From Eubacteriaceae bacterium CHKCI004 (GTDB lineage: Bacteria; Bacillota; Clostridia; Lachnospirales; Lachnospiraceae): DNA of 64,000 nt. Of the stretch, positions 1 through 64,000 are shown piece by piece. Both the position numbers and the translations under genes were made by a program. Under the pieces are notes generated by a model. It made no database searches and had not been told where the DNA came from. It saw only the letters and a program-made list of their open reading frames with translations. Position 1 is the first letter of the stretch; each line of letters begins with the position of its first letter. The stretch is from positions 1 through 64,000 of the forward strand of contig FCNR01000072.1 in assembly GCA_900016875.1 (NCBI GenBank). The letters are read 5' to 3'.

Positions 1-59
1 CGCAAAACGCAAGTCGTCTGCGATTATGCCATAGGTCCCACGCTTATTCAAAAAAATAT

Positions 60-93
60 GGCAGCGATTCCATGCAAAGCATGAATCCCTGCC
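60..93 (-). terminator. Hairpin with a U-run on the minus strand
   Basis: A strong stem (GGCAG, then GATTC, then ATGC, with an AAA loop and one mismatch) is followed on the minus strand by a run of seven T (58-51). It looks like a rho-independent terminator, but no minus-strand gene lies immediately upstream of it in this window, so it may instead belong to a leader or to the 3' end of a gene outside the window. The rest of 1-327 has no gene that I can support. Confidence 0.35.
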
Positions 94-159
94 ATAGGGC
101 ATAAGCTGTTTTTGGTGCGACAGCCCCTTGTACATTGTAAACAAAACGTGTGTACAGTC

Positions 160-188
160 TTGTTTTTTGTAATATTTTTTTGTAGAAT
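160..188 (+). promoter_or_regulatory. Candidate sigma-A promoter for the response regulator
   Basis: TTGTTT (160-165) and TAGAAT (183-188) are separated by 17 bp. Other weaker hexamer pairs lie nearer the gene (TACAAT at 248-253, TATAAT at 292-297), so the exact promoter is uncertain. Confidence 0.4.
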
Positions 189-327
189 GATAACATGTAT
201 CATTGGTTTCTTCTATGGCTATTCTGTACACTTGTAGATAAATATGTTACAATACTTTTAAATAAGTCATTTTTAAAACACTTTTATGTAATATAATTTT
301 AACAAGTAAAGGAAAGGGAGATGGCAG

Positions 328-1002
328 ATGCTTCTGAGCAGACTGATGATTTTTAATCAGAATGAGGAAGAGTGCCGTCAGATGGAAGCCTACTTTGAAG
401 AAAGCGGATATGGCGTTGTGTGCTGCTTGGATGCGGATGAATTGATGGACATGATTTCCAAAGGAAGACATAAGCCCGAAGTGTTCTTATTTTATATAGA
501 CGATTCCGGGCGAAAGGGATATGACATCATTGATAAAATCCGGGCTGTGTCAGATATGGCCATCATTGTGATCTCAAAGGATAGCCGTCTCGACACTCAG
601 TTATATGCTTATTCTAAGAAGATTGATGATTACATGACAGAACCGGTACCCCTGCCTCTTCTTGAGGCACATGTGGAAGCGGTTCTCCGGAGATTTTCTG
701 AAAAAAGACTTTCTGTGGAGACTGCGGGTGCGATTACGATCGATTACGAGAGCCGAAAGATTTATCTCGAGGGAAAGGTTCTGAAGGTTACTGCAAAAGA
801 GTTCGATTTAATGGAATATTTTATTAAGCACAAAGGAATGATTCTTTCCAGAGATAAAATACTGGATTCTGTTTGGGGATATGATTATATCGGAGGATAC
901 CGAAGTGTGGACACTCTGGTGAAAAAGCTGAGAGCGAAGCTTACAAAGGAATATCCTTATATACAGACCGTATATGGCGTGGGATATTGCTTTGATGTTT
1001 AA
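328..1002 (+). CDS. OmpR/PhoB-type response regulator with degenerate receiver
   Basis: A 224-residue DNA-binding regulator with an N-terminal receiver-like fold (residues 1-120) and a C-terminal OmpR-type winged helix (about 130-224, with the EFDLMEYF and VWGYDY signatures). The start follows GGAAAGGGAG with 7-nt spacing. The receiver lacks the phosphorylation chemistry. The acidic pair is replaced by Asn/Gln (NQN, 10-12). The phospho-acceptor position aligns with Tyr56, placed 8 residues before the conserved Gly64. The invariant Lys before Pro is Glu105; a Ser at 83 keeps the Thr/Ser position. It is therefore expected to act without Asp phosphorylation. No sensor kinase is adjacent. The next gene, a cell-wall amidase, starts about 30 bp downstream and may be co-transcribed. 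Confidence 0.85.
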   Translation: MLLSRLMIFNQNEEECRQMEAYFEESGYGVVCCLDADELMDMISKGRHKPEVFLFYIDDSGRKGYDIIDKIRAVSDMAIIVISKDSRLDTQLYAYSKKIDDYMTEPVPLPLLEAHVEAVLRRFSEKRLSVETAGAITIDYESRKIYLEGKVLKVTAKEFDLMEYFIKHKGMILSRDKILDSVWGYDYIGGYRSVDTLVKKLRAKLTKEYPYIQTVYGVGYCFDV

Positions 1003-1032
1003 AAATCAATGAGAAAGGGGATTTTTATAACA

Positions 1033-2151
1033 ATGAAACGATGGTTAAGTTTATTGATGGTCATTATGTTATGCTTCAGTCTGACGGTGCCGGCGACACA
1101 GGTGGATGCGTCTTCCCGGGTGACGGTAGTATACAAAGGTAAGACAAAGTCTTTTAGTGGAAAAAAGACATATTCTTATGTAAATAACAGTAAAATCAAG
1201 CTGTCAAAGCAGCCGATTTTCATGAAGAACGGAAGTTATATGGGACCGGTCAATAAGCTTTTCAAGAAGAGTTCCCTGAAAGTAAGCGTTAAAAGCAGCG
1301 GCAATATCCTGACTCTGCAGTATCGCTCGAACATTATCGTACTGAAAAATGGAAGCAGAAATATAACGGTAAATGGACAATCTGACCGTATGAACGCTCC
1401 GGCTATGCTGGTGACTTATCCGAGCGGAAAAACAAAATGGGTGGTTCCTCTGAAAAGTGTGTGCAGCCGTCTGGGAATTACTTACAAGTTGAAAAACGGC
1501 GTGATCAAGATGAAAGGTGCAGTTAATTCTGCAACAACATCTTCCAGTTCCAGTTCAAATAATAATTCCGCGGCAGAAAACGGACAGATTACCCTGGTAC
1601 TAGATGCAGGACACGGCGGTATGGACTCTGGAGCTACAGGAAATGGATACAGAGAGAAAAACATGACTCTGTCCATCCTGTTGGGAGCAAAGAGAATGTT
1701 TGACAATGACAGTCGGTTCAAGGTGTATTATACAAGAACATCAGACAGCTATCCGAGTCTGACAGACCGAAGTAACCTTGCCAATAATTATGACGCAGAC
1801 TTATTTGTGAGCATTCATATTAACTCAGCGTCTGCTTCGGCACATGGAACGGAGACACTGTATAACTCCAGCCGGAATACTGTGACAGCCAAGGATGGAA
1901 TGACTTCCAGAGAACTGGCATCCTACATTCAGCGTGCCGTGGTTTCCACCACAGGATTTACTAACAGAGGTCTTAAGAACCGTACAGATTTAAGTGTTCT
2001 GAACCGGACGAAAATGCCGGCTTGTCTGATTGAGTATGGTTTTATCAGCAATACGAAAGAAGCCAGAGAAATGAATGCCAATACAACCCGATATGGCCAG
2101 GAGCTTTATCAGGCAATCGTTGGTTATCTCCAGTCTGAGGGTAAATTATAA
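1033..2151 (+). CDS. Secreted N-acetylmuramoyl-L-alanine amidase
   Basis: A peptidoglycan amidase of the Amidase_3 (zinc) family that cleaves the MurNAc-L-alanine bond outside the cell. From Met at 1033 the protein has 372 residues: a signal peptide ending near VDA (about residue 26), a stalk region resembling copper-amine-oxidase-N-like domains (about 30-155), a Ser/Asn linker and a catalytic domain (about 185-370). Zinc ligands are visible in DAGHGG, the REKN Glu and SIHIN, and the catalytic Glu lies in IEYGF. An in-frame ATG at 1009 lacks a ribosome site, whereas GAAAGGGG (1012-1019) precedes 1033, though with long spacing. It follows the response regulator closely, suggesting one transcript. 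Confidence 0.88.
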   Translation: MKRWLSLLMVIMLCFSLTVPATQVDASSRVTVVYKGKTKSFSGKKTYSYVNNSKIKLSKQPIFMKNGSYMGPVNKLFKKSSLKVSVKSSGNILTLQYRSNIIVLKNGSRNITVNGQSDRMNAPAMLVTYPSGKTKWVVPLKSVCSRLGITYKLKNGVIKMKGAVNSATTSSSSSSNNNSAAENGQITLVLDAGHGGMDSGATGNGYREKNMTLSILLGAKRMFDNDSRFKVYYTRTSDSYPSLTDRSNLANNYDADLFVSIHINSASASAHGTETLYNSSRNTVTAKDGMTSRELASYIQRAVVSTTGFTNRGLKNRTDLSVLNRTKMPACLIEYGFISNTKEAREMNANTTRYGQELYQAIVGYLQSEGKL

Positions 2152-2231
2152 AGCGGGGCTGTATACAGTTCGCGGCAGTGTGCCGGAACCGGACTGTTTC
2201 GGAGTGATAAAGAATTATATAAAAATATAAC

Positions 2232-2335
2232 AGAAAGCTGTCACAGCTGATGTATTCACATCTGGATATTGACAGAGCCGGAAAAGTCGGCTATCATATC
2301 CAGATGTGGGCTGCAGAATGTGGCAGCTTCTTTTT
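2232..2335 (+). terminator. Nested hairpin ending in a T-run
   Basis: An outer stem (2232-2245 with 2319-2331), a perfect 12-bp middle stem (2257-2268 with 2297-2308) and an apical AGCCG/CGGCT stem are followed by CTTCTTTTTA. It is placed to end transcription of the amidase. The branched form is more elaborate than usual for a terminator. Confidence 0.6.
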
Positions 2336-2371
2336 ATGTCCGATAACTTATTCTTTAAAAATTCCCAACAG

Positions 2372-2425
2372 ACACAATATATAGTATAATAATATGTTGC
2401 AGACCACGATTTGTTGTGGTATAAT
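2372..2425 (+). promoter_or_regulatory. Two NrdR boxes overlapping the nrdD promoter
   Basis: Box 1, ACACAATATATAGTAT (2372-2387), and box 2, CCACGATTTGTTGTGG (2404-2419), match the NrdR-box palindrome. Their centres are 32 bp apart, about three helical turns, the usual arrangement for cooperative NrdR binding. Box 2 lies just upstream of TATAAT (2420-2425), and box 1 overlaps another TATAAT (2385-2390). Binding should therefore block polymerase. NrdR itself is not in the window. Confidence 0.85.
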
Positions 2426-2486
2426 GGCGATGCCTATGAAAGCAGAAGAAAAGAATCATTTAAAATAGAAAATAGAGGTAGATAGT

Positions 2487-4649
2487 ATGAAGATTATTAA
2501 GAGAAGCGGCATGGAAGTCGAATTTGACAGAAGTAAGATTAACAACGCGGTAAAAAAAGCCAACAACAGCGTTGTGGTGCAGGATCAGATGAGCGATGAG
2601 CAGATCGAACAGATCGCGAAAAATGTGGAGATCATCTGTGAGGGCATGGGCCGCGCGCTGAGTGTGGAAGAGATACAGGACCTGGTGGAGAATCAGATTA
2701 TGAATCAGAAAGCATTCCGGGTGGCAAGTAATTACATTACTTACCGTTACAAACGGGCGCTGGTTCGTAAATCAAACTCCACAGATAAGCAGATATTAAG
2801 TCTTCTGGAGTGCAACAACGAGGAGGTCATCCAGGAGAATTCCAACAAGAATCCGACAGTCAACAGCGTCCAGAGAGATTACATGGCAGGAGAGGTCAGC
2901 AAGGATATTACAAAACGTTTTCTGCTGCCGGAGCATATCGTGGACGCCCACGAACAGGGAATCATACATTTCCACGACTCCGATTACTTCGCCCAGCACA
3001 TGCACAACTGCTGTCTGGTGAATCTGGAAGATATGCTGCAGAACGGAACGGTCATCAGCGATGTGATGATCGAGAAGCCGAAGAGCTTCTCCACTGCCTG
3101 CAATATCGCCACCCAGAGCGTGGCACAGATCGCCAGCTCCCAGTACGGCGGCCAGAGCATCACTCTCTCCCATCTGGTACCGTTCGTACAGATCAGCCGG
3201 GATAAGTTCCGCAAAGAGGTGCGCAAGGAATTTGAAGAAGAGGGTATGCCGATCAATGAGGAGAAGATCAACGAGATCGCTGAGATGCGCGTCCGCAAGG
3301 AAATCAAGCAGGGCGTACAGGTCATCCAGTATCAGGTCATCACCCTCATGACCACCAACGGTCAGGCGCCGTTCGTTACGGTGTTCATGTACCTGGATGA
3401 GGTGGAGGAAGGCCCGGCAAGGGACGACCTGGCTCTCATCATTGAGGAGATGCTCAATCAGCGGATTCTCGGTGTAAAAAATGAGAAGGGCGTCTACATC
3501 ACACCGGCGTTCCCGAAGCTCATTTACGTGCTGGAAGAGGATAATATCCATGAGGACAGCAAATACTGGTATCTGACCAAGCTGGCAGCCAAATGTACCG
3601 CAAAACGTCTTGTTCCGGATTACATTTCCGAGAAGATGATGAAAAAGTTAAAACAGGGCAACTGCTACCCGTGTATGGGATGCCGTTCCTTCCTGACAGT
3701 ATATAAAGACGAGAACGACAAGCCGAAGTTCTACGGCAGATTCAATCAGGGCGTTGTCACCCTGAATCTGGTGGACGTGGCCTGCTCCTCCGGAAAAAAC
3801 ATGGAGAAGTTCTGGGAGATCTTCGACGAGCGTCTGGAACTCTGCCACGAGGCGCTCATGTGCCGTCACAACCGTCTGAAGGGAACACCTTCCGATGTGG
3901 CTCCTATTCTCTGGCAGAACGGCGCGCTGGCTCGTCTGAAGAAGGGTGAGAAGATTGACAGGCTGCTTTACGGCGGCTACTCCACCATCTCCCTGGGTTA
4001 CGCAGGACTCTGCGAATGTACCCGTTACATGATGGGCGTGAGCCACACAGACCCGGAAGGCAAGGAATTTGCACTCAAGGTGATGCAGCATATGAACGAC
4101 GCCTGCGCCAAATGGAGAGAGGAGAGCAACATTGATTTCAGTCTGTACGGAACTCCTCTGGAATCCACCACTTACAAATTCGCCAAATGTCTGCAGGAGC
4201 GTTTCGGCATCATTCCGGGCGTGACAGACAAGAACTATATCACCAACAGCTACCACGTACATGTCACAGAGCCAATTGATGCTTTCGACAAGCTGTCCTT
4301 CGAGGCACAGTTCCAGGAGCTGTCCCCGGGCGGAGCTATCAGCTACGTGGAAGTGCCGAACATGCAGAACAACATCGAGGCGGTGCTGGCAGTCATGAAA
4401 CACATTTACGACAATATCATGTACGCCGAACTCAACACCAAGAGCGACTACTGCCAGGTGTGCGGTTATGACGGCGAGATCCAGATTCAGGCTGACGAAC
4501 ACGGCAAGCTCATCTGGGTATGCCCGAACTGCGGCAATACCGACCAGAACAAGATGAACGTGGCGAGAAGAACCTGCGGCTACATCGGAACCCAGTTCTG
4601 GAACCAGGGAAGAACCCAGGAGATTAAAGAGAGGGTTATGCATCTGTAG
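2487..4649 (+). CDS. nrdD: Anaerobic ribonucleoside-triphosphate reductase
   Basis: The catalytic subunit of class III ribonucleotide reductase, which makes dNTPs from NTPs under anoxia using a glycyl radical. It has 720 residues: an N-terminal ATP cone (about 1-90), the catalytic barrel, a C-terminal zinc site of two Cys pairs (CQVC and CPNC), and the radical motif RTCGYIG with the radical Gly at about residue 698. The start follows AGAGGTAG. Its activase gene nrdG is not adjacent but lies 12 kb downstream at 16674, separated by a sugar kinase and an AT-rich island. Upstream NrdR boxes give the expected control. Confidence 0.97.
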   Translation: MKIIKRSGMEVEFDRSKINNAVKKANNSVVVQDQMSDEQIEQIAKNVEIICEGMGRALSVEEIQDLVENQIMNQKAFRVASNYITYRYKRALVRKSNSTDKQILSLLECNNEEVIQENSNKNPTVNSVQRDYMAGEVSKDITKRFLLPEHIVDAHEQGIIHFHDSDYFAQHMHNCCLVNLEDMLQNGTVISDVMIEKPKSFSTACNIATQSVAQIASSQYGGQSITLSHLVPFVQISRDKFRKEVRKEFEEEGMPINEEKINEIAEMRVRKEIKQGVQVIQYQVITLMTTNGQAPFVTVFMYLDEVEEGPARDDLALIIEEMLNQRILGVKNEKGVYITPAFPKLIYVLEEDNIHEDSKYWYLTKLAAKCTAKRLVPDYISEKMMKKLKQGNCYPCMGCRSFLTVYKDENDKPKFYGRFNQGVVTLNLVDVACSSGKNMEKFWEIFDERLELCHEALMCRHNRLKGTPSDVAPILWQNGALARLKKGEKIDRLLYGGYSTISLGYAGLCECTRYMMGVSHTDPEGKEFALKVMQHMNDACAKWREESNIDFSLYGTPLESTTYKFAKCLQERFGIIPGVTDKNYITNSYHVHVTEPIDAFDKLSFEAQFQELSPGGAISYVEVPNMQNNIEAVLAVMKHIYDNIMYAELNTKSDYCQVCGYDGEIQIQADEHGKLIWVCPNCGNTDQNKMNVARRTCGYIGTQFWNQGRTQEIKERVMHL

Positions 4650-4674
4650 GAACATGCATGGATAAGAAATATTG

Positions 4675-4717
4675 CAATACCAGAGTGGAAGGGCATTTCT
4701 ACTCTGGTATTGTTTTT
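4675..4717 (+). terminator. Rho-independent terminator after nrdD
   Basis: A perfect 12-bp stem (CAATACCAGAGT, 4675-4686, with 4701-4712) is followed by TTTTT. Confidence 0.9.
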
Positions 4718-4788
4718 ATTATGGGAAAATGTTACAGTAGATTTATAAAATGTGACGAAATAAGTATGGGAAGAAGTGGAGGGAAAAG

Positions 4789-5721
4789 ATGGCAGCGGAA
4801 ATCGTATGTATCGGGCAGGCGGTCATCGACTGCATCACCAGGGGAAAGGAAGAAAAGCCCCACAAGAAAAATGTATACCGGGCGGAAAATATCAGCCTGA
4901 ACACCGGCGGGGACGCTCTCAACGAGTCAGTGATACTGTCGCGGCTTGGTCATCAAGTGAAGCTGGTCTGCGGCGTGGGCAACGATGTGGCCGGCAATCT
5001 CATTCTCCACGAGATGGAGACTCGCGGCATCGACGTCAGCGATGTGACGCAGAGTGATTCTCTGACCACACCCATCGCCAACCTCATGGTGAACCGGGAT
5101 AGCACCCGTGTCTCCATCAACAGCGAAGCTACCATGCTCACCGGCTACTCGCCGTCCGAACATGTGATAAAGGGCGCAAAAGTTGTCTCCCTTGCCAGTC
5201 TGTTCCGGGCGCCCCTCGATAATAGCGAAACAATCATCCCACTTGCCAGAGCGGCGAAGGAACAGGGCGCCATCCTCTGCGCCGACACAAAGATTCCCAC
5301 CTACCGGAAACTGACCCTCGATGATATCCGGGAAATCCTTCCGCTCATTGATTACATTTTCCCCAACGAAAATGAGGGGGAATACTACACCGGAGAGACG
5401 GAATACATGGCCATGGCGGAACATTTCCGCAGCCTCGGCGTAAAAAATGTCATTATCAAAACCGGCGAGAAGGGCTGCACCGTCAGCGGCGAACAAGGTC
5501 AGTTTTCCATGCCGGCTTATGCCGTGAACGCTGTGGATTCCACGGGCGGCGGCGACAACTTTGTGGCAGGATTTATCTCTGCTCTGCTTCACGGCGGCAG
5601 CCTGCGGGAATGCTGTCAGTACGGAACAGCCTGCGCGGCGGTGTGCGTCCAGAGTATCGGCGCGACAACAGGAGTGAAGAGCCGGGAGAGTGTGGAGGAG
5701 TTTTTGAAGGAAATGCAGTAA
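4789..5721 (+). CDS. PfkB-family carbohydrate kinase
   Basis: A 310-residue ribokinase/fructokinase-type ATP-dependent sugar kinase, cytoplasmic. The N-terminal sugar-site region (NTGGDALNESVILSRLG, about 38-54) and the C-terminal PfkB signature (VDSTGGGDNF, about 247-256, containing the catalytic Asp) are both present, and the length is typical. Start is ATG after GTGGAGGG. The substrate cannot be read from sequence; no transporter or sugar regulator is adjacent. It is base-composition matched to nrdD and is the last host-like gene before the AT-rich island. Confidence 0.88.
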   Translation: MAAEIVCIGQAVIDCITRGKEEKPHKKNVYRAENISLNTGGDALNESVILSRLGHQVKLVCGVGNDVAGNLILHEMETRGIDVSDVTQSDSLTTPIANLMVNRDSTRVSINSEATMLTGYSPSEHVIKGAKVVSLASLFRAPLDNSETIIPLARAAKEQGAILCADTKIPTYRKLTLDDIREILPLIDYIFPNENEGEYYTGETEYMAMAEHFRSLGVKNVIIKTGEKGCTVSGEQGQFSMPAYAVNAVDSTGGGDNFVAGFISALLHGGSLRECCQYGTACAAVCVQSIGATTGVKSRESVEEFLKEMQ

Positions 5722-5779
5722 GAATATTTAAGATTGTTATATAGAAGAATAAAGTACATAAAATAATATATATAGTATA

Positions 5780-5824
5780 ATAAAATCTATCATAAAGAAA
5801 TTTATCGATAGATTTTATTTTTTT
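5780..5824 (+). terminator. Terminator after the PfkB kinase, overlapping the convergent gene end
   Basis: A perfect 12-bp stem (ATAAAATCTATC, 5780-5791, with 5807-5818) is followed by a run of T. It overlaps the last codons of the convergent XRE gene. Confidence 0.8.
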
Positions 5825-6126
5825 AATAATTCATTTACAATCATTGTCACAGCATCTAATTGAGAACTATTTAGAAGTTTTATGTTTTCTATGAGTTCTT
5901 TTAGCGTTTCTGGATTATCTGATGACATATCGAAAAATTCTTCTGGTGTTATATTCAAGTATTCACATATATAGAAAAAATTTGTCATTGTTGGAAAAGA
6001 TTTTCCGTTTTCTATTGTATTAATATATCCTGGATTTTGTCCTATGGAAAGACTCATATCTCTTGCTGATATTCCTTTTTGTAAACGTAATTGAGCGAGT
6101 CGTTGGGAAAATTCTTTTTCATACAT
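5815..6126 (-). CDS. XRE-family helix-turn-helix regulator
   Basis: A DNA-binding repressor-type protein of 103 residues with an N-terminal HTH_3/XRE fold (about 5-60: RLQKGISARDMSLSIG followed by the recognition helix and IENGKSFP) and a short helical tail. An upstream GTG (6138) would add four residues, but ATG at 6126 is preferred because AAGGTGG stands 8 nt before it. It is transcribed away from the zinc-ribbon operon, and inverted repeats in the shared 170-bp gap are likely operators. I infer that it controls that operon. AT-rich codon use differs from the flanking nrdD/PfkB genes. Confidence 0.85.
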   Translation of the reverse strand: MYEKEFSQRLAQLRLQKGISARDMSLSIGQNPGYINTIENGKSFPTMTNFFYICEYLNITPEEFFDMSSDNPETLKELIENIKLLNSSQLDAVTMIVNELLKK

Positions 6127-6149
6127 TATCCTCACCACCTTACGTCATA

Positions 6150-6228
6150 TCATATCTGATAATATGAATATATATAGCTGAATATTTCTGTTATTTTGCT
6201 TTACGTATCAGATTTAATATGATATACT
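6150..6228. promoter_or_regulatory. Divergent regulatory region with candidate XRE operators
   Basis: Inverted repeat TCATAT-N6-ATATGA (6150-6167) and a second, TATCA-N9-TGATA (6206-6224). A plus-strand promoter TTTACG (6200-6205), 17 bp, TATACT (6223-6228) overlaps the second repeat. Confidence 0.5.
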
Positions 6229-6296
6229 GGCGATAATAAGAGAAATTATGCAATAAGAATAAAAAATTATTCTAAGATGTCAGAAAGGGGTTAAAA

Positions 6297-6590
6297 ATGG
6301 CAACAGTATCAATGGTTTTGGGAATTGTATCAGTAATAATAAGTGCTTTAGGGATTTTAGGTTCAGGTTCAACAAGTAGCATTTTGATTATGACATATTT
6401 ACTTGTTTATGGTGCGCCTATATCATCAGTTGCTGGTATTATCACGGGTATTATAGCAAATGTAAGAAAAAAGAATGTTGAACAGAAGAAGAAAGCACGT
6501 ATTGGATTGTTATGCTCTGTTCTTGGAGTGATTTTGTGGATAGTGGCGTGGGTAATGATTTCTAAAACAGTGAGTACATGGGATATTTGA
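6297..6590 (+). CDS. Small three-helix membrane protein (DUF4190-like)
   Basis: A 97-residue hydrophobic protein. Helices are seen at about 4-22, 29-53 and 67-88, with a basic loop (NVRKKNVEQKKKAR) between the second and third. The pattern GIVSVIISALGIL...AGIITGII resembles DUF4190-type small membrane proteins often found beside zinc-ribbon proteins. Start follows AGAAAGGGG. First gene of the AT-rich operon. Function not known. Confidence 0.7.
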   Translation: MATVSMVLGIVSVIISALGILGSGSTSSILIMTYLLVYGAPISSVAGIITGIIANVRKKNVEQKKKARIGLLCSVLGVILWIVAWVMISKTVSTWDI

Positions 6591-6645
6591 AAAAATATTA
6601 ATCGGATATTTTAAGAATATATAAAAGGAGATAGGGGAGGATCTT

Positions 6646-7116
6646 ATGGCGTTTTTTGAACAAATAGGTAAGCGTCTAACTGATGCTGGTCAAAATGTAG
6701 CACAGCAAACAAAAGATTTTGCGGATGTGACTAAACTCAACAATGCAATTTCTGAAAAAGAAAAGAAAATTTCTCAGATATTTTTGTTGATTGGTCAGTC
6801 TTATTATGAAAGGCACAAAAACGATAGTAATGCAGAAGAATTAGATAAAATATCAGAAGTAAATTCTTTATATTCAGATATTTTTAAGAATCGTGAACAA
6901 ATAAAACAAATTAAAGGTATTGCTAAATGTCCTAAATGTGGAGCAGATTTACCATTAAATGCTGCTTTTTGTAATATTTGCGGTGCAAAGATTCAAGAAG
7001 AAGACATCGAAAATGAAAAAAATAATACACAGCGTCACTGTCCAATATGTCATTCTGTAGTTAGTGACGATGATATGTTTTGTAATAATTGTGGTACAAA
7101 AATAGAAAATCAATAA
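6646..7116 (+). CDS. Double zinc-ribbon cytoplasmic protein
   Basis: A 156-residue protein with an N-terminal helical region (about 1-85, heptad-like: ISEKEKKISQIFLLIGQSYYERH) and two C-terminal zinc ribbons, CPKC...CNIC (about 89-112) and CPIC...CNNC (about 129-152). There is no signal peptide or membrane segment. Start follows AGGGGAGG. It lies 55 bp after the membrane protein and 19 bp before the next zinc-ribbon gene. It may be the soluble partner in a family of zinc-ribbon proteins encoded here. Function not recognised. Confidence 0.75.
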   Translation: MAFFEQIGKRLTDAGQNVAQQTKDFADVTKLNNAISEKEKKISQIFLLIGQSYYERHKNDSNAEELDKISEVNSLYSDIFKNREQIKQIKGIAKCPKCGADLPLNAAFCNICGAKIQEEDIENEKNNTQRHCPICHSVVSDDDMFCNNCGTKIENQ

Positions 7117-7135
7117 ATTTTGCGGAGGGAGAAAT

Positions 7136-7771
7136 ATGTTTTGTGGAAAGTGTGGGACTAAAAATGAGGACGATGCAGAATTTTGCAGAAATTGTGGTGC
7201 AAAATTGAAAAATAGCACGATAACAACCATGTCAACTCAGGATGACAAAAATCGTAAAGTTGGTATGATTGCTGTCGCTATTGCTGCAGTTGCTATTATA
7301 ATTCTTGGGATTTTTCTATTCGGTGGAAGAAGTTATAAGTCTACTGTAAAAAAATTTGTGGATGCTCAATTTGATGGTAATGCGGAAGTAATTTTTGATT
7401 TATTGCCAAAAAAAATAATTGATTATGCGTTGGAACAAGAGGGATATGATTCTGATGATCTTGATGAATTAATTGCCGATGCAAATGAAGAACTCCAAGA
7501 ACAGATGGATTCTCTTGATAGCTATCTTGGTGAAGGATGGGAAGTATCTTATGAAATTCTTGATGATGTAAATGTAAATGGTGATGATTTGGAAGACATT
7601 AAAGATGGGTATGAGGATGCTGATATTAAAGTATCCGCAGCTAAAAATGTAGAAATAGAGGTTACCGTTACGGCAGGAGAAACAGAAAGTAGTAATACAC
7701 AGGACATTTCGTTAATTAAGGTGGGGCGTTCCTGGTATATAGATGTTATGAGTATGGGAAATCTTTTTTAG
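7136..7771 (+). CDS. Zinc-ribbon, single-pass membrane protein
   Basis: A 211-residue protein: an N-terminal zinc ribbon (CGKC...CRNC, residues 3-22), one membrane helix (about 43-63) and an acidic extracellular region with a DUF4878-like character (KKFVDAQFDGNAEVIFDLLP). The topology is cytoplasmic zinc ribbon, membrane, outside domain, as in TcaA-like proteins. Start follows GCGGAGGG. Part of the same operon as its neighbours. Function not known. Confidence 0.75.
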   Translation: MFCGKCGTKNEDDAEFCRNCGAKLKNSTITTMSTQDDKNRKVGMIAVAIAAVAIIILGIFLFGGRSYKSTVKKFVDAQFDGNAEVIFDLLPKKIIDYALEQEGYDSDDLDELIADANEELQEQMDSLDSYLGEGWEVSYEILDDVNVNGDDLEDIKDGYEDADIKVSAAKNVEIEVTVTAGETESSNTQDISLIKVGRSWYIDVMSMGNLF

Positions 7772-7822
7772 GAAGATTTTTAATAATAGAAAATTTTGAT
7801 ATTAAACATTGGAGGTATAGCA

Positions 7823-8200
7823 ATGAAAAAATTATCCTTTAAACATATAGTAATGGTGTGTTCAATACTCACAGTATTTTTGTTGACAGCTTGTGGTAGT
7901 GATAAACCAAGTGATTTGCTTATTGGAACTTGGGTATCAGATGATGATGAAATAGTAGAATTTCAGGATGATGGTTCTTGCACAGCTCCTTTTACTTATA
8001 ATGCATCATGGTGGGAAAGTGCTGAACGCTATACAGTAAAAAATGACGGCACCTTGGTTCTGAGTAGTAGGGAGGGGCATGCGGATGATTCCTTTGATTC
8101 AGTAGAATCAGAAGAGGAAGCGCTTGATGATAGTAGTACATATTATGTCTCTGAAGATACGTTAATTATAGATGGAGAGGAATATGTCAGAACAGAGTAA
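7823..8200 (+). CDS. Small lipoprotein
   Basis: A 125-residue protein with a lipoprotein signal (FLLTAC, lipidated Cys at about residue 24) and an acidic beta-rich body (LIGTWVSDDDEIVEFQDDGS) typical of lipocalin-like or DUF5640-like extracellular domains. Start at 7823 is preferred over an in-frame ATG 27 bp upstream because GGAGG stands 7 nt before it. Continues the operon 51 bp after the previous gene. Confidence 0.75.
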   Translation: MKKLSFKHIVMVCSILTVFLLTACGSDKPSDLLIGTWVSDDDEIVEFQDDGSCTAPFTYNASWWESAERYTVKNDGTLVLSSREGHADDSFDSVESEEEALDDSSTYYVSEDTLIIDGEEYVRTE

Positions 8201-8324
8201 AATTAAATCAAAGCCACACTATATATTTATGTAATAAGATTTCTATTAATTAAGTATCAAAGCTCTTAATTGATATTTAATTTGGCAGAATATGAATATC
8301 GTGTGCAATTACCATAAACTTATT

Positions 8325-8360
8325 GGGCATAGGAATTTGAGATTAATCTCACCTATGCCC
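8325..8360. other. Perfect hairpin with a 14-bp palindrome at its core
   Basis: GGGCATAGG pairs with CCTATGCCC around TGAGATTAATCTCA. There is no T-run after it, so it may be an attenuating or processing hairpin, or an operator, just before the peptidase gene. The 180 bp around it hold no gene. Confidence 0.5.
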
Positions 8361-8386
8361 TTGCTAATATATAAGGAGAAATGGCT

Positions 8387-11380
8387 ATGGCGAAATATTG
8401 TGGAAAATGCGGTTCTAAATTGGATCAAGTAACCGGGCTTTGTCCTAGTTGTGATGCTAGAATAATAAAGCAACACCATAAAAAGCTTAAAACAACTAAA
8501 ACATCAGGTTATAGAAAAGATATTTCATCAAATTACAAGATGGATAAAAGGGCTAAGAAAAAAGCGTTGAAAAATAGAAAAAAAGCAATAAAAAAAGAAA
8601 AAAGGGATCAGTGGTCTACTGGTAAGAAGGTTCGTAGTTTTTTATTGAAAATAATTATGACTATACTACTTTTGCTGATAATTGGCATTGGTGTGACTGG
8701 AGTACTTGTATATTTTAAAGGAGTGGAGATACCAGTTGTAGAACAAATGATAGAGCGATTGGGCTTTGATTTGACTAAGCAAACAAACAGTTTACAATTT
8801 CAAAGTTTATCTACTGGTTTTACTGAACAAAAAATACATGATGAGAAATCTGCCTTAGCGGCACTTGAAGATGTAGCGGAGAGCATTGGTGATGGTGATA
8901 TTTATACGGAATTTTCTGAATGTGAAATAAATACTGTGTCTGATAATACATATTATCGCTTTCAGCAGGAATATAGTGGAATCCCAGTATATGGGCGTAG
9001 CGTCATTGTAGTTGCTGATAAGGATGGTAATAGTTTGTCTTTATCAGGTAATTATGTAAATAAAAATGATGAAAAATTAAATACTTCTCCTAAGATTAAT
9101 GAGGAATCTGCCATGGAAATTGCACAGCAGAATTATGGAAAAGATGCTGTAATTGAGAATGAAGGATTAACGTTTTATTCTTTTAATAATTGTGATTTTG
9201 AGCTTACTTGGAAAATGTATGTGAGTGATTATGCTGTCAATAAATATTGCTTTATTTCAGCTAATAGCGGAAATATTATAGATGAATTACCTTTAACTTA
9301 TACTGAACGCGAGTTATGCTCGGGTTTAGATGTGGATGGCGAACAGCAGGAGTTTTATGCTGAATATAAAGATGGAAAGTATGTTATGGAAGATACAGAA
9401 AAGGATATTAGTATTTATGATGCAAATAATTCTACACTAAGGGTAGAGCGTTTTATTATGGATTCAAATAATAAATTATATCATACTGACGGCACAAATT
9501 TTTTAGATGAAAATAATAATATTGTATATATCAATGGAGAAAATTTTTCATACGTGATTACTGATGAGCAAGGTAACATCGTTGGTACTGATGGAGAAGA
9601 GTTAACTAAACTATATACTGAAAATATTTTTACAGAGGTTAAACCTGTAACCAATGACTCAACAAGTTGGAATAATAATAAAGCAGTTACATTAATGTCT
9701 CGTTTATCTAGCATTTATGAATTCTGGCAATCAGAAATGAAAAGAAATAGTCATGATAATAAATATGGCGCAATTATAGCAGTATATGATGATTATAAGG
9801 AGGGGGATACAACAAATGCTCGTTCTGATGGATTACCCGGAGTTCCTATTACTACATTAAGCTTTGGAACTGATTCTTCTTTATCAATGAATACTATTTC
9901 ACATGAATTTATGCATTCAGTTGAACGTTCTATAAGTGGTATGAACGGTATAGCGGAAACTGGAGCGTTAATGGAGGCTTATTCGGATATTTTTGGAGAA
10001 ATCGTTGAGGATTGGTCAAACGATGGGAATCTAAACAATAATTGTGATTGGATATTTGATGGAACTAGGAATATGATGTCACCGAACGAAAGTATATCAT
10101 TGGATGGAAGTAAAGAACCTTTGCCGGATACATATCATGGAGATTATTGGGCAGATACTGATGATATATCAGAGAAAAATGATTTTGGTGGAACACATAT
10201 CAATAATACAGTAATTTCTCACGCTGCCTATTTAATGTGGAAAGGTATTAATGGAAGTAACTATTTTGAATCATTAAGTACAGAGGAATTAGCAGATCTA
10301 TTTTATGAAACATTATATGTTCTTCCGTCAGATTGTACTTTTGCTCAATTTAGGACCTTGTTGCAAAATACGGCTGATATCATGTGTAAGCAAGGAAGAT
10401 TAAATGAAAAGCAACGACTTTGTGTATCAAATGCAATGTTCCAAGTTGGAATTACTCCGGCGACTATGCCTGTTAAGAAAGAATATTTATCTGTTGATGT
10501 ATATGATACCAATGGTTCACTTTATGATGATTATACACTCTATCTCCAACATGAAAATAACGAAAAAGAATACAGCAGAGAAGAGGTTAACGAGAGGGGA
10601 TTAACTTTTCCTGAATCAGGGGAATATCAGTTACGTATTGTAGATAATGCTAATACGGATAATGAAACTATTGTTTCTGTTACTGTGGTTGATAGTGGTG
10701 GAGTGGAAAAAATACCGATATTTACCCGCTGTGGTTTGTCTAACCCGGATGACTTGTTGAAGAATAGTGAATCAAACAGTGCTTTTGAAAAATATTTATC
10801 CGCAGTCGAAAAAACAACGGAATCTGGTTCATGGTCTGAACAGCTTACTTTAGATGCAGATATGTCCATTACTTATGATAGCGGGCAGACTAAAACAAAA
10901 ATGACATTAAATTCAAATTCAGATATATCAAATTATGTAAAAGATGACTTATCACAAATTGAAATATCCAGTTTAACTGATATGAAAATTATGGGGCAGA
11001 ATTATGTATGGAATACAGAATACAAAGATGGTGTTGCGAACTATCAATATACAGAACCATTTCAACAATCACAAAGCCTAGAAATCGATCCTAATTTCTT
11101 TAATTTTGAAACTATATCAAAAGAGTCAATATTAAATGAAGAAATTTCAGGTGATCAAATACATTTTACTGTTTCTGGAGAAAAAGTTGCAGAAATAGGT
11201 ATTGCTGCAGTACAACAGATAAGCGGTATAAATAATTTGGAATATGGAGATGTGGACGTTGCTGTTACATTGGACAATTCCGGTACTGTGGATCAAATTG
11301 TAATGAATTTTGATGCATCTGTGACATATCAAGGATATGATGCAGATGTAACATATAAAATTCAATATACTTTTGCATGA
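8387..11380 (+). CDS. Membrane-anchored M4-family metallopeptidase with cytoplasmic zinc ribbon
   Basis: A 997-residue protein. Order: zinc ribbon (CGKC...CPSC, about 5-23), a very basic stretch (about 30-80), one membrane helix (about 86-108), FTP/PepSY-type propeptide region (about 130-310), thermolysin-like catalytic domain (about 400-690), then an all-beta tail including a DUF6612-like region (about 790-997). Catalytic residues: HEFMH (His506, Glu507, His510), zinc Glu530 in MEAYSD, and the histidine in GGTHIN. Ordinary M4 enzymes have a signal peptide; here an N-in anchor carrying a zinc ribbon replaces it. The ATG 6 bp upstream (8381) is only 2 nt from AGGAG, so 8387 is preferred. Confidence 0.85.
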   Translation: MAKYCGKCGSKLDQVTGLCPSCDARIIKQHHKKLKTTKTSGYRKDISSNYKMDKRAKKKALKNRKKAIKKEKRDQWSTGKKVRSFLLKIIMTILLLLIIGIGVTGVLVYFKGVEIPVVEQMIERLGFDLTKQTNSLQFQSLSTGFTEQKIHDEKSALAALEDVAESIGDGDIYTEFSECEINTVSDNTYYRFQQEYSGIPVYGRSVIVVADKDGNSLSLSGNYVNKNDEKLNTSPKINEESAMEIAQQNYGKDAVIENEGLTFYSFNNCDFELTWKMYVSDYAVNKYCFISANSGNIIDELPLTYTERELCSGLDVDGEQQEFYAEYKDGKYVMEDTEKDISIYDANNSTLRVERFIMDSNNKLYHTDGTNFLDENNNIVYINGENFSYVITDEQGNIVGTDGEELTKLYTENIFTEVKPVTNDSTSWNNNKAVTLMSRLSSIYEFWQSEMKRNSHDNKYGAIIAVYDDYKEGDTTNARSDGLPGVPITTLSFGTDSSLSMNTISHEFMHSVERSISGMNGIAETGALMEAYSDIFGEIVEDWSNDGNLNNNCDWIFDGTRNMMSPNESISLDGSKEPLPDTYHGDYWADTDDISEKNDFGGTHINNTVISHAAYLMWKGINGSNYFESLSTEELADLFYETLYVLPSDCTFAQFRTLLQNTADIMCKQGRLNEKQRLCVSNAMFQVGITPATMPVKKEYLSVDVYDTNGSLYDDYTLYLQHENNEKEYSREEVNERGLTFPESGEYQLRIVDNANTDNETIVSVTVVDSGGVEKIPIFTRCGLSNPDDLLKNSESNSAFEKYLSAVEKTTESGSWSEQLTLDADMSITYDSGQTKTKMTLNSNSDISNYVKDDLSQIEISSLTDMKIMGQNYVWNTEYKDGVANYQYTEPFQQSQSLEIDPNFFNFETISKESILNEEISGDQIHFTVSGEKVAEIGIAAVQQISGINNLEYGDVDVAVTLDNSGTVDQIVMNFDASVTYQGYDADVTYKIQYTFA

Positions 11381-11405
11381 GTAAATATAAATAGGAGAAA
11401 AGTTT

Positions 11406-12605
11406 ATGAAATGTGTTAAATGTGGAAAAACTATTCCTGAAAATTCTAAATTTTGTCAATATTGTGGGGTATCTCTTGAACGGTTAAAGAAAATAGATAT
11501 TGATAATAAAAATGTTGTGGAGTGCCCGGCGTGTGGTGTCAAAATAAAAAAAGAAAACAGTTTTTGTACTAATTGTGGAGCGGCTTTGCAAAAAACTCAA
11601 AAACATAAAACAGAACAAAAAGTAAGAAGGAAAAAACAAAGAAAAAATAAGAGTATAAATATATTTTTAATATTGATTATTGTGATTATTGCAATATTTA
11701 TTTCTGTGGTAAGTCTTTATTTTTTGAAAAGTGGAAATAACGATAATCAAGCAAATTATATTGAAGCAACAGAAGATGATTTTTTTGATGAAGAATCATT
11801 GAGCGATACTGAAGATGAAGTTATGGCTGAAGATCAATTGGTTGATTCTACTCAGAGTACAGAAAGTAATATAGATGTTGACAATGAGGTAGAACAAATT
11901 AACAATCAATGTGATAATATAGAATCTTCAATCTCAGCAGGTATATACAACACAATTGATATAGAAAATGGAACAATTGCGTATTATGATACCACAGGTC
12001 TTAAAGCAATTTTAGATAAAGAAGATGGAAATTATTATTACTTTGATAATGATAATTTGATTTTTGTATATTATGAAATGATTCATCCTTATAAATTTTA
12101 TTTCCAGGATGATCAGTTAATTCGATGGAGTTATTTACCTAGCCCTGGTGATGATTTGAATGCAGTGAATAATGATCAGGATAAAAGTTGGGAGAGTAGC
12201 ATATTAGAGGAGGCAGAAGATTTAAAAAATAAGTGGGTATTAGCATTGGCAAGTGTCAGTACAACACAGGCAAATGTGACAACAACTCAGCCGGCAGCGG
12301 ATACAACTCAAACAAACGAAAATATAAGTGAACAATATATATTAGATGGGAGTGATTCGAGATATATTTCTTCATCAGAATTAGATGGATTGACTGCGCA
12401 GGAAGTCAAATTGGCAAGAAATGAAATATATGCACGGCATGGGCGTAAATTTGAGGATAAAGCAATCAGAAAATATTTTAAACAATTTTCTTGGTATCAT
12501 CCGTCAATAGAGCCAGAAGATTTTGATGAATCATTGTTAAATAATTTTGAAATTGCAAACAGAGACTTGATTGTTCAATATGAGGAAGAACATGGGTATA
12601 GGTAA
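11406..12605 (+). CDS. Zinc-ribbon, membrane, YARHG-domain protein
   Basis: A 399-residue protein with two N-terminal zinc ribbons (CVKC...CQYC and CPAC...CTNC, residues 3-58), a basic stretch, one membrane helix (about 84-107), a long acidic linker, a small beta region and a C-terminal YARHG domain (about 330-395; the name motif is seen as IYARHGRKF). YARHG is a probable extracellular domain. Same N-in topology as the neighbours. Its stop codon overlaps the start of the amidase gene (TAATG). Confidence 0.85.
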   Translation: MKCVKCGKTIPENSKFCQYCGVSLERLKKIDIDNKNVVECPACGVKIKKENSFCTNCGAALQKTQKHKTEQKVRRKKQRKNKSINIFLILIIVIIAIFISVVSLYFLKSGNNDNQANYIEATEDDFFDEESLSDTEDEVMAEDQLVDSTQSTESNIDVDNEVEQINNQCDNIESSISAGIYNTIDIENGTIAYYDTTGLKAILDKEDGNYYYFDNDNLIFVYYEMIHPYKFYFQDDQLIRWSYLPSPGDDLNAVNNDQDKSWESSILEEAEDLKNKWVLALASVSTTQANVTTTQPAADTTQTNENISEQYILDGSDSRYISSSELDGLTAQEVKLARNEIYARHGRKFEDKAIRKYFKQFSWYHPSIEPEDFDESLLNNFEIANRDLIVQYEEEHGYR

Positions 12606-13504
12606 TGAATAAAAGAATATGTGTTTTTTTATGTTTGATTGTAACTATAGGTGTGTTGTTTGGTTGTAGTCGTGATAATAAAGAAGTAGCAGATAATAAT
12701 ATTACCAGAAATAGAATCTTAAAGACAGAAGAATCTCCCAGTATCAGTCATCAATCTGATATTATAGAGAAAGAAGAAACTACTACAGAAAATGAAAAAG
12801 AGGAGAAGGTGAATAATAAATTAATAGAAGAAAATTCAGCAATACAAAATACCACTAAAGAAACGGAGAAAATTGAAAAATTTGTAATAGCCATTGACGC
12901 TGGTCATCAAGAAGAAGGGAATTATGATGAAGAACCCATTGGGCCAGGTGCCAGTGAAACAAAGGCAAAAGTGTCAAGTGGCACAGCTGGATGCGTCAGT
13001 GGTTTGAATGAATATGAATTGACATTAATGGTTTCATTAAAATTACAGAAAGAATTGGAAAATCGAGGCTATGACGTCATAATGACCAGAACAACAAACG
13101 ATGTCGATATTAGTAATTCAGAAAGAGCCTCTATGGCAAATAATGCTGATACAGATGCATTTATAAGAATTCATGCCAATGGTTCAGAAGATAGTTCTGT
13201 AAAAGGGGCAATGACCATATGTCAGACGAAAGATAATCCATATAATTCTGACTTATATCAACAAAGTAAAGAACTGGCAACATACATATTAGATGAAATG
13301 GTTGCATCTTCTGGATGTGAGAAGGAGTATGTTTGGGAAACTGATACAATGAGTGGAATAAATTGGTGCCAGGTTCCAGCTACAATTGTTGAGATGGGAT
13401 ATATGAGCAATCCGGAGGAAGATCGTTTACTTGCGACTGATGAGTATCAAAAGAAAATAGTTCAGGGAATAGCAAATGGAATTGATCAATTTCTGAAAGA
13501 ATAA
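12605..13504 (+). CDS. Lipoprotein N-acetylmuramoyl-L-alanine amidase
   Basis: A 299-residue protein with a lipoprotein signal (VLFGC, Cys at about 20), a charged disordered linker (about 25-95) and an Amidase_3 catalytic domain (about 98-297). Zinc-site residues are visible: DAGHQ, Glu in LNEYEL and RIHANG; the catalytic Glu is in VEMGYMSN. It should cleave peptidoglycan stem peptides at the outer face of the membrane. The start overlaps the preceding stop by one base, so translation is probably coupled to the YARHG protein. It is distinct from the amidase at 1033 in having an extended loop after the first motif. Confidence 0.9.
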   Translation: MNKRICVFLCLIVTIGVLFGCSRDNKEVADNNITRNRILKTEESPSISHQSDIIEKEETTTENEKEEKVNNKLIEENSAIQNTTKETEKIEKFVIAIDAGHQEEGNYDEEPIGPGASETKAKVSSGTAGCVSGLNEYELTLMVSLKLQKELENRGYDVIMTRTTNDVDISNSERASMANNADTDAFIRIHANGSEDSSVKGAMTICQTKDNPYNSDLYQQSKELATYILDEMVASSGCEKEYVWETDTMSGINWCQVPATIVEMGYMSNPEEDRLLATDEYQKKIVQGIANGIDQFLKE

Positions 13505-13513
13505 CTATTATTT

Positions 13514-13564
13514 AATGCCGATACCATTTCTAAGATTTATTACTTAGAATGTGTCGGCATTTTC
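13514..13564 (+). terminator. Terminator of the zinc-ribbon operon
   Basis: A long imperfect stem (AATGCCGATACCATTTCTAAG with 13543-13561) is followed by TTTTC. It closes the first half of the island. Confidence 0.75.
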
Positions 13565-13629
13565 TATGAATTCTGTTTTAAATAAGCTCCCATTTTTTTG
13601 TAAATATGTAAGCCTTTTGCCGTAATTAG

Positions 13630-13638
13630 TGTTATAAT
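13630..13638 (+). promoter_or_regulatory. Extended -10 promoter of the sce7726/sce7725/RES operon
   Basis: TGTTATAAT (TGn followed by TATAAT). It contains an ATG (13637) that opens the same frame as the next gene, so that ATG cannot be the start if transcription begins near 13645. Confidence 0.6.
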
Positions 13639-13693
13639 GAAAAAAGAAAAAATAATATTAAAAGACTATAATTATATGGATTGGAGGAACCAC

Positions 13694-14566
13694 ATGGCTG
13701 CGTCAGCGAACAAAATGCCTAATAATTTAATTAATAGAGTTTTTACAATTCCATATATAGATAAAATGATAAATGACTCGAAGAATAAGGACACTTTTTA
13801 TGATTGTGTCAGAGAATATACAGAAGGTAGAACGGCGTTTACTTATGGAGATGCCATCGGTCAGTTATATCGTCATATGGATTTCTCCTATAGAAATGAA
13901 TACTTCTATAAAAATGCAATTTTAAATCAGCTTTTGCTTGAGAAACATGATATTCGGAATTCCGCAGCTTTAACAGAATTGCCGATTGAGGATTCAAAGG
14001 CAGATTTTGTGATTATTAATGGGCGGGGGACGGTATATGAGATAAAGACCGATCTGGATAATTTCAGCAGACTGGAGCATCAGATTGCAGATTACTATAA
14101 AGCATTTAAATATGTAAATGTTGTGGTCGGATATAAACAATATGAAAAAGTAAAAGTAATGCTGGAAGGTTCAGGTGTGGGTATCTTTGTCATGGGAAGA
14201 AATGGCAAGCTGAGGTGCCGGAAAGTCGCCAAATGTAATGATAAAGATTTGTGTCATGAGACAATATTCAGAATACTGAGGAAAAATGAGTTTGAAAGTA
14301 TACTGTATAAGCATTTTGGCAAATTGCCGGAAGTGAACAGCTTTCTTTATTACCGTGAGTGCAGGAAATGGATTTCTGACATTAATGTGAAAACCTTTCA
14401 AAAGGATATGCTGGAATGTTTGAAAAAAAGAATAAAAATAACAGATGAAAAAACATTTGAAGAAAAAATCCCATATGAGTTGCGTTTCTATGCGTATTTT
14501 ACAAAACAAAAGAAGAATCAGTATCAGATTATAAATGAGTTTTGGAATAATAAAATGGAGGGATGA
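13694..14566 (+). CDS. sce7726-family protein, PD-(D/E)XK nuclease-like
   Basis: A 290-residue protein. The block from Asp104 (ADFVII) through YEIK (Glu116, Lys118), followed by a predicted helix and YVNVVVG, has the layout of a PD-(D/E)XK nuclease core and matches my memory of the sce7726 family. Start at 13694 is chosen because GGAGG (13683-13687) stands 6 nt upstream; an earlier in-frame ATG (13637) lies inside the -10 box. It ends 1 bp before the sce7725 gene. Moderate composition (less AT-rich than the zinc-ribbon operon) suggests separate acquisition. Confidence 0.7.
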   Translation: MAASANKMPNNLINRVFTIPYIDKMINDSKNKDTFYDCVREYTEGRTAFTYGDAIGQLYRHMDFSYRNEYFYKNAILNQLLLEKHDIRNSAALTELPIEDSKADFVIINGRGTVYEIKTDLDNFSRLEHQIADYYKAFKYVNVVVGYKQYEKVKVMLEGSGVGIFVMGRNGKLRCRKVAKCNDKDLCHETIFRILRKNEFESILYKHFGKLPEVNSFLYYRECRKWISDINVKTFQKDMLECLKKRIKITDEKTFEEKIPYELRFYAYFTKQKKNQYQIINEFWNNKMEG

Positions 14567-14567
14567 T

Positions 14568-15542
14568 ATGTATTATCCATATTTGAGAGGAAGGCAAAAT
14601 GAACTATTGTGTTTGAAGGAATTGCTGGATGAGAATAAATTAAGTGTGAAGGTTACACCGATTCTGGAACCGGTGAAGTTCAGCAGTACATTTCTTACGA
14701 CTCTGAAAAGGTTTATCGAAAATGACAGAGAGATTCTGCTCATTCAGAACCCGCAAGTTGGAAGATTTGATGAAGGATATGCGGAGGCGCTGCGAAAGGC
14801 GAATGAAGAAGAACAGGAAGATACAAGGATCAAATTAAGAAGAACTTTAGAGGAATATGAGAATATTTTGCTGGATGGGCATATTCGTAAGGCGTATCTG
14901 ATGAATGATGTATCGGTGAAAAAGGTACTGCAGATGCCGGAGCAAGAGAAAAAGCAGATATATGTACTGAATCAAAACAGGGGAGACGATAACTATTATA
15001 TTCAATACGGAGACAAATTATCTGTGAGGGCGTCTTTTATTCCTAAAGATGAGGATTTTAAAGATGAAGTTCCGGGGAATGCCATTATTTTAGAGGACTG
15101 CTATCAGAAAGCCAGACGAAATGTAGATTACATGGAGCAGCCGGATGTCTCTTTCAGTAAAAATCATTTGATATTTGAAAAAAGAGGATATAAAGGTTTT
15201 TCTGATTATTCTGTCATTGGAAAAGAGTATGAGGAGAGCGGGTTTGCTCCCTTTGCTGTGGCAATCCATGTGGTTTATTTTAATGAAAGGCAGGAACTTA
15301 GAGTTCATCATTTCGTTTCTGATTCCAATTGGGATTATTCCGATCCGGCCAGGAAGTTTGGAGAAGCAATGGAAAAGCTTGTAAATTGGGAAAGAATAGA
15401 CTTAGTGAAGTATACGAGAGGTTTATCTGGATTACTCCAATATTATGAATCTGGTCGGTTTCCGGGGCTGGGATTAATTAAAAAGCTTTCGTTGATGCAT
15501 CATATAGAATTGATGGGAAGATTTTTGGAGGGAAGAGAATGA
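14568..15542 (+). CDS. sce7725-family (Beta-protein-like) protein
   Basis: A 324-residue protein opening with YYPYLRGRQNELLCLKEL, which resembles the sce7725 family and the phage/bacterial Beta-protein family (opening block followed by a phrase like PILEPVK). No catalytic motif is evident to me. Start at 14568 follows GGAGGG; the longer frame from 14535 has no ribosome site. It sits between the sce7726 gene (1-bp gap) and the RES gene (4-bp ATGA overlap), so the three are probably made in fixed proportion. Its role may be to bind or restrain one of the partners; this is inference. Confidence 0.68.
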   Translation: MYYPYLRGRQNELLCLKELLDENKLSVKVTPILEPVKFSSTFLTTLKRFIENDREILLIQNPQVGRFDEGYAEALRKANEEEQEDTRIKLRRTLEEYENILLDGHIRKAYLMNDVSVKKVLQMPEQEKKQIYVLNQNRGDDNYYIQYGDKLSVRASFIPKDEDFKDEVPGNAIILEDCYQKARRNVDYMEQPDVSFSKNHLIFEKRGYKGFSDYSVIGKEYEESGFAPFAVAIHVVYFNERQELRVHHFVSDSNWDYSDPARKFGEAMEKLVNWERIDLVKYTRGLSGLLQYYESGRFPGLGLIKKLSLMHHIELMGRFLEGRE

Positions 15543-16618
15543 TTTGCTGCGCAGAGTGCTTTAGTGATTTGGAAATAAAAGTGTCTATAGAGTCGCTTAA
15601 TCACAAAGGAGAATGCCCTGTCTGCGGTGCAAAAAATACGTGGATTTATGATAGTGAACTGGATGGAGAAAATACAGATTTTAAAGAGTTGCTGGCTTCT
15701 GTCATAGGAATATATAAGCCGGAAGAAAAACTGGATGATACTTTTCCTGATGATGCAAAACGGAGCATCGAAGAACATTTGCAGGAAGACTGGAATATAT
15801 TTAAGGTTGGTAAAGAAGGAATAAGGAAGATTGCAGAGAGTCTTATTCAATCTTCTGCAGATTTGGATGAAAAGCTGCTGATACAGAAAACAGGTATTCC
15901 TGATTTATACGATGAAATGTATTTACAGCGTAATTCTATTTTTGGAAAGTACCAGTGGGATGATTTCAGAAAATATCTGAGAAATGAGAACAGATTCCAT
16001 GCGAAATATATTAATTTAGGTCTGCTGTCTGAAGTGCTGCAGGATACGGTTTCTATAATTCCAAAGGGGACAAGTCTTTACAGAGCGCGCCTGGCGAAAA
16101 ATGAACATGGTTATGGAGCAGGAGAGATGGGTGCGCCGCCTGATGATGTGGCATCTGCCGGAAGAGCAAATTCAAAAGGAGTCAGTTGTCTGTATCTGGC
16201 TAATAAAAAAGAGACAACGGTAAAAGAAATAAGAGCGGGAGCATTTGATTATGTTACAATTGCTTCATTTCAATTGGATAAAGACGTGAAGGTGGTGGAT
16301 TTGAGCAGTATTACGCATAATTCCCCATTTTACGCTGAGACGGATAAAATAAAATTTTTGATCAATGAAAGGCATCTTCGGAACATAGAGAGGGATCTGG
16401 CGAAGCCTCTGAGCCAGAGAGACAGCGATTTGGATTACCTTCCGACGCAGTACATCAGTGATTTTGCCAAATATCTGGGATATGATGGAGTGAAATATAT
16501 CAGTACATTTGACAGAAATTCCTATAATCTTGCCTTGTTTGATACGAAGATATGTTCCTGTACATATAGAAAAAATTATCGGATAGATAATCTGGATTAT
16601 AGATTAAATCCGGTATGA
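15539..16618 (+). CDS. HEPN/RES N-terminal domain plus RES-domain protein
   Basis: A 359-residue protein. The N-terminus has a Cys4 zinc knuckle (CAEC...CPVC, residues 4-31) then a helical HEPN/RES-NTD-like region (about 40-165). The C-terminal half is a RES domain (about 178-345): Tyr-Arg-Ala-Arg (181-184), the GRANSKGVSCLYLA block and ETTVKEIRA with the conserved Glu. RES toxins of Xre-RES pairs consume NAD+. Its start overlaps the sce7725 stop (ATGA). With a nuclease-like gene at the head of the operon, a phage-defence or toxin role is likely but not proven. Confidence 0.75.
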   Translation: MICCAECFSDLEIKVSIESLNHKGECPVCGAKNTWIYDSELDGENTDFKELLASVIGIYKPEEKLDDTFPDDAKRSIEEHLQEDWNIFKVGKEGIRKIAESLIQSSADLDEKLLIQKTGIPDLYDEMYLQRNSIFGKYQWDDFRKYLRNENRFHAKYINLGLLSEVLQDTVSIIPKGTSLYRARLAKNEHGYGAGEMGAPPDDVASAGRANSKGVSCLYLANKKETTVKEIRAGAFDYVTIASFQLDKDVKVVDLSSITHNSPFYAETDKIKFLINERHLRNIERDLAKPLSQRDSDLDYLPTQYISDFAKYLGYDGVKYISTFDRNSYNLALFDTKICSCTYRKNYRIDNLDYRLNPV

Positions 16619-16673
16619 TAGATGATTGATGAACAAAAGAATGAAATATATTAATGTTTAAAAGGAGAAGAAC

Positions 16674-17201
16674 ATGTATTATGGCAACATCAAAAAAAGC
16701 GATATCGCCAACGGTATCGGCGTGAGGGTTTCTCTCTTTGTCAGCGGCTGTACCCATCACTGCAAGGGCTGCTTCAATGAGGAAACCTGGGATTTTAAAT
16801 ATGGAGAGATTTTTACGAAGAAGACGCAGGAGCAGATTTTTAAGTGGCTGGAGCCTTCCTATGTGAGTGGCCTGACAGTGCTGGGCGGCGAGCCTATGGA
16901 ATATGTGAATCAGCAGGAACTGCTGCCGTTTCTTAAGGAAGTGAAGCGGAGATTCCCGGATAAGACCATCTGGTGCTATACTGGCTATGTGTTTGAGAAG
17001 GATATTCTGGAGCGGATGGTGCCGAAGTGGCGTTATACGGGGCCGCTCTTACAGCTCATTGATGTGCTGGTGGACGGCCCGTTCATAGAAGAATTAAAGG
17101 ATATTACTCTTCTGTTCCGTGGGTCTTCCAACCAGAGGCTCATTGATGTGCCAAAGAGCCTGGCGGCCGGAAAAACCGTTCTGTGGGAACATGAAGATTA
17201 A
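16674..17201 (+). CDS. nrdG: Anaerobic RNR-activating protein
   Basis: A radical-SAM activase of 175 residues that installs the glycyl radical on NrdD. The CxxxCxxC cluster site is CTHHCKGC (residues 26-33), followed by the GGEP SAM motif (about 74-77). Start follows AAAGGAGAAG. It normally sits next to nrdD; here 12 kb separates them, and the gene returns to the base composition of nrdD. Because it is cut off from the NrdR-box promoter, its own expression signal must lie in the short gap after the RES gene or be read-through from the island. Confidence 0.95.
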   Translation: MYYGNIKKSDIANGIGVRVSLFVSGCTHHCKGCFNEETWDFKYGEIFTKKTQEQIFKWLEPSYVSGLTVLGGEPMEYVNQQELLPFLKEVKRRFPDKTIWCYTGYVFEKDILERMVPKWRYTGPLLQLIDVLVDGPFIEELKDITLLFRGSSNQRLIDVPKSLAAGKTVLWEHED

Positions 17202-17255
17202 TATGTTGGATGACAAATGTTACCTGATGATACCTGCAGTTATCAGTCGAGATAA

Positions 17256-17945
17256 TTAACGGCCATGTCGCCCGCCCGATGTGGTGAGGAACTGCACCAG
17301 GATACCCAGGGCGACGATGCCCACGGTCAACAGCAGCGGATAAGATGAGAAGCTGCCGATGTTCATGAGGTCGCAGAGAGTAATGAGCAGTCCTGCTGCG
17401 GAGGAGCCGCACACAACGGCTGATGTGATGATGATGACCGGCCGGATGAATTTCAGTGCCAGGGAGCCGACGATGAATCCGACTACCACGGACAGGAAGA
17501 ACTGGATGTCCCCTGTGAATGGAAGGATGGACGCGGCGGCCATGAAGGCCAGTCCGAAGCACAGAAGAAAGATGCCTGCCTGGTAGATCCGGTAAGCAAG
17601 GATAGCCAGCAGAATGGCGCCCACCAGAGCGCAGACAGCAACCATGCCGCCGGAACCGTCAAGGAAGTTTGTTCCAATGAATCCTCCGACAACGGCTCCC
17701 ACCAGAAGTCCGGTCAGACTCATGAACAGCTTGGACAGTTTATAACCGAAAAAACAGCCCAGAAGGGCGATGATCAGTGAAACGGTGGTGGCGATGATCT
17801 TGTAGGATGTGTCGATACCGCTGATATAACTGCTGATGGTGTCCAGATGGGCGGCTCCGCTTTCAAAAGAATCCGGAAGAAAGGTGCCGGTGTGCATGAT
17901 CTGGGCAGGCAGCTCCGTGATAAATGTAATGAAATCTGAAAACAT
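17256..17945 (-). CDS. Multi-pass membrane protein (DUF4203-like)
   Basis: A 229-residue protein with about seven hydrophobic helices, several rich in Gly (LTGLLVGAVVGGFIG), resembling the DUF4203/TMEM198-type fold. Start at 17945 is chosen because AAAGGAGG stands 5 nt upstream; the open frame continues a further 30 codons without a ribosome site. Convergent with nrdG. Function unknown. Confidence 0.75.
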   Translation of the reverse strand: MFSDFITFITELPAQIMHTGTFLPDSFESGAAHLDTISSYISGIDTSYKIIATTVSLIIALLGCFFGYKLSKLFMSLTGLLVGAVVGGFIGTNFLDGSGGMVAVCALVGAILLAILAYRIYQAGIFLLCFGLAFMAAASILPFTGDIQFFLSVVVGFIVGSLALKFIRPVIIITSAVVCGSSAAGLLITLCDLMNIGSFSSYPLLLTVGIVALGILVQFLTTSGGRHGR

Positions 17946-18079
17946 AATTTCCTCCTTTGTGTATCTTATGCCGCGGGAAGCGGCGTGTGCATCGTAGTCT
18001 GTCAATACACTAGCATAAAATGCGGTTTTACGCAATTTTTTCCCGGGGAGTATCTTTCTGATTTTTTACTGAGACACGC

Positions 18080-18108
18080 TTGTTTCTGCGGGGGTTTTAT
18101 ACTATAAT
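18080..18108 (+). promoter_or_regulatory. gltX promoter
   Basis: TTGTTT (18080-18085), 17 bp, TATAAT (18103-18108). No T-box-like leader is seen in the 45 bp before the gene. Confidence 0.75.
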
Positions 18109-18153
18109 ACCGGGGAGAATGTTACATTTTAGTAAGAAAGTGAGGATAACGCA

Positions 18154-19614
18154 ATGAGCAAGATTAGAACGAGATTTGCCCCGAGCCCGACGGGAAGAAT
18201 GCATGTGGGTAATCTGCGGACTGCTTTATATACTTACCTGATTGCGAAGCATGAGGGCGGAGATTTTATTTTGAGAATTGAGGATACCGACCAGGAACGT
18301 TTTATGGATGAGGCGTTGCCAATTATTTACCGGACGCTGGAAGCCACGGGGCTTAAGCACGATGAGGGTCCGGATAAGGACGGCGGTTACGGCCCGTACA
18401 TTCAGAGCGAGCGCTGCGCTTCCGGTCTTTATATGAAATACGCCAAAGAGCTGATTGATAAGGGCGAGGCTTATTACTGCTTCTGCGACCAGGAGCGTCT
18501 GGATTCTCTCAAGCAGGTAGTAGGCGGCAAGGAGATCAGCAGCTACGACAAGCATTGTCTGCATCTGTCCAAAGAGGAGATCGAGGCTAATCTGGCAGCG
18601 GGCAAGCCGTTTGTCATCCGTGCCAATATCCCGAATGAGGGAGAAACCTGTTTCCACGATGAGATTTACGGAGATATTTCTCAGCCGAACGAAGAGCTGG
18701 ATGATATGATTCTCATTAAGTCCGACGGTTATCCGACCTATAACTTTGCAAATGTGGTGGACGACCATCTGATGGGCATTACCCACGTGGTAAGAGGAAA
18801 TGAATATCTGTCTTCTGCTCCGAAGTACACCCGTCTGTACAACGCTTTCGGATGGGAGGAGCCGAAATATATTCACTGTCCGCTCATCACCAACGAGGAG
18901 CATCAGAAGCTGTCCAAACGTTCCGGACATTCCTCTTATGAGGATCTGATCGAGCAGGGATTTGTATCCGAGGCGGTTGTGAACTTCGTGGCTCTCCTTG
19001 GATGGAGCCCGTCCGATAACCAGGAGATTTTCTCCCTGGATGAGCTGGTGAAGACTTTTGACTATCATCATATCAGCAAATCCCCGGCTGTCTTTGACAT
19101 GACAAAGCTCAAATGGATGAACGGCGAGTATTTGAAAGCCATGGATTTCGATAAGTTTTACGAGATGGCAGAGCCGTATCTGAAGAAAGCCATCACTAAG
19201 GATTATGATTTGAAGAAGATCGCTGCTCTGGTGAAGACGAGAATCGAAGTGTTCCCGGACATTTATGAAATGGTGGATTTCTTCGAGGCAGTACCGGACT
19301 ACGATGTGTCCATGTACACCCACAAGAAAAATAAGACAACACCGGAGAAATCTCTGGATGTTCTCAAAGGACTTCTGCCGGTGCTCAAAGAGCAGGAAGA
19401 TTACTCCAACGACGCCCTTTACCAGACACTGCGTCAGTTTGCGGCAGACCACGAGTACAAGAATGGTTTCGTGATGTGGCCGGTTCGTACCGCTGTGTCC
19501 GGCAAGCAGATGACGCCGGGCGGTGCCACCGAGATTATGGAAGTGATCGGCAAGGACGAGACTATCGCCCGGATTGAGGCGGCCATCGCCAAGATTGAGG
19601 CGGCCATTGTCTGA
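18154..19614 (+). CDS. gltX: Glutamyl-tRNA synthetase
   Basis: A class I aminoacyl-tRNA synthetase of 486 residues that charges tRNA-Glu (and possibly tRNA-Gln in organisms using GatCAB). The HIGH-type motif appears as [16 protein letters not shown] (about 9-24) and the KMSKS-type motif as KLSKRSG (about 250-256). The C-terminal anticodon-binding helical domain is complete and the length is normal. Start follows GTGAGGATAAC. Monocistronic between a promoter and a terminator. Confidence 0.95.
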
Positions 19615-19623
19615 TTAACTATA

Positions 19624-20295
19624 TTATGCTAATTTATGAGTGGACAAAAAAGACGTAAACGCGACTTTTTTGTCCATTTTTTCTCCGATGATGCCGATAC
19701 ATTTGCCCATGGTAAAGGCGGCGAAGACGGTGCCGATGCCCAGTCCTTTGATGTGACCGAGGCAGAAAAATGTCATGCAGGCGGTGACGGCCAGGCAGAT
19801 AACGTCAAAGGAGATTTTGACCCGCGAGTAGCCGATGTGGGTAATCTCAGAAAACTCTCTCGGAAAGAGGTCTGTCGGGATGATTGGCATCTGGCAGCGG
19901 TTGGACAGCGCGATGCCAAAGGAGATGATGACGTAGCTCAGGATAAAATAAAGGATTCGCAGAGGCAGTGATACCGGAAGCAGAGAGATCCACATTTCAT
20001 GAACGTCGATCATAATGCCGAAGAAAAATCCGACCACAAAGCTGAAAAGGTAGGAGACGACGAATCGTTTGCGCATGAGCATGAGAACGGCGATAAGCAC
20101 TCCCTGGAAAATGTATGTCCATGTGCCCAGGGAAAGAGCGGGCAGCACTTCAGAAAATGCGTAGGGAACGCTCGAGATAGCAGAGATGCCGGAGCCGGAA
20201 TAAAGCATCAGCACCACGCCGAAGCTGTTGATGATGACGGCGAGAACCAGAGCCAGCTCTCCGCGGAATATGTGATGAGTTTCATTTGTCAGCAT
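19624..20295 (-). CDS. YczE/DUF6198-type membrane protein
   Basis: A 223-residue integral membrane protein with about five hydrophobic helices, of the YczE/YitT-like group (signature-like LSNRCQMPIIPTDLFPRE). Start at 20295 follows GGGAGG; the frame extends 30 codons further without a ribosome site. Its promoter region holds an unusual set of repeats (20343-20383 and 20476-20547), so it may be strongly regulated. The last residues overlap the gltX terminator. Transport or envelope role is likely; substrate unknown. Confidence 0.75.
   Translation of the reverse strand: MLTNETHHIFRGELALVLAVIINSFGVVLMLYSGSGISAISSVPYAFSEVLPALSLGTWTYIFQGVLIAVLMLMRKRFVVSYLFSFVVGFFFGIMIDVHEMWISLLPVSLPLRILYFILSYVIISFGIALSNRCQMPIIPTDLFPREFSEITHIGYSRVKISFDVICLAVTACMTFFCLGHIKGLGIGTVFAAFTMGKCIGIIGEKMDKKVAFTSFLSTHKLA
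19641..19682 (+). terminator. gltX terminator, overlapping the end of the convergent gene
   Basis: Stem TGGACAAAAAAG (19641-19652) with CTTTTTTGTCCA, then TTTTTT. The hairpin lies inside the last codons of the minus-strand gene, so those codons are constrained by both roles. Confidence 0.9.
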
Positions 20296-20342
20296 GTAAA
20301 ATCCCTCCCGGTAATAAGATACATTTTCATTATCATGCAGTG

Positions 20343-20383
20343 TAAATGCACGATTTAGTATAACTGTACGGTATAAATGTACC
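20343..20383. promoter_or_regulatory. Three TAAATGYAC-like sites in the leader
   Basis: TAAATGCAC (20343), TAACTGTAC (20361, 18 bp later) and TAAATGTACC (20374). The same motif in the opposite orientation makes up the 18-bp array upstream of the promoter. Confidence 0.5.
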
Positions 20384-20422
20384 ACCGGGAGGGGGATAAT
20401 TCTAATGAATATTTTTTATGAA

Positions 20423-20450
20423 ATTATAGATTGTGTCTATATTATTGCAA
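20423..20450 (-). promoter_or_regulatory. Promoter of the DUF6198-type gene
   Basis: On the minus strand TTGCAA (20445-20450), 16 bp, TATAAT (20423-20428). Confidence 0.65.
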
Positions 20451-20475
20451 ATGTATGGGTAGCGTGACTATCTTG

Positions 20476-20547
20476 TACATTTATTTAGTTCAATGCATTT
20501 ATTTAGTTCTGTGCATTTACTTGATTTGGTACATTTCTTTATAAAGA
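20476..20547. repeat. Four tandem 18-bp imperfect repeats
   Basis: The CATTT core recurs exactly at 20478, 20496, 20514 and 20532. Units begin TACATTTATTTAGTTC, TGCATTTATTTAGTTC, TGCATTTACTTGATTT and TACATTTCTTTAT. The array ends just beside the stop codon of the RNHCP gene and lies about 25 bp upstream of the minus-strand -35 box. It looks like an iteron-type binding array for a regulator. Confidence 0.75.
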
Positions 20548-20549
20548 AG

Positions 20550-20984
20550 CTATTTAGTATTATAGAGACATCCGTCTCCGCCCATCAGCGCAGTCATCTC
20601 TTCGATGCGTTCCAGCGGAAATGGAGGTCTTGACAGCGGGCGCATGGCGATGGACATGAGCTTCATGGGATTGTCGTCCGCGGCGACCCGGTTGGAACTT
20701 AAATGTCCGCAGCGTTTGCAGCGGTGGATGATGGCCCATTCGCCTTTGTTTCTGACCCAGACGCCCACCGGTTCCATGATGCCGCCGCAGTCGGATTCAC
20801 GGTCGCCCGGCTCAATGTCCAGATGCAGGCTTGAAAGACAGTTCGGGCAGTGGTTGCGGTGATTGCTGCCGGAACCGGCGGATACGACCGGACGGCCGCA
20901 GACCTTGCAGGTGAAGCTGTCATTGCATGGATGTGTTTTGTAGTAGCCTTTCTGATATAATTTTCTCTTATTTTCTCTGTTCAT
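20550..20984 (-). CDS. RNHCP-domain zinc protein
   Basis: A 144-residue cytoplasmic protein with the RNHCP motif seen as SNHRNHCPNC and additional Cys pairs (CKVC near the start, CKRC near residue 90), predicted to bind zinc. The family is widespread and short; its biochemical role is not established. Start follows GGGAGG. It is isolated: the MarR gene ends 50 bp upstream on the same strand, and the tandem repeat array begins right after its stop. Confidence 0.85.
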   Translation of the reverse strand: MNRENKRKLYQKGYYKTHPCNDSFTCKVCGRPVVSAGSGSNHRNHCPNCLSSLHLDIEPGDRESDCGGIMEPVGVWVRNKGEWAIIHRCKRCGHLSSNRVAADDNPMKLMSIAMRPLSRPPFPLERIEEMTALMGGDGCLYNTK

Positions 20985-21035
20985 TTTGTACCTCCCTGAG
21001 AGGGACGGTGTCTGTACAATATATCTTCTTCTGCA

Positions 21036-21467
21036 TTAAAAAGCGTTTTCCATATATTTTTTCAGTCCGTCCCTATACTTTTGGGTGAGGAGTAAATATT
21101 GCTGTTGCTCTTCCTCCGTCCAATCTTTCCAGATTTTGTTTTCTATTTCGAATAATGGATAAATCTTTTGGCGGGCAAAAGCCTTTCCTTCCCCGGTAAG
21201 ACAGACGATCGTATTTCTCCCCTTACCCTGTTCCAGTGTGATGATTCCTTCTTTTTCCAGCTTGTGAATGGCGGAATTAATGGTCTGCCGGCTGATGCCT
21301 GTCAGTTTGCTGATTTCGCTCTGAAGGCAGCGGTCTCCCTTTTCACAAATGACATATAAAATGTTTTGCACGCTGTCAGAGACGCCCGTTTTTACGGCTG
21401 CCTCATGATAGAGCGCATTGATCTCGCCGGCAAGATATGTATATTGATTTGCTTTCAAATAGTGCAT
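21036..21467 (-). CDS. MarR-family transcriptional regulator
   Basis: A 143-residue winged-helix regulator. The DNA-binding domain (about 30-105) is clear: CLQSEISKLTGISRQTINSAIHKLEKEGII followed by the wing, with dimerisation helices at both ends. Start follows AAGGGG. Its promoter, with two palindromes centred on TTTCGTACAT-like half sites, lies directly upstream, which argues for autoregulation. Downstream on the same strand are the RNHCP protein and the DUF6198-type membrane protein, possible members of its regulon. Confidence 0.88.
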   Translation of the reverse strand: MHYLKANQYTYLAGEINALYHEAAVKTGVSDSVQNILYVICEKGDRCLQSEISKLTGISRQTINSAIHKLEKEGIITLEQGKGRNTIVCLTGEGKAFARQKIYPLFEIENKIWKDWTEEEQQQYLLLTQKYRDGLKKYMENAF

Positions 21468-21490
21468 AAGTCAACCCCTTTTTTGAATTT

Positions 21491-21540
21491 ATGTATGATT
21501 TCGTACATGGTTATTATATACGATTTCGTACATAAGTCAA
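21491..21540 (-). promoter_or_regulatory. marR promoter with two operators
   Basis: Minus-strand TTGACT (21535-21540), 16 bp, TATAAT (21513-21518). Two related 18-bp sites, ATGTATGATTTCGTACAT (21491-21508) and ATATACGATTTCGTACAT (21516-21533), start 25 bp apart; one fills the spacer and overlaps the -10 box. Confidence 0.75.
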
Positions 21541-21602
21541 CTGTTTTTGAGGGAAATGTAAAGATTTTAAAAGAGGAGGGGTGTTTTATCAGATTTATAA
21601 AG

Positions 21603-21640
21603 ATAAAAAATAGCCGCCAACTACTGCAATAGCTGACGGC
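21603..21640 (-). terminator. Terminator downstream of the LysR gene
   Basis: Read on the minus strand, stem GCCGTCAGCTA (21640-21630) with TAGTTGGCGGC is followed by a T-rich run. It stands about 150 bp after the LysR stop. The rest of 21541-21791 shows nothing I can name. Confidence 0.65.
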
Positions 21641-21791
21641 AGATACATAAAGTATTTCGTAAAAGCTTTGGAGGGGAAGTTGTTTTCTGGTTTCCACTTT
21701 TGTATTATTAAATATAACGTATTTGAGGAAGTAATTCAAGAATATTGTTGTGTCAGATATTTCGCAATAGTGGAAAAAAATAAAAAGTAAG

Positions 21792-22709
21792 TTACAAAAC
21801 AATTTTTCCTTCGTCTTCTCCCAGAAAATCCTGCTCGGTCACATATTCCCGGAAGAGCTGGACTGCTGGCGGAAGATAGGAGTTTGCGCTGCTGACCATG
21901 TAAATCTTTCGTTTGTAGACGGGGTTGGTGATGGTGAGAATCTGCACATCCAGCCGCAGCAGCAGATCCATGTAGGGAACGATGGCGATGCCGAAGTTCC
22001 GGGCCACCAGACCGGCGATCACCTGGTCTTCCTCCACCTCGTAGGCGATGGACGGCTTTTCTCCGAGGAGCCGGAACAGTTCGTTGACGTCGCTGCGGAT
22101 GCCGGCACCCTTTGCGAAGTAAATGTAAGGGTAGGGCAGAGTCTCCTCCAGGGATACCGAGCGCCGACCTGCCAGGGGATGATTTTTCGGGACGATGACG
22201 ACCAGATCCTGATAGGCGACCGGCTCGCTGGTCAGGTGATATTCTTTATATTCTTCGGGCGCCTGCGAGCTGAAAATCAGGTCGTAGTCTTTGGCGGCGA
22301 GACCGTCCAGCAGATAGGAAGTTGAGCCGGTGCGGAAAATGAAGTCAATGTCCAGCTCGGGATGCTGCTGTAAGAAACCTGCGGCCAGAGACGGGATAAA
22401 TTCCACGCCCAACGGGCGAAGAAATCCGAGACGGATGAGACCGTTGCCCCGGGCGCTGTGCTTCAGAGATTCGATACCGTTATCGAGGATGCTCAGAGAA
22501 TTTTCTGCGTAGGCGAGAAATTCCTCGCCAAACCGGGTGAGGGATGTGTTTCTTCCGATGCGCTCAAACAGCGGGATGCCCAGCTCATTTTCCAGTTGTG
22601 AGATGGCGTGGCTTAAGCTTGGCTGGGTGATGCCTAGTCTGGATGCGGCTTTGGTGTAGTGTCTGGTGTGGACCAGTTCGATAAAATAGCGAAGATGATA
22701 CAGATTCAT
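21792..22709 (-). CDS. LysR-family transcriptional regulator
   Basis: A 305-residue LTTR. N-terminal winged helix-turn-helix (about 1-60: RHYTKAASRLGITQPSLSHAISQLE) and C-terminal periplasmic-binding-like effector domain (about 90-295). Start follows AGGAGGTTTCC-type spacing (GGAGG). It is divergent from the glycerol dehydrogenase-like gene across a 134-bp AT-rich gap and probably controls it. A partial dyad ATCATT...AATGAT (22756-22788) in that gap is a candidate site. The effector is unknown. Confidence 0.9.
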   Translation of the reverse strand: MNLYHLRYFIELVHTRHYTKAASRLGITQPSLSHAISQLENELGIPLFERIGRNTSLTRFGEEFLAYAENSLSILDNGIESLKHSARGNGLIRLGFLRPLGVEFIPSLAAGFLQQHPELDIDFIFRTGSTSYLLDGLAAKDYDLIFSSQAPEEYKEYHLTSEPVAYQDLVVIVPKNHPLAGRRSVSLEETLPYPYIYFAKGAGIRSDVNELFRLLGEKPSIAYEVEEDQVIAGLVARNFGIAIVPYMDLLLRLDVQILTITNPVYKRKIYMVSSANSYLPPAVQLFREYVTEQDFLGEDEGKIVL

Positions 22710-22843
22710 AGGAAACCTCCTGATTATTATATATAAAATCTATTATAATATAAAAATCATTCATTTTACATATTAAATTTCAAATGATACATTTAAAAAT
22801 ATTTGTACATTTTATTGTAAAAAGTAAATGGAGGAGGAGAAAC

Positions 22844-23797
22844 ATGAGTAAGATTATCTGTTCACCGGGAGAGTATATTCAGGGCAAGGGAGAGATGAAA
22901 CGGCTGGCGGATTACTATGAGTCTGCGGACAGAAAGGGTTTATTTCTCGTAAAGGGAGCCTATATGATTGTGGACAGCTTTTTCAGCACAGAACAGTATA
23001 AGAAGCAGATTACAGAGAGCTTCCAAAAGAAAAATATTACATTTTCCTTCAATGTATTTGGTGGGGAGTGCTGTATGAAGGAAATAGAGAAGCACAAAAA
23101 TAATATGGACAAGTACGATATGGTCATCGGCATCGGAGGCGGTAAAACCCTTGATACCGCCAAGGCAGTTTCCTTTTATGCGCATATGCCGGTGATGATC
23201 GTACCGACGGCGGCGTCCTCCGACGCACCGTGCAGCCGCCTGGCGGTTATCTATAAAGAGGACGGAACCTTTGAAAAATATCTTCCTCTGCGCTCCAATC
23301 CGGACATGGTCATCATGGATACGGAGGTCATCGCAAAGGCGCCGGTACGTTTTCTGGTGGCCGGAATCGGAGATGCTCTGGCAACCTGTTATGAGGCTGA
23401 GGCCTGCGAGCAGTCCGGTATCGTGACCATGGCGGGCGGACAGTCCACGCGGGCGGCCATCGCCCTCAGCCAGCTGTGCCGGGAGATTCTGTTTGAAGAC
23501 GGCTTGAAGGCCAAAATTGCCGTGGAAGAAAATGTAAGTTCAAAAGCGGTGGAAAATCGTCCGTTTGAGGAAATCGTAATGTTGATTTCTTTCTGCAAGA
23601 GCCTGGGACTTCCGACCACATTCAAAGATTTGAATCTTTCCGATGTAAGAGATGAAGCGCTGATGAGCGCTGCGCAGGCAAGCTGTGATAAAGATGACAC
23701 CATGGGCAATATGCCATTTACTGTAACGCCGGAAGATGTATTTGCCGCCATGAAGACGGCCAACCGGCTTGCGTCCTTTGTTCCCCAAATGTATTAA
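22844..23797 (+). CDS. Glycerol dehydrogenase-like protein with internal deletion
   Basis: A 317-residue iron/zinc-type alcohol dehydrogenase related to GldA (family length about 360). The NAD-binding GIGGGKTLDTAK (about 95-106), PTAASSDAPCS and the metal-ligand Asp in GIGDALAT are present. Around residue 237 the text runs KAVEN directly into RPFEEIVMLISFC. The usual segment between these blocks, which carries both metal-ligand histidines, is absent. This looks like an in-frame deletion of about 45-55 codons, so activity as a glycerol dehydrogenase is doubtful. Start follows GGAGGAGG; the frame continues 20 codons upstream without a ribosome site. Confidence 0.8.
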   Translation: MSKIICSPGEYIQGKGEMKRLADYYESADRKGLFLVKGAYMIVDSFFSTEQYKKQITESFQKKNITFSFNVFGGECCMKEIEKHKNNMDKYDMVIGIGGGKTLDTAKAVSFYAHMPVMIVPTAASSDAPCSRLAVIYKEDGTFEKYLPLRSNPDMVIMDTEVIAKAPVRFLVAGIGDALATCYEAEACEQSGIVTMAGGQSTRAAIALSQLCREILFEDGLKAKIAVEENVSSKAVENRPFEEIVMLISFCKSLGLPTTFKDLNLSDVRDEALMSAAQASCDKDDTMGNMPFTVTPEDVFAAMKTANRLASFVPQMY

Positions 23798-23803
23798 TAA
23801 AAG

Positions 23804-23855
23804 TGGACATCCTCTCCCGGATAAAGTATACTTAAGCCAAAAAGGAGGGAGAGGA
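23804..23855 (+). promoter_or_regulatory. Promoter and RBS-masking complement for the next gene
   Basis: TGGACA (23804-23809), 17 bp, TATACT (23827-23832). The spacer contains TCCTCTCCC (23810-23818), a perfect complement of GGGAGAGGA (23847-23855), which forms part of the next gene's ribosome site. Only read-through RNA from the gene upstream would contain both arms. Confidence 0.55.
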
Positions 23856-23859
23856 TACC

Positions 23860-24528
23860 ATGAAAAAGAGAAATGTGATTATAACTCTGTGTCTTTTATG
23901 TGCGGCTGTGCTTCTGCCGGCGGCAGGGGTCAGCGCAGCATCCGCGAAGAAAAACAGGAAAGCGCTGGCGGCTTATCAGCAATTCCTGTCGCAGAGTCAG
24001 ATCAAATGGTCAAAATGGACAAACGTGCCTTCTTCTCAGGTGCAGTTTGCCAGTGCGGATATCAATAAAGACGGCGTGAAAGAGCTGATTTTAAGCTATC
24101 CACAGGCGTCTCACATGGACGGATGGCATCGGATCTATACCTATACCAAAGGAAAAGTAAAATCACTGGGACGCTTTACAAGCGTATCGATCTTTAAGAA
24201 TAAGAATTATTTTGTGGATACCTATGCTAACACGGGAACTATGGAAGTGTCCTGCTATCGTCTGGGCAAGAATGGCAAAAAGGCCAGTCTGGTGAAGTAT
24301 CAGAGATCCGATACCTATCCGGCGTTTGCGAAGGGAAAGGTCGTCAGAAAGTACAGTGACTCTTATGGGTACGACGTTTACTATTCTGCCATGAAAGTGA
24401 ACGGCAAAAAAGCTTCCTATAAAAAATGTATGAAAAAAATCCGGTCTCTGGAGAAAAACGCAAGACGGCTGAATCTTAATTTCTATGATAATACGGTCTA
24501 TAATGTGAGGACATATCTGGTAAAATAA
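23860..24528 (+). CDS. Secreted protein with EF-hand-like loop
   Basis: A 222-residue exported protein: signal peptide (residues 1-26, cleavage near VSAAS), then a small globular domain. SADINKDGVKELIL (about 64-77) has the spacing of an EF-hand/dockerin-like calcium loop found in many clostridial secreted proteins of unknown role. The C-terminal part is Lys-rich. Start follows GGAGGGAGAGG. No partner genes are evident. Function not recognised. Confidence 0.75.
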   Translation: MKKRNVIITLCLLCAAVLLPAAGVSAASAKKNRKALAAYQQFLSQSQIKWSKWTNVPSSQVQFASADINKDGVKELILSYPQASHMDGWHRIYTYTKGKVKSLGRFTSVSIFKNKNYFVDTYANTGTMEVSCYRLGKNGKKASLVKYQRSDTYPAFAKGKVVRKYSDSYGYDVYYSAMKVNGKKASYKKCMKKIRSLEKNARRLNLNFYDNTVYNVRTYLVK

Positions 24529-24724
24529 AAGTGAACGGTTGTAATCGGCAATTTGTTTTTTGTATTCTGACAGGAGATTTTTAGCGTCCGGCGAGATTTT
24601 TTGTGTTGACAAAGAATTTTAAATATGCAATTATATAAATGATTTTAAGAATTTGCCGGGAAGACAGAGATTTTTCTGACAAGACATCATACAAAGTAAT
24701 ATTGTTACTGTTTGCAGTGACAAA

Positions 24725-24840
24725 CACCGGCCGCTGACGGATTTGTGAGTTTACACAGTGTGGCCGGGGAGGCAGCGTTTCATCGCTGTCTGTTATCAGC
24801 CGACCGTCTGGGCAGCTTCTTTTTGAAGTTGCCCTTTTCT
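24725..24840 (+). promoter_or_regulatory. ZTP (pfl) riboswitch with terminator platform
   Basis: The 5' TGACGG element, the GGCCGGGGA junction and the 3' CCGTCTGGGC element match the conserved parts of the pfl motif, and the downstream gene is fhs, a standard target. The stem GGGCAGCTTC (24810-24819) pairs with 24825-24834 and is followed by TTTTCTT, so the terminator uses the last conserved GGGC of the aptamer. ZTP binding should prevent terminator formation and turn fhs on. The rest of the 459-bp gap shows no gene. Confidence 0.85.
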
Positions 24841-24987
24841 TATTTTACGGCGTTTAGTCAAAACGGGGGATTTTCCGGCGCGTAAGCGCTGATAAAGTAG
24901 TGTCAGTCGCGGCAATCCTCCGTTGTGGAAGGCTGCATTTTCAAAGGGATACTATTGATAGGAAGATAAAAAGAAAGGAAAGTATTT

Positions 24988-26658
24988 ATGAAAACAGATA
25001 TTCAGATTGCACAGGAAGCCAATATGCTGCCGATTCGCGATGTGGCTGCGAAATACGGAATCGGTGAAGATGACCTGGAATTATACGGAAAATATAAAGC
25101 AAAGTTTTCAGATGAACTGCTGAAACGAGTGGAAGACCGCCCGGATGGTAAGCTGGTTCTCGTGACCGCCATCAATCCGACTCCGGCAGGAGAAGGAAAA
25201 ACCACCACCAGCATCGGTCTGGCTCAGGCATTTGCAAAGCTTGATAAGAAATGTCTTCTCGCTCTCCGCGAGCCGTCTCTGGGACCTTGCTTTGGTATCA
25301 AGGGCGGCGCTGCCGGCGGCGGATACGCGCAGGTAGTTCCGATGGAAGATCTGAACCTGCATTTTACCGGCGACTTCCACGCCATCACATCTGCCAACAA
25401 TCTGCTGGCAGCCATGCTGGACAATCACATTCAGCAGGGCAACGAGCTTCGCATTGACACAAGACAGGTAATCTGGAAACGTTGTCTTGATATGAACGAC
25501 CGCGCGCTGCGCAACATTGTCATCGGCCTTGGAAAGAAAACAGATGGTTTCGTGCGCGAAGATCATTTCGTTATCACTGTTGCCACAGAGATCATGGCGA
25601 TTCTCTGTCTGGCAGAAAATATCGCTGACTTAAAAGAGCGTTTGTCCAAAATCATCGTAGCCTACGATCTGGACGGCAACCCGGTGACTGCCGGACAGCT
25701 CAACGCAGTGGGAGCCATGGCTGCGCTGCTGAAAGACGCAATCAAACCAAACCTGATTCAGACTCTGGAGAATACCGGAGCCATCGTGCACGGCGGACCG
25801 TTCGCCAATATCGCTCACGGCTGTAACAGTGTCCGCGCCACCAAGAGCGCGTTAAAGCTGGCTGACATCGTCATCACAGAAGCCGGCTTCGGTGCAGACC
25901 TGGGCGCAGAGAAGTTCATGGATATCAAGTGTCGGATGGCAGACCTGAAACCGGACGCCGTTGTTCTGGTTGCCACTGTCCGCGCACTGAAATACAACGG
26001 CGGCGTACTGAAGGACCAGCTCTCCGAAGAGAATCTGGACGCGCTGGCAAAAGGTATCTGCAATCTGGAAAAACACATCGAGAACCTGCAGAAGTTTGGT
26101 GTGCCGATTGTGGTAACCCTCAACTCCTTCGTGACCGATACCGAGGCAGAATACGAATACATCCGTAACTTCTGCGAAGAGAGAGGATGTGAATTCGCTC
26201 TGTCTGAAGTATGGGCTAAAGGCGGCGAGGGCGGAATCGCTCTGGCAGAAAAGGTACTGAACACCCTGGAGAATAAAGAGAGCAACTTCCACGTACTCTA
26301 TCCGGACGATATGCCGTTGAAAGAGAAAATCAACACCATCGCAAAAGAAATCTACGGTGCCGACGGCGTTGTCTTCGACCCGGCTGCTTCCAAGATGCTT
26401 GATAAGCTGACAGACCTGGGCTTCGGAAACCTTCCGGTCTGCATGGCAAAAACCCAGTATTCCCTCTCCGACGACCAGACTAAGCTGGGACGTCCGGAAG
26501 GCTTTACCATCACCGTCCGCGATGTCTTCGTCAACGCAGGTGCCGGCTTCGTAGTTGCCCTCACCGGAGCCATCATGACCATGCCGGGTCTGCCGAAGAA
26601 ACCGGCGGCCTTCGGTATCGACGTGGACGACGACGGAAAGATTACAGGGCTGTTCTAA
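24988..26658 (+). CDS. fhs: Formate-tetrahydrofolate ligase
   Basis: A cytoplasmic enzyme of 556 residues joining formate to tetrahydrofolate with ATP, feeding one-carbon units to purine synthesis and, in acetogens, to the Wood-Ljungdahl pathway. The P-loop [11 protein letters not shown] (about 64-74) and the family block [18 protein letters not shown] (about 95-112) are intact, and the length is typical. Start follows AAAGGAAAG. Controlled by the ZTP riboswitch upstream and closed by a strong terminator. Confidence 0.97.
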
Positions 26659-26728
26659 AAAAATACTTTTCTTAAGAAATTTATTTTTGAATGAAGCCAA
26701 TAGACTTAACTTAATGAGGTAATAAAGG

Positions 26729-26768
26729 AACCGCTCCAAATATGTGTTGGAGCGGTTTTTTTTTTTTT
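26729..26768 (+). terminator. fhs terminator
   Basis: An 11-bp perfect stem (AACCGCTCCAA with TTGGAGCGGTT) is followed by a run of T extending to 26768. Confidence 0.95.
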
Positions 26769-26780
26769 GAATAAGTATAG

Positions 26781-26857
26781 ACAGAACAATAAAAAATATG
26801 ATAAAATTGTTCTGTATACATAAAATATTGCATGTTTAACAAATAAAAATATGCAAT
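26781..26857. other. Two inverted repeats upstream of the surface-protein gene
   Basis: ACAGAACAAT (26781-26790) with ATTGTTCTGT (26806-26815), perfect 10 bp; and ATTGCAT (26827-26833) with ATGCAAT (26851-26857). Candidate operators or leader hairpins. Confidence 0.45.
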
Positions 26858-26891
26858 TTGACCAATTAAAGAGAGATAAGGGGGAGAGAGT

Positions 26892-28811
26892 ATGAAACTA
26901 GGAAAGAAAGTTTCAAAAAGAACATGGAAACGATGTCTTGTGGCGATTTTAAGTTTTTGTTTGTGCTTGGGGTGTCTTCCAGTGACTGCTTCAGCCAAAG
27001 ATAAACAGGACGTGAAAGAAGAAAAGACAGAACAAAAGATATCCAATAAGGCAGTGATGGCGAGATCATATTATCCGGATTATGCTACAGAAGAAGATAA
27101 AGAAGCTATAGAAGCAGCAGCTTCTTTAGCATTGAATAAGGAAGAAACTGTGACAATAAATTCTGCAGGAGGAAAGAATTGGTTTTCTTTTACTCCAAAT
27201 GAAACAAAAACTTATTATTTTTATTCATTAAACAGTAATAACAATGGAGAAGATTCAGATCCATACGGAGCATTATATAAACAAACTACTAATGGAATAT
27301 ATGAATGTATAGCTAACAATGATGACCATTATTATGATTATTGGACATCACTGAGAGGGTTAGATTTTTGTATAGGCATAGATTTAGAGGCGAATACTAC
27401 ATATTATTTGTGTGCAAGTTTATACGAAGATGATTTGACAGGAAGTTATGATATTAAAGTATCTGATATTGATCCAACAGCATTGACAGGAGAAGTAATT
27501 GGAACCCCTGAACAAATAACAAAAGAAGATACACCTTATCAAGTTTTGCTTGAATCATCAGACGACGACAAATGGTTTACATTTACTCCAAATGAATCAG
27601 GAACATATTATCTTTATGCAGAGAGTACGACAGATACTCGTGGATCGTTATATGAACAAGCTGACGGAGTGTATACATATTTAAATAGTAATGATAATAA
27701 TTACTGTGATGATGTAGTGCATAGTGTAGGTGAAAATCCATATGATTTTTGTATAGTAACTTATTTAGAAGCTGAAGTAACTTATTATCTGAGAATCGGA
27801 TTTTTTGGAGAGCCTGATAACGGAAATTTTACTGTAAAAGTTTCTAAAAATAATCCATATACAATCACAAATTCTGTTGTAGGAAATCCAGAAAATATAA
27901 GTTTAAATGAAACCAAAAATGTATCGATAGAGGAAGCGGGTGCAGTGCAGTGGTTTACCTTTACGCCGTCTGCAACAGGGACATATTATTTTTATTCTAA
28001 AGGGGAAGAGGATTCAGTAGCTGGATTATATTCTTTTAATAGTGATAATGAAACATATAATCAGATGGTTTGGGATGACGACAATGGCGAAAATCTTAAT
28101 TTTAATTTGGCTATGAATTTGAATGCCAATCAAGTTTACTATCTTGCTACAAGTTTGCTTAACAGTTATGATACTGGTTCTTTTACTGTGGGATTGTCTA
28201 CAAATCCAAATGCATATAAAGAAGATTCCCCGCAGCCGCCGTCACCAGATCCATCGGATTCTTCAACAACTGCAACAACGCAAGTAAAGAATTCAACAAA
28301 ACCGGCACAAACAGCAGGAGTTCCGGCAACAGGTATATCGGTTGCTAAAAAGAGCATTGCATTGAAAAAGGGTGGAAAAATAAAATTATCTACAATTTTG
28401 ACTCCGTTGAATACGACTGACAGCATTACATTTACTTCCTCGAAACCAAAGGTGGCACAGGTAAGTCAGAACGGTATGGTAAAAGCGAAAAAACCAGGAA
28501 AAGCAAAAATAACGATTCGCACATCTTCAGGAAAAACTGCAGTAGTAACAGTTAATGTGAAGAAAAATGCCGTTAAAACCAAAAAAGTTTCTATGAAAAA
28601 GAAGCTGACAGTACAGAGTGGCACAGTACGTTTTCTTTCTTATAAGGTAAATCCTAAGCAATCTACAGATAAGATGAAGTGGAAATCATCGAAAAAAGGG
28701 GTTGTGTCTGTAGACAGCAACGGAAAGATTATTGCTAAGAAAAAGGGAAAAGCAGTTATTACAGTAAAGATTGGTAATAAGAAAGCTTCATGTAAGGTCA
28801 CAGTCAGATAA
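26892..28811 (+). CDS. Secreted protein with three PPC-like and two Big_2 domains
   Basis: A 639-residue exported protein. Signal peptide (about 1-35), then three related beta-sandwich repeats, each with a WF(S/T)FTP block, a TYYFYS-type strand and a YYL strand (about 85-195, 205-325 and 335-440), resembling bacterial pre-peptidase C-terminal domains. A Pro/Ser/Thr linker (about 445-480) leads to two Lys-rich bacterial Ig-like (Big_2) domains (about 481-560 and 565-639). There is no sortase motif. Probably a surface-binding protein. Its codon use is more AT-rich than fhs. Its terminator is interrupted by the IS element that follows. Confidence 0.8.
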   Translation: MKLGKKVSKRTWKRCLVAILSFCLCLGCLPVTASAKDKQDVKEEKTEQKISNKAVMARSYYPDYATEEDKEAIEAAASLALNKEETVTINSAGGKNWFSFTPNETKTYYFYSLNSNNNGEDSDPYGALYKQTTNGIYECIANNDDHYYDYWTSLRGLDFCIGIDLEANTTYYLCASLYEDDLTGSYDIKVSDIDPTALTGEVIGTPEQITKEDTPYQVLLESSDDDKWFTFTPNESGTYYLYAESTTDTRGSLYEQADGVYTYLNSNDNNYCDDVVHSVGENPYDFCIVTYLEAEVTYYLRIGFFGEPDNGNFTVKVSKNNPYTITNSVVGNPENISLNETKNVSIEEAGAVQWFTFTPSATGTYYFYSKGEEDSVAGLYSFNSDNETYNQMVWDDDNGENLNFNLAMNLNANQVYYLATSLLNSYDTGSFTVGLSTNPNAYKEDSPQPPSPDPSDSSTTATTQVKNSTKPAQTAGVPATGISVAKKSIALKKGGKIKLSTILTPLNTTDSITFTSSKPKVAQVSQNGMVKAKKPGKAKITIRTSSGKTAVVTVNVKKNAVKTKKVSMKKKLTVQSGTVRFLSYKVNPKQSTDKMKWKSSKKGVVSVDSNGKIIAKKKGKAVITVKIGNKKASCKVTVR

Positions 28812-28911
28812 TAGAACGGCTTGAAAATAAAAAGGCAGGAACCAAATATGATATGCTCCCTTTATGAGAGACAGTGAAAAAACAAACTGTCATCATGAAG
28901 GGAGCAATTCT

Positions 28912-29610
28912 ATGTCACAAAAAAGTAAGCTAAACACAGAAGAAAAAGTCGAGATTATCAGAAAGTACCAGCAAGGGGAAATAAGCTTAGTTCAAGCGGC
29001 TCGGGATGCGGGGGTTGGGACAACGACAATCTATAGATGGAGCGCACGGTATGAAGCAGAAGGGGCGGCCGGGTTTTTACCATATCAGAAAAACCGAGTT
29101 TATCCGCCAGAACTAAAGTTAAAGGCGGTGCAGGAATATCTATCCGGGGCGGGCAGTATCGGAGAAATCAGCAAAAGATATAAGTTGCGAAATGATCGTC
29201 AACTCAGTAACTGGATAAAGGTGTATAATGATCATGGAGATTTCAACTCCACAAAGTTTTCTGGAGGAGGAAGTTACATGAAGCAAGGACGAGAAACCAC
29301 ATTTGAGGAACGAGTTCAAATTGCCAGGGAATGTATCGCCACAGGGAAAAACTACGGAGAAATAGCCTTAAAATACCAAGTAAGCTACCAACAAGTTCGT
29401 ACTTGGACACTTCGTTTTGAACAAATGGGAGAAGCGGGATTACAAGACCGGCGTGGCCAGCGCAAGAAGGATCAAACTCCCTGTACTGAGCTGGAACAGG
29501 CACAAATTGAGATAGAGCAGCTCAAGCACAAACTGTATCTGGCGGAAATGGAGAATGCACTTCTAAAAAAATTGGACGAGGTAGAGAGGAGGGATGCCTC
29601 TCAGAAGTAA
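28912..29610 (+). CDS. IS3-family transposase OrfA
   Basis: A 232-residue helix-turn-helix protein. Two HTH units are visible (about 8-50: EEKVEIIRKYQQGEISLVQAA; and about 128-175), then a leucine-zipper-like helix (about 195-222) used for multimerisation. Start at 28912 follows GAAGGGAG; the frame runs 16 codons further upstream. Near its end is the A7 slippery run (29565-29571) that links it to OrfB. The duplicated HTH arrangement resembles IS150-type elements. Confidence 0.9.
   Translation: MSQKSKLNTEEKVEIIRKYQQGEISLVQAARDAGVGTTTIYRWSARYEAEGAAGFLPYQKNRVYPPELKLKAVQEYLSGAGSIGEISKRYKLRNDRQLSNWIKVYNDHGDFNSTKFSGGGSYMKQGRETTFEERVQIARECIATGKNYGEIALKYQVSYQQVRTWTLRFEQMGEAGLQDRRGQRKKDQTPCTELEQAQIEIEQLKHKLYLAEMENALLKKLDEVERRDASQK
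29565..29602 (+). other. Programmed -1 frameshift site
   Basis: A-AAA-AAA (29565-29571) in the right phase for slippage, followed 12 nt later by the stem GAGAGG/CCTCTC (29584-29589 with 29597-29602). A -1 shift here opens the OrfB frame without a stop. Confidence 0.8.
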
Positions 29611-30497
29611 GGCAGAGGAAAATTTATACGGCCATTAAAGAGTGCTGTAAAGAATACGGGTTTCCTGTTGAGGCAGCCTGCGAACTGCTCCATGTGGCCC
29701 GTTCTGCTTACTACAAATGGGCATCCGGGAAGCTGAGCCACAGGACTGCGGAGAATGAGAAACTGGCCGACAAGATTGAAAAGATTCATTTGGAAAACCC
29801 GGATAAAGGTTACCGGAGACTGAACGACGATCTCCGCCATGACTATGGCATCTACGTCAATGATAAAAGGGTGTTGCGCATCTGCCGGGTCAGAGAGATC
29901 CGTTCCACTGTAAAATACAATAACCGTGGCTGTACCAGACGGGCAAAGACTCCCCAGTATCATGCTGAAAACCTGCTGAACCGACAATTCCACGCGGAGA
30001 AACCAAATGAGAAATGGCTTACCGATGTGACAGAATTCAAATGGTATGAGGGCATTGAGGTACATAAACTCTATCTGAGTGCCATTCTGGATCTCTGTGA
30101 CCGGCGTATCGTGTCCTATGTGCTCAGTGAGCACAATGATAATCCACTTGTTTACAAAACCTTTGACAAAGCTGTTAAGGCAAACCCGGATGCCCATCCC
30201 CTGTTCCACAGTGATAGAGGCTTCCAATACACAAGCAGATCGTTCCACCACAAACTCGTACAGGCTGGAATGACACAGAGTATGTCCCGTGTAGCCCACT
30301 GCATTGACAATGGGCCTATGGAAGGATTCTGGGGCATTTTGAAGCAGGAACGCTATTACGGCAAGCGCTTCACCAGCAAACAGGAACTCGTGCAAATGAT
30401 TGAGTGCTACATCCGTTATTACAACACCAGACGAGTGCAGCGTAACTTAGGCGTGCTGACACCAATGGAAAAACACAAGTTGTGCCTTGCTGCATAA
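29571..30497 (+). CDS. IS3-family transposase OrfB (DDE integrase core)
   Basis: The catalytic part of the transposase, expressed as an OrfAB fusion by -1 slippage at 29565-29571. The frame is open from the shift site; the first ATG is at 29694. An HTH_21-type region (HLENPDKGYRRLNDDL) precedes the rve domain. DDE residues: Asp in LTDVTEFKW, Asp in HSDRGFQY and Glu in EGFWGILKQE. The C-terminal YYNTRRVQRNLGVLTPMEK is typical of the family. No internal stop or frameshift, so the element may be active. Confidence 0.92.
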   Translation: MGRGREEGCLSEVRQRKIYTAIKECCKEYGFPVEAACELLHVARSAYYKWASGKLSHRTAENEKLADKIEKIHLENPDKGYRRLNDDLRHDYGIYVNDKRVLRICRVREIRSTVKYNNRGCTRRAKTPQYHAENLLNRQFHAEKPNEKWLTDVTEFKWYEGIEVHKLYLSAILDLCDRRIVSYVLSEHNDNPLVYKTFDKAVKANPDAHPLFHSDRGFQYTSRSFHHKLVQAGMTQSMSRVAHCIDNGPMEGFWGILKQERYYGKRFTSKQELVQMIECYIRYYNTRRVQRNLGVLTPMEKHKLCLAA

Positions 30498-30501
30498 AAA
30501 G

Positions 30502-30528
30502 CGGCCAGCAACGTTTGGCTGCTGGCCG
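30502..30528 (+). terminator. Hairpin at the end of the IS transposase
   Basis: Perfect 9-bp stem CGGCCAGCA/TGCTGGCCG followed by GAAAAATTTT. Inside the right end of the element; it may limit transcription out of the IS. Confidence 0.5.
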
Positions 30529-30610
30529 GAAAAATTTTATATTTTTTCTCTGTCCTCTTGACGGGGTGCAGATCAATATCGGCTCCTGCCTTTTTGCATT
30601 TTCTTTAATA

Positions 30611-31945
30611 TTATTCACTGATATCCACCCATATTACCGGTTTAATACTAAAGGTGTCATCTGTACAGTCATAACCGTAATTCATAACCGTCTTGTCCGG
30701 GTAGACGAAGCTCATGGAGCCTTTGGATGCCCCTGGAGTTCGCAGCCACCAGCAGGTTTTTGTACCGTGAAGAATGTCATGATAACGGGAAGCTTCGCTG
30801 GAGCTTAAGAGATAAACCTTGTCAATAGTATCGTTGCCGCCGTCGGTGCCATATACCGGATTATCTTCAGCGGTGACATTGGTATCTTTTAGAGCAGCGA
30901 TCTCTGTGTCACAGAAATTCTCATCCAGGAAGTTGCTGTTCAGCCATTTTCTGGCGAAGGAATTCTCCCAGTCAGCTGTCTCATCTTCTGTCTGAAAAGC
31001 GATATCGCTGATGGACTCGTCCTTGATGAGCAGTGCCTGGCCGTCCTGTTTTTCCAGAACACGCCAGTTCAGGTTGGCAAATGTGACGATGTCCCCCAGT
31101 TCTTCTGTCTGGCGGATGCTCTCTTTTTCGATGTCGATGAGGTGCTCGGCACTATCTTTATAATTGTCTCTGGCCAGAGTATAGAAGCTTGTGTAGACTG
31201 CTTCCATGGTGTCCTCATCGGTGCTGTCTTCGGCAGCGACAGCCGCCTGATATCGTTGTTCCTGATAATCTTCATAGGCATCAGAATCTCCGGTGCGTTC
31301 ATATACTCTCTGATAACAATGCCATGCTGTTTCATGGTCGCCAATGAAAGACAGAGCTGCTCCGGCACACTGATAGAAGGCAGTTGTCCTTGAGAATGCG
31401 AGAAGAGCAATGATAACAGCAATGACGGCGAGACTCATAAAAAGGCTGTGCCGCTTCATCTCGGCTGCTTTCTGCGCTGCCATTTGTCCGCATTCGATGG
31501 CCTGCTGTTCAGAATCAGCACAGTGGCTGAGCCGTTCGTATAATTCTTCAGAAACTTTCCGTTTCGGAATCTTATGTTTCAGCTCATGGCGATGGATTCT
31601 GTCGAAAACTGTCTGGGCAGAATAATAGTCATTGGGAGTTGCCGCTTTGTCACGAATCTGACAGGCTTCTTCGTAGAGGGCAATTTTTCCCTCTGCCCGT
31701 GCAGTATATTTCTTTTTGCGGAGATCCCGTAGTAATGGACGAACCTCCATATATGGACGGGCAAGCCGGAGATATTTGATTGCCCTGTGATAATATTTAT
31801 CCTGATCTTCAAATTGCTTCATATGTTCGGCAATGTTGATGTACCTGAGAGCGGTATTATAATGCTGCTGTGCGAGCTCTTCCGCCGTCAGATCTTCTTC
31901 CGAGCCATCTGTAAGCTGGATATCTATTTTTTCATCATTTCTCAT
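30611..31945 (-). CDS. TPR-like membrane protein with DUF6273 domain
   Basis: A 444-residue protein: a cytoplasmic helical N-terminal half with TPR-like spacing (about 25-160), one membrane helix (about 167-187), further helical repeats (about 190-275) and a C-terminal DUF6273 domain (about 285-444; WRVLE...ALLIKD, WLNSNFL, YLLSSSEASRY, WWLRTPG). Start follows AAAGGAATGG. DUF6273 is common in Firmicute surface or regulatory proteins; its role is unknown. Its original terminator was shared with the gene at 26892 and is now split by the IS. Confidence 0.75.
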   Translation of the reverse strand: MRNDEKIDIQLTDGSEEDLTAEELAQQHYNTALRYINIAEHMKQFEDQDKYYHRAIKYLRLARPYMEVRPLLRDLRKKKYTARAEGKIALYEEACQIRDKAATPNDYYSAQTVFDRIHRHELKHKIPKRKVSEELYERLSHCADSEQQAIECGQMAAQKAAEMKRHSLFMSLAVIAVIIALLAFSRTTAFYQCAGAALSFIGDHETAWHCYQRVYERTGDSDAYEDYQEQRYQAAVAAEDSTDEDTMEAVYTSFYTLARDNYKDSAEHLIDIEKESIRQTEELGDIVTFANLNWRVLEKQDGQALLIKDESISDIAFQTEDETADWENSFARKWLNSNFLDENFCDTEIAALKDTNVTAEDNPVYGTDGGNDTIDKVYLLSSSEASRYHDILHGTKTCWWLRTPGASKGSMSFVYPDKTVMNYGYDCTDDTFSIKPVIWVDISE

Positions 31946-32060
31946 GGGAAAAAGCCATTCCTTTCTAAAAAAGTAATCAGGTTATCTTAACATTTTTTTT
32001 GAGTGAATACAAGCCCCAGGCGCATGAATACGGCATATATTTCAAATTCTGGTGAAACGG

Positions 32061-32089
32061 AAAAAGGCTGTCCTGCTGAGAGGACAGCC
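32061..32089 (-). terminator. Ribokinase terminator
   Basis: Stem GGCTGTCC/GGACAGCC (32066-32073 and 32082-32089) with TTTTT on the minus strand. Confidence 0.85.
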
Positions 32090-32119
32090 AAAATCAATAT
32101 GTATGTCAGGTTAAGTCAA

Positions 32120-33043
32120 TTATGCCCGCTCAGCGAGAAATGCCTCGATGGCATCTTTTGCAGGAAGAGACGGCTGCGCGCCCAGATGCTGTACAGAAAT
32201 AGCTGCGGCTGCGCTGGCGTATCTGGCTGATGCCACGATGTCGCCGGTCTCCGCGTATTGTTTTACCAGTACGCCGGTGAAGCAGTCGCCGGCTGCAGTC
32301 GGGTCAACGGCGTCCACTTTAAAAGTAGGAACCATCTGACAGATATCTTCGCCGTAGATGAAAGAGCCTTTGTCGCCCATCTTTAAAACAACGTATTTGC
32401 AGTTGGAGCGTTCATGAAGAATCTTGCAGGCTGCAATACAGGTATCGTCGTCTTTTGGAAGAATACCAACCAGGGCTTCAGTCTCTGTCTCATTCGGGGA
32501 GAGAATGGTGATACCCTGGAATTTCTCAATCGGGTAATCCTGTGCCGGGCCAGCGTCAAGACAGGTGATCATACCTCTCTCCTTTGCAAGTTCAAATGCC
32601 CGTACATTGCTCTCCAGAGGAATCTCAAGCTGCATCATCAGCGCGTCGTATTCCTTGCCTTTGAAAGCTTCCTCGACGGATTCCGGCGTGGTGTCGTTGT
32701 TTGCGCCTGTGTAGATGGCGAGACGATTCATGCCGTCTTCCTCCAGCATAATTACAGCCATTCCGGTGTTGGAGCCATCCTTTAGATGGAGATTGGAAAC
32801 ATCAATCCCTACATTTTTTAACATGTCAAGAAGCGCCTCTCCGTTGGCGTCCTGACCCAGAGTGCCGCAAACCGAAACTTCTCCGCCGGCCTTTGCGGCT
32901 GCAACAGCAGAATTGCTGCCTTTTCCACCGCCCGCGTTGGAATAAGTAGTGCCGAGGATACTCTCGCTTGGATGCGGAATCCGTGGCATCTGAAGAATCA
33001 GATCCATCATAATACTGCCAACCATTAAAATTTTTGCTGCCAT
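32120..33043 (-). CDS. rbsK: Ribokinase
   Basis: A PfkB-family kinase of 307 residues that phosphorylates D-ribose at C5 (or 2-deoxyribose in some members). The N-terminal GGKGSN block (about 38-43, NAGGGKGSNSAVAAAKAGG) and the C-terminal signature VDAVDPTAAGDCFTG with the catalytic Asp (about 249-263) are present. Start ATG follows GGAGGGAAGG. It stands alone, with its own terminator and no rbs transporter nearby. It is clearly different from the other PfkB kinase at 4789. Confidence 0.88.
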   Translation of the reverse strand: MAAKILMVGSIMMDLILQMPRIPHPSESILGTTYSNAGGGKGSNSAVAAAKAGGEVSVCGTLGQDANGEALLDMLKNVGIDVSNLHLKDGSNTGMAVIMLEEDGMNRLAIYTGANNDTTPESVEEAFKGKEYDALMMQLEIPLESNVRAFELAKERGMITCLDAGPAQDYPIEKFQGITILSPNETETEALVGILPKDDDTCIAACKILHERSNCKYVVLKMGDKGSFIYGEDICQMVPTFKVDAVDPTAAGDCFTGVLVKQYAETGDIVASARYASAAAAISVQHLGAQPSLPAKDAIEAFLAERA

Positions 33044-33153
33044 AATACCTTCCCTCCGTAAATTTCATATATAATGCATGAAAATTTGTCAATTATATTG
33101 TAATTTTAATGAAATTGTGTAGAAAAGTCAAGATTTATCTGGAAATGTAAAAA

Positions 33154-33162
33154 TGCTATAAT
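33154..33162 (+). promoter_or_regulatory. Extended -10 promoter of the cysteine desulfurase gene
   Basis: TGCTATAAT (TGn plus TATAAT). Confidence 0.6.
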
Positions 33163-33199
33163 TATATTAAATTTTGTCTTGATACAGGAGTGTGAGCTT

Positions 33200-34339
33200 A
33201 TGATATATTTTGATAACGCGGCAACAACTTTGAAGAAGCCGGAGGTAGTTGTCAGAGCCGTGGCAGACGCCGTCTGTACTGTGGGAAATGCATCGAGGGG
33301 CTCTCATGAGGCGTCGTTGTCCGGTATGAGGATTCTTTATAAAACCAGAGCGATGCTGTGCGAGATGTTTCATGGCGACAGTCCGGAGCGGACCGTATTT
33401 ACAGCCAATGCGACCATGGCACTAAATATGACTATTCAGGGGATGTTTAATCCGGGAGACCATGTGATCACCACTGCTTTGGAACATAATTCTGTACTTC
33501 GTCCTCTGTATCTCATGGAAAGCAGAGGGGTAGCCATGACGGTGGTTTCGGCGGATAAACAGGGAAATATCGATTACGATGATATAGAGAAAAATATCCG
33601 TCCGACCACGAGGGCGGTGGTCTGCACCCATGCTTCCAATCTCACAGGAAATGTACTGGATATTTCTTATATAGGAAATATCTGCCGCAGGCACGGCCTG
33701 TATCTGGTGCTGGACGCCTCTCAGACTGCCGGCGTGCTGCCCATTGACATGCAGGAAACGCACATTTCCGTACTCTGCTTTACCGGCCATAAAGGGCTCA
33801 TGGGTCCCCAGGGAACCGGAGGAATGTTGGTGAGGGAGGGCGTGAACATCCGTCCGCTGCTGGTGGGAGGAAGCGGTGTTCATTCCTACAGCAGAACTCA
33901 TCCGGCGGAGCTGCCTACGGCCCTTGAAGCAGGGACGCTTAACTCCCATGGCATCGCCGGACTGTATGCTGCACTCGAATACCTCCGGGAAGGAGGGATT
34001 CATCATTTGTATGAGAAAGAACATCGTCTTATGGAGATCTTCTATGAAGGCGTCCGAAACATCCCATCGGTAAAGGTGTACGGTGATTTTACACAGAAAA
34101 AACGTGCGCCGATTGTAACCTTGAATATTGGAGACTATGATTCTGGTCAGGTCAGCGATGAGCTGCTGACCCGTTTTGCAATCGCCACCCGGGCGGGCGC
34201 CCACTGTGCACCTCTGATGCACGAAGCGCTGGGAACGAAAGAGCAGGGCGCCGTGCGGTTCAGTTTCTCGCATTTTAATACGATAGAAGAGATCAGACAA
34301 GGGATCGAGGCGGTAAAAATTTTGGCGACTGAGAGTTGA
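33200..34339 (+). CDS. Cysteine desulfurase-family aminotransferase class V enzyme
   Basis: A PLP enzyme of 379 residues. MIYFDNAATTLKKP at the start, the PLP lysine in TGHKGLMGPQGTGG (Lys198) and the catalytic Cys in RAGAHCAPLMHE (Cys336) are characteristic of SufS/Csd-type cysteine desulfurases, which release sulfur as a persulfide. Start at 33200 follows CAGGAGTG. No iscU/sufU or tRNA-thiolation gene is adjacent, so the acceptor is not apparent. Divergent from ribokinase. Confidence 0.88.
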   Translation: MIYFDNAATTLKKPEVVVRAVADAVCTVGNASRGSHEASLSGMRILYKTRAMLCEMFHGDSPERTVFTANATMALNMTIQGMFNPGDHVITTALEHNSVLRPLYLMESRGVAMTVVSADKQGNIDYDDIEKNIRPTTRAVVCTHASNLTGNVLDISYIGNICRRHGLYLVLDASQTAGVLPIDMQETHISVLCFTGHKGLMGPQGTGGMLVREGVNIRPLLVGGSGVHSYSRTHPAELPTALEAGTLNSHGIAGLYAALEYLREGGIHHLYEKEHRLMEIFYEGVRNIPSVKVYGDFTQKKRAPIVTLNIGDYDSGQVSDELLTRFAIATRAGAHCAPLMHEALGTKEQGAVRFSFSHFNTIEEIRQGIEAVKILATES

Positions 34340-34489
34340 AAATTATTGTTTGTCAAAAGTGAAATGTGTTTTTTTTATGACTTTTTTGTGAATAATTAAC
34401 GAAAAATAGTTGTTGCAAGGGAAAGTTTTGTATGATATTCTAGTGTCAGGAAACTAATAATTCTTCAAACAATAAAAAGGAGTAATGCT

Positions 34490-35200
34490 ATGAAAAATTT
34501 AAGAAAGTCATTGGGATTATTTGCAGCGGCTTTCGCACTGTGTATGGTATTTGCGTTGGGAGCGAAAGTGAACGCAGCAGATGTTGAGATGCAGATTGGA
34601 AATGCTGACGCAGGAAAAGGACAGGTTCAGACCATGGCAATTCCGGACTTTGCTATCAGCTATATCAGTTCGGATAAGTCTCAGGCAAGTTTCAGTATCG
34701 CATATCAGTATGGTACCTGGACAAGAATAGGAGTCTTTGATGAGAATGACAGACTGGTGGCATATGACGATGCATTATCTTATGCAACAGTTACCGGTCT
34801 TCAGAAGAATAAGGTATATTATTACAGAGCTCAGACAGTTTCCGATGAATATGGAACGCCTACATCACAGTGGTCTGATGCAAAGGCTTTTTCAACAATT
34901 GACAGCAAAAAGATCAAGTTTAAAGGCGTTAAAAATCAGAAAGCCTGCACGATTAAGGTACCTAAGGTAAACGGAGTAAAGAACTATACTCTTTATATGT
35001 CAACGAAATATGACAAAGGTTTTAAAAAGGTTAAAAATATAAAACCTGGCAAAAAGATTAAACTGACAAAGTTTAAGAAAAAATCATTTAAGATTGGAAA
35101 GAGATATTATATCAGACTTCAGGTAAATACTAAGAAAGGTGTTACCTGCGGTAATTATTACCAGGGCTCTGTTTATTTCTACAGAACACTCAAATTCTAA
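34490..35200 (+). CDS. Secreted fibronectin-III-like protein
   Basis: A 236-residue exported protein with a signal peptide (cleavage near VNAAD, about residue 29), an Fn3-like beta-sandwich (about 47-135; TVTGLQKNKVYYYRAQTVSDEYG is the typical strand pattern) and a very basic second beta domain (about 138-236). Start follows AAAAGGAGT. Monocistronic. Probably a small surface or matrix protein; ligand unknown. Confidence 0.72.
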   Translation: MKNLRKSLGLFAAAFALCMVFALGAKVNAADVEMQIGNADAGKGQVQTMAIPDFAISYISSDKSQASFSIAYQYGTWTRIGVFDENDRLVAYDDALSYATVTGLQKNKVYYYRAQTVSDEYGTPTSQWSDAKAFSTIDSKKIKFKGVKNQKACTIKVPKVNGVKNYTLYMSTKYDKGFKKVKNIKPGKKIKLTKFKKKSFKIGKRYYIRLQVNTKKGVTCGNYYQGSVYFYRTLKF

Positions 35201-35285
35201 AAAGATATATAAGTATCTGAATTATAAAATATCTACATAAGATTTAACGGAGCAATAATATTTTTTAAAAATGTAGATTGATGTG

Positions 35286-35376
35286 AAAGAGACTGCTGCA
35301 GAACTTGTCTCAAAAGAATAGCGTATTTATCATAATACTGTTATTTTTGAGATGATTGATTCTCAGGAGTCTCTTT
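35286..35376 (+). terminator. Branched terminator-like hairpin
   Basis: Outer arms AAAGAGACT and AGTCTCTTT enclose a second long stem (CTCAAAAGAATAGCGTA with TACTGTTATTTTTGAG); the sequence continues as TTAG. Placed to terminate the Fn3-like gene. Otherwise 35201-35556 shows no gene. Confidence 0.55.
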
Positions 35377-35556
35377 TTAGTGCCTTAATCTCATTTAGTA
35401 TCGTCTGTGGCCGCTTTTGCTGAATATAAATTTTTATATAAGTTTTAAAAGATGTTTTTATTTCCTTTTCTGTGAATTATACATATGTTATAATTTTTTT
35501 AATATTCATGTGGCGTCTGAAATCATGCATTGGAAGAAGAATTGAGGAAATTATAT

Positions 35557-35835
35557 ATGAATGATAAGATTATGGACAAAATCAATATTATTCTGTACTA
35601 TGTGGTAGCGCCGGTTCTGGTACTGGAATTTCTGCTCACGGATTTGGGGATTATTGCTTTTACCATCCCTTTGTTTGCAGGATCAGCTTTGGTTCTTCTG
35701 GCGCTGATAGCCGTGTCGTTTTTTTATAAAAGGAAGCATCCGGAATATGATTTTAAAGCTAATGATTTTTATACGAAAATACTGGTTGTTATTATATTGA
35801 TGGAATGTTTTTATACGGCAGGATTTTTTAATTGA
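35557..35835 (+). CDS. Small three-helix membrane protein
   Basis: A 92-residue protein with hydrophobic helices at about 8-27, 32-55 and 72-89. ATG at 35557 is preceded by GAGGAAA with suitable spacing; a TTG 27 bp upstream in frame (35530) is an alternative. No recognised domain. It stands alone between two terminators. Confidence 0.6.
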   Translation: MNDKIMDKINIILYYVVAPVLVLEFLLTDLGIIAFTIPLFAGSALVLLALIAVSFFYKRKHPEYDFKANDFYTKILVVIILMECFYTAGFFN

Positions 35836-35932
35836 GAAATTGCCGGATGAGAGGATGTGCAGGCCATAGGGCAGGATAGCTGGAGCAGAGAAAAGATTTT
35901 TGTTTGTTCCAGAATAGTTTTTAAGAATAAAA

Positions 35933-35976
35933 CCCCTCCGGACGGAGCGTGAATGTTTCCGTTCGGAGGGGATATT
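35933..35976. terminator. Bidirectional terminator between convergent genes
   Basis: Stem CCCCTCCG/CGGAGGGG with inner ACGGA/TCCGT pairs; T-rich on the plus strand (ATATTTTT) and on the minus strand (TTTTATT). Serves pckA and the small membrane protein. Confidence 0.88.
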
Positions 35977-35992
35977 TTTATGTCTGTTTTAA

Positions 35993-37582
35993 TTATTCAG
36001 CTTTTGGGCCTGCTGCCTTGATGTTCTCCGGCATGTTCGGGTATTTTTTCTCGAAGTTTTCCTGGAACATTTTAGCCAGCTTCTTAGCCTGTGCATCGTA
36101 AGCGTCTTTGTCTGCCCATGTATCGCGAGGGTTCATGATCTCGGATGGAACATCCGGGCAGCTCTGCGGGATGTCAAGGTTGAATACATCGTCGTGTTTG
36201 TATTCCACGTTGTCGAAGCTTCCGTTTAAGGCAGCTGTTACCATGGCGCGGGTATATTTCAGTTTCATACGGCTTCCGACTCCGTAAGGGCCGCCGGTCC
36301 AGCCTGTATTTACCAGGTAAACCTTTGTGTTGTATTTCTGGATTCTCTCACCAAGCATGTTAGCGTATACAGAAGGCTCCATCGGCATGAAAGGTTCGCC
36401 GAATAAGGTGGAGAAGGTTGGCTGCGGTTCTGTGATTCCGCGCTCGGTTCCTGCCAGCTTGGAAGTAAATCCTGTTACGAAGTGGTACATTGCCGCATCC
36501 TGATCCAGTCTTGCGATTGGAGGCAGTACGCCGAATGCGTCTGCTGTCAGGAAGATAACTACTTTAGGGATGCCGCCGACGCCCGGTACCTGTGCGTTGG
36601 AGATGAAGTCTACCGGATATCCCACACGGGTATTCTCTGTGAGGGAATCATCTGTGAAGTCAAATTCACGGGTCTCTTCATCCATCACTACATTTTCCAC
36701 GAGGCTGCCGAACTTGATAGCGTTGTAGATCTCTGGTTCATTTTCCTCTGTAAGGTCGATACATTTCGCATAGCAGCCGCCCTCAAAGTTGAAGATGCCT
36801 CTGTCGGACCAGCCGTGCTCGTCGTCACCGATCAGCTTACGGTTCGGGTCAGCGGAAAGTGTTGTCTTACCTGTTCCGGACAGACCGAAGAATACGGCTG
36901 TCTCCTGGGTTTCAGGATCCATGTTAGCGGAGCAGTGCATCGGAAGCACGCCTTCCTTCGGCATTAAGTAGTTCATAACGGAGAATACGGATTTCTTGAT
37001 CTCTCCGGAATACTGAGAACCACAGATAACGACTAATTTCTCTTCATAGTCAACCATGATGGCTGCTTCGGAGTTCACGCCGTCGATTTCCGGTACGCAT
37101 TTGAAGCCCGGAGCGGCGATGATCGTGAAGTCAGGCTCGCCGTAGTTTGCAAGCTCCTCCGCTGTCGGACGGATTAACAGGTCGCGGATGAAAAGATTCT
37201 GGCTTGCCAGCTCGTTGACAATACGGAACTTTCTTGTGCAGACAGGATCTGCTCCTGCCATACCGTCGAATAAGAAGATCTCTCTGTTCTGAAGATATGC
37301 AACTACTTTAGCCTTAATAGCATTAAATTTTTCCTTTTCAATCGGAACGTTTACGCTGCCCCATGCAATGTCATCATGAACAGCCGGGGTGTCTACGATA
37401 AATTTATCTTTTGGAGAACGTCCGGTGTATTTTCCTGTTGTAACAACTAAAGCACCTGTGTTGGACAGTTTTCCTTCGCCTCTGGCGAGAGCTGCTTCTG
37501 TCAGCTGTGCAGGTGTTAAATTGCGGTAAACTGCTTTTGGATTTACGATACCTAATTTCTCAAGTCCATATGTTTCCATCAT
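35993..37582 (-). CDS. pckA: Phosphoenolpyruvate carboxykinase (ATP)
   Basis: A 529-residue enzyme that interconverts oxaloacetate and PEP with ATP; in anaerobes it often runs in the CO2-fixing, ATP-forming direction. Kinase-1a P-loop GLSGTGKTTLSAD (about 232-244), kinase-2 IGDDEHGW and the metal-binding EGGCYAK block are intact. Start: two consecutive ATG codons (37582 and 37579) follow AGGAGG at 5 and 8 nt. The frame stays open 43 more codons, but that stretch is the hairpin-rich leader. A perfect 24-bp inverted repeat lies about 60 bp upstream. Confidence 0.96.
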   Translation of the reverse strand: MMETYGLEKLGIVNPKAVYRNLTPAQLTEAALARGEGKLSNTGALVVTTGKYTGRSPKDKFIVDTPAVHDDIAWGSVNVPIEKEKFNAIKAKVVAYLQNREIFLFDGMAGADPVCTRKFRIVNELASQNLFIRDLLIRPTAEELANYGEPDFTIIAAPGFKCVPEIDGVNSEAAIMVDYEEKLVVICGSQYSGEIKKSVFSVMNYLMPKEGVLPMHCSANMDPETQETAVFFGLSGTGKTTLSADPNRKLIGDDEHGWSDRGIFNFEGGCYAKCIDLTEENEPEIYNAIKFGSLVENVVMDEETREFDFTDDSLTENTRVGYPVDFISNAQVPGVGGIPKVVIFLTADAFGVLPPIARLDQDAAMYHFVTGFTSKLAGTERGITEPQPTFSTLFGEPFMPMEPSVYANMLGERIQKYNTKVYLVNTGWTGGPYGVGSRMKLKYTRAMVTAALNGSFDNVEYKHDDVFNLDIPQSCPDVPSEIMNPRDTWADKDAYDAQAKKLAKMFQENFEKKYPNMPENIKAAGPKAE

Positions 37583-37638
37583 AATAACCTCCTGAATATG
37601 TTCTGTTTTATCTTTTGAAGTCAGATATTCGACTTCAT

Positions 37639-37700
37639 GATACCCGCAGTTCCAAAGCTGCGCCGGTGGGAACTGTCGCAGCTTTGGAACTGCGGGTATC
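37639..37700. repeat. Perfect 24-bp inverted repeat in the pckA leader
   Basis: Arms 37639-37662 and 37677-37700 are exact reverse complements (beginning GATACCCGCAGTTCC) with a 14-nt loop. A second small hairpin, TGAAGTC-N8-GACTTCA, lies between it and the ribosome site. No T-run follows, so it is not a simple terminator. It could be a leader regulatory RNA, a processing or stability hairpin, or a small mobile palindromic repeat. Confidence 0.9.
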
Positions 37701-37888
37701 AGATTATGCAAGATTCGCTATGAAATGTTGCAAAAAGTCTTCTCTCTTATACAGGGGTATTATACACTCTTTTCGGCATTTTTCAAACATAAAATTCACT
37801 TTTATGGAAGAAATTTTTCGGGCGGTAAAATTCGATTTTGAAGGAAGGAGAAAAAGAAAAGGTAAAATCCTTCATTTGAAAGTTTTTC

Positions 37889-39724
37889 TCATTCAGTCAT
37901 TAGTGTGCTGACTCTTTCCTCAAGCAGGAAAAACGGGCAGGAGCCGCAGGAGAGAACAGCCTCGTGGAACTCTCCGATGTCAAAATGGCTGCCAAGTTCC
38001 TCTTCCATGGTGTTTCGAAGTTGTTCCAATTTGTACCATCCAATGCTGTAAGAAAGATAGGTGGTTGGGTTTTCCACGACATATTCGTATATGGAACGGG
38101 CATTGTCTTTTGCAATACCATATCCGGAAAGATATTCACACAGGTTATCCAGCGTATAATTTTCGTAATTGACGTATAAATCGCTGAGGGATGACAAAGC
38201 TAAAGAAAGGATATCATTATCCCGGTACAGCTGCTGCAGAAGAGAGGTAGTCTCCCGGTCTGTGTTTTTAAATTCCAGATAATTATAGCTGTACAACTGA
38301 GCGTAGGTGCCCCATCCTTCATCATAGCCGTCGCAGCGGAGCATGGAACGGATAGGGGAGGGGTCTGTGCTCAGGTAATAATTCGTCTGATACAGATGCC
38401 CCGGATATCCTTCGTGGGCCAGGGTGGAAAATTGTTCTTCATCACTGACCCGGCTCTGATTTATATAGATGATATTGGCGTCATCGCTGTCAATGGGCGG
38501 CAGAAGATAGAAGGCGCTGGCTGAGGTGGACGCGAGGGCGTCCGGTACATTTTTTAAGGTGTAGGATACATCAGGAGGCTCCGGAAAATCGATATAGGTA
38601 TTGTTTTCAAGCTCTGTGAGAATCTCCTGAGCGTCGGTGAGCGACGGCTCTGCCGCCAGATAATCCGTGTAAAGATCAGGATTCTCCCGGGTGAGGGCGA
38701 CAATGTCGGAGGCGGTCTCCTGAAGTGTGTTTTCCAGAGCTGTTATACATTCCTCCGGCGTCATGTCTGTTCCCACATTGGCGGACAAAAGAAGTTTATA
38801 ATATTCTTTGCCGCCGTCGTACTGGCAGAGACGTTCCTTGCCGGAATCACTGTCATTCAGATATTCTTTCAGAGAGTTTCGAAGTGATTCAAAGGCGGGA
38901 AGAACCACCTGCCGTATCAGAGAGCGATTATTATTTATGTAAGTTTGCTTCTGGTCGCCGCCCAAGTCCGGTACATTTTCTATTTTATCTTCAAAGGTTT
39001 CGATGAGCAGGTTATCTTCTTCGGAGGCATTCAGAAACTGGTCGATTTGATCGATGGTATCATTGAGCACAAAATCGGGGCTTATGAGTCCGGCGTCCCG
39101 GCGCTGCTGCTCAAAGATGAGAAGCTGGTTAAAAAGCTCCGGTACCTGGTTCACGAGGGCAAGATAGTCCTGAATGTCCTTTTCATCGTCAAAATAGTAT
39201 TCGGACAGGGTGACGGGAATCTGGGACTGCAGTCCATTGGTGCCAAGGAGAGACTGATGGAGAATATAGTCCTCGGAGGCAGCGGAAGATTCCAGAAAGT
39301 TTTTAAAAATCTGCCAGGTGAAGGCGCCTTCCTCCGATAAAGTATCGGGGTCGAAGGAATTGAGTTCCTCGAGAAGTTCGGCGGAACGATCGCAGAGTTC
39401 CTGCTGCTTTTCCACGGAAAAATCCCCGTAGGAAGGAGAGGTGTTTTCTTCTATACCGTAAGAAGACGGGTCGGAAAGTTTGAAATGCAGAGTGACGGTG
39501 TCGGCAGATACGTATTCCTGAAAACAGTCATTAAGAAATGCGTCAAACCGCTCCTGATCAGAGTGCTCTCTGGTGCCGCAGCCGGTGAGAGCCAGAATAA
39601 ACAGGAGTGGCACAAGGAGACGGCGTGCGGAGCGGGCCGCCAAAAGCCTGCGCCCGGCGCCGGATACGGTCAGGGAAAGCTGCCGCACGCGTGAAAAAAA
39701 GGTTACAAATGATGTCGGTAACAT
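37889..39724 (-). CDS. DUF885-family lipoprotein (putative metallopeptidase)
   Basis: A 611-residue protein with an N-terminal basic stretch, a lipoprotein signal (ILALTGC, Cys at about 49) and a long helical DUF885 body. The motif HEGYPGH (about 437-443) gives the HExxxxH-type zinc site described for this family, followed by a downstream GWGTYAQ block with a probable third ligand. Probably a cell-surface carboxypeptidase-like enzyme; substrate unknown. An unusually Arg-rich leader (about 12-35) precedes the signal, so a start further in is possible. Confidence 0.82.
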   Translation of the reverse strand: MLPTSFVTFFSRVRQLSLTVSGAGRRLLAARSARRLLVPLLFILALTGCGTREHSDQERFDAFLNDCFQEYVSADTVTLHFKLSDPSSYGIEENTSPSYGDFSVEKQQELCDRSAELLEELNSFDPDTLSEEGAFTWQIFKNFLESSAASEDYILHQSLLGTNGLQSQIPVTLSEYYFDDEKDIQDYLALVNQVPELFNQLLIFEQQRRDAGLISPDFVLNDTIDQIDQFLNASEEDNLLIETFEDKIENVPDLGGDQKQTYINNNRSLIRQVVLPAFESLRNSLKEYLNDSDSGKERLCQYDGGKEYYKLLLSANVGTDMTPEECITALENTLQETASDIVALTRENPDLYTDYLAAEPSLTDAQEILTELENNTYIDFPEPPDVSYTLKNVPDALASTSASAFYLLPPIDSDDANIIYINQSRVSDEEQFSTLAHEGYPGHLYQTNYYLSTDPSPIRSMLRCDGYDEGWGTYAQLYSYNYLEFKNTDRETTSLLQQLYRDNDILSLALSSLSDLYVNYENYTLDNLCEYLSGYGIAKDNARSIYEYVVENPTTYLSYSIGWYKLEQLRNTMEEELGSHFDIGEFHEAVLSCGSCPFFLLEERVSTLMTE

Positions 39725-39821
39725 ATCGGAGGACTCCCTTCAATCGATGGTGAACGAAAAGTTTTCCATATTATACTATGTTTTGGAACCGAAAACTATT
39801 AATTTTTCAGTATTTTGACCA

Positions 39822-39850
39822 TAGACGAACCGACATGTTTATTTTATAAT
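39822..39850 (+). promoter_or_regulatory. metG promoter
   Basis: TAGACG (39822-39827), 17 bp, TATAAT (39845-39850). Confidence 0.5.
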
Positions 39851-39914
39851 AAAAAAATACGCAAAAGAAGTACCGGGAACGCGGCCGGTGCGATATATGG
39901 AACAGGAGGCAGAG

Positions 39915-41879
39915 ATGAGTAAGAAACCATACTATATTACAACAGCGATTGCATATACATCCGGTAAACCGCATATCGGCAATACTTATGAGATTGTTCT
40001 GGCTGATGCTATTGCCAGATTTAAGAGAAAAGAGGGGTATGACGTCCGTTTCCAGACAGGAACCGACGAGCATGGACAGAAGATTGAATTAAAGGCTCAG
40101 GAGGCCGGCGTTTCCCCGAAAGAGTTCGTGGATGATGTGGCCGGAGAGATCAAAAGAATCTGGGATTTAATGAACACTTCTTACGATAAGTTTATCCGTA
40201 CCACAGACGAAGACCATGAGAAACAGGTACAGAAGATTTTTAAGAAGCTTTACGATCAGGGAGACATCTATAAAGGATATTATGAGGGAATGTACTGTAC
40301 TCCTTGTGAGTCCTTCTTTACGGAGTCTCAGCTGGTAGACGGTAAATGTCCGGACTGCGGGCGTCCGTGTCAGCCAGCGAAGGAAGAAGCATATTTCTTT
40401 AAGATGAGCAAATATGCAGACCGTCTTATTCAGCATATCAATACTCATCCTGAATTTATTCAGCCGGAATCCCGCAAAAATGAGATGATGAATAACTTCC
40501 TGCTCCCTGGACTTCAGGATTTATGTGTGTCACGTACCTCTTTTTCCTGGGGTATTCCGGTAGATTTTGATCCGAAGCATGTGGTTTACGTATGGCTTGA
40601 TGCGCTGACCAACTACATTACGGGTCTTGGCTATGATGTGGACGGCGATAATGGCGAGTTATTTGACAAATACTGGCCGGCGGACCTGCATCTGATCGGT
40701 AAGGATATTATCCGTTTCCACACTATTTACTGGCCGATCTTCCTGATGGCGCTTGATCTGCCTCTGCCGAAGCAGGTATTCGGTCATCCGTGGCTGCTGC
40801 AGGGCGACGGCAAGATGAGCAAGTCAAAAGGAAATGTGATCTATGCCGACGATATGGCAGATTTGTTCGGCGTGGACGCGGTACGTTATTTCGTGCTTCA
40901 TGAGATGCCGTTTGAGAATGACGGCGTGATCACATGGGAGCTTATCGTGGAGCGTATGAATTCTGATCTGGCCAACACCCTTGGTAATCTGGTGAACCGT
41001 ACCATCTCCATGTCCAACAAGTATTTCGGAGGCGTGGTGGCCAACTGCGGCGTTACCGACGGCTTTGATAAGGATCTGATCACGGTTGCGTTAAGCACAA
41101 AACATAATGTGGTGAAGAAAATGGCGAAGCTCCGTGTGGCCGACGCCATGACAGAGATCTTCAATCTGTTCAAGCGCTGCAACAAATATATCGACGAGAC
41201 CATGCCTTGGGCGCTGGCAAAAGATCCGGAGCAGAAAGAAAGATTATCCACAGTTCTTTATAATCTGGTGGAGAGCATTACCATCGGTGCTTCCCTGCTG
41301 GCTCCGTTTATGCCGGAAACTGCAGAGCGGATTTTTAAACAGCTGAATTCTTCCGAGAGAACTATGGACGAGCTGGAGATGTTCGGTTTGTACCGGTCCG
41401 GCGATAAGGTTGTGGAAAAACCGGAGATTCTCTTTGCGAGACTGGATGTGAAAGAGGTTCTCGACAAGGTGGAAGAAATGTATGCGGCAAGAGCCGAGGG
41501 TGAAGGCGAGCCGGAAGCAGAGGAAGAGCCTGTGATCGATATCGAGAACAAGGAAGAGATTACATTTGAGGATTTTGAGAAAATGCAGTTCCAGGTGGGA
41601 GAGATCATCTCCTGCGAAGCTGTGAAGAAGTCCAGAAAGCTTCTCTGTTCCCAGGTGAAGATCGGCAGCCAGGTAAAACAGATCGTATCCGGTATCAAAG
41701 GTCATTACACACCGGAAGAGATGGTTGGCAAGAAAGTGATGGTTCTTGTGAACCTGAAACCGGCAAAGCTGGCCGGCGTGCTGTCTGAAGGTATGCTTCT
41801 CTGTGCAGAAGATGAGAACGGCGAGCTGTCTCTCATGGTTCCTGAGAAGAAGATGCCTGCCGGAGCGGAGATCTGCTGA
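39915..41879 (+). CDS. metG: Methionyl-tRNA synthetase
   Basis: A class I synthetase of 654 residues. HIGH motif as HIGN (GKPHIGNTYE, about 17-26), a zinc knuckle with CTPC and CPDC, KMSKSKGN (about 300-307), the anticodon-binding helical domain, an acidic linker (about 522-545), and a C-terminal EMAPII-like OB-fold tRNA-binding/dimerisation domain (about 548-654). Start at 39915 follows CAGGAGG; the frame runs 9 codons further upstream. Its terminal OB domain resembles the one attached to lysyl-tRNA synthetase at 50329-50644. Followed by tatD and rsmA, a common Firmicute order. Confidence 0.97.
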   Translation: MSKKPYYITTAIAYTSGKPHIGNTYEIVLADAIARFKRKEGYDVRFQTGTDEHGQKIELKAQEAGVSPKEFVDDVAGEIKRIWDLMNTSYDKFIRTTDEDHEKQVQKIFKKLYDQGDIYKGYYEGMYCTPCESFFTESQLVDGKCPDCGRPCQPAKEEAYFFKMSKYADRLIQHINTHPEFIQPESRKNEMMNNFLLPGLQDLCVSRTSFSWGIPVDFDPKHVVYVWLDALTNYITGLGYDVDGDNGELFDKYWPADLHLIGKDIIRFHTIYWPIFLMALDLPLPKQVFGHPWLLQGDGKMSKSKGNVIYADDMADLFGVDAVRYFVLHEMPFENDGVITWELIVERMNSDLANTLGNLVNRTISMSNKYFGGVVANCGVTDGFDKDLITVALSTKHNVVKKMAKLRVADAMTEIFNLFKRCNKYIDETMPWALAKDPEQKERLSTVLYNLVESITIGASLLAPFMPETAERIFKQLNSSERTMDELEMFGLYRSGDKVVEKPEILFARLDVKEVLDKVEEMYAARAEGEGEPEAEEEPVIDIENKEEITFEDFEKMQFQVGEIISCEAVKKSRKLLCSQVKIGSQVKQIVSGIKGHYTPEEMVGKKVMVLVNLKPAKLAGVLSEGMLLCAEDENGELSLMVPEKKMPAGAEIC

Positions 41880-41963
41880 TAATTGTTTATGTTTTGCGGA
41901 AGGCGCGGGAGGATTTGCCGGAAAAGGGAGATTCGAACCAGGATTTCCGCAAATGAAAATAGG

Positions 41964-41995
41964 CTGCTGCCCATGTAAAGTGGGCGGCAGTTTTT
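41964..41995 (+). terminator. metG terminator
   Basis: Stem CTGCTGCCCA/TGGGCGGCAG (one G-T pair) followed by TTTTT. Confidence 0.85.
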
Positions 41996-42025
41996 CTGTA
42001 TGTGGACTTGGAAAAGGAGGAAGCC

Positions 42026-42793
42026 ATGATTTTTGATTCACATGCCCATTATGACGACAAGCAGTTTGATGAAGACCGGGAAGAGGTGCTGCTCCACTTA
42101 AAGGACGCCGGAGTGGAGCGGGTTGTCAATATCAGCAATGGCTGGGACGATATGCTCCGCTCGTTTGTTCTCATTGAGAAATACCCTTTTATGTACGGAA
42201 CGGCGGGAATCCATCCATGTAAGGTCAGTGATCTGAACGAGGAACGCATGGAGGAACTTCGGCAGTACTGCCGCCGGGATAAAATCGTGGCGGTGGGGGA
42301 AATCGGTCTGGATTATTATTGGATGACCGACCCCAAAGAAGTTCAGAGGGAATGGTTCATCCGTCAGCTGCGGCTGGCAAAGGAAGAGAATCTGCCGGTG
42401 GTCATTCACAGCCGGGACGCCTCCCAGGATACCTTCGACATCATGAAGGCGGAACATGCCGGAACAACCGGCGGCGTCATCCACTGTTATTCCGGCTCTT
42501 TGGAGATGGCCAGAGAGTATGTGAAGCTCGGATACTATCTGGGCATCGGAGGTGTGGTAACCTTCAAGAATTCCAAGGTGTTAAAAAAGGTTGCGGCGGA
42601 GATTCCGCTGGAACATATCGTGGTGGAGACGGACTGCCCGTATCTGGCGCCAACGCCTCACCGCGGCAAACGGAACAGCTCCGCGTATCTTCCTCTGGTC
42701 ATTAAAGAGATCGCAGCCCTGCGGGACATTTCCCCGGAAGAAGTGGAGCAGGCAACTTATGAAAATGCCTGCCGGCTGTATGGTCTGCAGTAA
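42026..42793 (+). CDS. tatD: TatD-family metal-dependent hydrolase
   Basis: A 255-residue TIM-barrel DNase/hydrolase. The N-terminal metal site DSHAHYDD (HxH, residues 4-11), Glu in GEIGLDYY, His in VIHSRDA and His in IHCYSG, and the Asp in ETDCPYLAP are all visible. Start at 42026 follows AAAGGAGG; an in-frame upstream ATG lacks a site. TatD enzymes act in DNA repair or RNA/DNA end processing. Placed between metG and rsmA as in many Firmicutes. Confidence 0.93.
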   Translation: MIFDSHAHYDDKQFDEDREEVLLHLKDAGVERVVNISNGWDDMLRSFVLIEKYPFMYGTAGIHPCKVSDLNEERMEELRQYCRRDKIVAVGEIGLDYYWMTDPKEVQREWFIRQLRLAKEENLPVVIHSRDASQDTFDIMKAEHAGTTGGVIHCYSGSLEMAREYVKLGYYLGIGGVVTFKNSKVLKKVAAEIPLEHIVVETDCPYLAPTPHRGKRNSSAYLPLVIKEIAALRDISPEEVEQATYENACRLYGLQ

Positions 42794-42859
42794 GGAAATG
42801 TAAAATAATCCGGCGGTGCAGTGATTGTCGGAACAATATAATATAGTAGGAGAAAAAAT

Positions 42860-43720
42860 ATGGCAACATTAGGAAATCCGCAGGAAACCATTGCGGTCCT
42901 TCAGAAATACGGATTTAATTTTCAGAAAAAGTTCGGGCAGAACTTTCTCATTGACACTCATGTGCTGGATAAGATCATCGCTGCGGCTGAGATCGGCCCG
43001 GATGATTTTGTGCTGGAGATCGGCCCGGGCATCGGCACCATGACCCAGTATCTGGCAGAAGCGGCCCGGGAGGTCACCGCCGTGGAGATTGACAAAAACC
43101 TTATACCGATCCTTGCCGACACTCTCTCGGCATACTCCAACGTGACGGTCATCAATGACGATATTCTGAAAGTGGATATCGCGGCTCTGGCCAGGGAGAA
43201 AAACGGGGGAAAGCCGATTAAAGTGGTGGCAAATCTTCCATATTATATTACGACGCCTATCATTATGGGATTGTTTGAGAGCGATGTTCCGTTGGAATCC
43301 ATCACTGTGATGGTTCAGAAAGAAGTGGCAGACCGGATGCAGACTGGTCCCGGCTCCAAAGATTACGGCGCATTGTCCCTGGCGGTGCAATATTACGCCG
43401 AGCCTTACATCGTGGCCAATGTACCGCCTAACTGCTTTATGCCCCGTCCGGCGGTGGGTTCTGCGGTCATCCGTCTGACCCGCCACGAAAAGAAGCCGGT
43501 GGAGGTGAAAGACGCAAAGTTTATGTTCAAGCTCATACGCGCCTCCTTCAACCAGAGAAGAAAGACTCTCCAGAACGGCCTTCACAATTCCAGTGAACTC
43601 CAGATTCCAAAAGAAAAAGTGGTAAAGGCTCTGGAAGCCATGGGGCTTCCGGCGTCCATCCGGGGCGAGAAGTTTGATTTGGAGCAGTTTGCCAGACTGG
43701 CAGATCTGCTGATGGAGTAA
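42860..43720 (+). CDS. rsmA: 16S rRNA dimethyladenosine transferase
   Basis: A SAM-dependent methyltransferase (KsgA) of 286 residues that dimethylates two adjacent adenosines in helix 45 of 16S rRNA. The KKFGQNFLID opening (about 22-31), SAM motif LEIGPGIGTMT (about 51-61) and catalytic motif NLPYYITTP (about 127-135) are intact. Start follows AGTAGGAGAAAA. Loss of this activity gives kasugamycin resistance in other bacteria. Follows tatD after 66 bp. Confidence 0.97.
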   Translation: MATLGNPQETIAVLQKYGFNFQKKFGQNFLIDTHVLDKIIAAAEIGPDDFVLEIGPGIGTMTQYLAEAAREVTAVEIDKNLIPILADTLSAYSNVTVINDDILKVDIAALAREKNGGKPIKVVANLPYYITTPIIMGLFESDVPLESITVMVQKEVADRMQTGPGSKDYGALSLAVQYYAEPYIVANVPPNCFMPRPAVGSAVIRLTRHEKKPVEVKDAKFMFKLIRASFNQRRKTLQNGLHNSSELQIPKEKVVKALEAMGLPASIRGEKFDLEQFARLADLLME

Positions 43721-43776
43721 TTGGGAGTCATAATCTGCAATACCGGGAATACATTAATGAAAAAAGGAGTTTTTTC

Positions 43777-44976
43777 ATGGCCGACTATTACAGAATACTC
43801 TCGTATTTGTATCGTTATGATAAAAAGAACAAGACAGACTGCAAAGGATTTGTCAAAGCAGAGCAGAAAAAGAACGGGATGAAAATCACTCTGCAGATTG
43901 ACGACGACCGGCTGCTGGAGGACATAAAGCTGGAACTCTGCTTTTATGGAAAAGAGGAGAATCAGTGGAAAATGCGGCGGCTTGCCTTTCTGGAATCCAC
44001 CCGGCATCATGAAGAAACCGTACTGTTTTATCCGGCGGAAAAATTGCCGGAGGGATTTGATATAAGAAAACAATATGGTGTCATTCTTTTCTATCAGGAA
44101 TCATTTTTTTATGGCAGTGTATGGATTGGCGATGAGATTCCGGTGGAAGAGCTGCTGAACATTTATCAGAAAGAAATTATTTCTTCTATCCGGGATGGCG
44201 AAGCTGGTATCCGTCAGAATAAGGATGAAGGACAGGAACAAGAAGAAGCTGTCCATCAGGGCAAAATGCAGATTCCCGGGAGCCCCTCTGTGGAGAAAAT
44301 GCAGAGGGACAGCCAGAATTTTGAGGAAAAAGAGAGAGACGATGCCCCGGGAGCTTCGCCTTCTGAAAAACAGGATTCCTCCTGCATGGAGGAGGAGCAT
44401 ACGCCGCATATGGACGCCGGGAACCGTCCGCAGGGCCGCCCGCTGGGGGAAAGCTTACATCCCGCGCCGTCTCCTGCGCCATCCGGACAAAGAGAAGCTG
44501 CAGAAAATCCGCGGAGTTTTTCAGAAACCGCCCGGCATAATTATCATCCGGAAGAAAGTGCCGTTTGGGAAGCAGAAAAGATAGAACAAAATTCATCCAC
44601 AGAATCGGGAGATCTTTTGAAAAATATGTGGATAGATACCGAAAAAAATGTAAAACCTGTGGATAACATTTTTAATCCCGCCTTCCGGAGCGGTTATCAG
44701 ATTTCGCTGGAGCAGCTGGGAGCTTTCAGCCCCGAAGCCCGGAGACTGTCCGACAATCAGTTTCTGGCAAAGGGGTACGCCATGTATCATCATCTGCTGG
44801 CCGGAAAAGTTATCTATGCCGGCGAAGAGAGGTACTGTGTCGGGGTTCCGGGTATTTATGAGAATCGAGAACGGTATATGGCGCAGCTATATCAGTTTCC
44901 GATATTTTTATCGCTGACAGAAAACCGGATTAAAACCGGAGGCTTTGGATACTGGCTGCATCTGCTGCAGGAGTGA
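43777..44976 (+). CDS. Uncharacterised protein with conserved C-terminal domain
   Basis: A 399-residue cytoplasmic protein. The N-terminal 125 residues form a beta-rich domain beginning MADYYRILSYLYRYD. A long low-complexity middle rich in Glu, Pro, Ser and Gln (about 140-285) looks disordered. The C-terminal 100 residues (from about 300) are well ordered, with YCVGVPGIYENRERYMAQLYQFP. The overall form resembles the DUF6128-type proteins of Lachnospiraceae, recalled from memory. Start follows AAAAAGGAG. Lies between rsmA and tadA. Function unknown. Confidence 0.65.
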   Translation: MADYYRILSYLYRYDKKNKTDCKGFVKAEQKKNGMKITLQIDDDRLLEDIKLELCFYGKEENQWKMRRLAFLESTRHHEETVLFYPAEKLPEGFDIRKQYGVILFYQESFFYGSVWIGDEIPVEELLNIYQKEIISSIRDGEAGIRQNKDEGQEQEEAVHQGKMQIPGSPSVEKMQRDSQNFEEKERDDAPGASPSEKQDSSCMEEEHTPHMDAGNRPQGRPLGESLHPAPSPAPSGQREAAENPRSFSETARHNYHPEESAVWEAEKIEQNSSTESGDLLKNMWIDTEKNVKPVDNIFNPAFRSGYQISLEQLGAFSPEARRLSDNQFLAKGYAMYHHLLAGKVIYAGEERYCVGVPGIYENRERYMAQLYQFPIFLSLTENRIKTGGFGYWLHLLQE

Positions 44977-45013
44977 TAAATACTGAAAATGAGAAAGGAA
45001 GAACGGGCGGAAA

Positions 45014-45511
45014 ATGAGAAAATATACCGAAGATGAGAAATTTATGAAAGAGGCCATCCGCCAGGCAAAAAAGGCGGAAGCCATCGGAGATGTGCCTATC
45101 GGCTGTGTGATCGTAAGTGACGGCAGGATCATCGCCCGCGGCTATAATAAACGAAACAGAAATAAGACGGTGCTGGCCCACGCGGAGCTGCTTGCCATGA
45201 GCAAGGCATGCAGGAAGGCAGGAGACTGGCGTCTTGAAGACTGTACCATGTACATTACTCTGGAACCCTGCCAGATGTGCGCCGGCGCTATCGTGCAGGC
45301 GCGGATTCCACGGGTAGTCATCGGCAGCATGAACCCGAAGGCCGGATGCGGAGGTTCTATTCTGAACCTTCTTCAGATGAAGGAATTCAATCATCAGGTG
45401 GAAGTCACCAGAGGCGTCCTTGAAGAAGAATGTTCCGAAATGCTGTCGGCGTTCTTCCGGAAACTTCGCCAGAAAAAGAAAGAGAAAAAGGCGGAAGTTT
45501 CAGAACAGTAA
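45014..45511 (+). CDS. tadA: tRNA adenosine(34) deaminase
   Basis: A zinc deaminase of 165 residues converting A34 to inosine in tRNA-Arg. The HAE motif (VLAHAELLAM, about 55-64, catalytic Glu) and PCxxC (EPCQMCAGAI, about 85-94) are present. Length is typical with a short basic tail. Start follows GAAAGGAAGAACGG. The SRP RNA gene begins about 90 bp downstream, the order expected in clostridia. Confidence 0.96.
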   Translation: MRKYTEDEKFMKEAIRQAKKAEAIGDVPIGCVIVSDGRIIARGYNKRNRNKTVLAHAELLAMSKACRKAGDWRLEDCTMYITLEPCQMCAGAIVQARIPRVVIGSMNPKAGCGGSILNLLQMKEFNHQVEVTRGVLEEECSEMLSAFFRKLRQKKKEKKAEVSEQ

Positions 45512-45602
45512 TTCGGAAATAAGGCATGGGGAAATATTTTTTCAATAAATTTTTGCGTTGTTATCCATTGACAGATATTTTAAAATCATTTATACTGGTA
45601 CT

Positions 45603-45870
45603 TACCGTGCAGCTGGGGAGTTAGCGGCGTCCTGTACCTGCAATCCGCTATAGCAGGAGTGATGGTTGGCCCCGGACGTTCTGTGGATGGAGCTGCCCTT
45701 TATAAGTGGTGTTGACAATTGGGTCTCGCGCAACAGGAACCTCTGAACCGTGTCAGGTCGGGAACGAAGCAGCACTAAGGAGTGCTTCTTGTGTGCCGTG
45801 AGGGTGCCTGGTTCGAGCTAACTGTAGAGGTAACGTCTGTTGGCAGTCGTACAAAGCCAACCGCACGGTA
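45603..45870 (+). ncRNA. ffs: Signal recognition particle RNA, large bacterial type
   Basis: About 268 nt. The 5' end TACCGTGC pairs with the 3' end GCACGGTA. The conserved domain IV appears as GTGTCAGGTC-GGAA-CGAAGCAGCAC (around 45754-45777), the Ffh binding hairpin, and the long paired arms and Alu-like 5' part of Gram-positive SRP RNA are present. It assembles with Ffh for membrane protein targeting. Ends are estimated to within a few bases. Confidence 0.93.
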
Positions 45871-45919
45871 AAAAAGTGAGAGAAGATGGATATCCCATCA
45901 GTTATCATAAACAGCGTTG

Positions 45920-45957
45920 AAACTGTCGTTCTGCAAGAAGCAGGATGGCAGTTTTTT
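45920..45957 (+). terminator. Terminator downstream of SRP RNA
   Basis: Stem AAACTGTCGTTCTGC with GCAGGATGGCAGTTT, then T7. Confidence 0.85.
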
Positions 45958-46013
45958 TATTCAATAGAATAATTTTAAAAAAATATTTTATTTTAAAAAG
46001 CTATATATCTTTA

Positions 46014-46042
46014 TTGCTTTTTCTCTATAAGGCGGATATAAT
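46014..46042 (+). promoter_or_regulatory. Promoter upstream of the nuclease-family pseudogene
   Basis: TTGCTT (46014-46019), 17 bp, TATAAT (46037-46042). The 140 bp between it and the ATG show no other gene. Confidence 0.65.
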
Positions 46043-46184
46043 GAAAATATGGAAAATATTGTCGGAATGCGCTGTATACTTGCAGGGACAATAAAAAGAA
46101 CAGAGGATGAAAAAAGCGGCAAAACGAAAGGTAAAGTAAAAGGAAGCAATGACAACATCAGAAGTAAGGAGGCAGAGAAGCTAT

Positions 46185-46947
46185 ATGAGCCAGAGTTCTA
46201 CACCTTATGACGATGTCTTTCGGACAATACTGAACGATTGCCGGGGGCTGATTCCTCCTCTTCTCAATGAGATATTCTCAGATTGCGCTGGAAGATAGCG
46301 AGGAAAAAGAAGATGGACTGTATCTTCCCTTTCCGAAATCAGCAGTATTGTTTTTAAGACGTACAGCACATACGACAGAGAAAATGCAGATATATATCGA
46401 GCAAAACGGCAGAGAATTTTGCATGGAGATACCAATCGTACATATTATAGATTACACGATGGAAGAACTTTTTCGGAAGAAACTTCTTATCCTGTTGCCA
46501 TTCCATTTGTTTCGCTATGAGAGCCTTTTTCCAAAAATGGAAGAAGATGAGAGAGAAAGGCAGGCCTTGCGAGATGCCTTTTGCCATATGCGCAGACAGC
46601 TGGAAGAGTTAAATCAGCAGGGGAGTATTACAGAATATGTTTGTCGGACAATCCTTGATCTGAGCAGAAAAGTGGCAGACAATCTGTGTATAAAATATGA
46701 AAAGGTAAGAGAGGAGGTGCTTGAGGTTTTGGGAGGCGAAATACTGGAATACGAAGCCAAGACTATTCTAAACCAGGGAATAGAGGAAGGCTGGACAAAA
46801 GGTCGGACAGAAGCTTATGTAGATTTAGTTCGGGATGGTCTGCTGAGCTTGCAGGAAGCCGCGGCGCGTATACCGATGGAGGAAGCGGAACTGGAACGGC
46901 TGCTGAATCTGGAGAAGAAAGGACAGTGTGAGGATAAGGAAGGATAA
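46185..46947 (+). pseudogene. Rpn/PD-(D/E)XK-type nuclease-transposase family, internally deleted and frameshifted
   Basis: ATG at 46185, preceded by AAGGAGG, opens a frame reading MSQSSTPYDDVFRTILNDC... up to LLNEIF, then stops after SDCAGR. From 46267 a different frame continues with SQIALEDSEEKE...LPFPKSAVLFLRR and runs 226 residues to 46947. Both parts match one Lachnospiraceae protein family (recalled from memory) in which a region of roughly 60-80 residues carrying the nuclease core stands between them. The junction is therefore a deletion that also shifts the frame. The remaining C-terminal helical part could still be translated from 46267, but no ribosome site is obvious there. Confidence 0.75.
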
Positions 46948-46948
46948 A

Positions 46949-48529
46949 ATGACTAGGAATGAAAAAAATAAGAATACTCCTTTAACCGCCGGCCAGCGTG
47001 AGATCGCCTGGATGGCGGATGCCTATCCCATCCCATTGACAGAGAGCCAGGAGATGAACTGGAATACGTATATTGAGTCGGGCAATGCCAGCGATGAGAA
47101 GCTGTTCCGGGACTGGATCAGCCAGGTGCCGGGCAGCCTGTCGCCCAGCCATCTGGTGGTGGCGGCCATACAGTGCATGAGGAATCGGGGATATGACGTC
47201 CGGGAGGCGGAGAAATATATTGATGAAGGGCTGAGGGCGGCGAAAGAGAAAGACGGGGTTGCTCTGCAGAGAATCACGGCGCGGATATATCATCTTCTCA
47301 ATACAGCGCCGAAGGATAAGACATCAGATTATTGGAAATACCATATTTATACGAATTGGGAGGAAATCCGGGCAAACAGTACGTTTCTGGAGATGGGAGA
47401 CCAGGAGGATAGCATTTCTGTAAAGGAAGGCCAGGAGGCCAGCATCGTCTCGGAGCGAAGCCGGGAGACTGGAACGGATGTTTCCTGGCCATCAGGAAGA
47501 GCAGCCGTGGATGTATTCTCTGATGATTATGCTGACCGGATTCGTGCCGGGTGGACGGCGCAGCTCATCGGCGGTGCGCTGGGAACTCAGGTGGAAGGGT
47601 ATAATACCGATAATATTGAGAAAGTGTACGGAACGATTACATCTTATCTGCGTCTGCCGGAGACGTACAACGATGATATCACCTATGAGATTGCATTTCT
47701 TGACAGTTTTCGGGAGCATGGCTATGCGGTCACGTCGGAGCAGATTGCGGAAAAATGGCTGGAGCTGATCGCCGATGGGTATTCGGCGGAGGAAGTGGCG
47801 CTTCGTAACCTGCGGCTGGGAATTCAACCGCCGGAGAGCGGGACGCATCTTAATTATTATTCGGACTGGATTGGTGTGCAGATGCGGACGATGATTCATG
47901 GTATGACAGCGCCGGGCAATCCCGTCCTGGCGGCGGAGCTTGCCGTGAGGGACGGCGTGATTTCCCATTCTAACAGCGGACTGCTGGGAGGAATCTTTAA
48001 TGCGGTTCTCGTATCCATGGCTTTTGTGCTGCGGGATGTGCGGGAGCTGGTAGTGAGAGTGGTGGACTGCATTCCGAAGGACAGCGAATTCTATCAGGTT
48101 CTGACTTTTGCTCTGGGACAGTGCCGGGACAAAGACAATTGGCGGGAGGCATGGCGGCAGTGCGAGAAAAAATATGAAGACTATAACTGGATTCATGTGT
48201 ATCCCAACGCAGCCGCGGAAATTATCGCGCTCTGGTACGGTAACGGAGATTTTGACAGGACAGCCACCATCATCTGTATGGAAGGCAAGGATGCGGACTG
48301 CACAGCCGCTCCGGTGCTCAATATTCTGGGAGTCATGTACGGGACGAAGATTCTGACTCCGAAGTGGACGGAGCCGCTGGGAACGACAGTATACACTATT
48401 ATGCGGAAGTACCGAAAGATATCCCTGCAGACGCTCTGCCAGGAGACCGTGGAGAGCGTGCGGGAGGCATGGAAGCATTTGCTTTTCCCTCAAACTTCCC
48501 CTTGCAATGCCCTGTGCCATTTGCTATAA
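46949..48529 (+). CDS. ADP-ribosylglycohydrolase-family protein
   Basis: A 526-residue protein. The N-terminal about 170 residues are helical and unassigned. The C-terminal part (from about 190) is an ADP-ribosylglycohydrolase (DraG/ARH-like) fold: DRIRAGWTAQLIGGALGTQVEGY, then the metal-site motif NDDITYE and a Gly-rich GLLGGIFNAVL block. It may remove ADP-ribose from a protein or nucleic acid. Start at 46949 follows GGAAGG, one base after the pseudogene stop. The last codons overlap the lysS promoter. Confidence 0.82.
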   Translation: MTRNEKNKNTPLTAGQREIAWMADAYPIPLTESQEMNWNTYIESGNASDEKLFRDWISQVPGSLSPSHLVVAAIQCMRNRGYDVREAEKYIDEGLRAAKEKDGVALQRITARIYHLLNTAPKDKTSDYWKYHIYTNWEEIRANSTFLEMGDQEDSISVKEGQEASIVSERSRETGTDVSWPSGRAAVDVFSDDYADRIRAGWTAQLIGGALGTQVEGYNTDNIEKVYGTITSYLRLPETYNDDITYEIAFLDSFREHGYAVTSEQIAEKWLELIADGYSAEEVALRNLRLGIQPPESGTHLNYYSDWIGVQMRTMIHGMTAPGNPVLAAELAVRDGVISHSNSGLLGGIFNAVLVSMAFVLRDVRELVVRVVDCIPKDSEFYQVLTFALGQCRDKDNWREAWRQCEKKYEDYNWIHVYPNAAAEIIALWYGNGDFDRTATIICMEGKDADCTAAPVLNILGVMYGTKILTPKWTEPLGTTVYTIMRKYRKISLQTLCQETVESVREAWKHLLFPQTSPCNALCHLL

Positions 48530-48530
48530 T
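48502..48530 (+). promoter_or_regulatory. lysS promoter, inside the end of the upstream gene
   Basis: TTGCAA (48502-48507), 17 bp, TATAAT (48525-48530). The -10 box contains the upstream stop codon. A leader hairpin GAGCCGC/GCGGCTC (about 48545-48565) follows. Confidence 0.8.
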
Positions 48531-48601
48531 GACTTATTGGCTGTGAGCCGCATAGAAAGCGGCTCTCAAGGGATTTTCATTTATATTTAGGAGGAAAAGC
48601 G

Positions 48602-50647
48602 ATGCATTGGTCTGAGAAGATTGCAAAAGATATCATTAAAAGGTCTCCGGACAAAGAAGAGTACGTATGCGCGGCGGGAATCAGTCCGTCGGGTTCCATT
48701 CACATTGGTAATTTCAGAGATATAGCTACCAGCTATTTTGTATATAAAGCACTTTTGAAACAGGGAAAAAAGGCGAGACTGTTATTTTCCTGGGATGAGT
48801 TTGACCGTTTGAGAAAGGTTCCGGTAAATGTAAAAGAAATCGCGCCGGAGCTGGAGGAAGATATCGGCAAGCCTTACGTGGACGTGAAGGATCCGTATGG
48901 CTGCTGCAGTTCCTATGCGGAGCATTTTGAGAAAGAATTTGAGCGGTCTTTAGCCCGCTTCGGCATCAAGGTAGACGCCAGAAGACAGAGCGAGAATTAC
49001 AGAAGCGGCAAATACGCCAAATATGTGGTTCAGGCTATCCAGAAGAGAAAAGAGATTTTTGATATTCTGGACAAGTTCCGTCAGCAGGAGGCTACTCCGG
49101 AAGAGAGAGAAGCCTACTATCCGGTGAGCATTTACTGTCCGGTCTGCGGCAAGGATGATACGACGATCACTTCCTCTTCCGAGGACGGCGTGACCTGCGA
49201 GTACACCTGTAAATGCGGTCACAGCGGACACTGGGATTTCAGCAAGGATTTCAACTGCAAGCTGGCGTGGAAGATTGACTGGCCGATGCGCTGGATGGTG
49301 GAAGGCGTTGATTTTGAGCCGGGCGGAAAAGATCATGCAAGTCCGGGCGGAAGCTATGACACCAGCAAGATTATCGCCAAGAAGATATTCGGCATCAATG
49401 CGCCGATGTTCAAAGGATATGAGTTTATCGGAATCAAAGGTACCACAGGAAAGATGTCCGGTTCCACCGGTCTTAACCTGACACCGGAGACACTGCTTAA
49501 GATTTATCAGCCGGAAGTGATTCTGTGGCTTTACTCCAAGTCTGAGCCGAACAAAGCATTTGATTTCTGTTTTGACGATGAGATTCTTCGTCAGTATTTT
49601 GAGTTTGACAAGATGCTCAAAACGTATCAGGCAGGAAAAGGCAAGAACTTTGATTATATCGAAGGTATCATGCATAACTGCCTGATTGAAGGAAGAACCG
49701 TTCATCCGGTACCGATGCAGCAGATTGTGAACTTTGGTTCTGTGGTTGACTTCAATGCGGACATGCTGGAGACAGTCTTTGAGAAGATCGGAACTCCATA
49801 TAAGAAGGAAGAGTTTGCAGAGCGTCTGGAGCTGGCAAAATACTGGCTGGAGAAGTGCGCGCCTCAGAACATGAATACCCTGCTCGGATACCGGAACTGG
49901 GATTACTATAACCAGTTAAATGAGGTGGAGAAGAAGGAAATCGCCCTGCTTCATGATTATATTCAAAATGGTGAATATGACCTTGACGCGCTGAATACAT
50001 TTATTTATACCATTCCGAGGGAAGCAGATCCGAACTTTGATGAGGAAAATAAGAAGACGGCGCAGGCTAACTTCTTTAAGAATGCATATAATCTGATGAT
50101 CGGCAAGGCAGCAGGCCCGAGACTCTATCTGTTCCTCTACGCTGTGGAGCCGGAGAGATATCTCTCCCTTTTGGACTTCTCCACACCGCAGACCGAGGAG
50201 GAGAAAGAGCTGGCAGCGGCAGCTAAAGCTGAGGCAGAGAGAATTGCAGCAGAAGAAGCGGCAGCAGCCAAGGCAGCTGCAGAAGAAGAGGCGAGAAGAG
50301 CAGCCATCGATCCGGTAAAACCGCAGATTACCATCGATGATTTTGACAAGATGGATATGCGTGTGTGCAAGGTTACCGCCTGCGAGATCGTGAAGAACGC
50401 AGAGAAACTCTTAAAAATCACACTCTTTGACGGACTGGGAGAGAGAATCATCGTGTCCTCCATCCGTGACGAGTACACACCGGAAGAGCTGATCGGCAGA
50501 AAGATCATCGTTCTGGCCAACCTGAAACCGGCGAAGTTTGCCGGCGTGAAGAGTAACGGAATGTTGCTGGCGGCTACTCACGACGACTGCGGCTGCAAGC
50601 TGATCTTTGTGGATGACAGCGTTCCGGAGGGAACAGCAATTCATTAA
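48602..50647 (+). CDS. lysS: Class I lysyl-tRNA synthetase with C-terminal tRNA-binding domain
   Basis: A 681-residue LysRS of the archaeal-type class I family, not the usual bacterial class II form. HIGH motif as HIGN (SGSIHIGNFRD, about 31-41), a zinc-ribbon insert (CPVC...CKCG, about 180-206), KMSGS in place of KMSKS (about 284-288) and a helical anticodon-binding region. After an Ala/Glu-rich helical linker (about 535-567) comes an EMAPII/MetRS-type OB-fold tRNA-binding domain (about 576-681), which class I LysRS normally lacks. Start follows TAGGAGG. No class II LysRS is in the window. Confidence 0.93.
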   Translation: MHWSEKIAKDIIKRSPDKEEYVCAAGISPSGSIHIGNFRDIATSYFVYKALLKQGKKARLLFSWDEFDRLRKVPVNVKEIAPELEEDIGKPYVDVKDPYGCCSSYAEHFEKEFERSLARFGIKVDARRQSENYRSGKYAKYVVQAIQKRKEIFDILDKFRQQEATPEEREAYYPVSIYCPVCGKDDTTITSSSEDGVTCEYTCKCGHSGHWDFSKDFNCKLAWKIDWPMRWMVEGVDFEPGGKDHASPGGSYDTSKIIAKKIFGINAPMFKGYEFIGIKGTTGKMSGSTGLNLTPETLLKIYQPEVILWLYSKSEPNKAFDFCFDDEILRQYFEFDKMLKTYQAGKGKNFDYIEGIMHNCLIEGRTVHPVPMQQIVNFGSVVDFNADMLETVFEKIGTPYKKEEFAERLELAKYWLEKCAPQNMNTLLGYRNWDYYNQLNEVEKKEIALLHDYIQNGEYDLDALNTFIYTIPREADPNFDEENKKTAQANFFKNAYNLMIGKAAGPRLYLFLYAVEPERYLSLLDFSTPQTEEEKELAAAAKAEAERIAAEEAAAAKAAAEEEARRAAIDPVKPQITIDDFDKMDMRVCKVTACEIVKNAEKLLKITLFDGLGERIIVSSIRDEYTPEELIGRKIIVLANLKPAKFAGVKSNGMLLAATHDDCGCKLIFVDDSVPEGTAIH

Positions 50648-50649
50648 TC

Positions 50650-50714
50650 TATACAGATAGCGACAGATAGGATATAATGGGCGCATGGGCGACAGAAAAT
50701 GTTGTCCGTGCGCC
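50650..50714 (+). promoter_or_regulatory. Promoter plus hairpin between lysS and the HAD gene
   Basis: TATACA (50650-50655), 17 bp, TATAAT (50673-50678), followed at once by a stem GGCGCATGGGCGACA with TGTTGTCCGTGCGCC (50680-50714) then TTTG. The hairpin may be the lysS terminator or a 5' stabilising stem. Confidence 0.5.
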
Positions 50715-50758
50715 TTTGTGCGTGTTGATGGCAGATTTTAAGAAAGGAAGATATACAT

Positions 50759-51394
50759 ATGAAAACATTGATTTTTGATTTGGGAATGGTTCTGGTACAT
50801 TTTCGCTGGAGAGAGTTTCTGACAGATATGGGTTATGAGGGAGAGAAGAAAGAAGGTCTGGCGAAGGCCATGTTCCAGAATCCACTGTGGCAGGAGTTTG
50901 ACCGGGGAGTCATGGGCGACGCCAATGTCATCGCGGAGATGAAAAAAGAGTCCCCTCAGTATGCGGAGGATATCGACCGTATCTGGCAGAAGGAGAATTT
51001 CTGTAATGTGTGTCATCCGTTTGCCTATTCGGAGGAGCTGCTGCGCACACTTCATGAGATGGGATATAAGATTTATATTTTATCTAATTATGGGGAGACG
51101 CTGCTGGGGCTGAACCGGGAAAAGTATACATTTTTAAATTATGCCGATGGCGGCATATTTTCTTATGAGGTGAAACAGATGAAGCCGGACGATGTGATCT
51201 ATCAGACTCTCATTGAAAGGTGCGGTATTGAACCGGAAAATGCCGTCTTTTTTGATGATCTGGAGGCAAACTGTGAGGGCGCCCGCCGGGCAGGCATCAC
51301 AGCGGTACAGGTGACCGACGGACTGGCTTCGATTCTGAAGGGGTTGAAGGAGGAATGTGACATCCGTTTGCCGGAGATGGAAAAATATCTGTAA
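50759..51394 (+). CDS. HAD-superfamily phosphatase (YihX-like)
   Basis: A 211-residue HAD hydrolase, subfamily IA. The first motif is IFDLGMVLVHF with the nucleophile Asp (residue 6); the usual second Asp of DxD is Gly, as in YihX-type sugar-phosphatases (FDLGNV). Motif II Ser in ILSNYG, Lys in VKQMKPDDVIYQ and the acidic motif IV FFDDLEAN are present. Start follows AGAAAGGAAG. Probably dephosphorylates a small sugar phosphate. Not clearly linked to neighbours. Confidence 0.85.
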   Translation: MKTLIFDLGMVLVHFRWREFLTDMGYEGEKKEGLAKAMFQNPLWQEFDRGVMGDANVIAEMKKESPQYAEDIDRIWQKENFCNVCHPFAYSEELLRTLHEMGYKIYILSNYGETLLGLNREKYTFLNYADGGIFSYEVKQMKPDDVIYQTLIERCGIEPENAVFFDDLEANCEGARRAGITAVQVTDGLASILKGLKEECDIRLPEMEKYL

Positions 51395-51519
51395 GCGCCG
51401 TGAAGCAGTTTTTATTCTGAATGGCTGCGGGAATTAACCGCTTGCCGAATAAACGGATTTTTTGTATACTGAAACAAAAACAAGTAATGAAACGGAACAG
51501 AACAGGAGACGATAATACG

Positions 51520-52626
51520 ATGGGGCACAGGATTCACAGTGTTGCATACAGAGACCCGCAGACCATATTGATTGTAGATGACGATGAGATCAACCGGGGG
51601 ATTCTTGACAATATTTTTGCAGATGACTATCAGGTGGAGGAAGCAGAGAACGGCAGAACCGGGCTGGAAAAGATTCTGGATACACCGGAGAAATACTGCG
51701 CGGTACTTCTTGATGTTATGATGCCGGAAATGGACGGCCTGGAGACGCTGCGACATTTGAAGCATGAGGAGCTTCTGGACGAAATTCCGGTCTTTCTCAT
51801 CACTGCGGAAGCTAATGATGCTGTGATGAAAGAGGCATATCGGATGGGAGTTATGGATGTGATCAGTAAACCGGTGATTCCCTATGTTGTAATGCGGCGG
51901 ATCAATTCTGTTGTGGAACTGTTTCGGGCTCGCCGAAGCTTGTCCAATCAGGTTATGGCGCAGCAGTCGGAGCTTCTGAGACAGGCAGAACAGATTATCC
52001 GGCTTAATAGGGGAATGATTGAAGGACTTGCCACAGCCATAGAGTTTCGCAGCGCAGAATCGGGAGATCATGTCCGGCGTATTCATGATATCACGCGATA
52101 TATGCTCAAATATACCGAATGGGGAGAAGGAATGGAGGATTATGATATTGAGCAGATTGCGCAGGCGTCCATTATGCATGATATCGGGAAGATCGCTATT
52201 CCTGACGCAGTCCTGAACAAACCGGGCCGGCTGACGCCGGAGGAATTTGAGATTATGAAAACACACACTGTTCAGGGAGAACAGCTTCTGGAAAAAATAC
52301 CGGAACTAAAAGAAAATCTTGCTTATGAGTACGCCAAGGATATTGCGCGGCATCATCATGAAAGATGGGATGGCAGAGGGTATCCGGATGGTCTTAAAGG
52401 CGATGAGATTTCGCCGTGGGCGCAGATTGTCTCTCTGGCTGATGTGTATGACGCTTTGAGCTGCAAACGTATTTATAAGGATGCATTTCCCAGAGAGAAG
52501 GTGGTGGAGATGATCCGGGACGGTTCCTGCGGGGTGTTTAATCCCCGCCTGCTGGATGCGTTTTTTTCGGTGGAAGATGAAATTGCGAAAATGTATGACG
52601 CCAATGGCAAAGAAGATGCAAAATAA
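51520..52626 (+). CDS. Response regulator with HD-GYP phosphodiesterase output
   Basis: A 368-residue signalling protein: receiver domain (about 16-135, phospho-acceptor Asp65 in LLDVMMPEMDG), a coiled linker, and an HD-GYP domain (about 165-355) with the HD pair His220/Asp221 in MHDIGK and HHHERWDGRGYPDG. HD-GYP enzymes hydrolyse cyclic-di-GMP. Start at 51520 follows AGGAG at 11 nt; in-frame ATG codons upstream (from 51421) have no better site. First gene of a cluster with an Hpt protein and two hybrid kinases, and the likely output of that relay. Confidence 0.9.
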   Translation: MGHRIHSVAYRDPQTILIVDDDEINRGILDNIFADDYQVEEAENGRTGLEKILDTPEKYCAVLLDVMMPEMDGLETLRHLKHEELLDEIPVFLITAEANDAVMKEAYRMGVMDVISKPVIPYVVMRRINSVVELFRARRSLSNQVMAQQSELLRQAEQIIRLNRGMIEGLATAIEFRSAESGDHVRRIHDITRYMLKYTEWGEGMEDYDIEQIAQASIMHDIGKIAIPDAVLNKPGRLTPEEFEIMKTHTVQGEQLLEKIPELKENLAYEYAKDIARHHHERWDGRGYPDGLKGDEISPWAQIVSLADVYDALSCKRIYKDAFPREKVVEMIRDGSCGVFNPRLLDAFFSVEDEIAKMYDANGKEDAK

Positions 52627-52713
52627 AATACGGAAGCCGGTGCGGCGATATATTTCCGTAGGAGTGTAAGTTGTCCGCATGATGGCTTTATGGGAAAAAG
52701 GAGAGGATAAGAG

Positions 52714-53073
52714 ATGGATACTTTACGAAAAGAAACTCTGACAGCGGCTGGGATTGATGTGGATAACGCTCTGGAGCGGTTTATGGGTAAGGATGATTTT
52801 CTGGAACGAATGCTGAAGAAATTCGCAGCGGATGTGAATTATCAAAGACTTGTGGAAGCGGTGGAGAGGCAGGACGCAGAGGCGGCGCTGCAGGCTTCAC
52901 ACACGATGAAGGGAATGTGCGGTAATCTCTCCATCATGGAACTGTCAGAGCTTTTTACCCGTCAGGTGGAGCTCTTTCGAGAAGAGAAGCCTGCAGACGC
53001 TTTTGCTATGATGCCTGAGATCAGCCGGTTGTATGAGAATGTAAAAGAAGCGATCGGTGCGCCGGAGGCGTAA
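52714..53073 (+). CDS. Hpt-domain phosphotransfer protein
   Basis: A 119-residue four-helix protein consisting of a single Hpt domain. The phosphorylatable His63 sits in SHTMKGMCGNL, matching HxxKG. It should carry phosphate between the receiver domains of the hybrid kinases and a response regulator receiver. Start follows AAAAAGGAGAGG. It ends 20 bp before the first hybrid kinase gene, so the two are co-transcribed. Confidence 0.9.
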   Translation: MDTLRKETLTAAGIDVDNALERFMGKDDFLERMLKKFAADVNYQRLVEAVERQDAEAALQASHTMKGMCGNLSIMELSELFTRQVELFREEKPADAFAMMPEISRLYENVKEAIGAPEA

Positions 53074-53093
53074 CAGATGAATGGGGAGAGGGT

Positions 53094-55700
53094 ATGAATA
53101 CATTAAAAAATAAGATACACGGGAGCAGAACGGCAGCATTAAATAAAAAAATTATCCGTTTCCTGTGGGTCAGTTTTGTCTGTCTGCTGATACTTTGCGT
53201 CAGTGTGTTTTTGCTCATTAATCGGTTTATGATAAGACAGAATACCGATACTCTGAATCAAGTGGTGGATACTTATATGAAAGGAATGAGCGCACAGCTT
53301 CAACAGCATTTTCAGACACTGGTGAATCTTCGCCTGGGTCAGGTGGAAGGCATTGTGCGGGTGGTACGGCCGGATAGTGAGACGCAGCTGGATGAGGAAG
53401 AACGGGTAAAACTGGAAATGCGGGGGAGAGCGCAGGGATTCAGCTATCTTTCGATTTACAGTACCGAGGGGGAAGCAGAAGTTATTTACGGAGACGATTT
53501 GACCATAGAGGATGAAAGTGACTTTCTGGAAGCGATGAATAGTAGTGAAAAGATGGTTACTATCGGGGAGACGAACGATGGTGAAATGATACTTCTTTAC
53601 GGCATTTCAGTGGGTTACCCTGACGGTAAGGGCTACGCTATGTCCAATGGGCGGACATGTACAGCTCTGCTGGCGGGGGTACCTGTCAGTAATCTCAGCA
53701 AGGCGTTGGCTTTGGAAGAGAACAATAGTTTGATTTATACGCATATTATCCGTTATGACGGTACATTTATTGTGAAGAACTCAAATTTGAAAGAAGACAA
53801 CTGCTATGAATGGCTTCGGAAATGTGGATATGAAGATGGCGTCGAAGATATTGACGATATAGTGGAGCGAATGAAGCAGACGGTCATGGAACAGAAAGAA
53901 TGCAGTATACTGACCTCCATTTTTAATGAACGGCAGCATGTGTATTGTGTCCCAATGCCAAATACGGAATGGAGCATGGTGACGGTCATGCCCCACAGTA
54001 TTCTTGATGAGGCTCTTGCCGATCTGGGCAGTCAGCGTATCTGGACTTCGCTGGCCGGATGCGGGATTCTGGTACTGGCGACGCTTCTTGTATTTGCTAT
54101 GTATTTCCGGCTTTCATTAAAGCAGATGTCAGAGCTGGACAAAGTCAGAAAGGAAGCGGAACATGCCAGTCAGGCGAAGAGTGAATTTCTGGCAAATATG
54201 AGTCATGATATCCGCACGCCGATGAACGCCATCGTGGGGATGACTGCCATTGCCACCACAAATATTGATAAGCCGGAGCAGGTTAAAGACTGCCTGCGAA
54301 AAATTACTCTTTCCAGCAGACATCTGCTGGGACTGATTAATGATGTTCTTGATATGTCAAAGATTGAGAGCGGGAAGCTGACGCTGAATAAAGAACGAAC
54401 TTCTCTCCGTGAAGTTATGGAAAGTATTGTAGGCATCGTACAGCCGCAGACCCGTGCCAGACGGCAGCAATTTGATATTCTGGTACAGAATGTGGAGGAG
54501 GAAGTGGTCTGCTGCGATGGTGTCCGTCTGAATCAGGTACTGATCAATCTTTTGTCCAATGCATTGAAATTTACGCCGGCCGGAGGCAGGATTGAGGTTA
54601 CTGTCTCACAGGAGGCGTCTCCGAAAGGAGCGAACTATGTACGGACTCATTTTTGGGTCAGAGATACCGGAATGGGAATGTCAGAGGAATTTCAGAAACA
54701 TATTTTTGAATCTTTTGCCCGGGAAGACAGTAAGAGAGTGCACCGAACAGAGGGAAGCGGCCTGGGAATGGCGATAACAAAATATATTGTAGATGCCATG
54801 CAAGGTGAGATTCAGGTGAAGAGTGAGTTGAACCGGGGCAGCGAGTTTCATATTATTCTTGATTTGGAGAAAGAGGATCAGCCGGAAGAAAATATGATAC
54901 TGAAACCGTGGGATGTGCTGGTGGTAGACGATGACGAGCAGCTGTGTATCAGTGCTGCGGAAGCTCTTGAAGAGATCGGACAGAAGGCAGAATGGGTCAT
55001 GGATGGACCGTCGGCTGTGGAGAAAGCCAGAAAACGTCACGATGAACACCGGGATTACCAGGCAATTCTTCTGGATTGGCAGATGCCGGGTATGGATGGT
55101 ATCGAGACAGCCAGAAGAATCCGGGAAACGATAGGAGAAGATATTACCATACTGCTGATTTCCGCTTATGACTGGACAGAAATAGAAGAAGACGCAAAAA
55201 AGGCAGGCGTTAACGGGTTTATATCAAAACCTTTGTTTAAGTCGACGTTGTATTATGGTCTAGGATATTTTATGGATGACACGGGAGAGACTCCGGAGAC
55301 CGCCGAAGATGCTCTTCCTGATTTTGAGGGCCGGAGACTTTTGGTTGCGGAGGATAACGAACTGAACTGGGAGATTGCTGATGAACTGTTGTCATCTTTT
55401 GGATTTATATTAACCTGGGCTGAAAACGGGGAAATATGTGTGGAAAAATTCTGTCAGTCAGAACCGGGATATTATGATGCCATTTTAATGGATCTGCGGA
55501 TGCCGGTGATGAACGGATATGAAGCTGCGGAGGCAATCCGTTCCTCCGGACGGGAAGACTCGGATATACCGATTGTCGCTATGACGGCGGACGCCTTTTC
55601 AGAAGATATCCGGCGCTGCATGGAATATGGAATGAATGCCCATACTGCAAAACCTCTGGATATGCGGGAGATACTGCGTATTCTTCATCAGCTGCTATAA
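53094..55700 (+). CDS. Hybrid sensor histidine kinase with two receivers
   Basis: An 868-residue membrane kinase. Membrane helix about 21-43, an extracellular sensor of Cache-like character (about 45-320), a second helix (about 318-342), HisKA with His371 in MSHDIRTPMNAI, HATPase (about 475-595, GSGLGMAITK), then two receivers with Asp661 (LLDWQMPGMDG) and Asp800 (LMDLRMPVMNG). Start follows GGGGAGAGGG. The first receiver lies between kinase and second receiver, a relay layout needing an Hpt protein, supplied by the gene upstream. Confidence 0.92.
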   Translation: MNTLKNKIHGSRTAALNKKIIRFLWVSFVCLLILCVSVFLLINRFMIRQNTDTLNQVVDTYMKGMSAQLQQHFQTLVNLRLGQVEGIVRVVRPDSETQLDEEERVKLEMRGRAQGFSYLSIYSTEGEAEVIYGDDLTIEDESDFLEAMNSSEKMVTIGETNDGEMILLYGISVGYPDGKGYAMSNGRTCTALLAGVPVSNLSKALALEENNSLIYTHIIRYDGTFIVKNSNLKEDNCYEWLRKCGYEDGVEDIDDIVERMKQTVMEQKECSILTSIFNERQHVYCVPMPNTEWSMVTVMPHSILDEALADLGSQRIWTSLAGCGILVLATLLVFAMYFRLSLKQMSELDKVRKEAEHASQAKSEFLANMSHDIRTPMNAIVGMTAIATTNIDKPEQVKDCLRKITLSSRHLLGLINDVLDMSKIESGKLTLNKERTSLREVMESIVGIVQPQTRARRQQFDILVQNVEEEVVCCDGVRLNQVLINLLSNALKFTPAGGRIEVTVSQEASPKGANYVRTHFWVRDTGMGMSEEFQKHIFESFAREDSKRVHRTEGSGLGMAITKYIVDAMQGEIQVKSELNRGSEFHIILDLEKEDQPEENMILKPWDVLVVDDDEQLCISAAEALEEIGQKAEWVMDGPSAVEKARKRHDEHRDYQAILLDWQMPGMDGIETARRIRETIGEDITILLISAYDWTEIEEDAKKAGVNGFISKPLFKSTLYYGLGYFMDDTGETPETAEDALPDFEGRRLLVAEDNELNWEIADELLSSFGFILTWAENGEICVEKFCQSEPGYYDAILMDLRMPVMNGYEAAEAIRSSGREDSDIPIVAMTADAFSEDIRRCMEYGMNAHTAKPLDMREILRILHQLL

Positions 55701-55733
55701 ACGGACAGATTTGAGAGACTGGGAGAGAATAAT

Positions 55734-58268
55734 ATGAAAAATAAGCAAAAAAAACGGAGGAAAGGCTGGAAGTATTATTGGCAGCAAAACAGGTTTTATA
55801 TGATAACTCTTCTGGCGTTTTTGATCTTATCTTTTGCCAGCCTGCACATTTTGCAGAATAGTCTGCTGGAAAATGCCCAGCGCACAGGCGCTTCGCTGGC
55901 GAGGAGTTTTTCTGTGGAGGAAGAGCGAAGCCTTTCTTCTTATGAAGCGCTCATTCGAATGGGAGCAGGCAGTCTTGACCGGATGGTTCAGGAAACATCC
56001 AACACTGAGGAACTGCAGAAATGGATCAATGGTTTTTTTGAAGATATTGAGAATGTGACCAGCGGTACGGTAGATCCTTACGCCGTTCTCAATGGTACGT
56101 TTACCGGAAAAGGAGAATGGGCACAGGGACAGGATTACGATTATGCGTCCACAGAATGGTATCAGCGTGCCATGGAGGCGGAGGGAAAAGTTATATATAC
56201 AGATCTCTACGAAGATGCGGTTTATGGCCGGAAAGTAGTCACGATTGCTGTCAAAAGCGGAGAGGATGGCAATGTGCTGGCTTTCGACATTTTTCCGGAA
56301 GATTTTCAGGTGACAGATCATCAGATTACTCTGCCGGAAGGAAGTTCTTACTTTCTCTGCGACCGCCAGGGAACCCTTTTGTACGCCAGGACGCAGCTTT
56401 CCGTCGGAAGAGAAAAGATGCAGGAATATCTCGATGGCATTATAGAACGTATGGAAAAGGGAAATCTCAGCAGGCAGGATTCTTATATTATTGATCTGGA
56501 CGGTAAAAAAAGAAATGTATACTATAGTATATCGGAAAATGGCTGGTTTTCTATTGTGACAGTCCCGCGCCGTACGATTCTTGGCAATCTTCGGCGGTTC
56601 ACTCTTGGTTTTTCTGTCATGTTCCTGCTGTTTTTAGGCTTTTCTGTTTTGGTGAGTATACGTAATTCCCGTCTGAACCGGAGAGTGGAGAGAACCAACG
56701 ACACGGTACGAGTGCTTGGAAATGCTTATTATGCCATATATCGTCTTGATTATGAAGAGGGAACCTATGAAATGATCAAGGGATCCGACTATATCCGCAA
56801 ACGTATTCCGAAGAAAGGCGATTATCAGCTTTTTCTCGATGAGGCGGCGGCTATCATTGAAGAGAACGCTTATATGGAATTCAAACAGAGTTTTTCCATA
56901 GAAAATGTCAAAAAACTGGTGAAACGCCGGGTTCGGGATTATGGAGGAGATTTTCTTCGGCTGTTTAATGATGAATACCGATGGGTAAATGTACGACTTT
57001 TGTTTGATGAGTCTTTGAGTCAGGGTGAAGTGGTCATATGTTTCCGGGAGATTGATGAGGAGAAGCAGGTACAGCTTCACCATATGGCGCTGATGGAAAA
57101 TGCGCTGGATAAAGCAAGGAAAAACGAAGAATCTCAGAATCGATTCTTTTCCACCATGTCCCATGATATGAGAACGCCGCTCAACGCTATTATCGGTCTG
57201 ACCGAACTGGCAGAGAAAAGTTCTGGAAATGTGAAACAGACGGCGGAATATCTGACAAAGATTAATACGGCAAGCCACCAGCTGCTGACGCTTATTAACG
57301 ATTTGCTGGAGATATCCCGTCTGGAACAGGGGAAAATAGATCTGAACAGGGAACCGTTTGATATAAGGGCATGTGTGGAATCCTGTGCAGAGATTTTCCG
57401 GGCGCAGGCAGGGAGAGAAAAGAAACAGTTTCATCTTTCTTTTGATCTGCAGAATCCGGTGGTGCTGGGAGATTCCTCCCGTATCACACAGATTCTCAAT
57501 AATCTGATTTCTAATGCGGTAAAATACAGTGATGAGGGAGATTCGATCACAGTCAGAGTACGTCAGATGGGCAGTCAGAAAATAAAAAAATATCAGTTTA
57601 TCATTTCAGATACCGGAAGAGGAATGACTCCGGAATTTCTTGATAAACTCTTTGAACCATATGAAAGGGAAGTCCGGTTTGGCGCAAAAGGCATTGCGGG
57701 AACCGGTCTGGGCATGCCGATCGTGAAGAGCCTTGTTTCCCAGATGGACGGACAGATTACCGTGGAAAGTCGGCTGGGCGAGGGCAGCACCTTCATGGTA
57801 ACATTGTCTCTCGAGAGTGTGGAAAAACAGAAATCTGCTGCCGGGAAAGAACGGAGTCAAAAAGAGAAGGAGATCCTGCAGCTGGCCGGCAAACGTATTC
57901 TCGTGGCGGAAGATAATGATGTGAATATGGAGATTGCCACGGAAATTCTGGAGATGCACGACATAAAAGTCTCCCAGGCGTGGAATGGCCGTGAGGCAGT
58001 GGAGAGTTTCTCGCAGTCACCGGAAGGATATTTTGACGCCATCCTCATGGACATGCAGATGCCGGAGATGGACGGCTGTCAGGCCGCCCGCGCTATCCGC
58101 ACCATGAATCGTACTGACGCCCGAACGATCCCGATTCTTGCCGTGACAGCCAATGCTTTCGCGGAAGATATCGCTGCGACCACAGAGGCGGGTATGGACG
58201 CGCATATCTCAAAACCGATTGACTTCTCGGTGTTGTATCAGACACTGGCGGAGCTGATGGGGAAATAG
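55734..58268 (+). CDS. Hybrid sensor histidine kinase with one receiver
   Basis: An 844-residue membrane kinase: helix about 19-40, extracellular dCache-like sensor (about 45-280; YASTEWYQRAMEAEGKVIYTDLY is typical of Cache domains), helix about 283-305, a PAS-like region (about 315-445), HisKA with His477 in MSHDMRTPLNAI, HATPase (about 575-700, GTGLGMPIVK) and a C-terminal receiver with Asp773 (LMDMQMPEMDG). Start follows GGGAGAGAA. It ends the signalling operon 33 bp after the other kinase. Two kinases with different sensors probably feed one Hpt pool. Confidence 0.92.
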   Translation: MKNKQKKRRKGWKYYWQQNRFYMITLLAFLILSFASLHILQNSLLENAQRTGASLARSFSVEEERSLSSYEALIRMGAGSLDRMVQETSNTEELQKWINGFFEDIENVTSGTVDPYAVLNGTFTGKGEWAQGQDYDYASTEWYQRAMEAEGKVIYTDLYEDAVYGRKVVTIAVKSGEDGNVLAFDIFPEDFQVTDHQITLPEGSSYFLCDRQGTLLYARTQLSVGREKMQEYLDGIIERMEKGNLSRQDSYIIDLDGKKRNVYYSISENGWFSIVTVPRRTILGNLRRFTLGFSVMFLLFLGFSVLVSIRNSRLNRRVERTNDTVRVLGNAYYAIYRLDYEEGTYEMIKGSDYIRKRIPKKGDYQLFLDEAAAIIEENAYMEFKQSFSIENVKKLVKRRVRDYGGDFLRLFNDEYRWVNVRLLFDESLSQGEVVICFREIDEEKQVQLHHMALMENALDKARKNEESQNRFFSTMSHDMRTPLNAIIGLTELAEKSSGNVKQTAEYLTKINTASHQLLTLINDLLEISRLEQGKIDLNREPFDIRACVESCAEIFRAQAGREKKQFHLSFDLQNPVVLGDSSRITQILNNLISNAVKYSDEGDSITVRVRQMGSQKIKKYQFIISDTGRGMTPEFLDKLFEPYEREVRFGAKGIAGTGLGMPIVKSLVSQMDGQITVESRLGEGSTFMVTLSLESVEKQKSAAGKERSQKEKEILQLAGKRILVAEDNDVNMEIATEILEMHDIKVSQAWNGREAVESFSQSPEGYFDAILMDMQMPEMDGCQAARAIRTMNRTDARTIPILAVTANAFAEDIAATTEAGMDAHISKPIDFSVLYQTLAELMGK

Positions 58269-58282
58269 AGAAGCGTTATGAA

Positions 58283-58720
58283 TTAATTGTCTGTGGTACC
58301 CAATTGGTTGATGGTATCTTCCACGTATTCTTTGCACAACTGAATGGCTTCGGCGCACTCGTCCAATTCTTCCCGGGTTAATGTGGTGGAATCTTCTCCG
58401 GGATATCTGGTAGAAAAATAGAAGCCGTTCACAGAATTGAGGGATGTTATCAACGTTTTTGACATGGGAAGTTCCATGTTATGGCGCAAAAAATTGCTTA
58501 AAACACGCAGATTGTGACTTCTGAGAGCGCGTTCTTTGATGTCGCTCTCGCTGTCATTTTCTGGTTCGGCGTATTCTGCGATCAGATGTTTTAAATATCG
58601 TTCGCAGATACTCTGTGCCATGGCGCCCATTTCATTAAAAATCTGACCGTTGTCATAGGCAAACATAAAATATGCGTAAGAATTATCCGCAAAATCTTTA
58701 TATGTTCTCAGTTCTGCCAT
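58283..58720 (-). CDS. HEPN-domain toxin
   Basis: A 145-residue all-helical HEPN protein. The RX4H motif is seen as RALRSHN (about 68-74), followed by LRVLSNFL, the common HEPN pattern. In HEPN/MNT pairs the HEPN protein is an RNase-type toxin neutralised by AMPylation by its MNT partner. The start overlaps the MNT gene by 13 bp, so the two are translationally coupled, antitoxin first. Confidence 0.82.
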   Translation of the reverse strand: MAELRTYKDFADNSYAYFMFAYDNGQIFNEMGAMAQSICERYLKHLIAEYAEPENDSESDIKERALRSHNLRVLSNFLRHNMELPMSKTLITSLNSVNGFYFSTRYPGEDSTTLTREELDECAEAIQLCKEYVEDTINQLGTTDN

Positions 58721-59166
58721 AAAATCACCCCGTCTCGTTTGATCTTATTCAAAAAGAAATCATCATTTTTTGAAAACATTTCATCAGATACAATTTTTAA
58801 GTCCACATCTATGGGAATCTGTATATTTAATTCGGCTTTGATGTGGAGAATATCTTTAGTCGAAGGAATTTCTTTCACTACGACCAGTAAATCTATATCG
58901 CTTTCGTAACGTGACTGACTTCGGGCGCAGCTTCCGAATAAAATGATTTTCTGCAGAGAAAATCCGGTTTCCTTAATGATGGCGATACAGTTTTTAATGG
59001 CTTGGAGCTGTCTTGCCGATACCTGGCAGGATTTGTTTATGCCCTGCAGGCTCTCTTTTTTCATTTTATGATATAAAAGCATTGTTCTCACATCCCCGTC
59101 ATAATTGTGTGTTCTGATATAAATTGCAGGTACTGTTTCTCTGTATGAGAAAGAGAGATTCGTCAT
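58708..59166 (-). CDS. MNT-type minimal nucleotidyltransferase antitoxin
   Basis: A 152-residue protein with the nucleotidyltransferase core FGSCARSQSRYESDIDLLVVV: GS motif, then the DxD metal pair, and a third acidic residue in VDLKIV. A 45-residue N-terminal part is not typical of the family, so translation could begin at an internal ATG (59082 or slightly later). Overlaps the HEPN gene. The pair sits between the kinase operon and topoisomerase III and is transcribed against both. Confidence 0.8.
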   Translation of the reverse strand: MTNLSFSYRETVPAIYIRTHNYDGDVRTMLLYHKMKKESLQGINKSCQVSARQLQAIKNCIAIIKETGFSLQKIILFGSCARSQSRYESDIDLLVVVKEIPSTKDILHIKAELNIQIPIDVDLKIVSDEMFSKNDDFFLNKIKRDGVILWQN

Positions 59167-59322
59167 GATAACAGTATACCATACACAAGAAAAAATGTAT
59201 CACAAATATCAAAGTTCGTGTATAATGAAATAATGTTAAGGATGTGAGATATACTAGTGTACTGTATCAATCTGCGGAAAGTGAATGATGCGGCATACGA
59301 AAAAGAACAACGGAGAATAATA

Positions 59323-62300
59323 ATGAAAAGATTAGTATTAGCAGAGAAACCTTCTGTGGCAAGAGATATCGCCCGGGTTTTGGGCTGCAAAAAACAGACA
59401 AAGAATTATATAGAGGGCGATAAATACGTGGTCACCTGGGGGCTTGGGCATCTGGTGACGCTGGCGGACCCGGAGGGCTACGACAAGAAACTTAAGACCT
59501 GGCGGATGGAAGACCTGCCGATGATGCCGGAGCATCTGAAGCTGGTGGTGATTCCTCAGACCAGAGGACAGTTTCAGGCGGTGAAGAGCCAGATGGAACG
59601 CAAAGATATCTCTGAGGTGATCATCGCCACCGATGCCGGTCGGGAAGGTGAGCTGGTGGCGCGGTGGATTCTGGTGAAAGCCGGCTGCAAGAAACCGCTC
59701 AGGCGGCTGTGGATTTCCTCGGTGACAGATAAGGCCATCCGGGAGGGATTCGCTCATCTGAAAGATGCAAAGAAATACGATAATCTTTACCGGGCGGCAG
59801 TAGCAAGGGCGGAGTCCGACTGGCTGGTGGGTATCAATGCCACCCGGGCGCTGACCTGCAAATATAATGCGCAGCTTTCCTGTGGCCGGGTGCAGACTCC
59901 GACCCTTGCCATGATCGCGGCCAGAGAGGAAGAGATCCGGCATTTTGTGCCGAAGCCGTATTATGGTCTGCAGGCCCGGTGGAAGGGCGTTACATTTACA
60001 TGGAAGGAAAAAGGCAGCAACAGCTCCTCTGTTTTCTCAAAAGAGTCGAGAGATAAGGCATATGACCGGGCGAAGAACAGCGATGGAAAGGTGATTTCCG
60101 TCAAAAAGACAAAGAAGAGTTCCCATCTTGACGGTTTGTATGACCTGACAACTCTGCAGAGGGACGCCAACCAGCGCTTCGGATTCTCTGCCAAGCAGAC
60201 GCTGAATCTGATGCAGAGCCTTTATGAGCATCACAAGGTGCTGACTTATCCGAGAACCGATTCCCGGTATCTGACTACCGATGTGGCGGAGACGCTTCGG
60301 GAGCGGGTGTCGGCGGTGGCCGTGGGCCCGTACCGGACCTACGCCAATACCATTCTCAAAGGAAAAATCAAGACCGGACCGTCTTTTGTCAATAACAAAA
60401 AGGTGTCCGACCACCACGCCATCATCCCGACAGAACAGCCGGTGATTCTGGCGCAGCTCTCAGTGGATGAACGGAAGATTTTTGATCTGGTGGCGCGGCG
60501 TTTTCTGGCAGTGCTGTATCCGGCTTATGAATATGAACAGACGGCGGTGACCGTGGACTGCGGCGGAGAGACGTTTGAGGTGAAAGGAAATGTACCGCTT
60601 CGCATGGGATATAAGGAAGTGCTCACGGATCAGGACGGCGAAGAAGAAGCCGTGCTTCCGGCGTGGACGGAAGGCGAGCGGCTGGGCAGCCCGGCCCTGA
60701 AACAGACCGAGGGCAAGACCAAACCGCCGGCGAGATTTACTGAAGGCACTCTCCTGCAGGCCATGGAGAATCCGGTAAAATATATGCAGAGCAAGGATAA
60801 AAATGCGGCGAAAACCCTGCAGGAGACCGGCGGTCTCGGCACCGTCGCCACCCGGGCGGACATTATCGATAAACTGTTCCGTTCCTTCCTCATTGAGAAA
60901 AAGGAAAATGAAATCCACATGACGGGCAAAGCAAAACAGCTTCTTAATCTGGTACCGGAGGATCTGAAGAAACCGGAGCTTACGGCTCAGTGGGAGATGA
61001 AGCTGTCTAATATAGCGGCAGGAAAAATGAGGCAGAATACATTTATGAAGGAGATCCGTTCCTACGCCACAGAGCTTACGGAAGAGATCAAAGGCGGTGA
61101 GGGCACCTTCCGCCACGACAACCTGACTAACAAGCACTGTCCTCAGTGCGGCAAGCGGCTGCTGGCTGTCAATGGAAAACAGGGTAAGATGCTCGTCTGC
61201 CAGGACAGAGAGTGTGGATATAAAGAGCGGGTTTCCCGTCTCACCAACGCACGGTGTCCGGTGTGTCATAAAAAGATGGAGCTCATCGGCCAGAAAGACA
61301 ATCAGAAGTTTGTCTGCGTCTGCGGTCATAAAGAGTCCATGAAAGCATTCGAGGAGAGACGGAAACGGGAAGGAGCAGGCGTGTCGAAAAAGGATGTCCA
61401 GAATTATATGAAGAAAATGAAAAAAGAAGAAAAACAGCCGGTCAACAATGCGCTGGCGGACGCCCTTGCCAACATAAAACTGTGTCTGCTGCTGGCATTT
61501 GGAATCCTCTCGCTTATGACGGTGCGCACGGAAGCGGCGGATACGGCAGAAACAGCGGTCTGTGGGAGCAGCGCATCTGTCTCTGCTGCAGCGCAGAAAA
61601 TAAATGGCGACGGACAGCAGGTTGCCCGCGCGTTTCCAACGGATATGGACGTACAGCCGTTGATTGCCCACTCCATCAATTACGGTACAGTAAATGTATA
61701 TGCTGATTCTGCCCTGACACAGCAGATCGGGCAGGTGGATGGCGGCGGTCTCAGCCTCACTGCTTTCCGGGCGGAGAACGACGCCATATACGGTGACTAT
61801 GTCAGCGGAGATGTCCAGGGCAGCGGATGGTTTTCTATCGATACCTTTGTGGAGAATCCGGACTATGAACCAGTTTACGCCACAACCAGGGACGCCATGT
61901 ATGCCTATACTGACAGCAGTTTTGATCAGGTGCGCGGCACCATCAAAAAATATACAGGAATCATTGTGGTGAGCCGGGAAGGAAATAACCGGCAGGTGAT
62001 TTACGAGACCAGCGACGGTTATGAGATGGGCTGGATGACAGGCGATGCGTTTTCTAATTGTCTGCTTTATGACGGACGGGAGAAACAGGCTCTTTCGGAC
62101 GGTACCTATCTGTTTCAATGCGGTTATGCAGATGACGCCGATGGCGGCGCAGCCCTCGGAAGCCAGACCGGGCTTGCTGCTTATGATAGCTATACGCTGG
62201 AACTTACCTACGTTTCTGATAACGATTATTTTATAAAAAATACAGAGACAGGAGAGTATCTGTCTGTGAAGCGGGCATCCTCCGGGATGAACACGGCGGC

Positions 62301-63090
62301 TTCCAGCCAGGCGACTACTCCCGATGCAGCTTCTTCCGGCGATAATGCTTCCTGGACGCCAGTCTGGACAGATGAGCCGGATGAGGAATATGGTCTGTTT
62401 CATTTTAACCGGAACACAGGTTCCTTTGCTATTCAGAGTACGGCCTGCCGCCTGTTTCTGGCACAAAATGAACAGAGAGAATTAATCTTGCTTGAAAACC
62501 GTCAGAGCGATGCCAGTCATTGGAGAGTCAGCGCTGTGGAAAAAACGCTGAATCGGGCGCAGCCGATGGTATTTACCCAGTATGATCCGCAGTGGTGCGG
62601 GACTCCGTATGGGGGAGGCGGAAGTATGGGAACGGCTGGCTGTGGTGTGCTGGCTGCCGTCAATGCGGTTTACGCGCTGTCCGGTCAGTATATGGATGTG
62701 ATGGAACTGGCAGATTATGCGGTGGAGAAGAATTACCGGATTGTGGGCAGTGGTACAGATGACGGAATCTTTAAAGCGGCGTGCCAGAAATTTGGCAGAA
62801 AATATAATTTTGCCTGGGACGGCAAAAGTGGAAGTATTGATATGCTGAAAGAAAAACTGCAGGCCGGTGATGTGGCCATTGTTCATGTGGAAGGCCATTA
62901 TGTGGTCATTGGCGCTTACAGTAAAAAGAGAGATAAATATCTTCTGCTGGATTCCAATTATCTGCCGAAACGTGCTACCAGCGCTTTTGGCGACTGGATA
63001 TCCGTGGACCGGCTTCTTTCCGGCAGTCTTGAGGTGCAGAGCTTTTATTTCTATAAACTCAGGGACACGGATGGCGGAGCGATTTCATAG
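59323..63090 (+). CDS. topB: DNA topoisomerase III fused to an exported C39-like cysteine peptidase
   Basis: One uninterrupted frame of 1255 residues. Residues 1-690 are a type IA topoisomerase: TOPRIM (MKRLVLAEKPSVARDI), active Tyr309 in LTYPRTDSRYL, and zinc ribbons (CPQC...CQDREC, CPVC). At 718-740 the sequence turns into a signal-peptide-like helix (KLCLLLAFGILSLMTVRTEA). After it come SH3-like repeats (about 785-925), a ricin-like beta-trefoil region (about 930-1075) and a papain-like C39 domain (about 1085-1250; Cys1107 in TAGCGVLAA, His1192 in EGHYVVIGAY). No start codon with a ribosome site is found at the junction. Start at 59323 follows CGGAGAA. Confidence 0.85.
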   Translation: MKRLVLAEKPSVARDIARVLGCKKQTKNYIEGDKYVVTWGLGHLVTLADPEGYDKKLKTWRMEDLPMMPEHLKLVVIPQTRGQFQAVKSQMERKDISEVIIATDAGREGELVARWILVKAGCKKPLRRLWISSVTDKAIREGFAHLKDAKKYDNLYRAAVARAESDWLVGINATRALTCKYNAQLSCGRVQTPTLAMIAAREEEIRHFVPKPYYGLQARWKGVTFTWKEKGSNSSSVFSKESRDKAYDRAKNSDGKVISVKKTKKSSHLDGLYDLTTLQRDANQRFGFSAKQTLNLMQSLYEHHKVLTYPRTDSRYLTTDVAETLRERVSAVAVGPYRTYANTILKGKIKTGPSFVNNKKVSDHHAIIPTEQPVILAQLSVDERKIFDLVARRFLAVLYPAYEYEQTAVTVDCGGETFEVKGNVPLRMGYKEVLTDQDGEEEAVLPAWTEGERLGSPALKQTEGKTKPPARFTEGTLLQAMENPVKYMQSKDKNAAKTLQETGGLGTVATRADIIDKLFRSFLIEKKENEIHMTGKAKQLLNLVPEDLKKPELTAQWEMKLSNIAAGKMRQNTFMKEIRSYATELTEEIKGGEGTFRHDNLTNKHCPQCGKRLLAVNGKQGKMLVCQDRECGYKERVSRLTNARCPVCHKKMELIGQKDNQKFVCVCGHKESMKAFEERRKREGAGVSKKDVQNYMKKMKKEEKQPVNNALADALANIKLCLLLAFGILSLMTVRTEAADTAETAVCGSSASVSAAAQKINGDGQQVARAFPTDMDVQPLIAHSINYGTVNVYADSALTQQIGQVDGGGLSLTAFRAENDAIYGDYVSGDVQGSGWFSIDTFVENPDYEPVYATTRDAMYAYTDSSFDQVRGTIKKYTGIIVVSREGNNRQVIYETSDGYEMGWMTGDAFSNCLLYDGREKQALSDGTYLFQCGYADDADGGAALGSQTGLAAYDSYTLELTYVSDNDYFIKNTETGEYLSVKRASSGMNTAASSQATTPDAASSGDNASWTPVWTDEPDEEYGLFHFNRNTGSFAIQSTACRLFLAQNEQRELILLENRQSDASHWRVSAVEKTLNRAQPMVFTQYDPQWCGTPYGGGGSMGTAGCGVLAAVNAVYALSGQYMDVMELADYAVEKNYRIVGSGTDDGIFKAACQKFGRKYNFAWDGKSGSIDMLKEKLQAGDVAIVHVEGHYVVIGAYSKKRDKYLLLDSNYLPKRATSAFGDWISVDRLLSGSLEVQSFYFYKLRDTDGGAIS

Positions 63091-63104
63091 AAAAGAGGAA
63101 AAGC

Positions 63105-64000
63105 ATGAATAAAATAGAAGAGCTGCGGCGCGTGCTGCAGAGAATCAATCATAAAAGCTATGGAATGTATAAAAACCTGGCAGGATCCTATGACTGCGGC
63201 AGGTACATGCTGCACATTGACCACGTGCAGGGAGATCCTTTTGCTTCTCCGTCCCGTCTGCGGTTTGAAATCAGGAAGAATAATCATGGTTTTCCGGAGG
63301 AATACTGGCAGGAAAAGCACCGGAAACTGGCGCTGGAAGATCAGGTGCTCCGGCGGTTCAACGGATTTTTGAGGAAAATGGACAGGGGAAACATGGGGTC
63401 TGGCAAAAGCGGGAGAATTACAACCTGCCGCACCGGACAAAAAGTGCTGGAGAGGATTGCCGTAGTTTTCTCGGAAAATAAGATGGAACTTCGGTTTGAG
63501 ATGGGATTTCCGGCCAGAGGCAGGAGTATCCTTGCTGATGAGATGATAAAACTTCTTTTTGATACGTTGCCAAAGCTGGCAGAGGGATGTTTGTTTTATA
63601 ATAAATGGGACGCCAAAAGCCAGCAGAGACTGAAGGATGCGGTCTTTCTGGCGGATGACCAGAAGGCGCTGCGGGAAGAACTGGAGAAAAGAAAGCTTGC
63701 CGCCTTTGTGGCGGACGGATCCGTTCTTCCACGGGAGAGCGGTATTTCTGATCTGCCTATGAAAGGGGCGGTGGCATTTCAGTCACCGGAGACATTGAGG
63801 ACGCAGATTTGTCTTCCTCACAGAGGTGTCATCACCGGCATGGGGATTCCGGAAGGAATCACGGTCATTGTGGGCGGCGGTTACCACGGAAAATCTACAT
63901 TGTTAAAGGCTTTGGAGCAGGGCGTTTATAATCACATTGCAGGGGACGGCAGAGAGTATGTTCTGTCCCGGGATTATGCCATGAAAATCCGGGCCGAAGA
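63105..64000 (+). CDS. ABC-class ATPase-domain protein (partial)
   Basis: At least 298 residues, running off the window end. It starts 15 bp after the topoisomerase fusion, with AGAGGAAAAG as ribosome site. It matches the predicted ABC-class ATPase family found in Firmicutes: an N-terminal RNA-binding-like half (SYDCGRYMLHIDHVQGDPFASPS) and a P-loop GGGYHGKST (about 262-270). The Walker B and signature motifs lie beyond the window. Function of the family is not established. Confidence 0.85.
   Translation, partial: MNKIEELRRVLQRINHKSYGMYKNLAGSYDCGRYMLHIDHVQGDPFASPSRLRFEIRKNNHGFPEEYWQEKHRKLALEDQVLRRFNGFLRKMDRGNMGSGKSGRITTCRTGQKVLERIAVVFSENKMELRFEMGFPARGRSILADEMIKLLFDTLPKLAEGCLFYNKWDAKSQQRLKDAVFLADDQKALREELEKRKLAAFVADGSVLPRESGISDLPMKGAVAFQSPETLRTQICLPHRGVITGMGIPEGITVIVGGGYHGKSTLLKALEQGVYNHIAGDGREYVLSRDYAMKIRAE

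Follow-up and report, generated by a model that had tools for sequence, protein, structure and literature searches.

Throughout this text, the window is the whole stretch of 64,000 nucleotides that was analysed. Near its end, the plus strand carries an open reading frame (59323-63090) that runs through 1255 codons without an internal stop and is genuine and unbroken (Table 1). In agreement with the initial annotation, this frame joins a topoisomerase III to a peptidase-like half, with a signal-like segment between the two, and the same in-frame join is present in related gut bacteria, in seven of 24 genomes of the genus. The topoisomerase III described there as complete, with active tyrosine and zinc ribbons, was likewise confirmed: in profile searches, its full-length match clears the curated cut-offs of both TIGR01056 (788 bits over residues 1-715, cut-off 515.75) and PRK07726 (820.5 bits, cut-off 597). 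We take Tyr309 to be the active-site tyrosine, a role adopted from the family, and E8, D104 and E108, presumably the Toprim residues, are identical in all seven fused proteins in the alignment. The eight cysteines of the two ribbon-like clusters are also unchanged across the seven and would probably bind zinc. The ABC_ATPase/ABC_N gene lies downstream of the peptidase in 14 of 22 compared loci, some of these loci being truncated.

Table 1. Features of the fused reading frame and of the gene that follows it, with positions in the window.
Feature	Position	Strand	Basis
Topoisomerase III part, residues 1-720, Toprim and type IA core	59323..61482	+	TIGR01056 (788 bits), PF01131, PF01751
Codon of presumed active-site Tyr309 in YPRTDSRY	60247..60249	+	Same in 7/7 fused proteins
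Two C4 zinc-ribbon-like clusters	61138..61323	+	Cys606/609/626/631 and Cys645/648/665/667
Putative internal signal sequence: basic tail from Met696, core and probable cut site	61408..61536	+	Hydropathy, charge, motif
Junction codons 717-721, Asn-Ile-Lys-Leu-Cys	61471..61485	+	Codon comparison; 721 aligns with the separate-gene topB stop
Hydrophobic core LCLLLAFGILSLMTV	61480-61524	+	Hydropathy
Variable low-complexity linker	61537..61629	+	In G000, G009, G022, G014; absent from G002, G008, G010 (alignment)
Presumably exported half: N-terminal beta domains, beta-trefoil, C39-like peptidase	61630..63087	+	Alignment of 15, model, trefoil fold matches, PF13529
Presumed catalytic Cys, model residue 338, GTAGCG	62641..62643	+	Identical in 15/15
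Presumed catalytic His, model residue 423, GHYV	62896..62898	+	Identical in 15/15
LLLDSN motif, Asp441/Asn443, presumed third catalytic residue	62950..62958	+	Identical in 15/15
Next gene, ABC_ATPase/ABC_N P-loop protein	63105..64000, runs off the window	+	PF09818, PF20446

The genus sample consisted of 24 Anaerobutyricum genomes, including that of the window (G000), Eubacterium sp. An11 (G009) and A. hallii DSM 3353 (G018); the nearest loci were those of A. hallii DSM 3353, Cand. A. avicola, Cand. A. stercoripullorum and Eubacterium sp. An11. As the initial annotation had considered, the two genes stand apart in some relatives: topB and the peptidase gene are adjacent but separate in six genomes (G001, G004, G005, G006, G018, G019) and joined without a stop in seven (G000, G009, G022, G014, G002, G008, G010), and G007 has a joined region with in-frame TAG codons at positions 715 and 836 of the frame. 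The pair was not seen in ten genomes. G003 has topB without a neighbouring peptidase and a 52% peptidase piece on a different contig; the other nine genomes lack a close topB match among the matches listed, eight of them keeping the peptidase and the ninth, G020, having only a paralogue of about 39%. Because many of the genomes are incomplete MAGs, absence of the pair is weak evidence. The recurrence of the same stop-free frame in seven of the 24 genomes, on the other hand, indicates that the join is more than a chance event. An assembly or sequencing artefact is scarcely credible: of the six fused genomes other than the window's, five bear titles that mark them as MAGs, but the join is common to seven assemblies, including that of Eubacterium sp. 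An11, which is not titled a MAG, and the window's own genome is 99.98% complete. An indel or misread at the join is very unlikely for the same reason, namely that seven assemblies share the join. Across the family, this topB was detected in 114 of 397 evenly drawn genomes at E 1e-180, only two of which belong to the genus of the window; the window's frame is the only one among the 114 longer than 866 codons, the remaining 113 ranging from 656 to 866. Literature searches in one open-access library brought up no topB-peptidase fusion.

At the junction, codons 717-721 read AAC ATA AAA CTG TGT (N-I-K-L-C), exactly as first described. The accompanying interpretation, that ATA stands in place of the ATG of a separate secreted protein, does not hold. 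In the 13 sequences compared, codon 718 falls opposite Ile/Leu codons that belong to the tail of topB itself, and it is codon 721 that aligns with the topB stop of the separate-gene genomes, so that ATA718 is an ordinary tail codon and not an altered start. Where the genes are separate, topB terminates in ALANLKL-stop (ALSGLKL in G001); where they are fused, the tail reads ALAN(I/L)KL and is followed directly by a hydrophobic core, with CLLLAFG in G000 and G009, near variants of it in G022 and G014, CLAVLFC in G008, VLVLFFG in G002 and MLVLFFG in G010. From the TopB tail to the core, the seven fused genomes align without a gap.

The hydrophobic run at the join measures 15-17 residues in all seven fused proteins; its most hydrophobic 15 residues average 2.45-2.75 in hydropathy, compared with a maximum of 1.21 in the TopB body of the window. 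Net charge is +2 or +3 over the 25 residues on its N-side and 0 to -4 over the 15 residues on its C-side. After the core, each fused protein carries a small-x-Ala triplet, read by eye as T-E-A (G000), A-V-A (G009), A-S-A (G022), V-A-A (G014), A-Y-A (G002 and G010) and T-Q-A (G008), which we take to be a signal peptidase cleavage motif. In the window, a probable signal peptidase I site lies after Ala738, its T-E-A being less canonical than the A-Y-A of G002 and G010. One frame, a hydrophobic signal and a signal-peptidase-like site, as would be expected of a polyprotein with an internal signal, are accordingly combined in seven of seven fused proteins by motif and hydropathy alone. The chain might instead stay uncut, as the initial annotation had envisaged, leaving a topoisomerase III tethered to the membrane with an extracellular peptidase. 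The segment and its charge bias are compatible with an N-in/C-out anchor, and the frame forces a single chain; however, a core of this length followed by small-x-Ala in all seven proteins resembles a cleavable signal, and the N-terminal signal-like sequence of the separate peptidase genes ends at the same AFPxDM point as the segment in the fused proteins. We regard the uncut chain as improbable. To a similarly small degree, we would credit a chain that remains anchored at least for a functional time, placing topoisomerase III at the inner face and the cysteine peptidase outside and linking decatenation to the cell surface. Since signal-peptidase-like sites are found in seven of seven fused proteins, cutting is favoured, a reading that comes from the motif.

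The domain labels first given to the second half stood in part. PF13529 (Peptidase_C39_2) covers residues 1093-1211 with 24.9 bits in the whole chain, barely exceeding the cut-off of 24, and reaches 26.8 bits against the same cut-off when the peptidase half is searched alone; the match is present in 15 of 15 relatives at E 0.01, and the C39-like label can be kept. The SH3 label found no support, as no Pfam SH3 match to the window protein was obtained at E 0.1. For the trefoil label, the two lines of evidence diverge: RicinB_lectin_2 scores 19 and 20.8 bits in the window protein, under its Pfam cut-off of 25.6, and matches in six of 15 relatives at E 0.01, whereas in a Foldseek search of the AlphaFold model of the putatively exported half (486 residues, 15 sequences, mean pLDDT 84.4) against the PDB, beta-trefoil proteins rank first (best E 4.9e-5). 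Among the 50 Foldseek rows shown for this model, none was named a cysteine peptidase. The peptidase-half profile matched nothing among PDB sequences at E 1, the peptidase half matched nothing in NCBIfam at E 0.01, and a full-chain model of the G008 protein was uninformative (mean pLDDT 40.4). The C39/papain-like fold suggests a catalytic role for the Cys at model residue 338, and the Cys-His-Asp/Asn set would probably be catalytic and confer peptidase activity.

Purifying selection acts on both halves. Among the fused species, 16 of 21 pairs were computable for topB, with a dN/dS of 0.025-0.078, and 14 of 21 for the peptidase half, with a dN/dS of 0.056-0.178; the other pairs were saturated. 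Among unfused pairs, three of ten were computable, with values of 0.021-0.076 for topB and 0.056-0.113 for the peptidase. Evolution is faster in the peptidase half than in TopB, and the fused maximum of 0.178 for the peptidase half is somewhat above the unfused 0.113, the latter from three of ten pairs. The dN/dS of the fused peptidase half weighs against a neutral or decaying fusion whose peptidase half is neither exported nor needed any more, as does the invariance of the catalytic-type Cys, His and Asp/Asn in 15 of 15 sequences; we consider such decay highly improbable, the two TAG codons in the joined frame of G007 being the observation in its favour. Recoding of TAG in G007 was considered and rejected, since stops in the middle of open reading frames (100 or more open codons on each side) are no commoner there than elsewhere: 54 in 242,945 bases from 20 stretches (25 TAA, 18 TGA and 11 TAG) against 78 in 260,238 bases from 20 stretches of other genomes of the genus. 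TAG terminates 41 of 222 mechanically called G007 frames of 150 or more codons. By eye, a few G007 genes appear to be interrupted, by each of the three stops. G007 was set aside as ambiguous.

Contrary to the initial annotation, the fusion is not recent, as synonymous distances (dS) between the fused species range from 1.03 to saturation. In a protein tree of concatenated TopB and peptidase sequences from 14 genomes, calculated with no outside root, the seven fused genomes and G007 lie on one side of one branch (support 82/96), which makes a single origin of the fusion likely. The two single-protein trees have lower resolution and do not contradict this grouping: the peptidase-only tree groups the same eight at 84/88, and the TopB-only tree leaves the positions of G002 and G010 unsettled. 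As to how the join arose, the TAGGAG motif ahead of the peptidase start includes the TAG stop of topB in A. hallii (-7.3 kcal/mol) and G001 (-10.2 kcal/mol), and the same overlap was seen by eye in G019; it is not present in G004 and G005. Because the topB stop overlaps this ribosome site, we infer that one deletion may have taken out stop, ribosome site, start and n-region together.

Based on these observations, we propose the following hypothetical mechanism, in which (i) translation would continue from topB stop-free into the peptidase, so that the signal peptide becomes internal; (ii) the TopB part would fold in the cytoplasm, its basic tail serving as the n-region of the signal sequence; (iii) the hydrophobic segment would insert into the Sec channel in an N-in/C-out orientation; (iv) the C-terminal half would be threaded to the outside; (v) signal peptidase I would cleave directly past the hydrophobic segment; and (vi) two products would result, TopB ending in a short hydrophobic tail at its C-terminus and a trefoil/C39-like cysteine peptidase secreted in free form. 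We hold this splitting of a polyprotein at the membrane to be probable, with moderate confidence; export, cleavage and peptidase activity of the second half are each predicted from sequence. As there is no stop between the halves, TopB is made only as part of the long chain. No second topB-like gene or second peptidase was found at E 1e-60 in G022 and G014; at the same threshold, G002, G008 and G010 have as extra matches only a 33-35% topoisomerase and a 40-41% peptidase paralogue, and G000 and G009 additionally have topB copies of 41-43% and a peptidase paralogue of 41-42%. Given the strong selection on topB and the lack of another topB match in G022 and G014, the long chain must presumably yield a working TopB.

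Ribosomes might also initiate inside the end of topB, codons 687, 696 and 699 being examples; such internal initiation could add a separately exported preprotein with a long n-region, and the full chain would then mainly serve to make TopB. In the window, GTG687 (-8.6 kcal/mol) and ATG696 (-6.4 kcal/mol) have ribosome sites comparable in energy to the ones that serve the topB start (-6.6) and the gene downstream (-5.9), and every fused species has some in-frame tail start with a fair Shine-Dalgarno sequence (best -5.6 to -11.4 kcal/mol), so that such starts could supply some of the peptidase. Yet no start with a good ribosome site is common to all seven: GTG687 is confined to G000 and G010, G002 has lost ATG696, and ATG699, although present in all seven, is weak (-0.8 to -1.5 kcal/mol). 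Moreover, the tail starts of unfused species have similar ribosome sites. Synonymous conservation, uncorrected, lies in the 98-100th percentile for codons 691-711 in the seven fused species and in the 97th for codons 692-706 in six unfused ones; corrected for amino acid, codons 694-711 of the fused species keep a z of 1.7 (96th percentile), but an excess, if a smaller one (z up to 1.2), is also found in the unfused species. Internal initiation cannot replace the full chain, because TopB is without its own stop, and we judge it rather unlikely as an additional route.

A polyprotein cut by signal peptidase I is the best-supported mechanism by analogy with a known case. The fbcH gene of Bradyrhizobium japonicum reportedly encodes a precursor of cytochromes b and c1 (Thony-Meyer, James and Hennecke 1991, PNAS 88:5001). 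From this one gene reportedly come two proteins, an internal signal sequence being cut at the membrane, and the products are partners of one membrane complex. Literature searches for this precedent or for internal signal peptides in bacteria yielded one citation of that work, in PMC6976685. The frame in the window is similar in that it, too, is a single frame with an internal signal-like segment and a predicted cut; it differs in that its halves, a DNA enzyme and a presumably secreted peptidase, are not known to be linked in function. Closer to the window, A. hallii DSM 3353 (G018, L034) has both genes in the same order and frame with 66-71% identity over the matched stretches, but a TAG at the position of Cys721 and, for the peptidase, its own Shine-Dalgarno sequence (-7.3 kcal/mol), ATG and n-region. 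A paralogue in the window's own genome (G000:C76, L148:725-1972) shares 42% identity over window residues 851-1248, but is a stand-alone gene with an N-terminal signal-like sequence, recognised by eye. Among type IA topoisomerases, C-terminal additions such as zinc fingers and Topo_C repeats are described as nucleic-acid-binding in PMC9369019, a survey of the C-terminal domains of these enzymes. These additions and the second half of the window's frame both extend a type IA topoisomerase C-terminally; the main text of the survey contains none of the terms peptidase, transmembrane, signal peptide or fused.

If the proposed mechanism is true, one frame gives rise both to an enzyme that acts on DNA in the cytoplasm and to one that is secreted, and this arrangement has persisted while at least seven species diverged. 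A stop that overlaps the ribosome site of the next gene could let a single deletion turn an operon into a polyprotein. Automatic annotation may call the whole product 'DNA topoisomerase III', thereby masking the secreted enzyme. Topoisomerase III would be left with an obligatory membrane-signal tail, which makes placement of the topoisomerase at the membrane testable.

The fused, stop-free proteins of the studied genome (G000) and of G009, G022 and G014 carry a linker between the signal sequence and the (A/M)FPTDM motif, and their trefoil region contains a second variable low-complexity linker, as seen in the alignments of the exported halves (A1) and of the seven fused proteins (A2). The peptidase half also has a stand-alone paralogue in G000, over whose stretch 16 of the 24 Anaerobutyricum genomes gave matches of approximately 39–42% (E 1e-60). 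Among the additional topB copies of this genome, the one on contig C20 adjoins, judged by eye, genes of the conjugation type, for example one for a VirB4-like ATPase.

Features discussed in this part (G, genome; C, contig; L, locus)
Feature	Position	Strand	Details
Stand-alone peptidase paralogue	L148:725-1972 (G000:C76)		415 aa
Three additional topB copies, G000	C2, C20, C46 (L149, L150, L151)		41–43% identical
Stretch with the TAGGAG that contains the topB stop TAG	L034:7147-7169 (A. hallii); L082:7150-7172 (G001)
Adjoining HEPN-domain and Polbeta/MNT nucleotidyltransferase genes	58283-59166	-	PF05168, PF18765
Variable low-complexity linker, signal sequence to (A/M)FPTDM	61537-61629; also L033 (G014)		Alignments A1, A2
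Joined topB–peptidase frame, G007	L147 (G007:C269)		TAG at codons 715 and 836

Immediately upstream of topB in the window lies the HEPN and Polbeta/MNT gene pair, a toxin–antitoxin-like set of two genes. Comparison with the other 21 loci, not all of which include the region upstream, gave no match to it at E 1e-8.

In G007, a few other genes, also on further contigs, seem broken by stops of all three kinds; despite these, its total of stop interruptions does not exceed that of other genomes.

In A. hallii and G001, where topB and the peptidase are separate genes, TAGGAG is likely the Shine–Dalgarno sequence of the gene following topB. The topB stop would thus lie within this Shine–Dalgarno sequence, an arrangement in which one deletion could readily give rise to a fusion.
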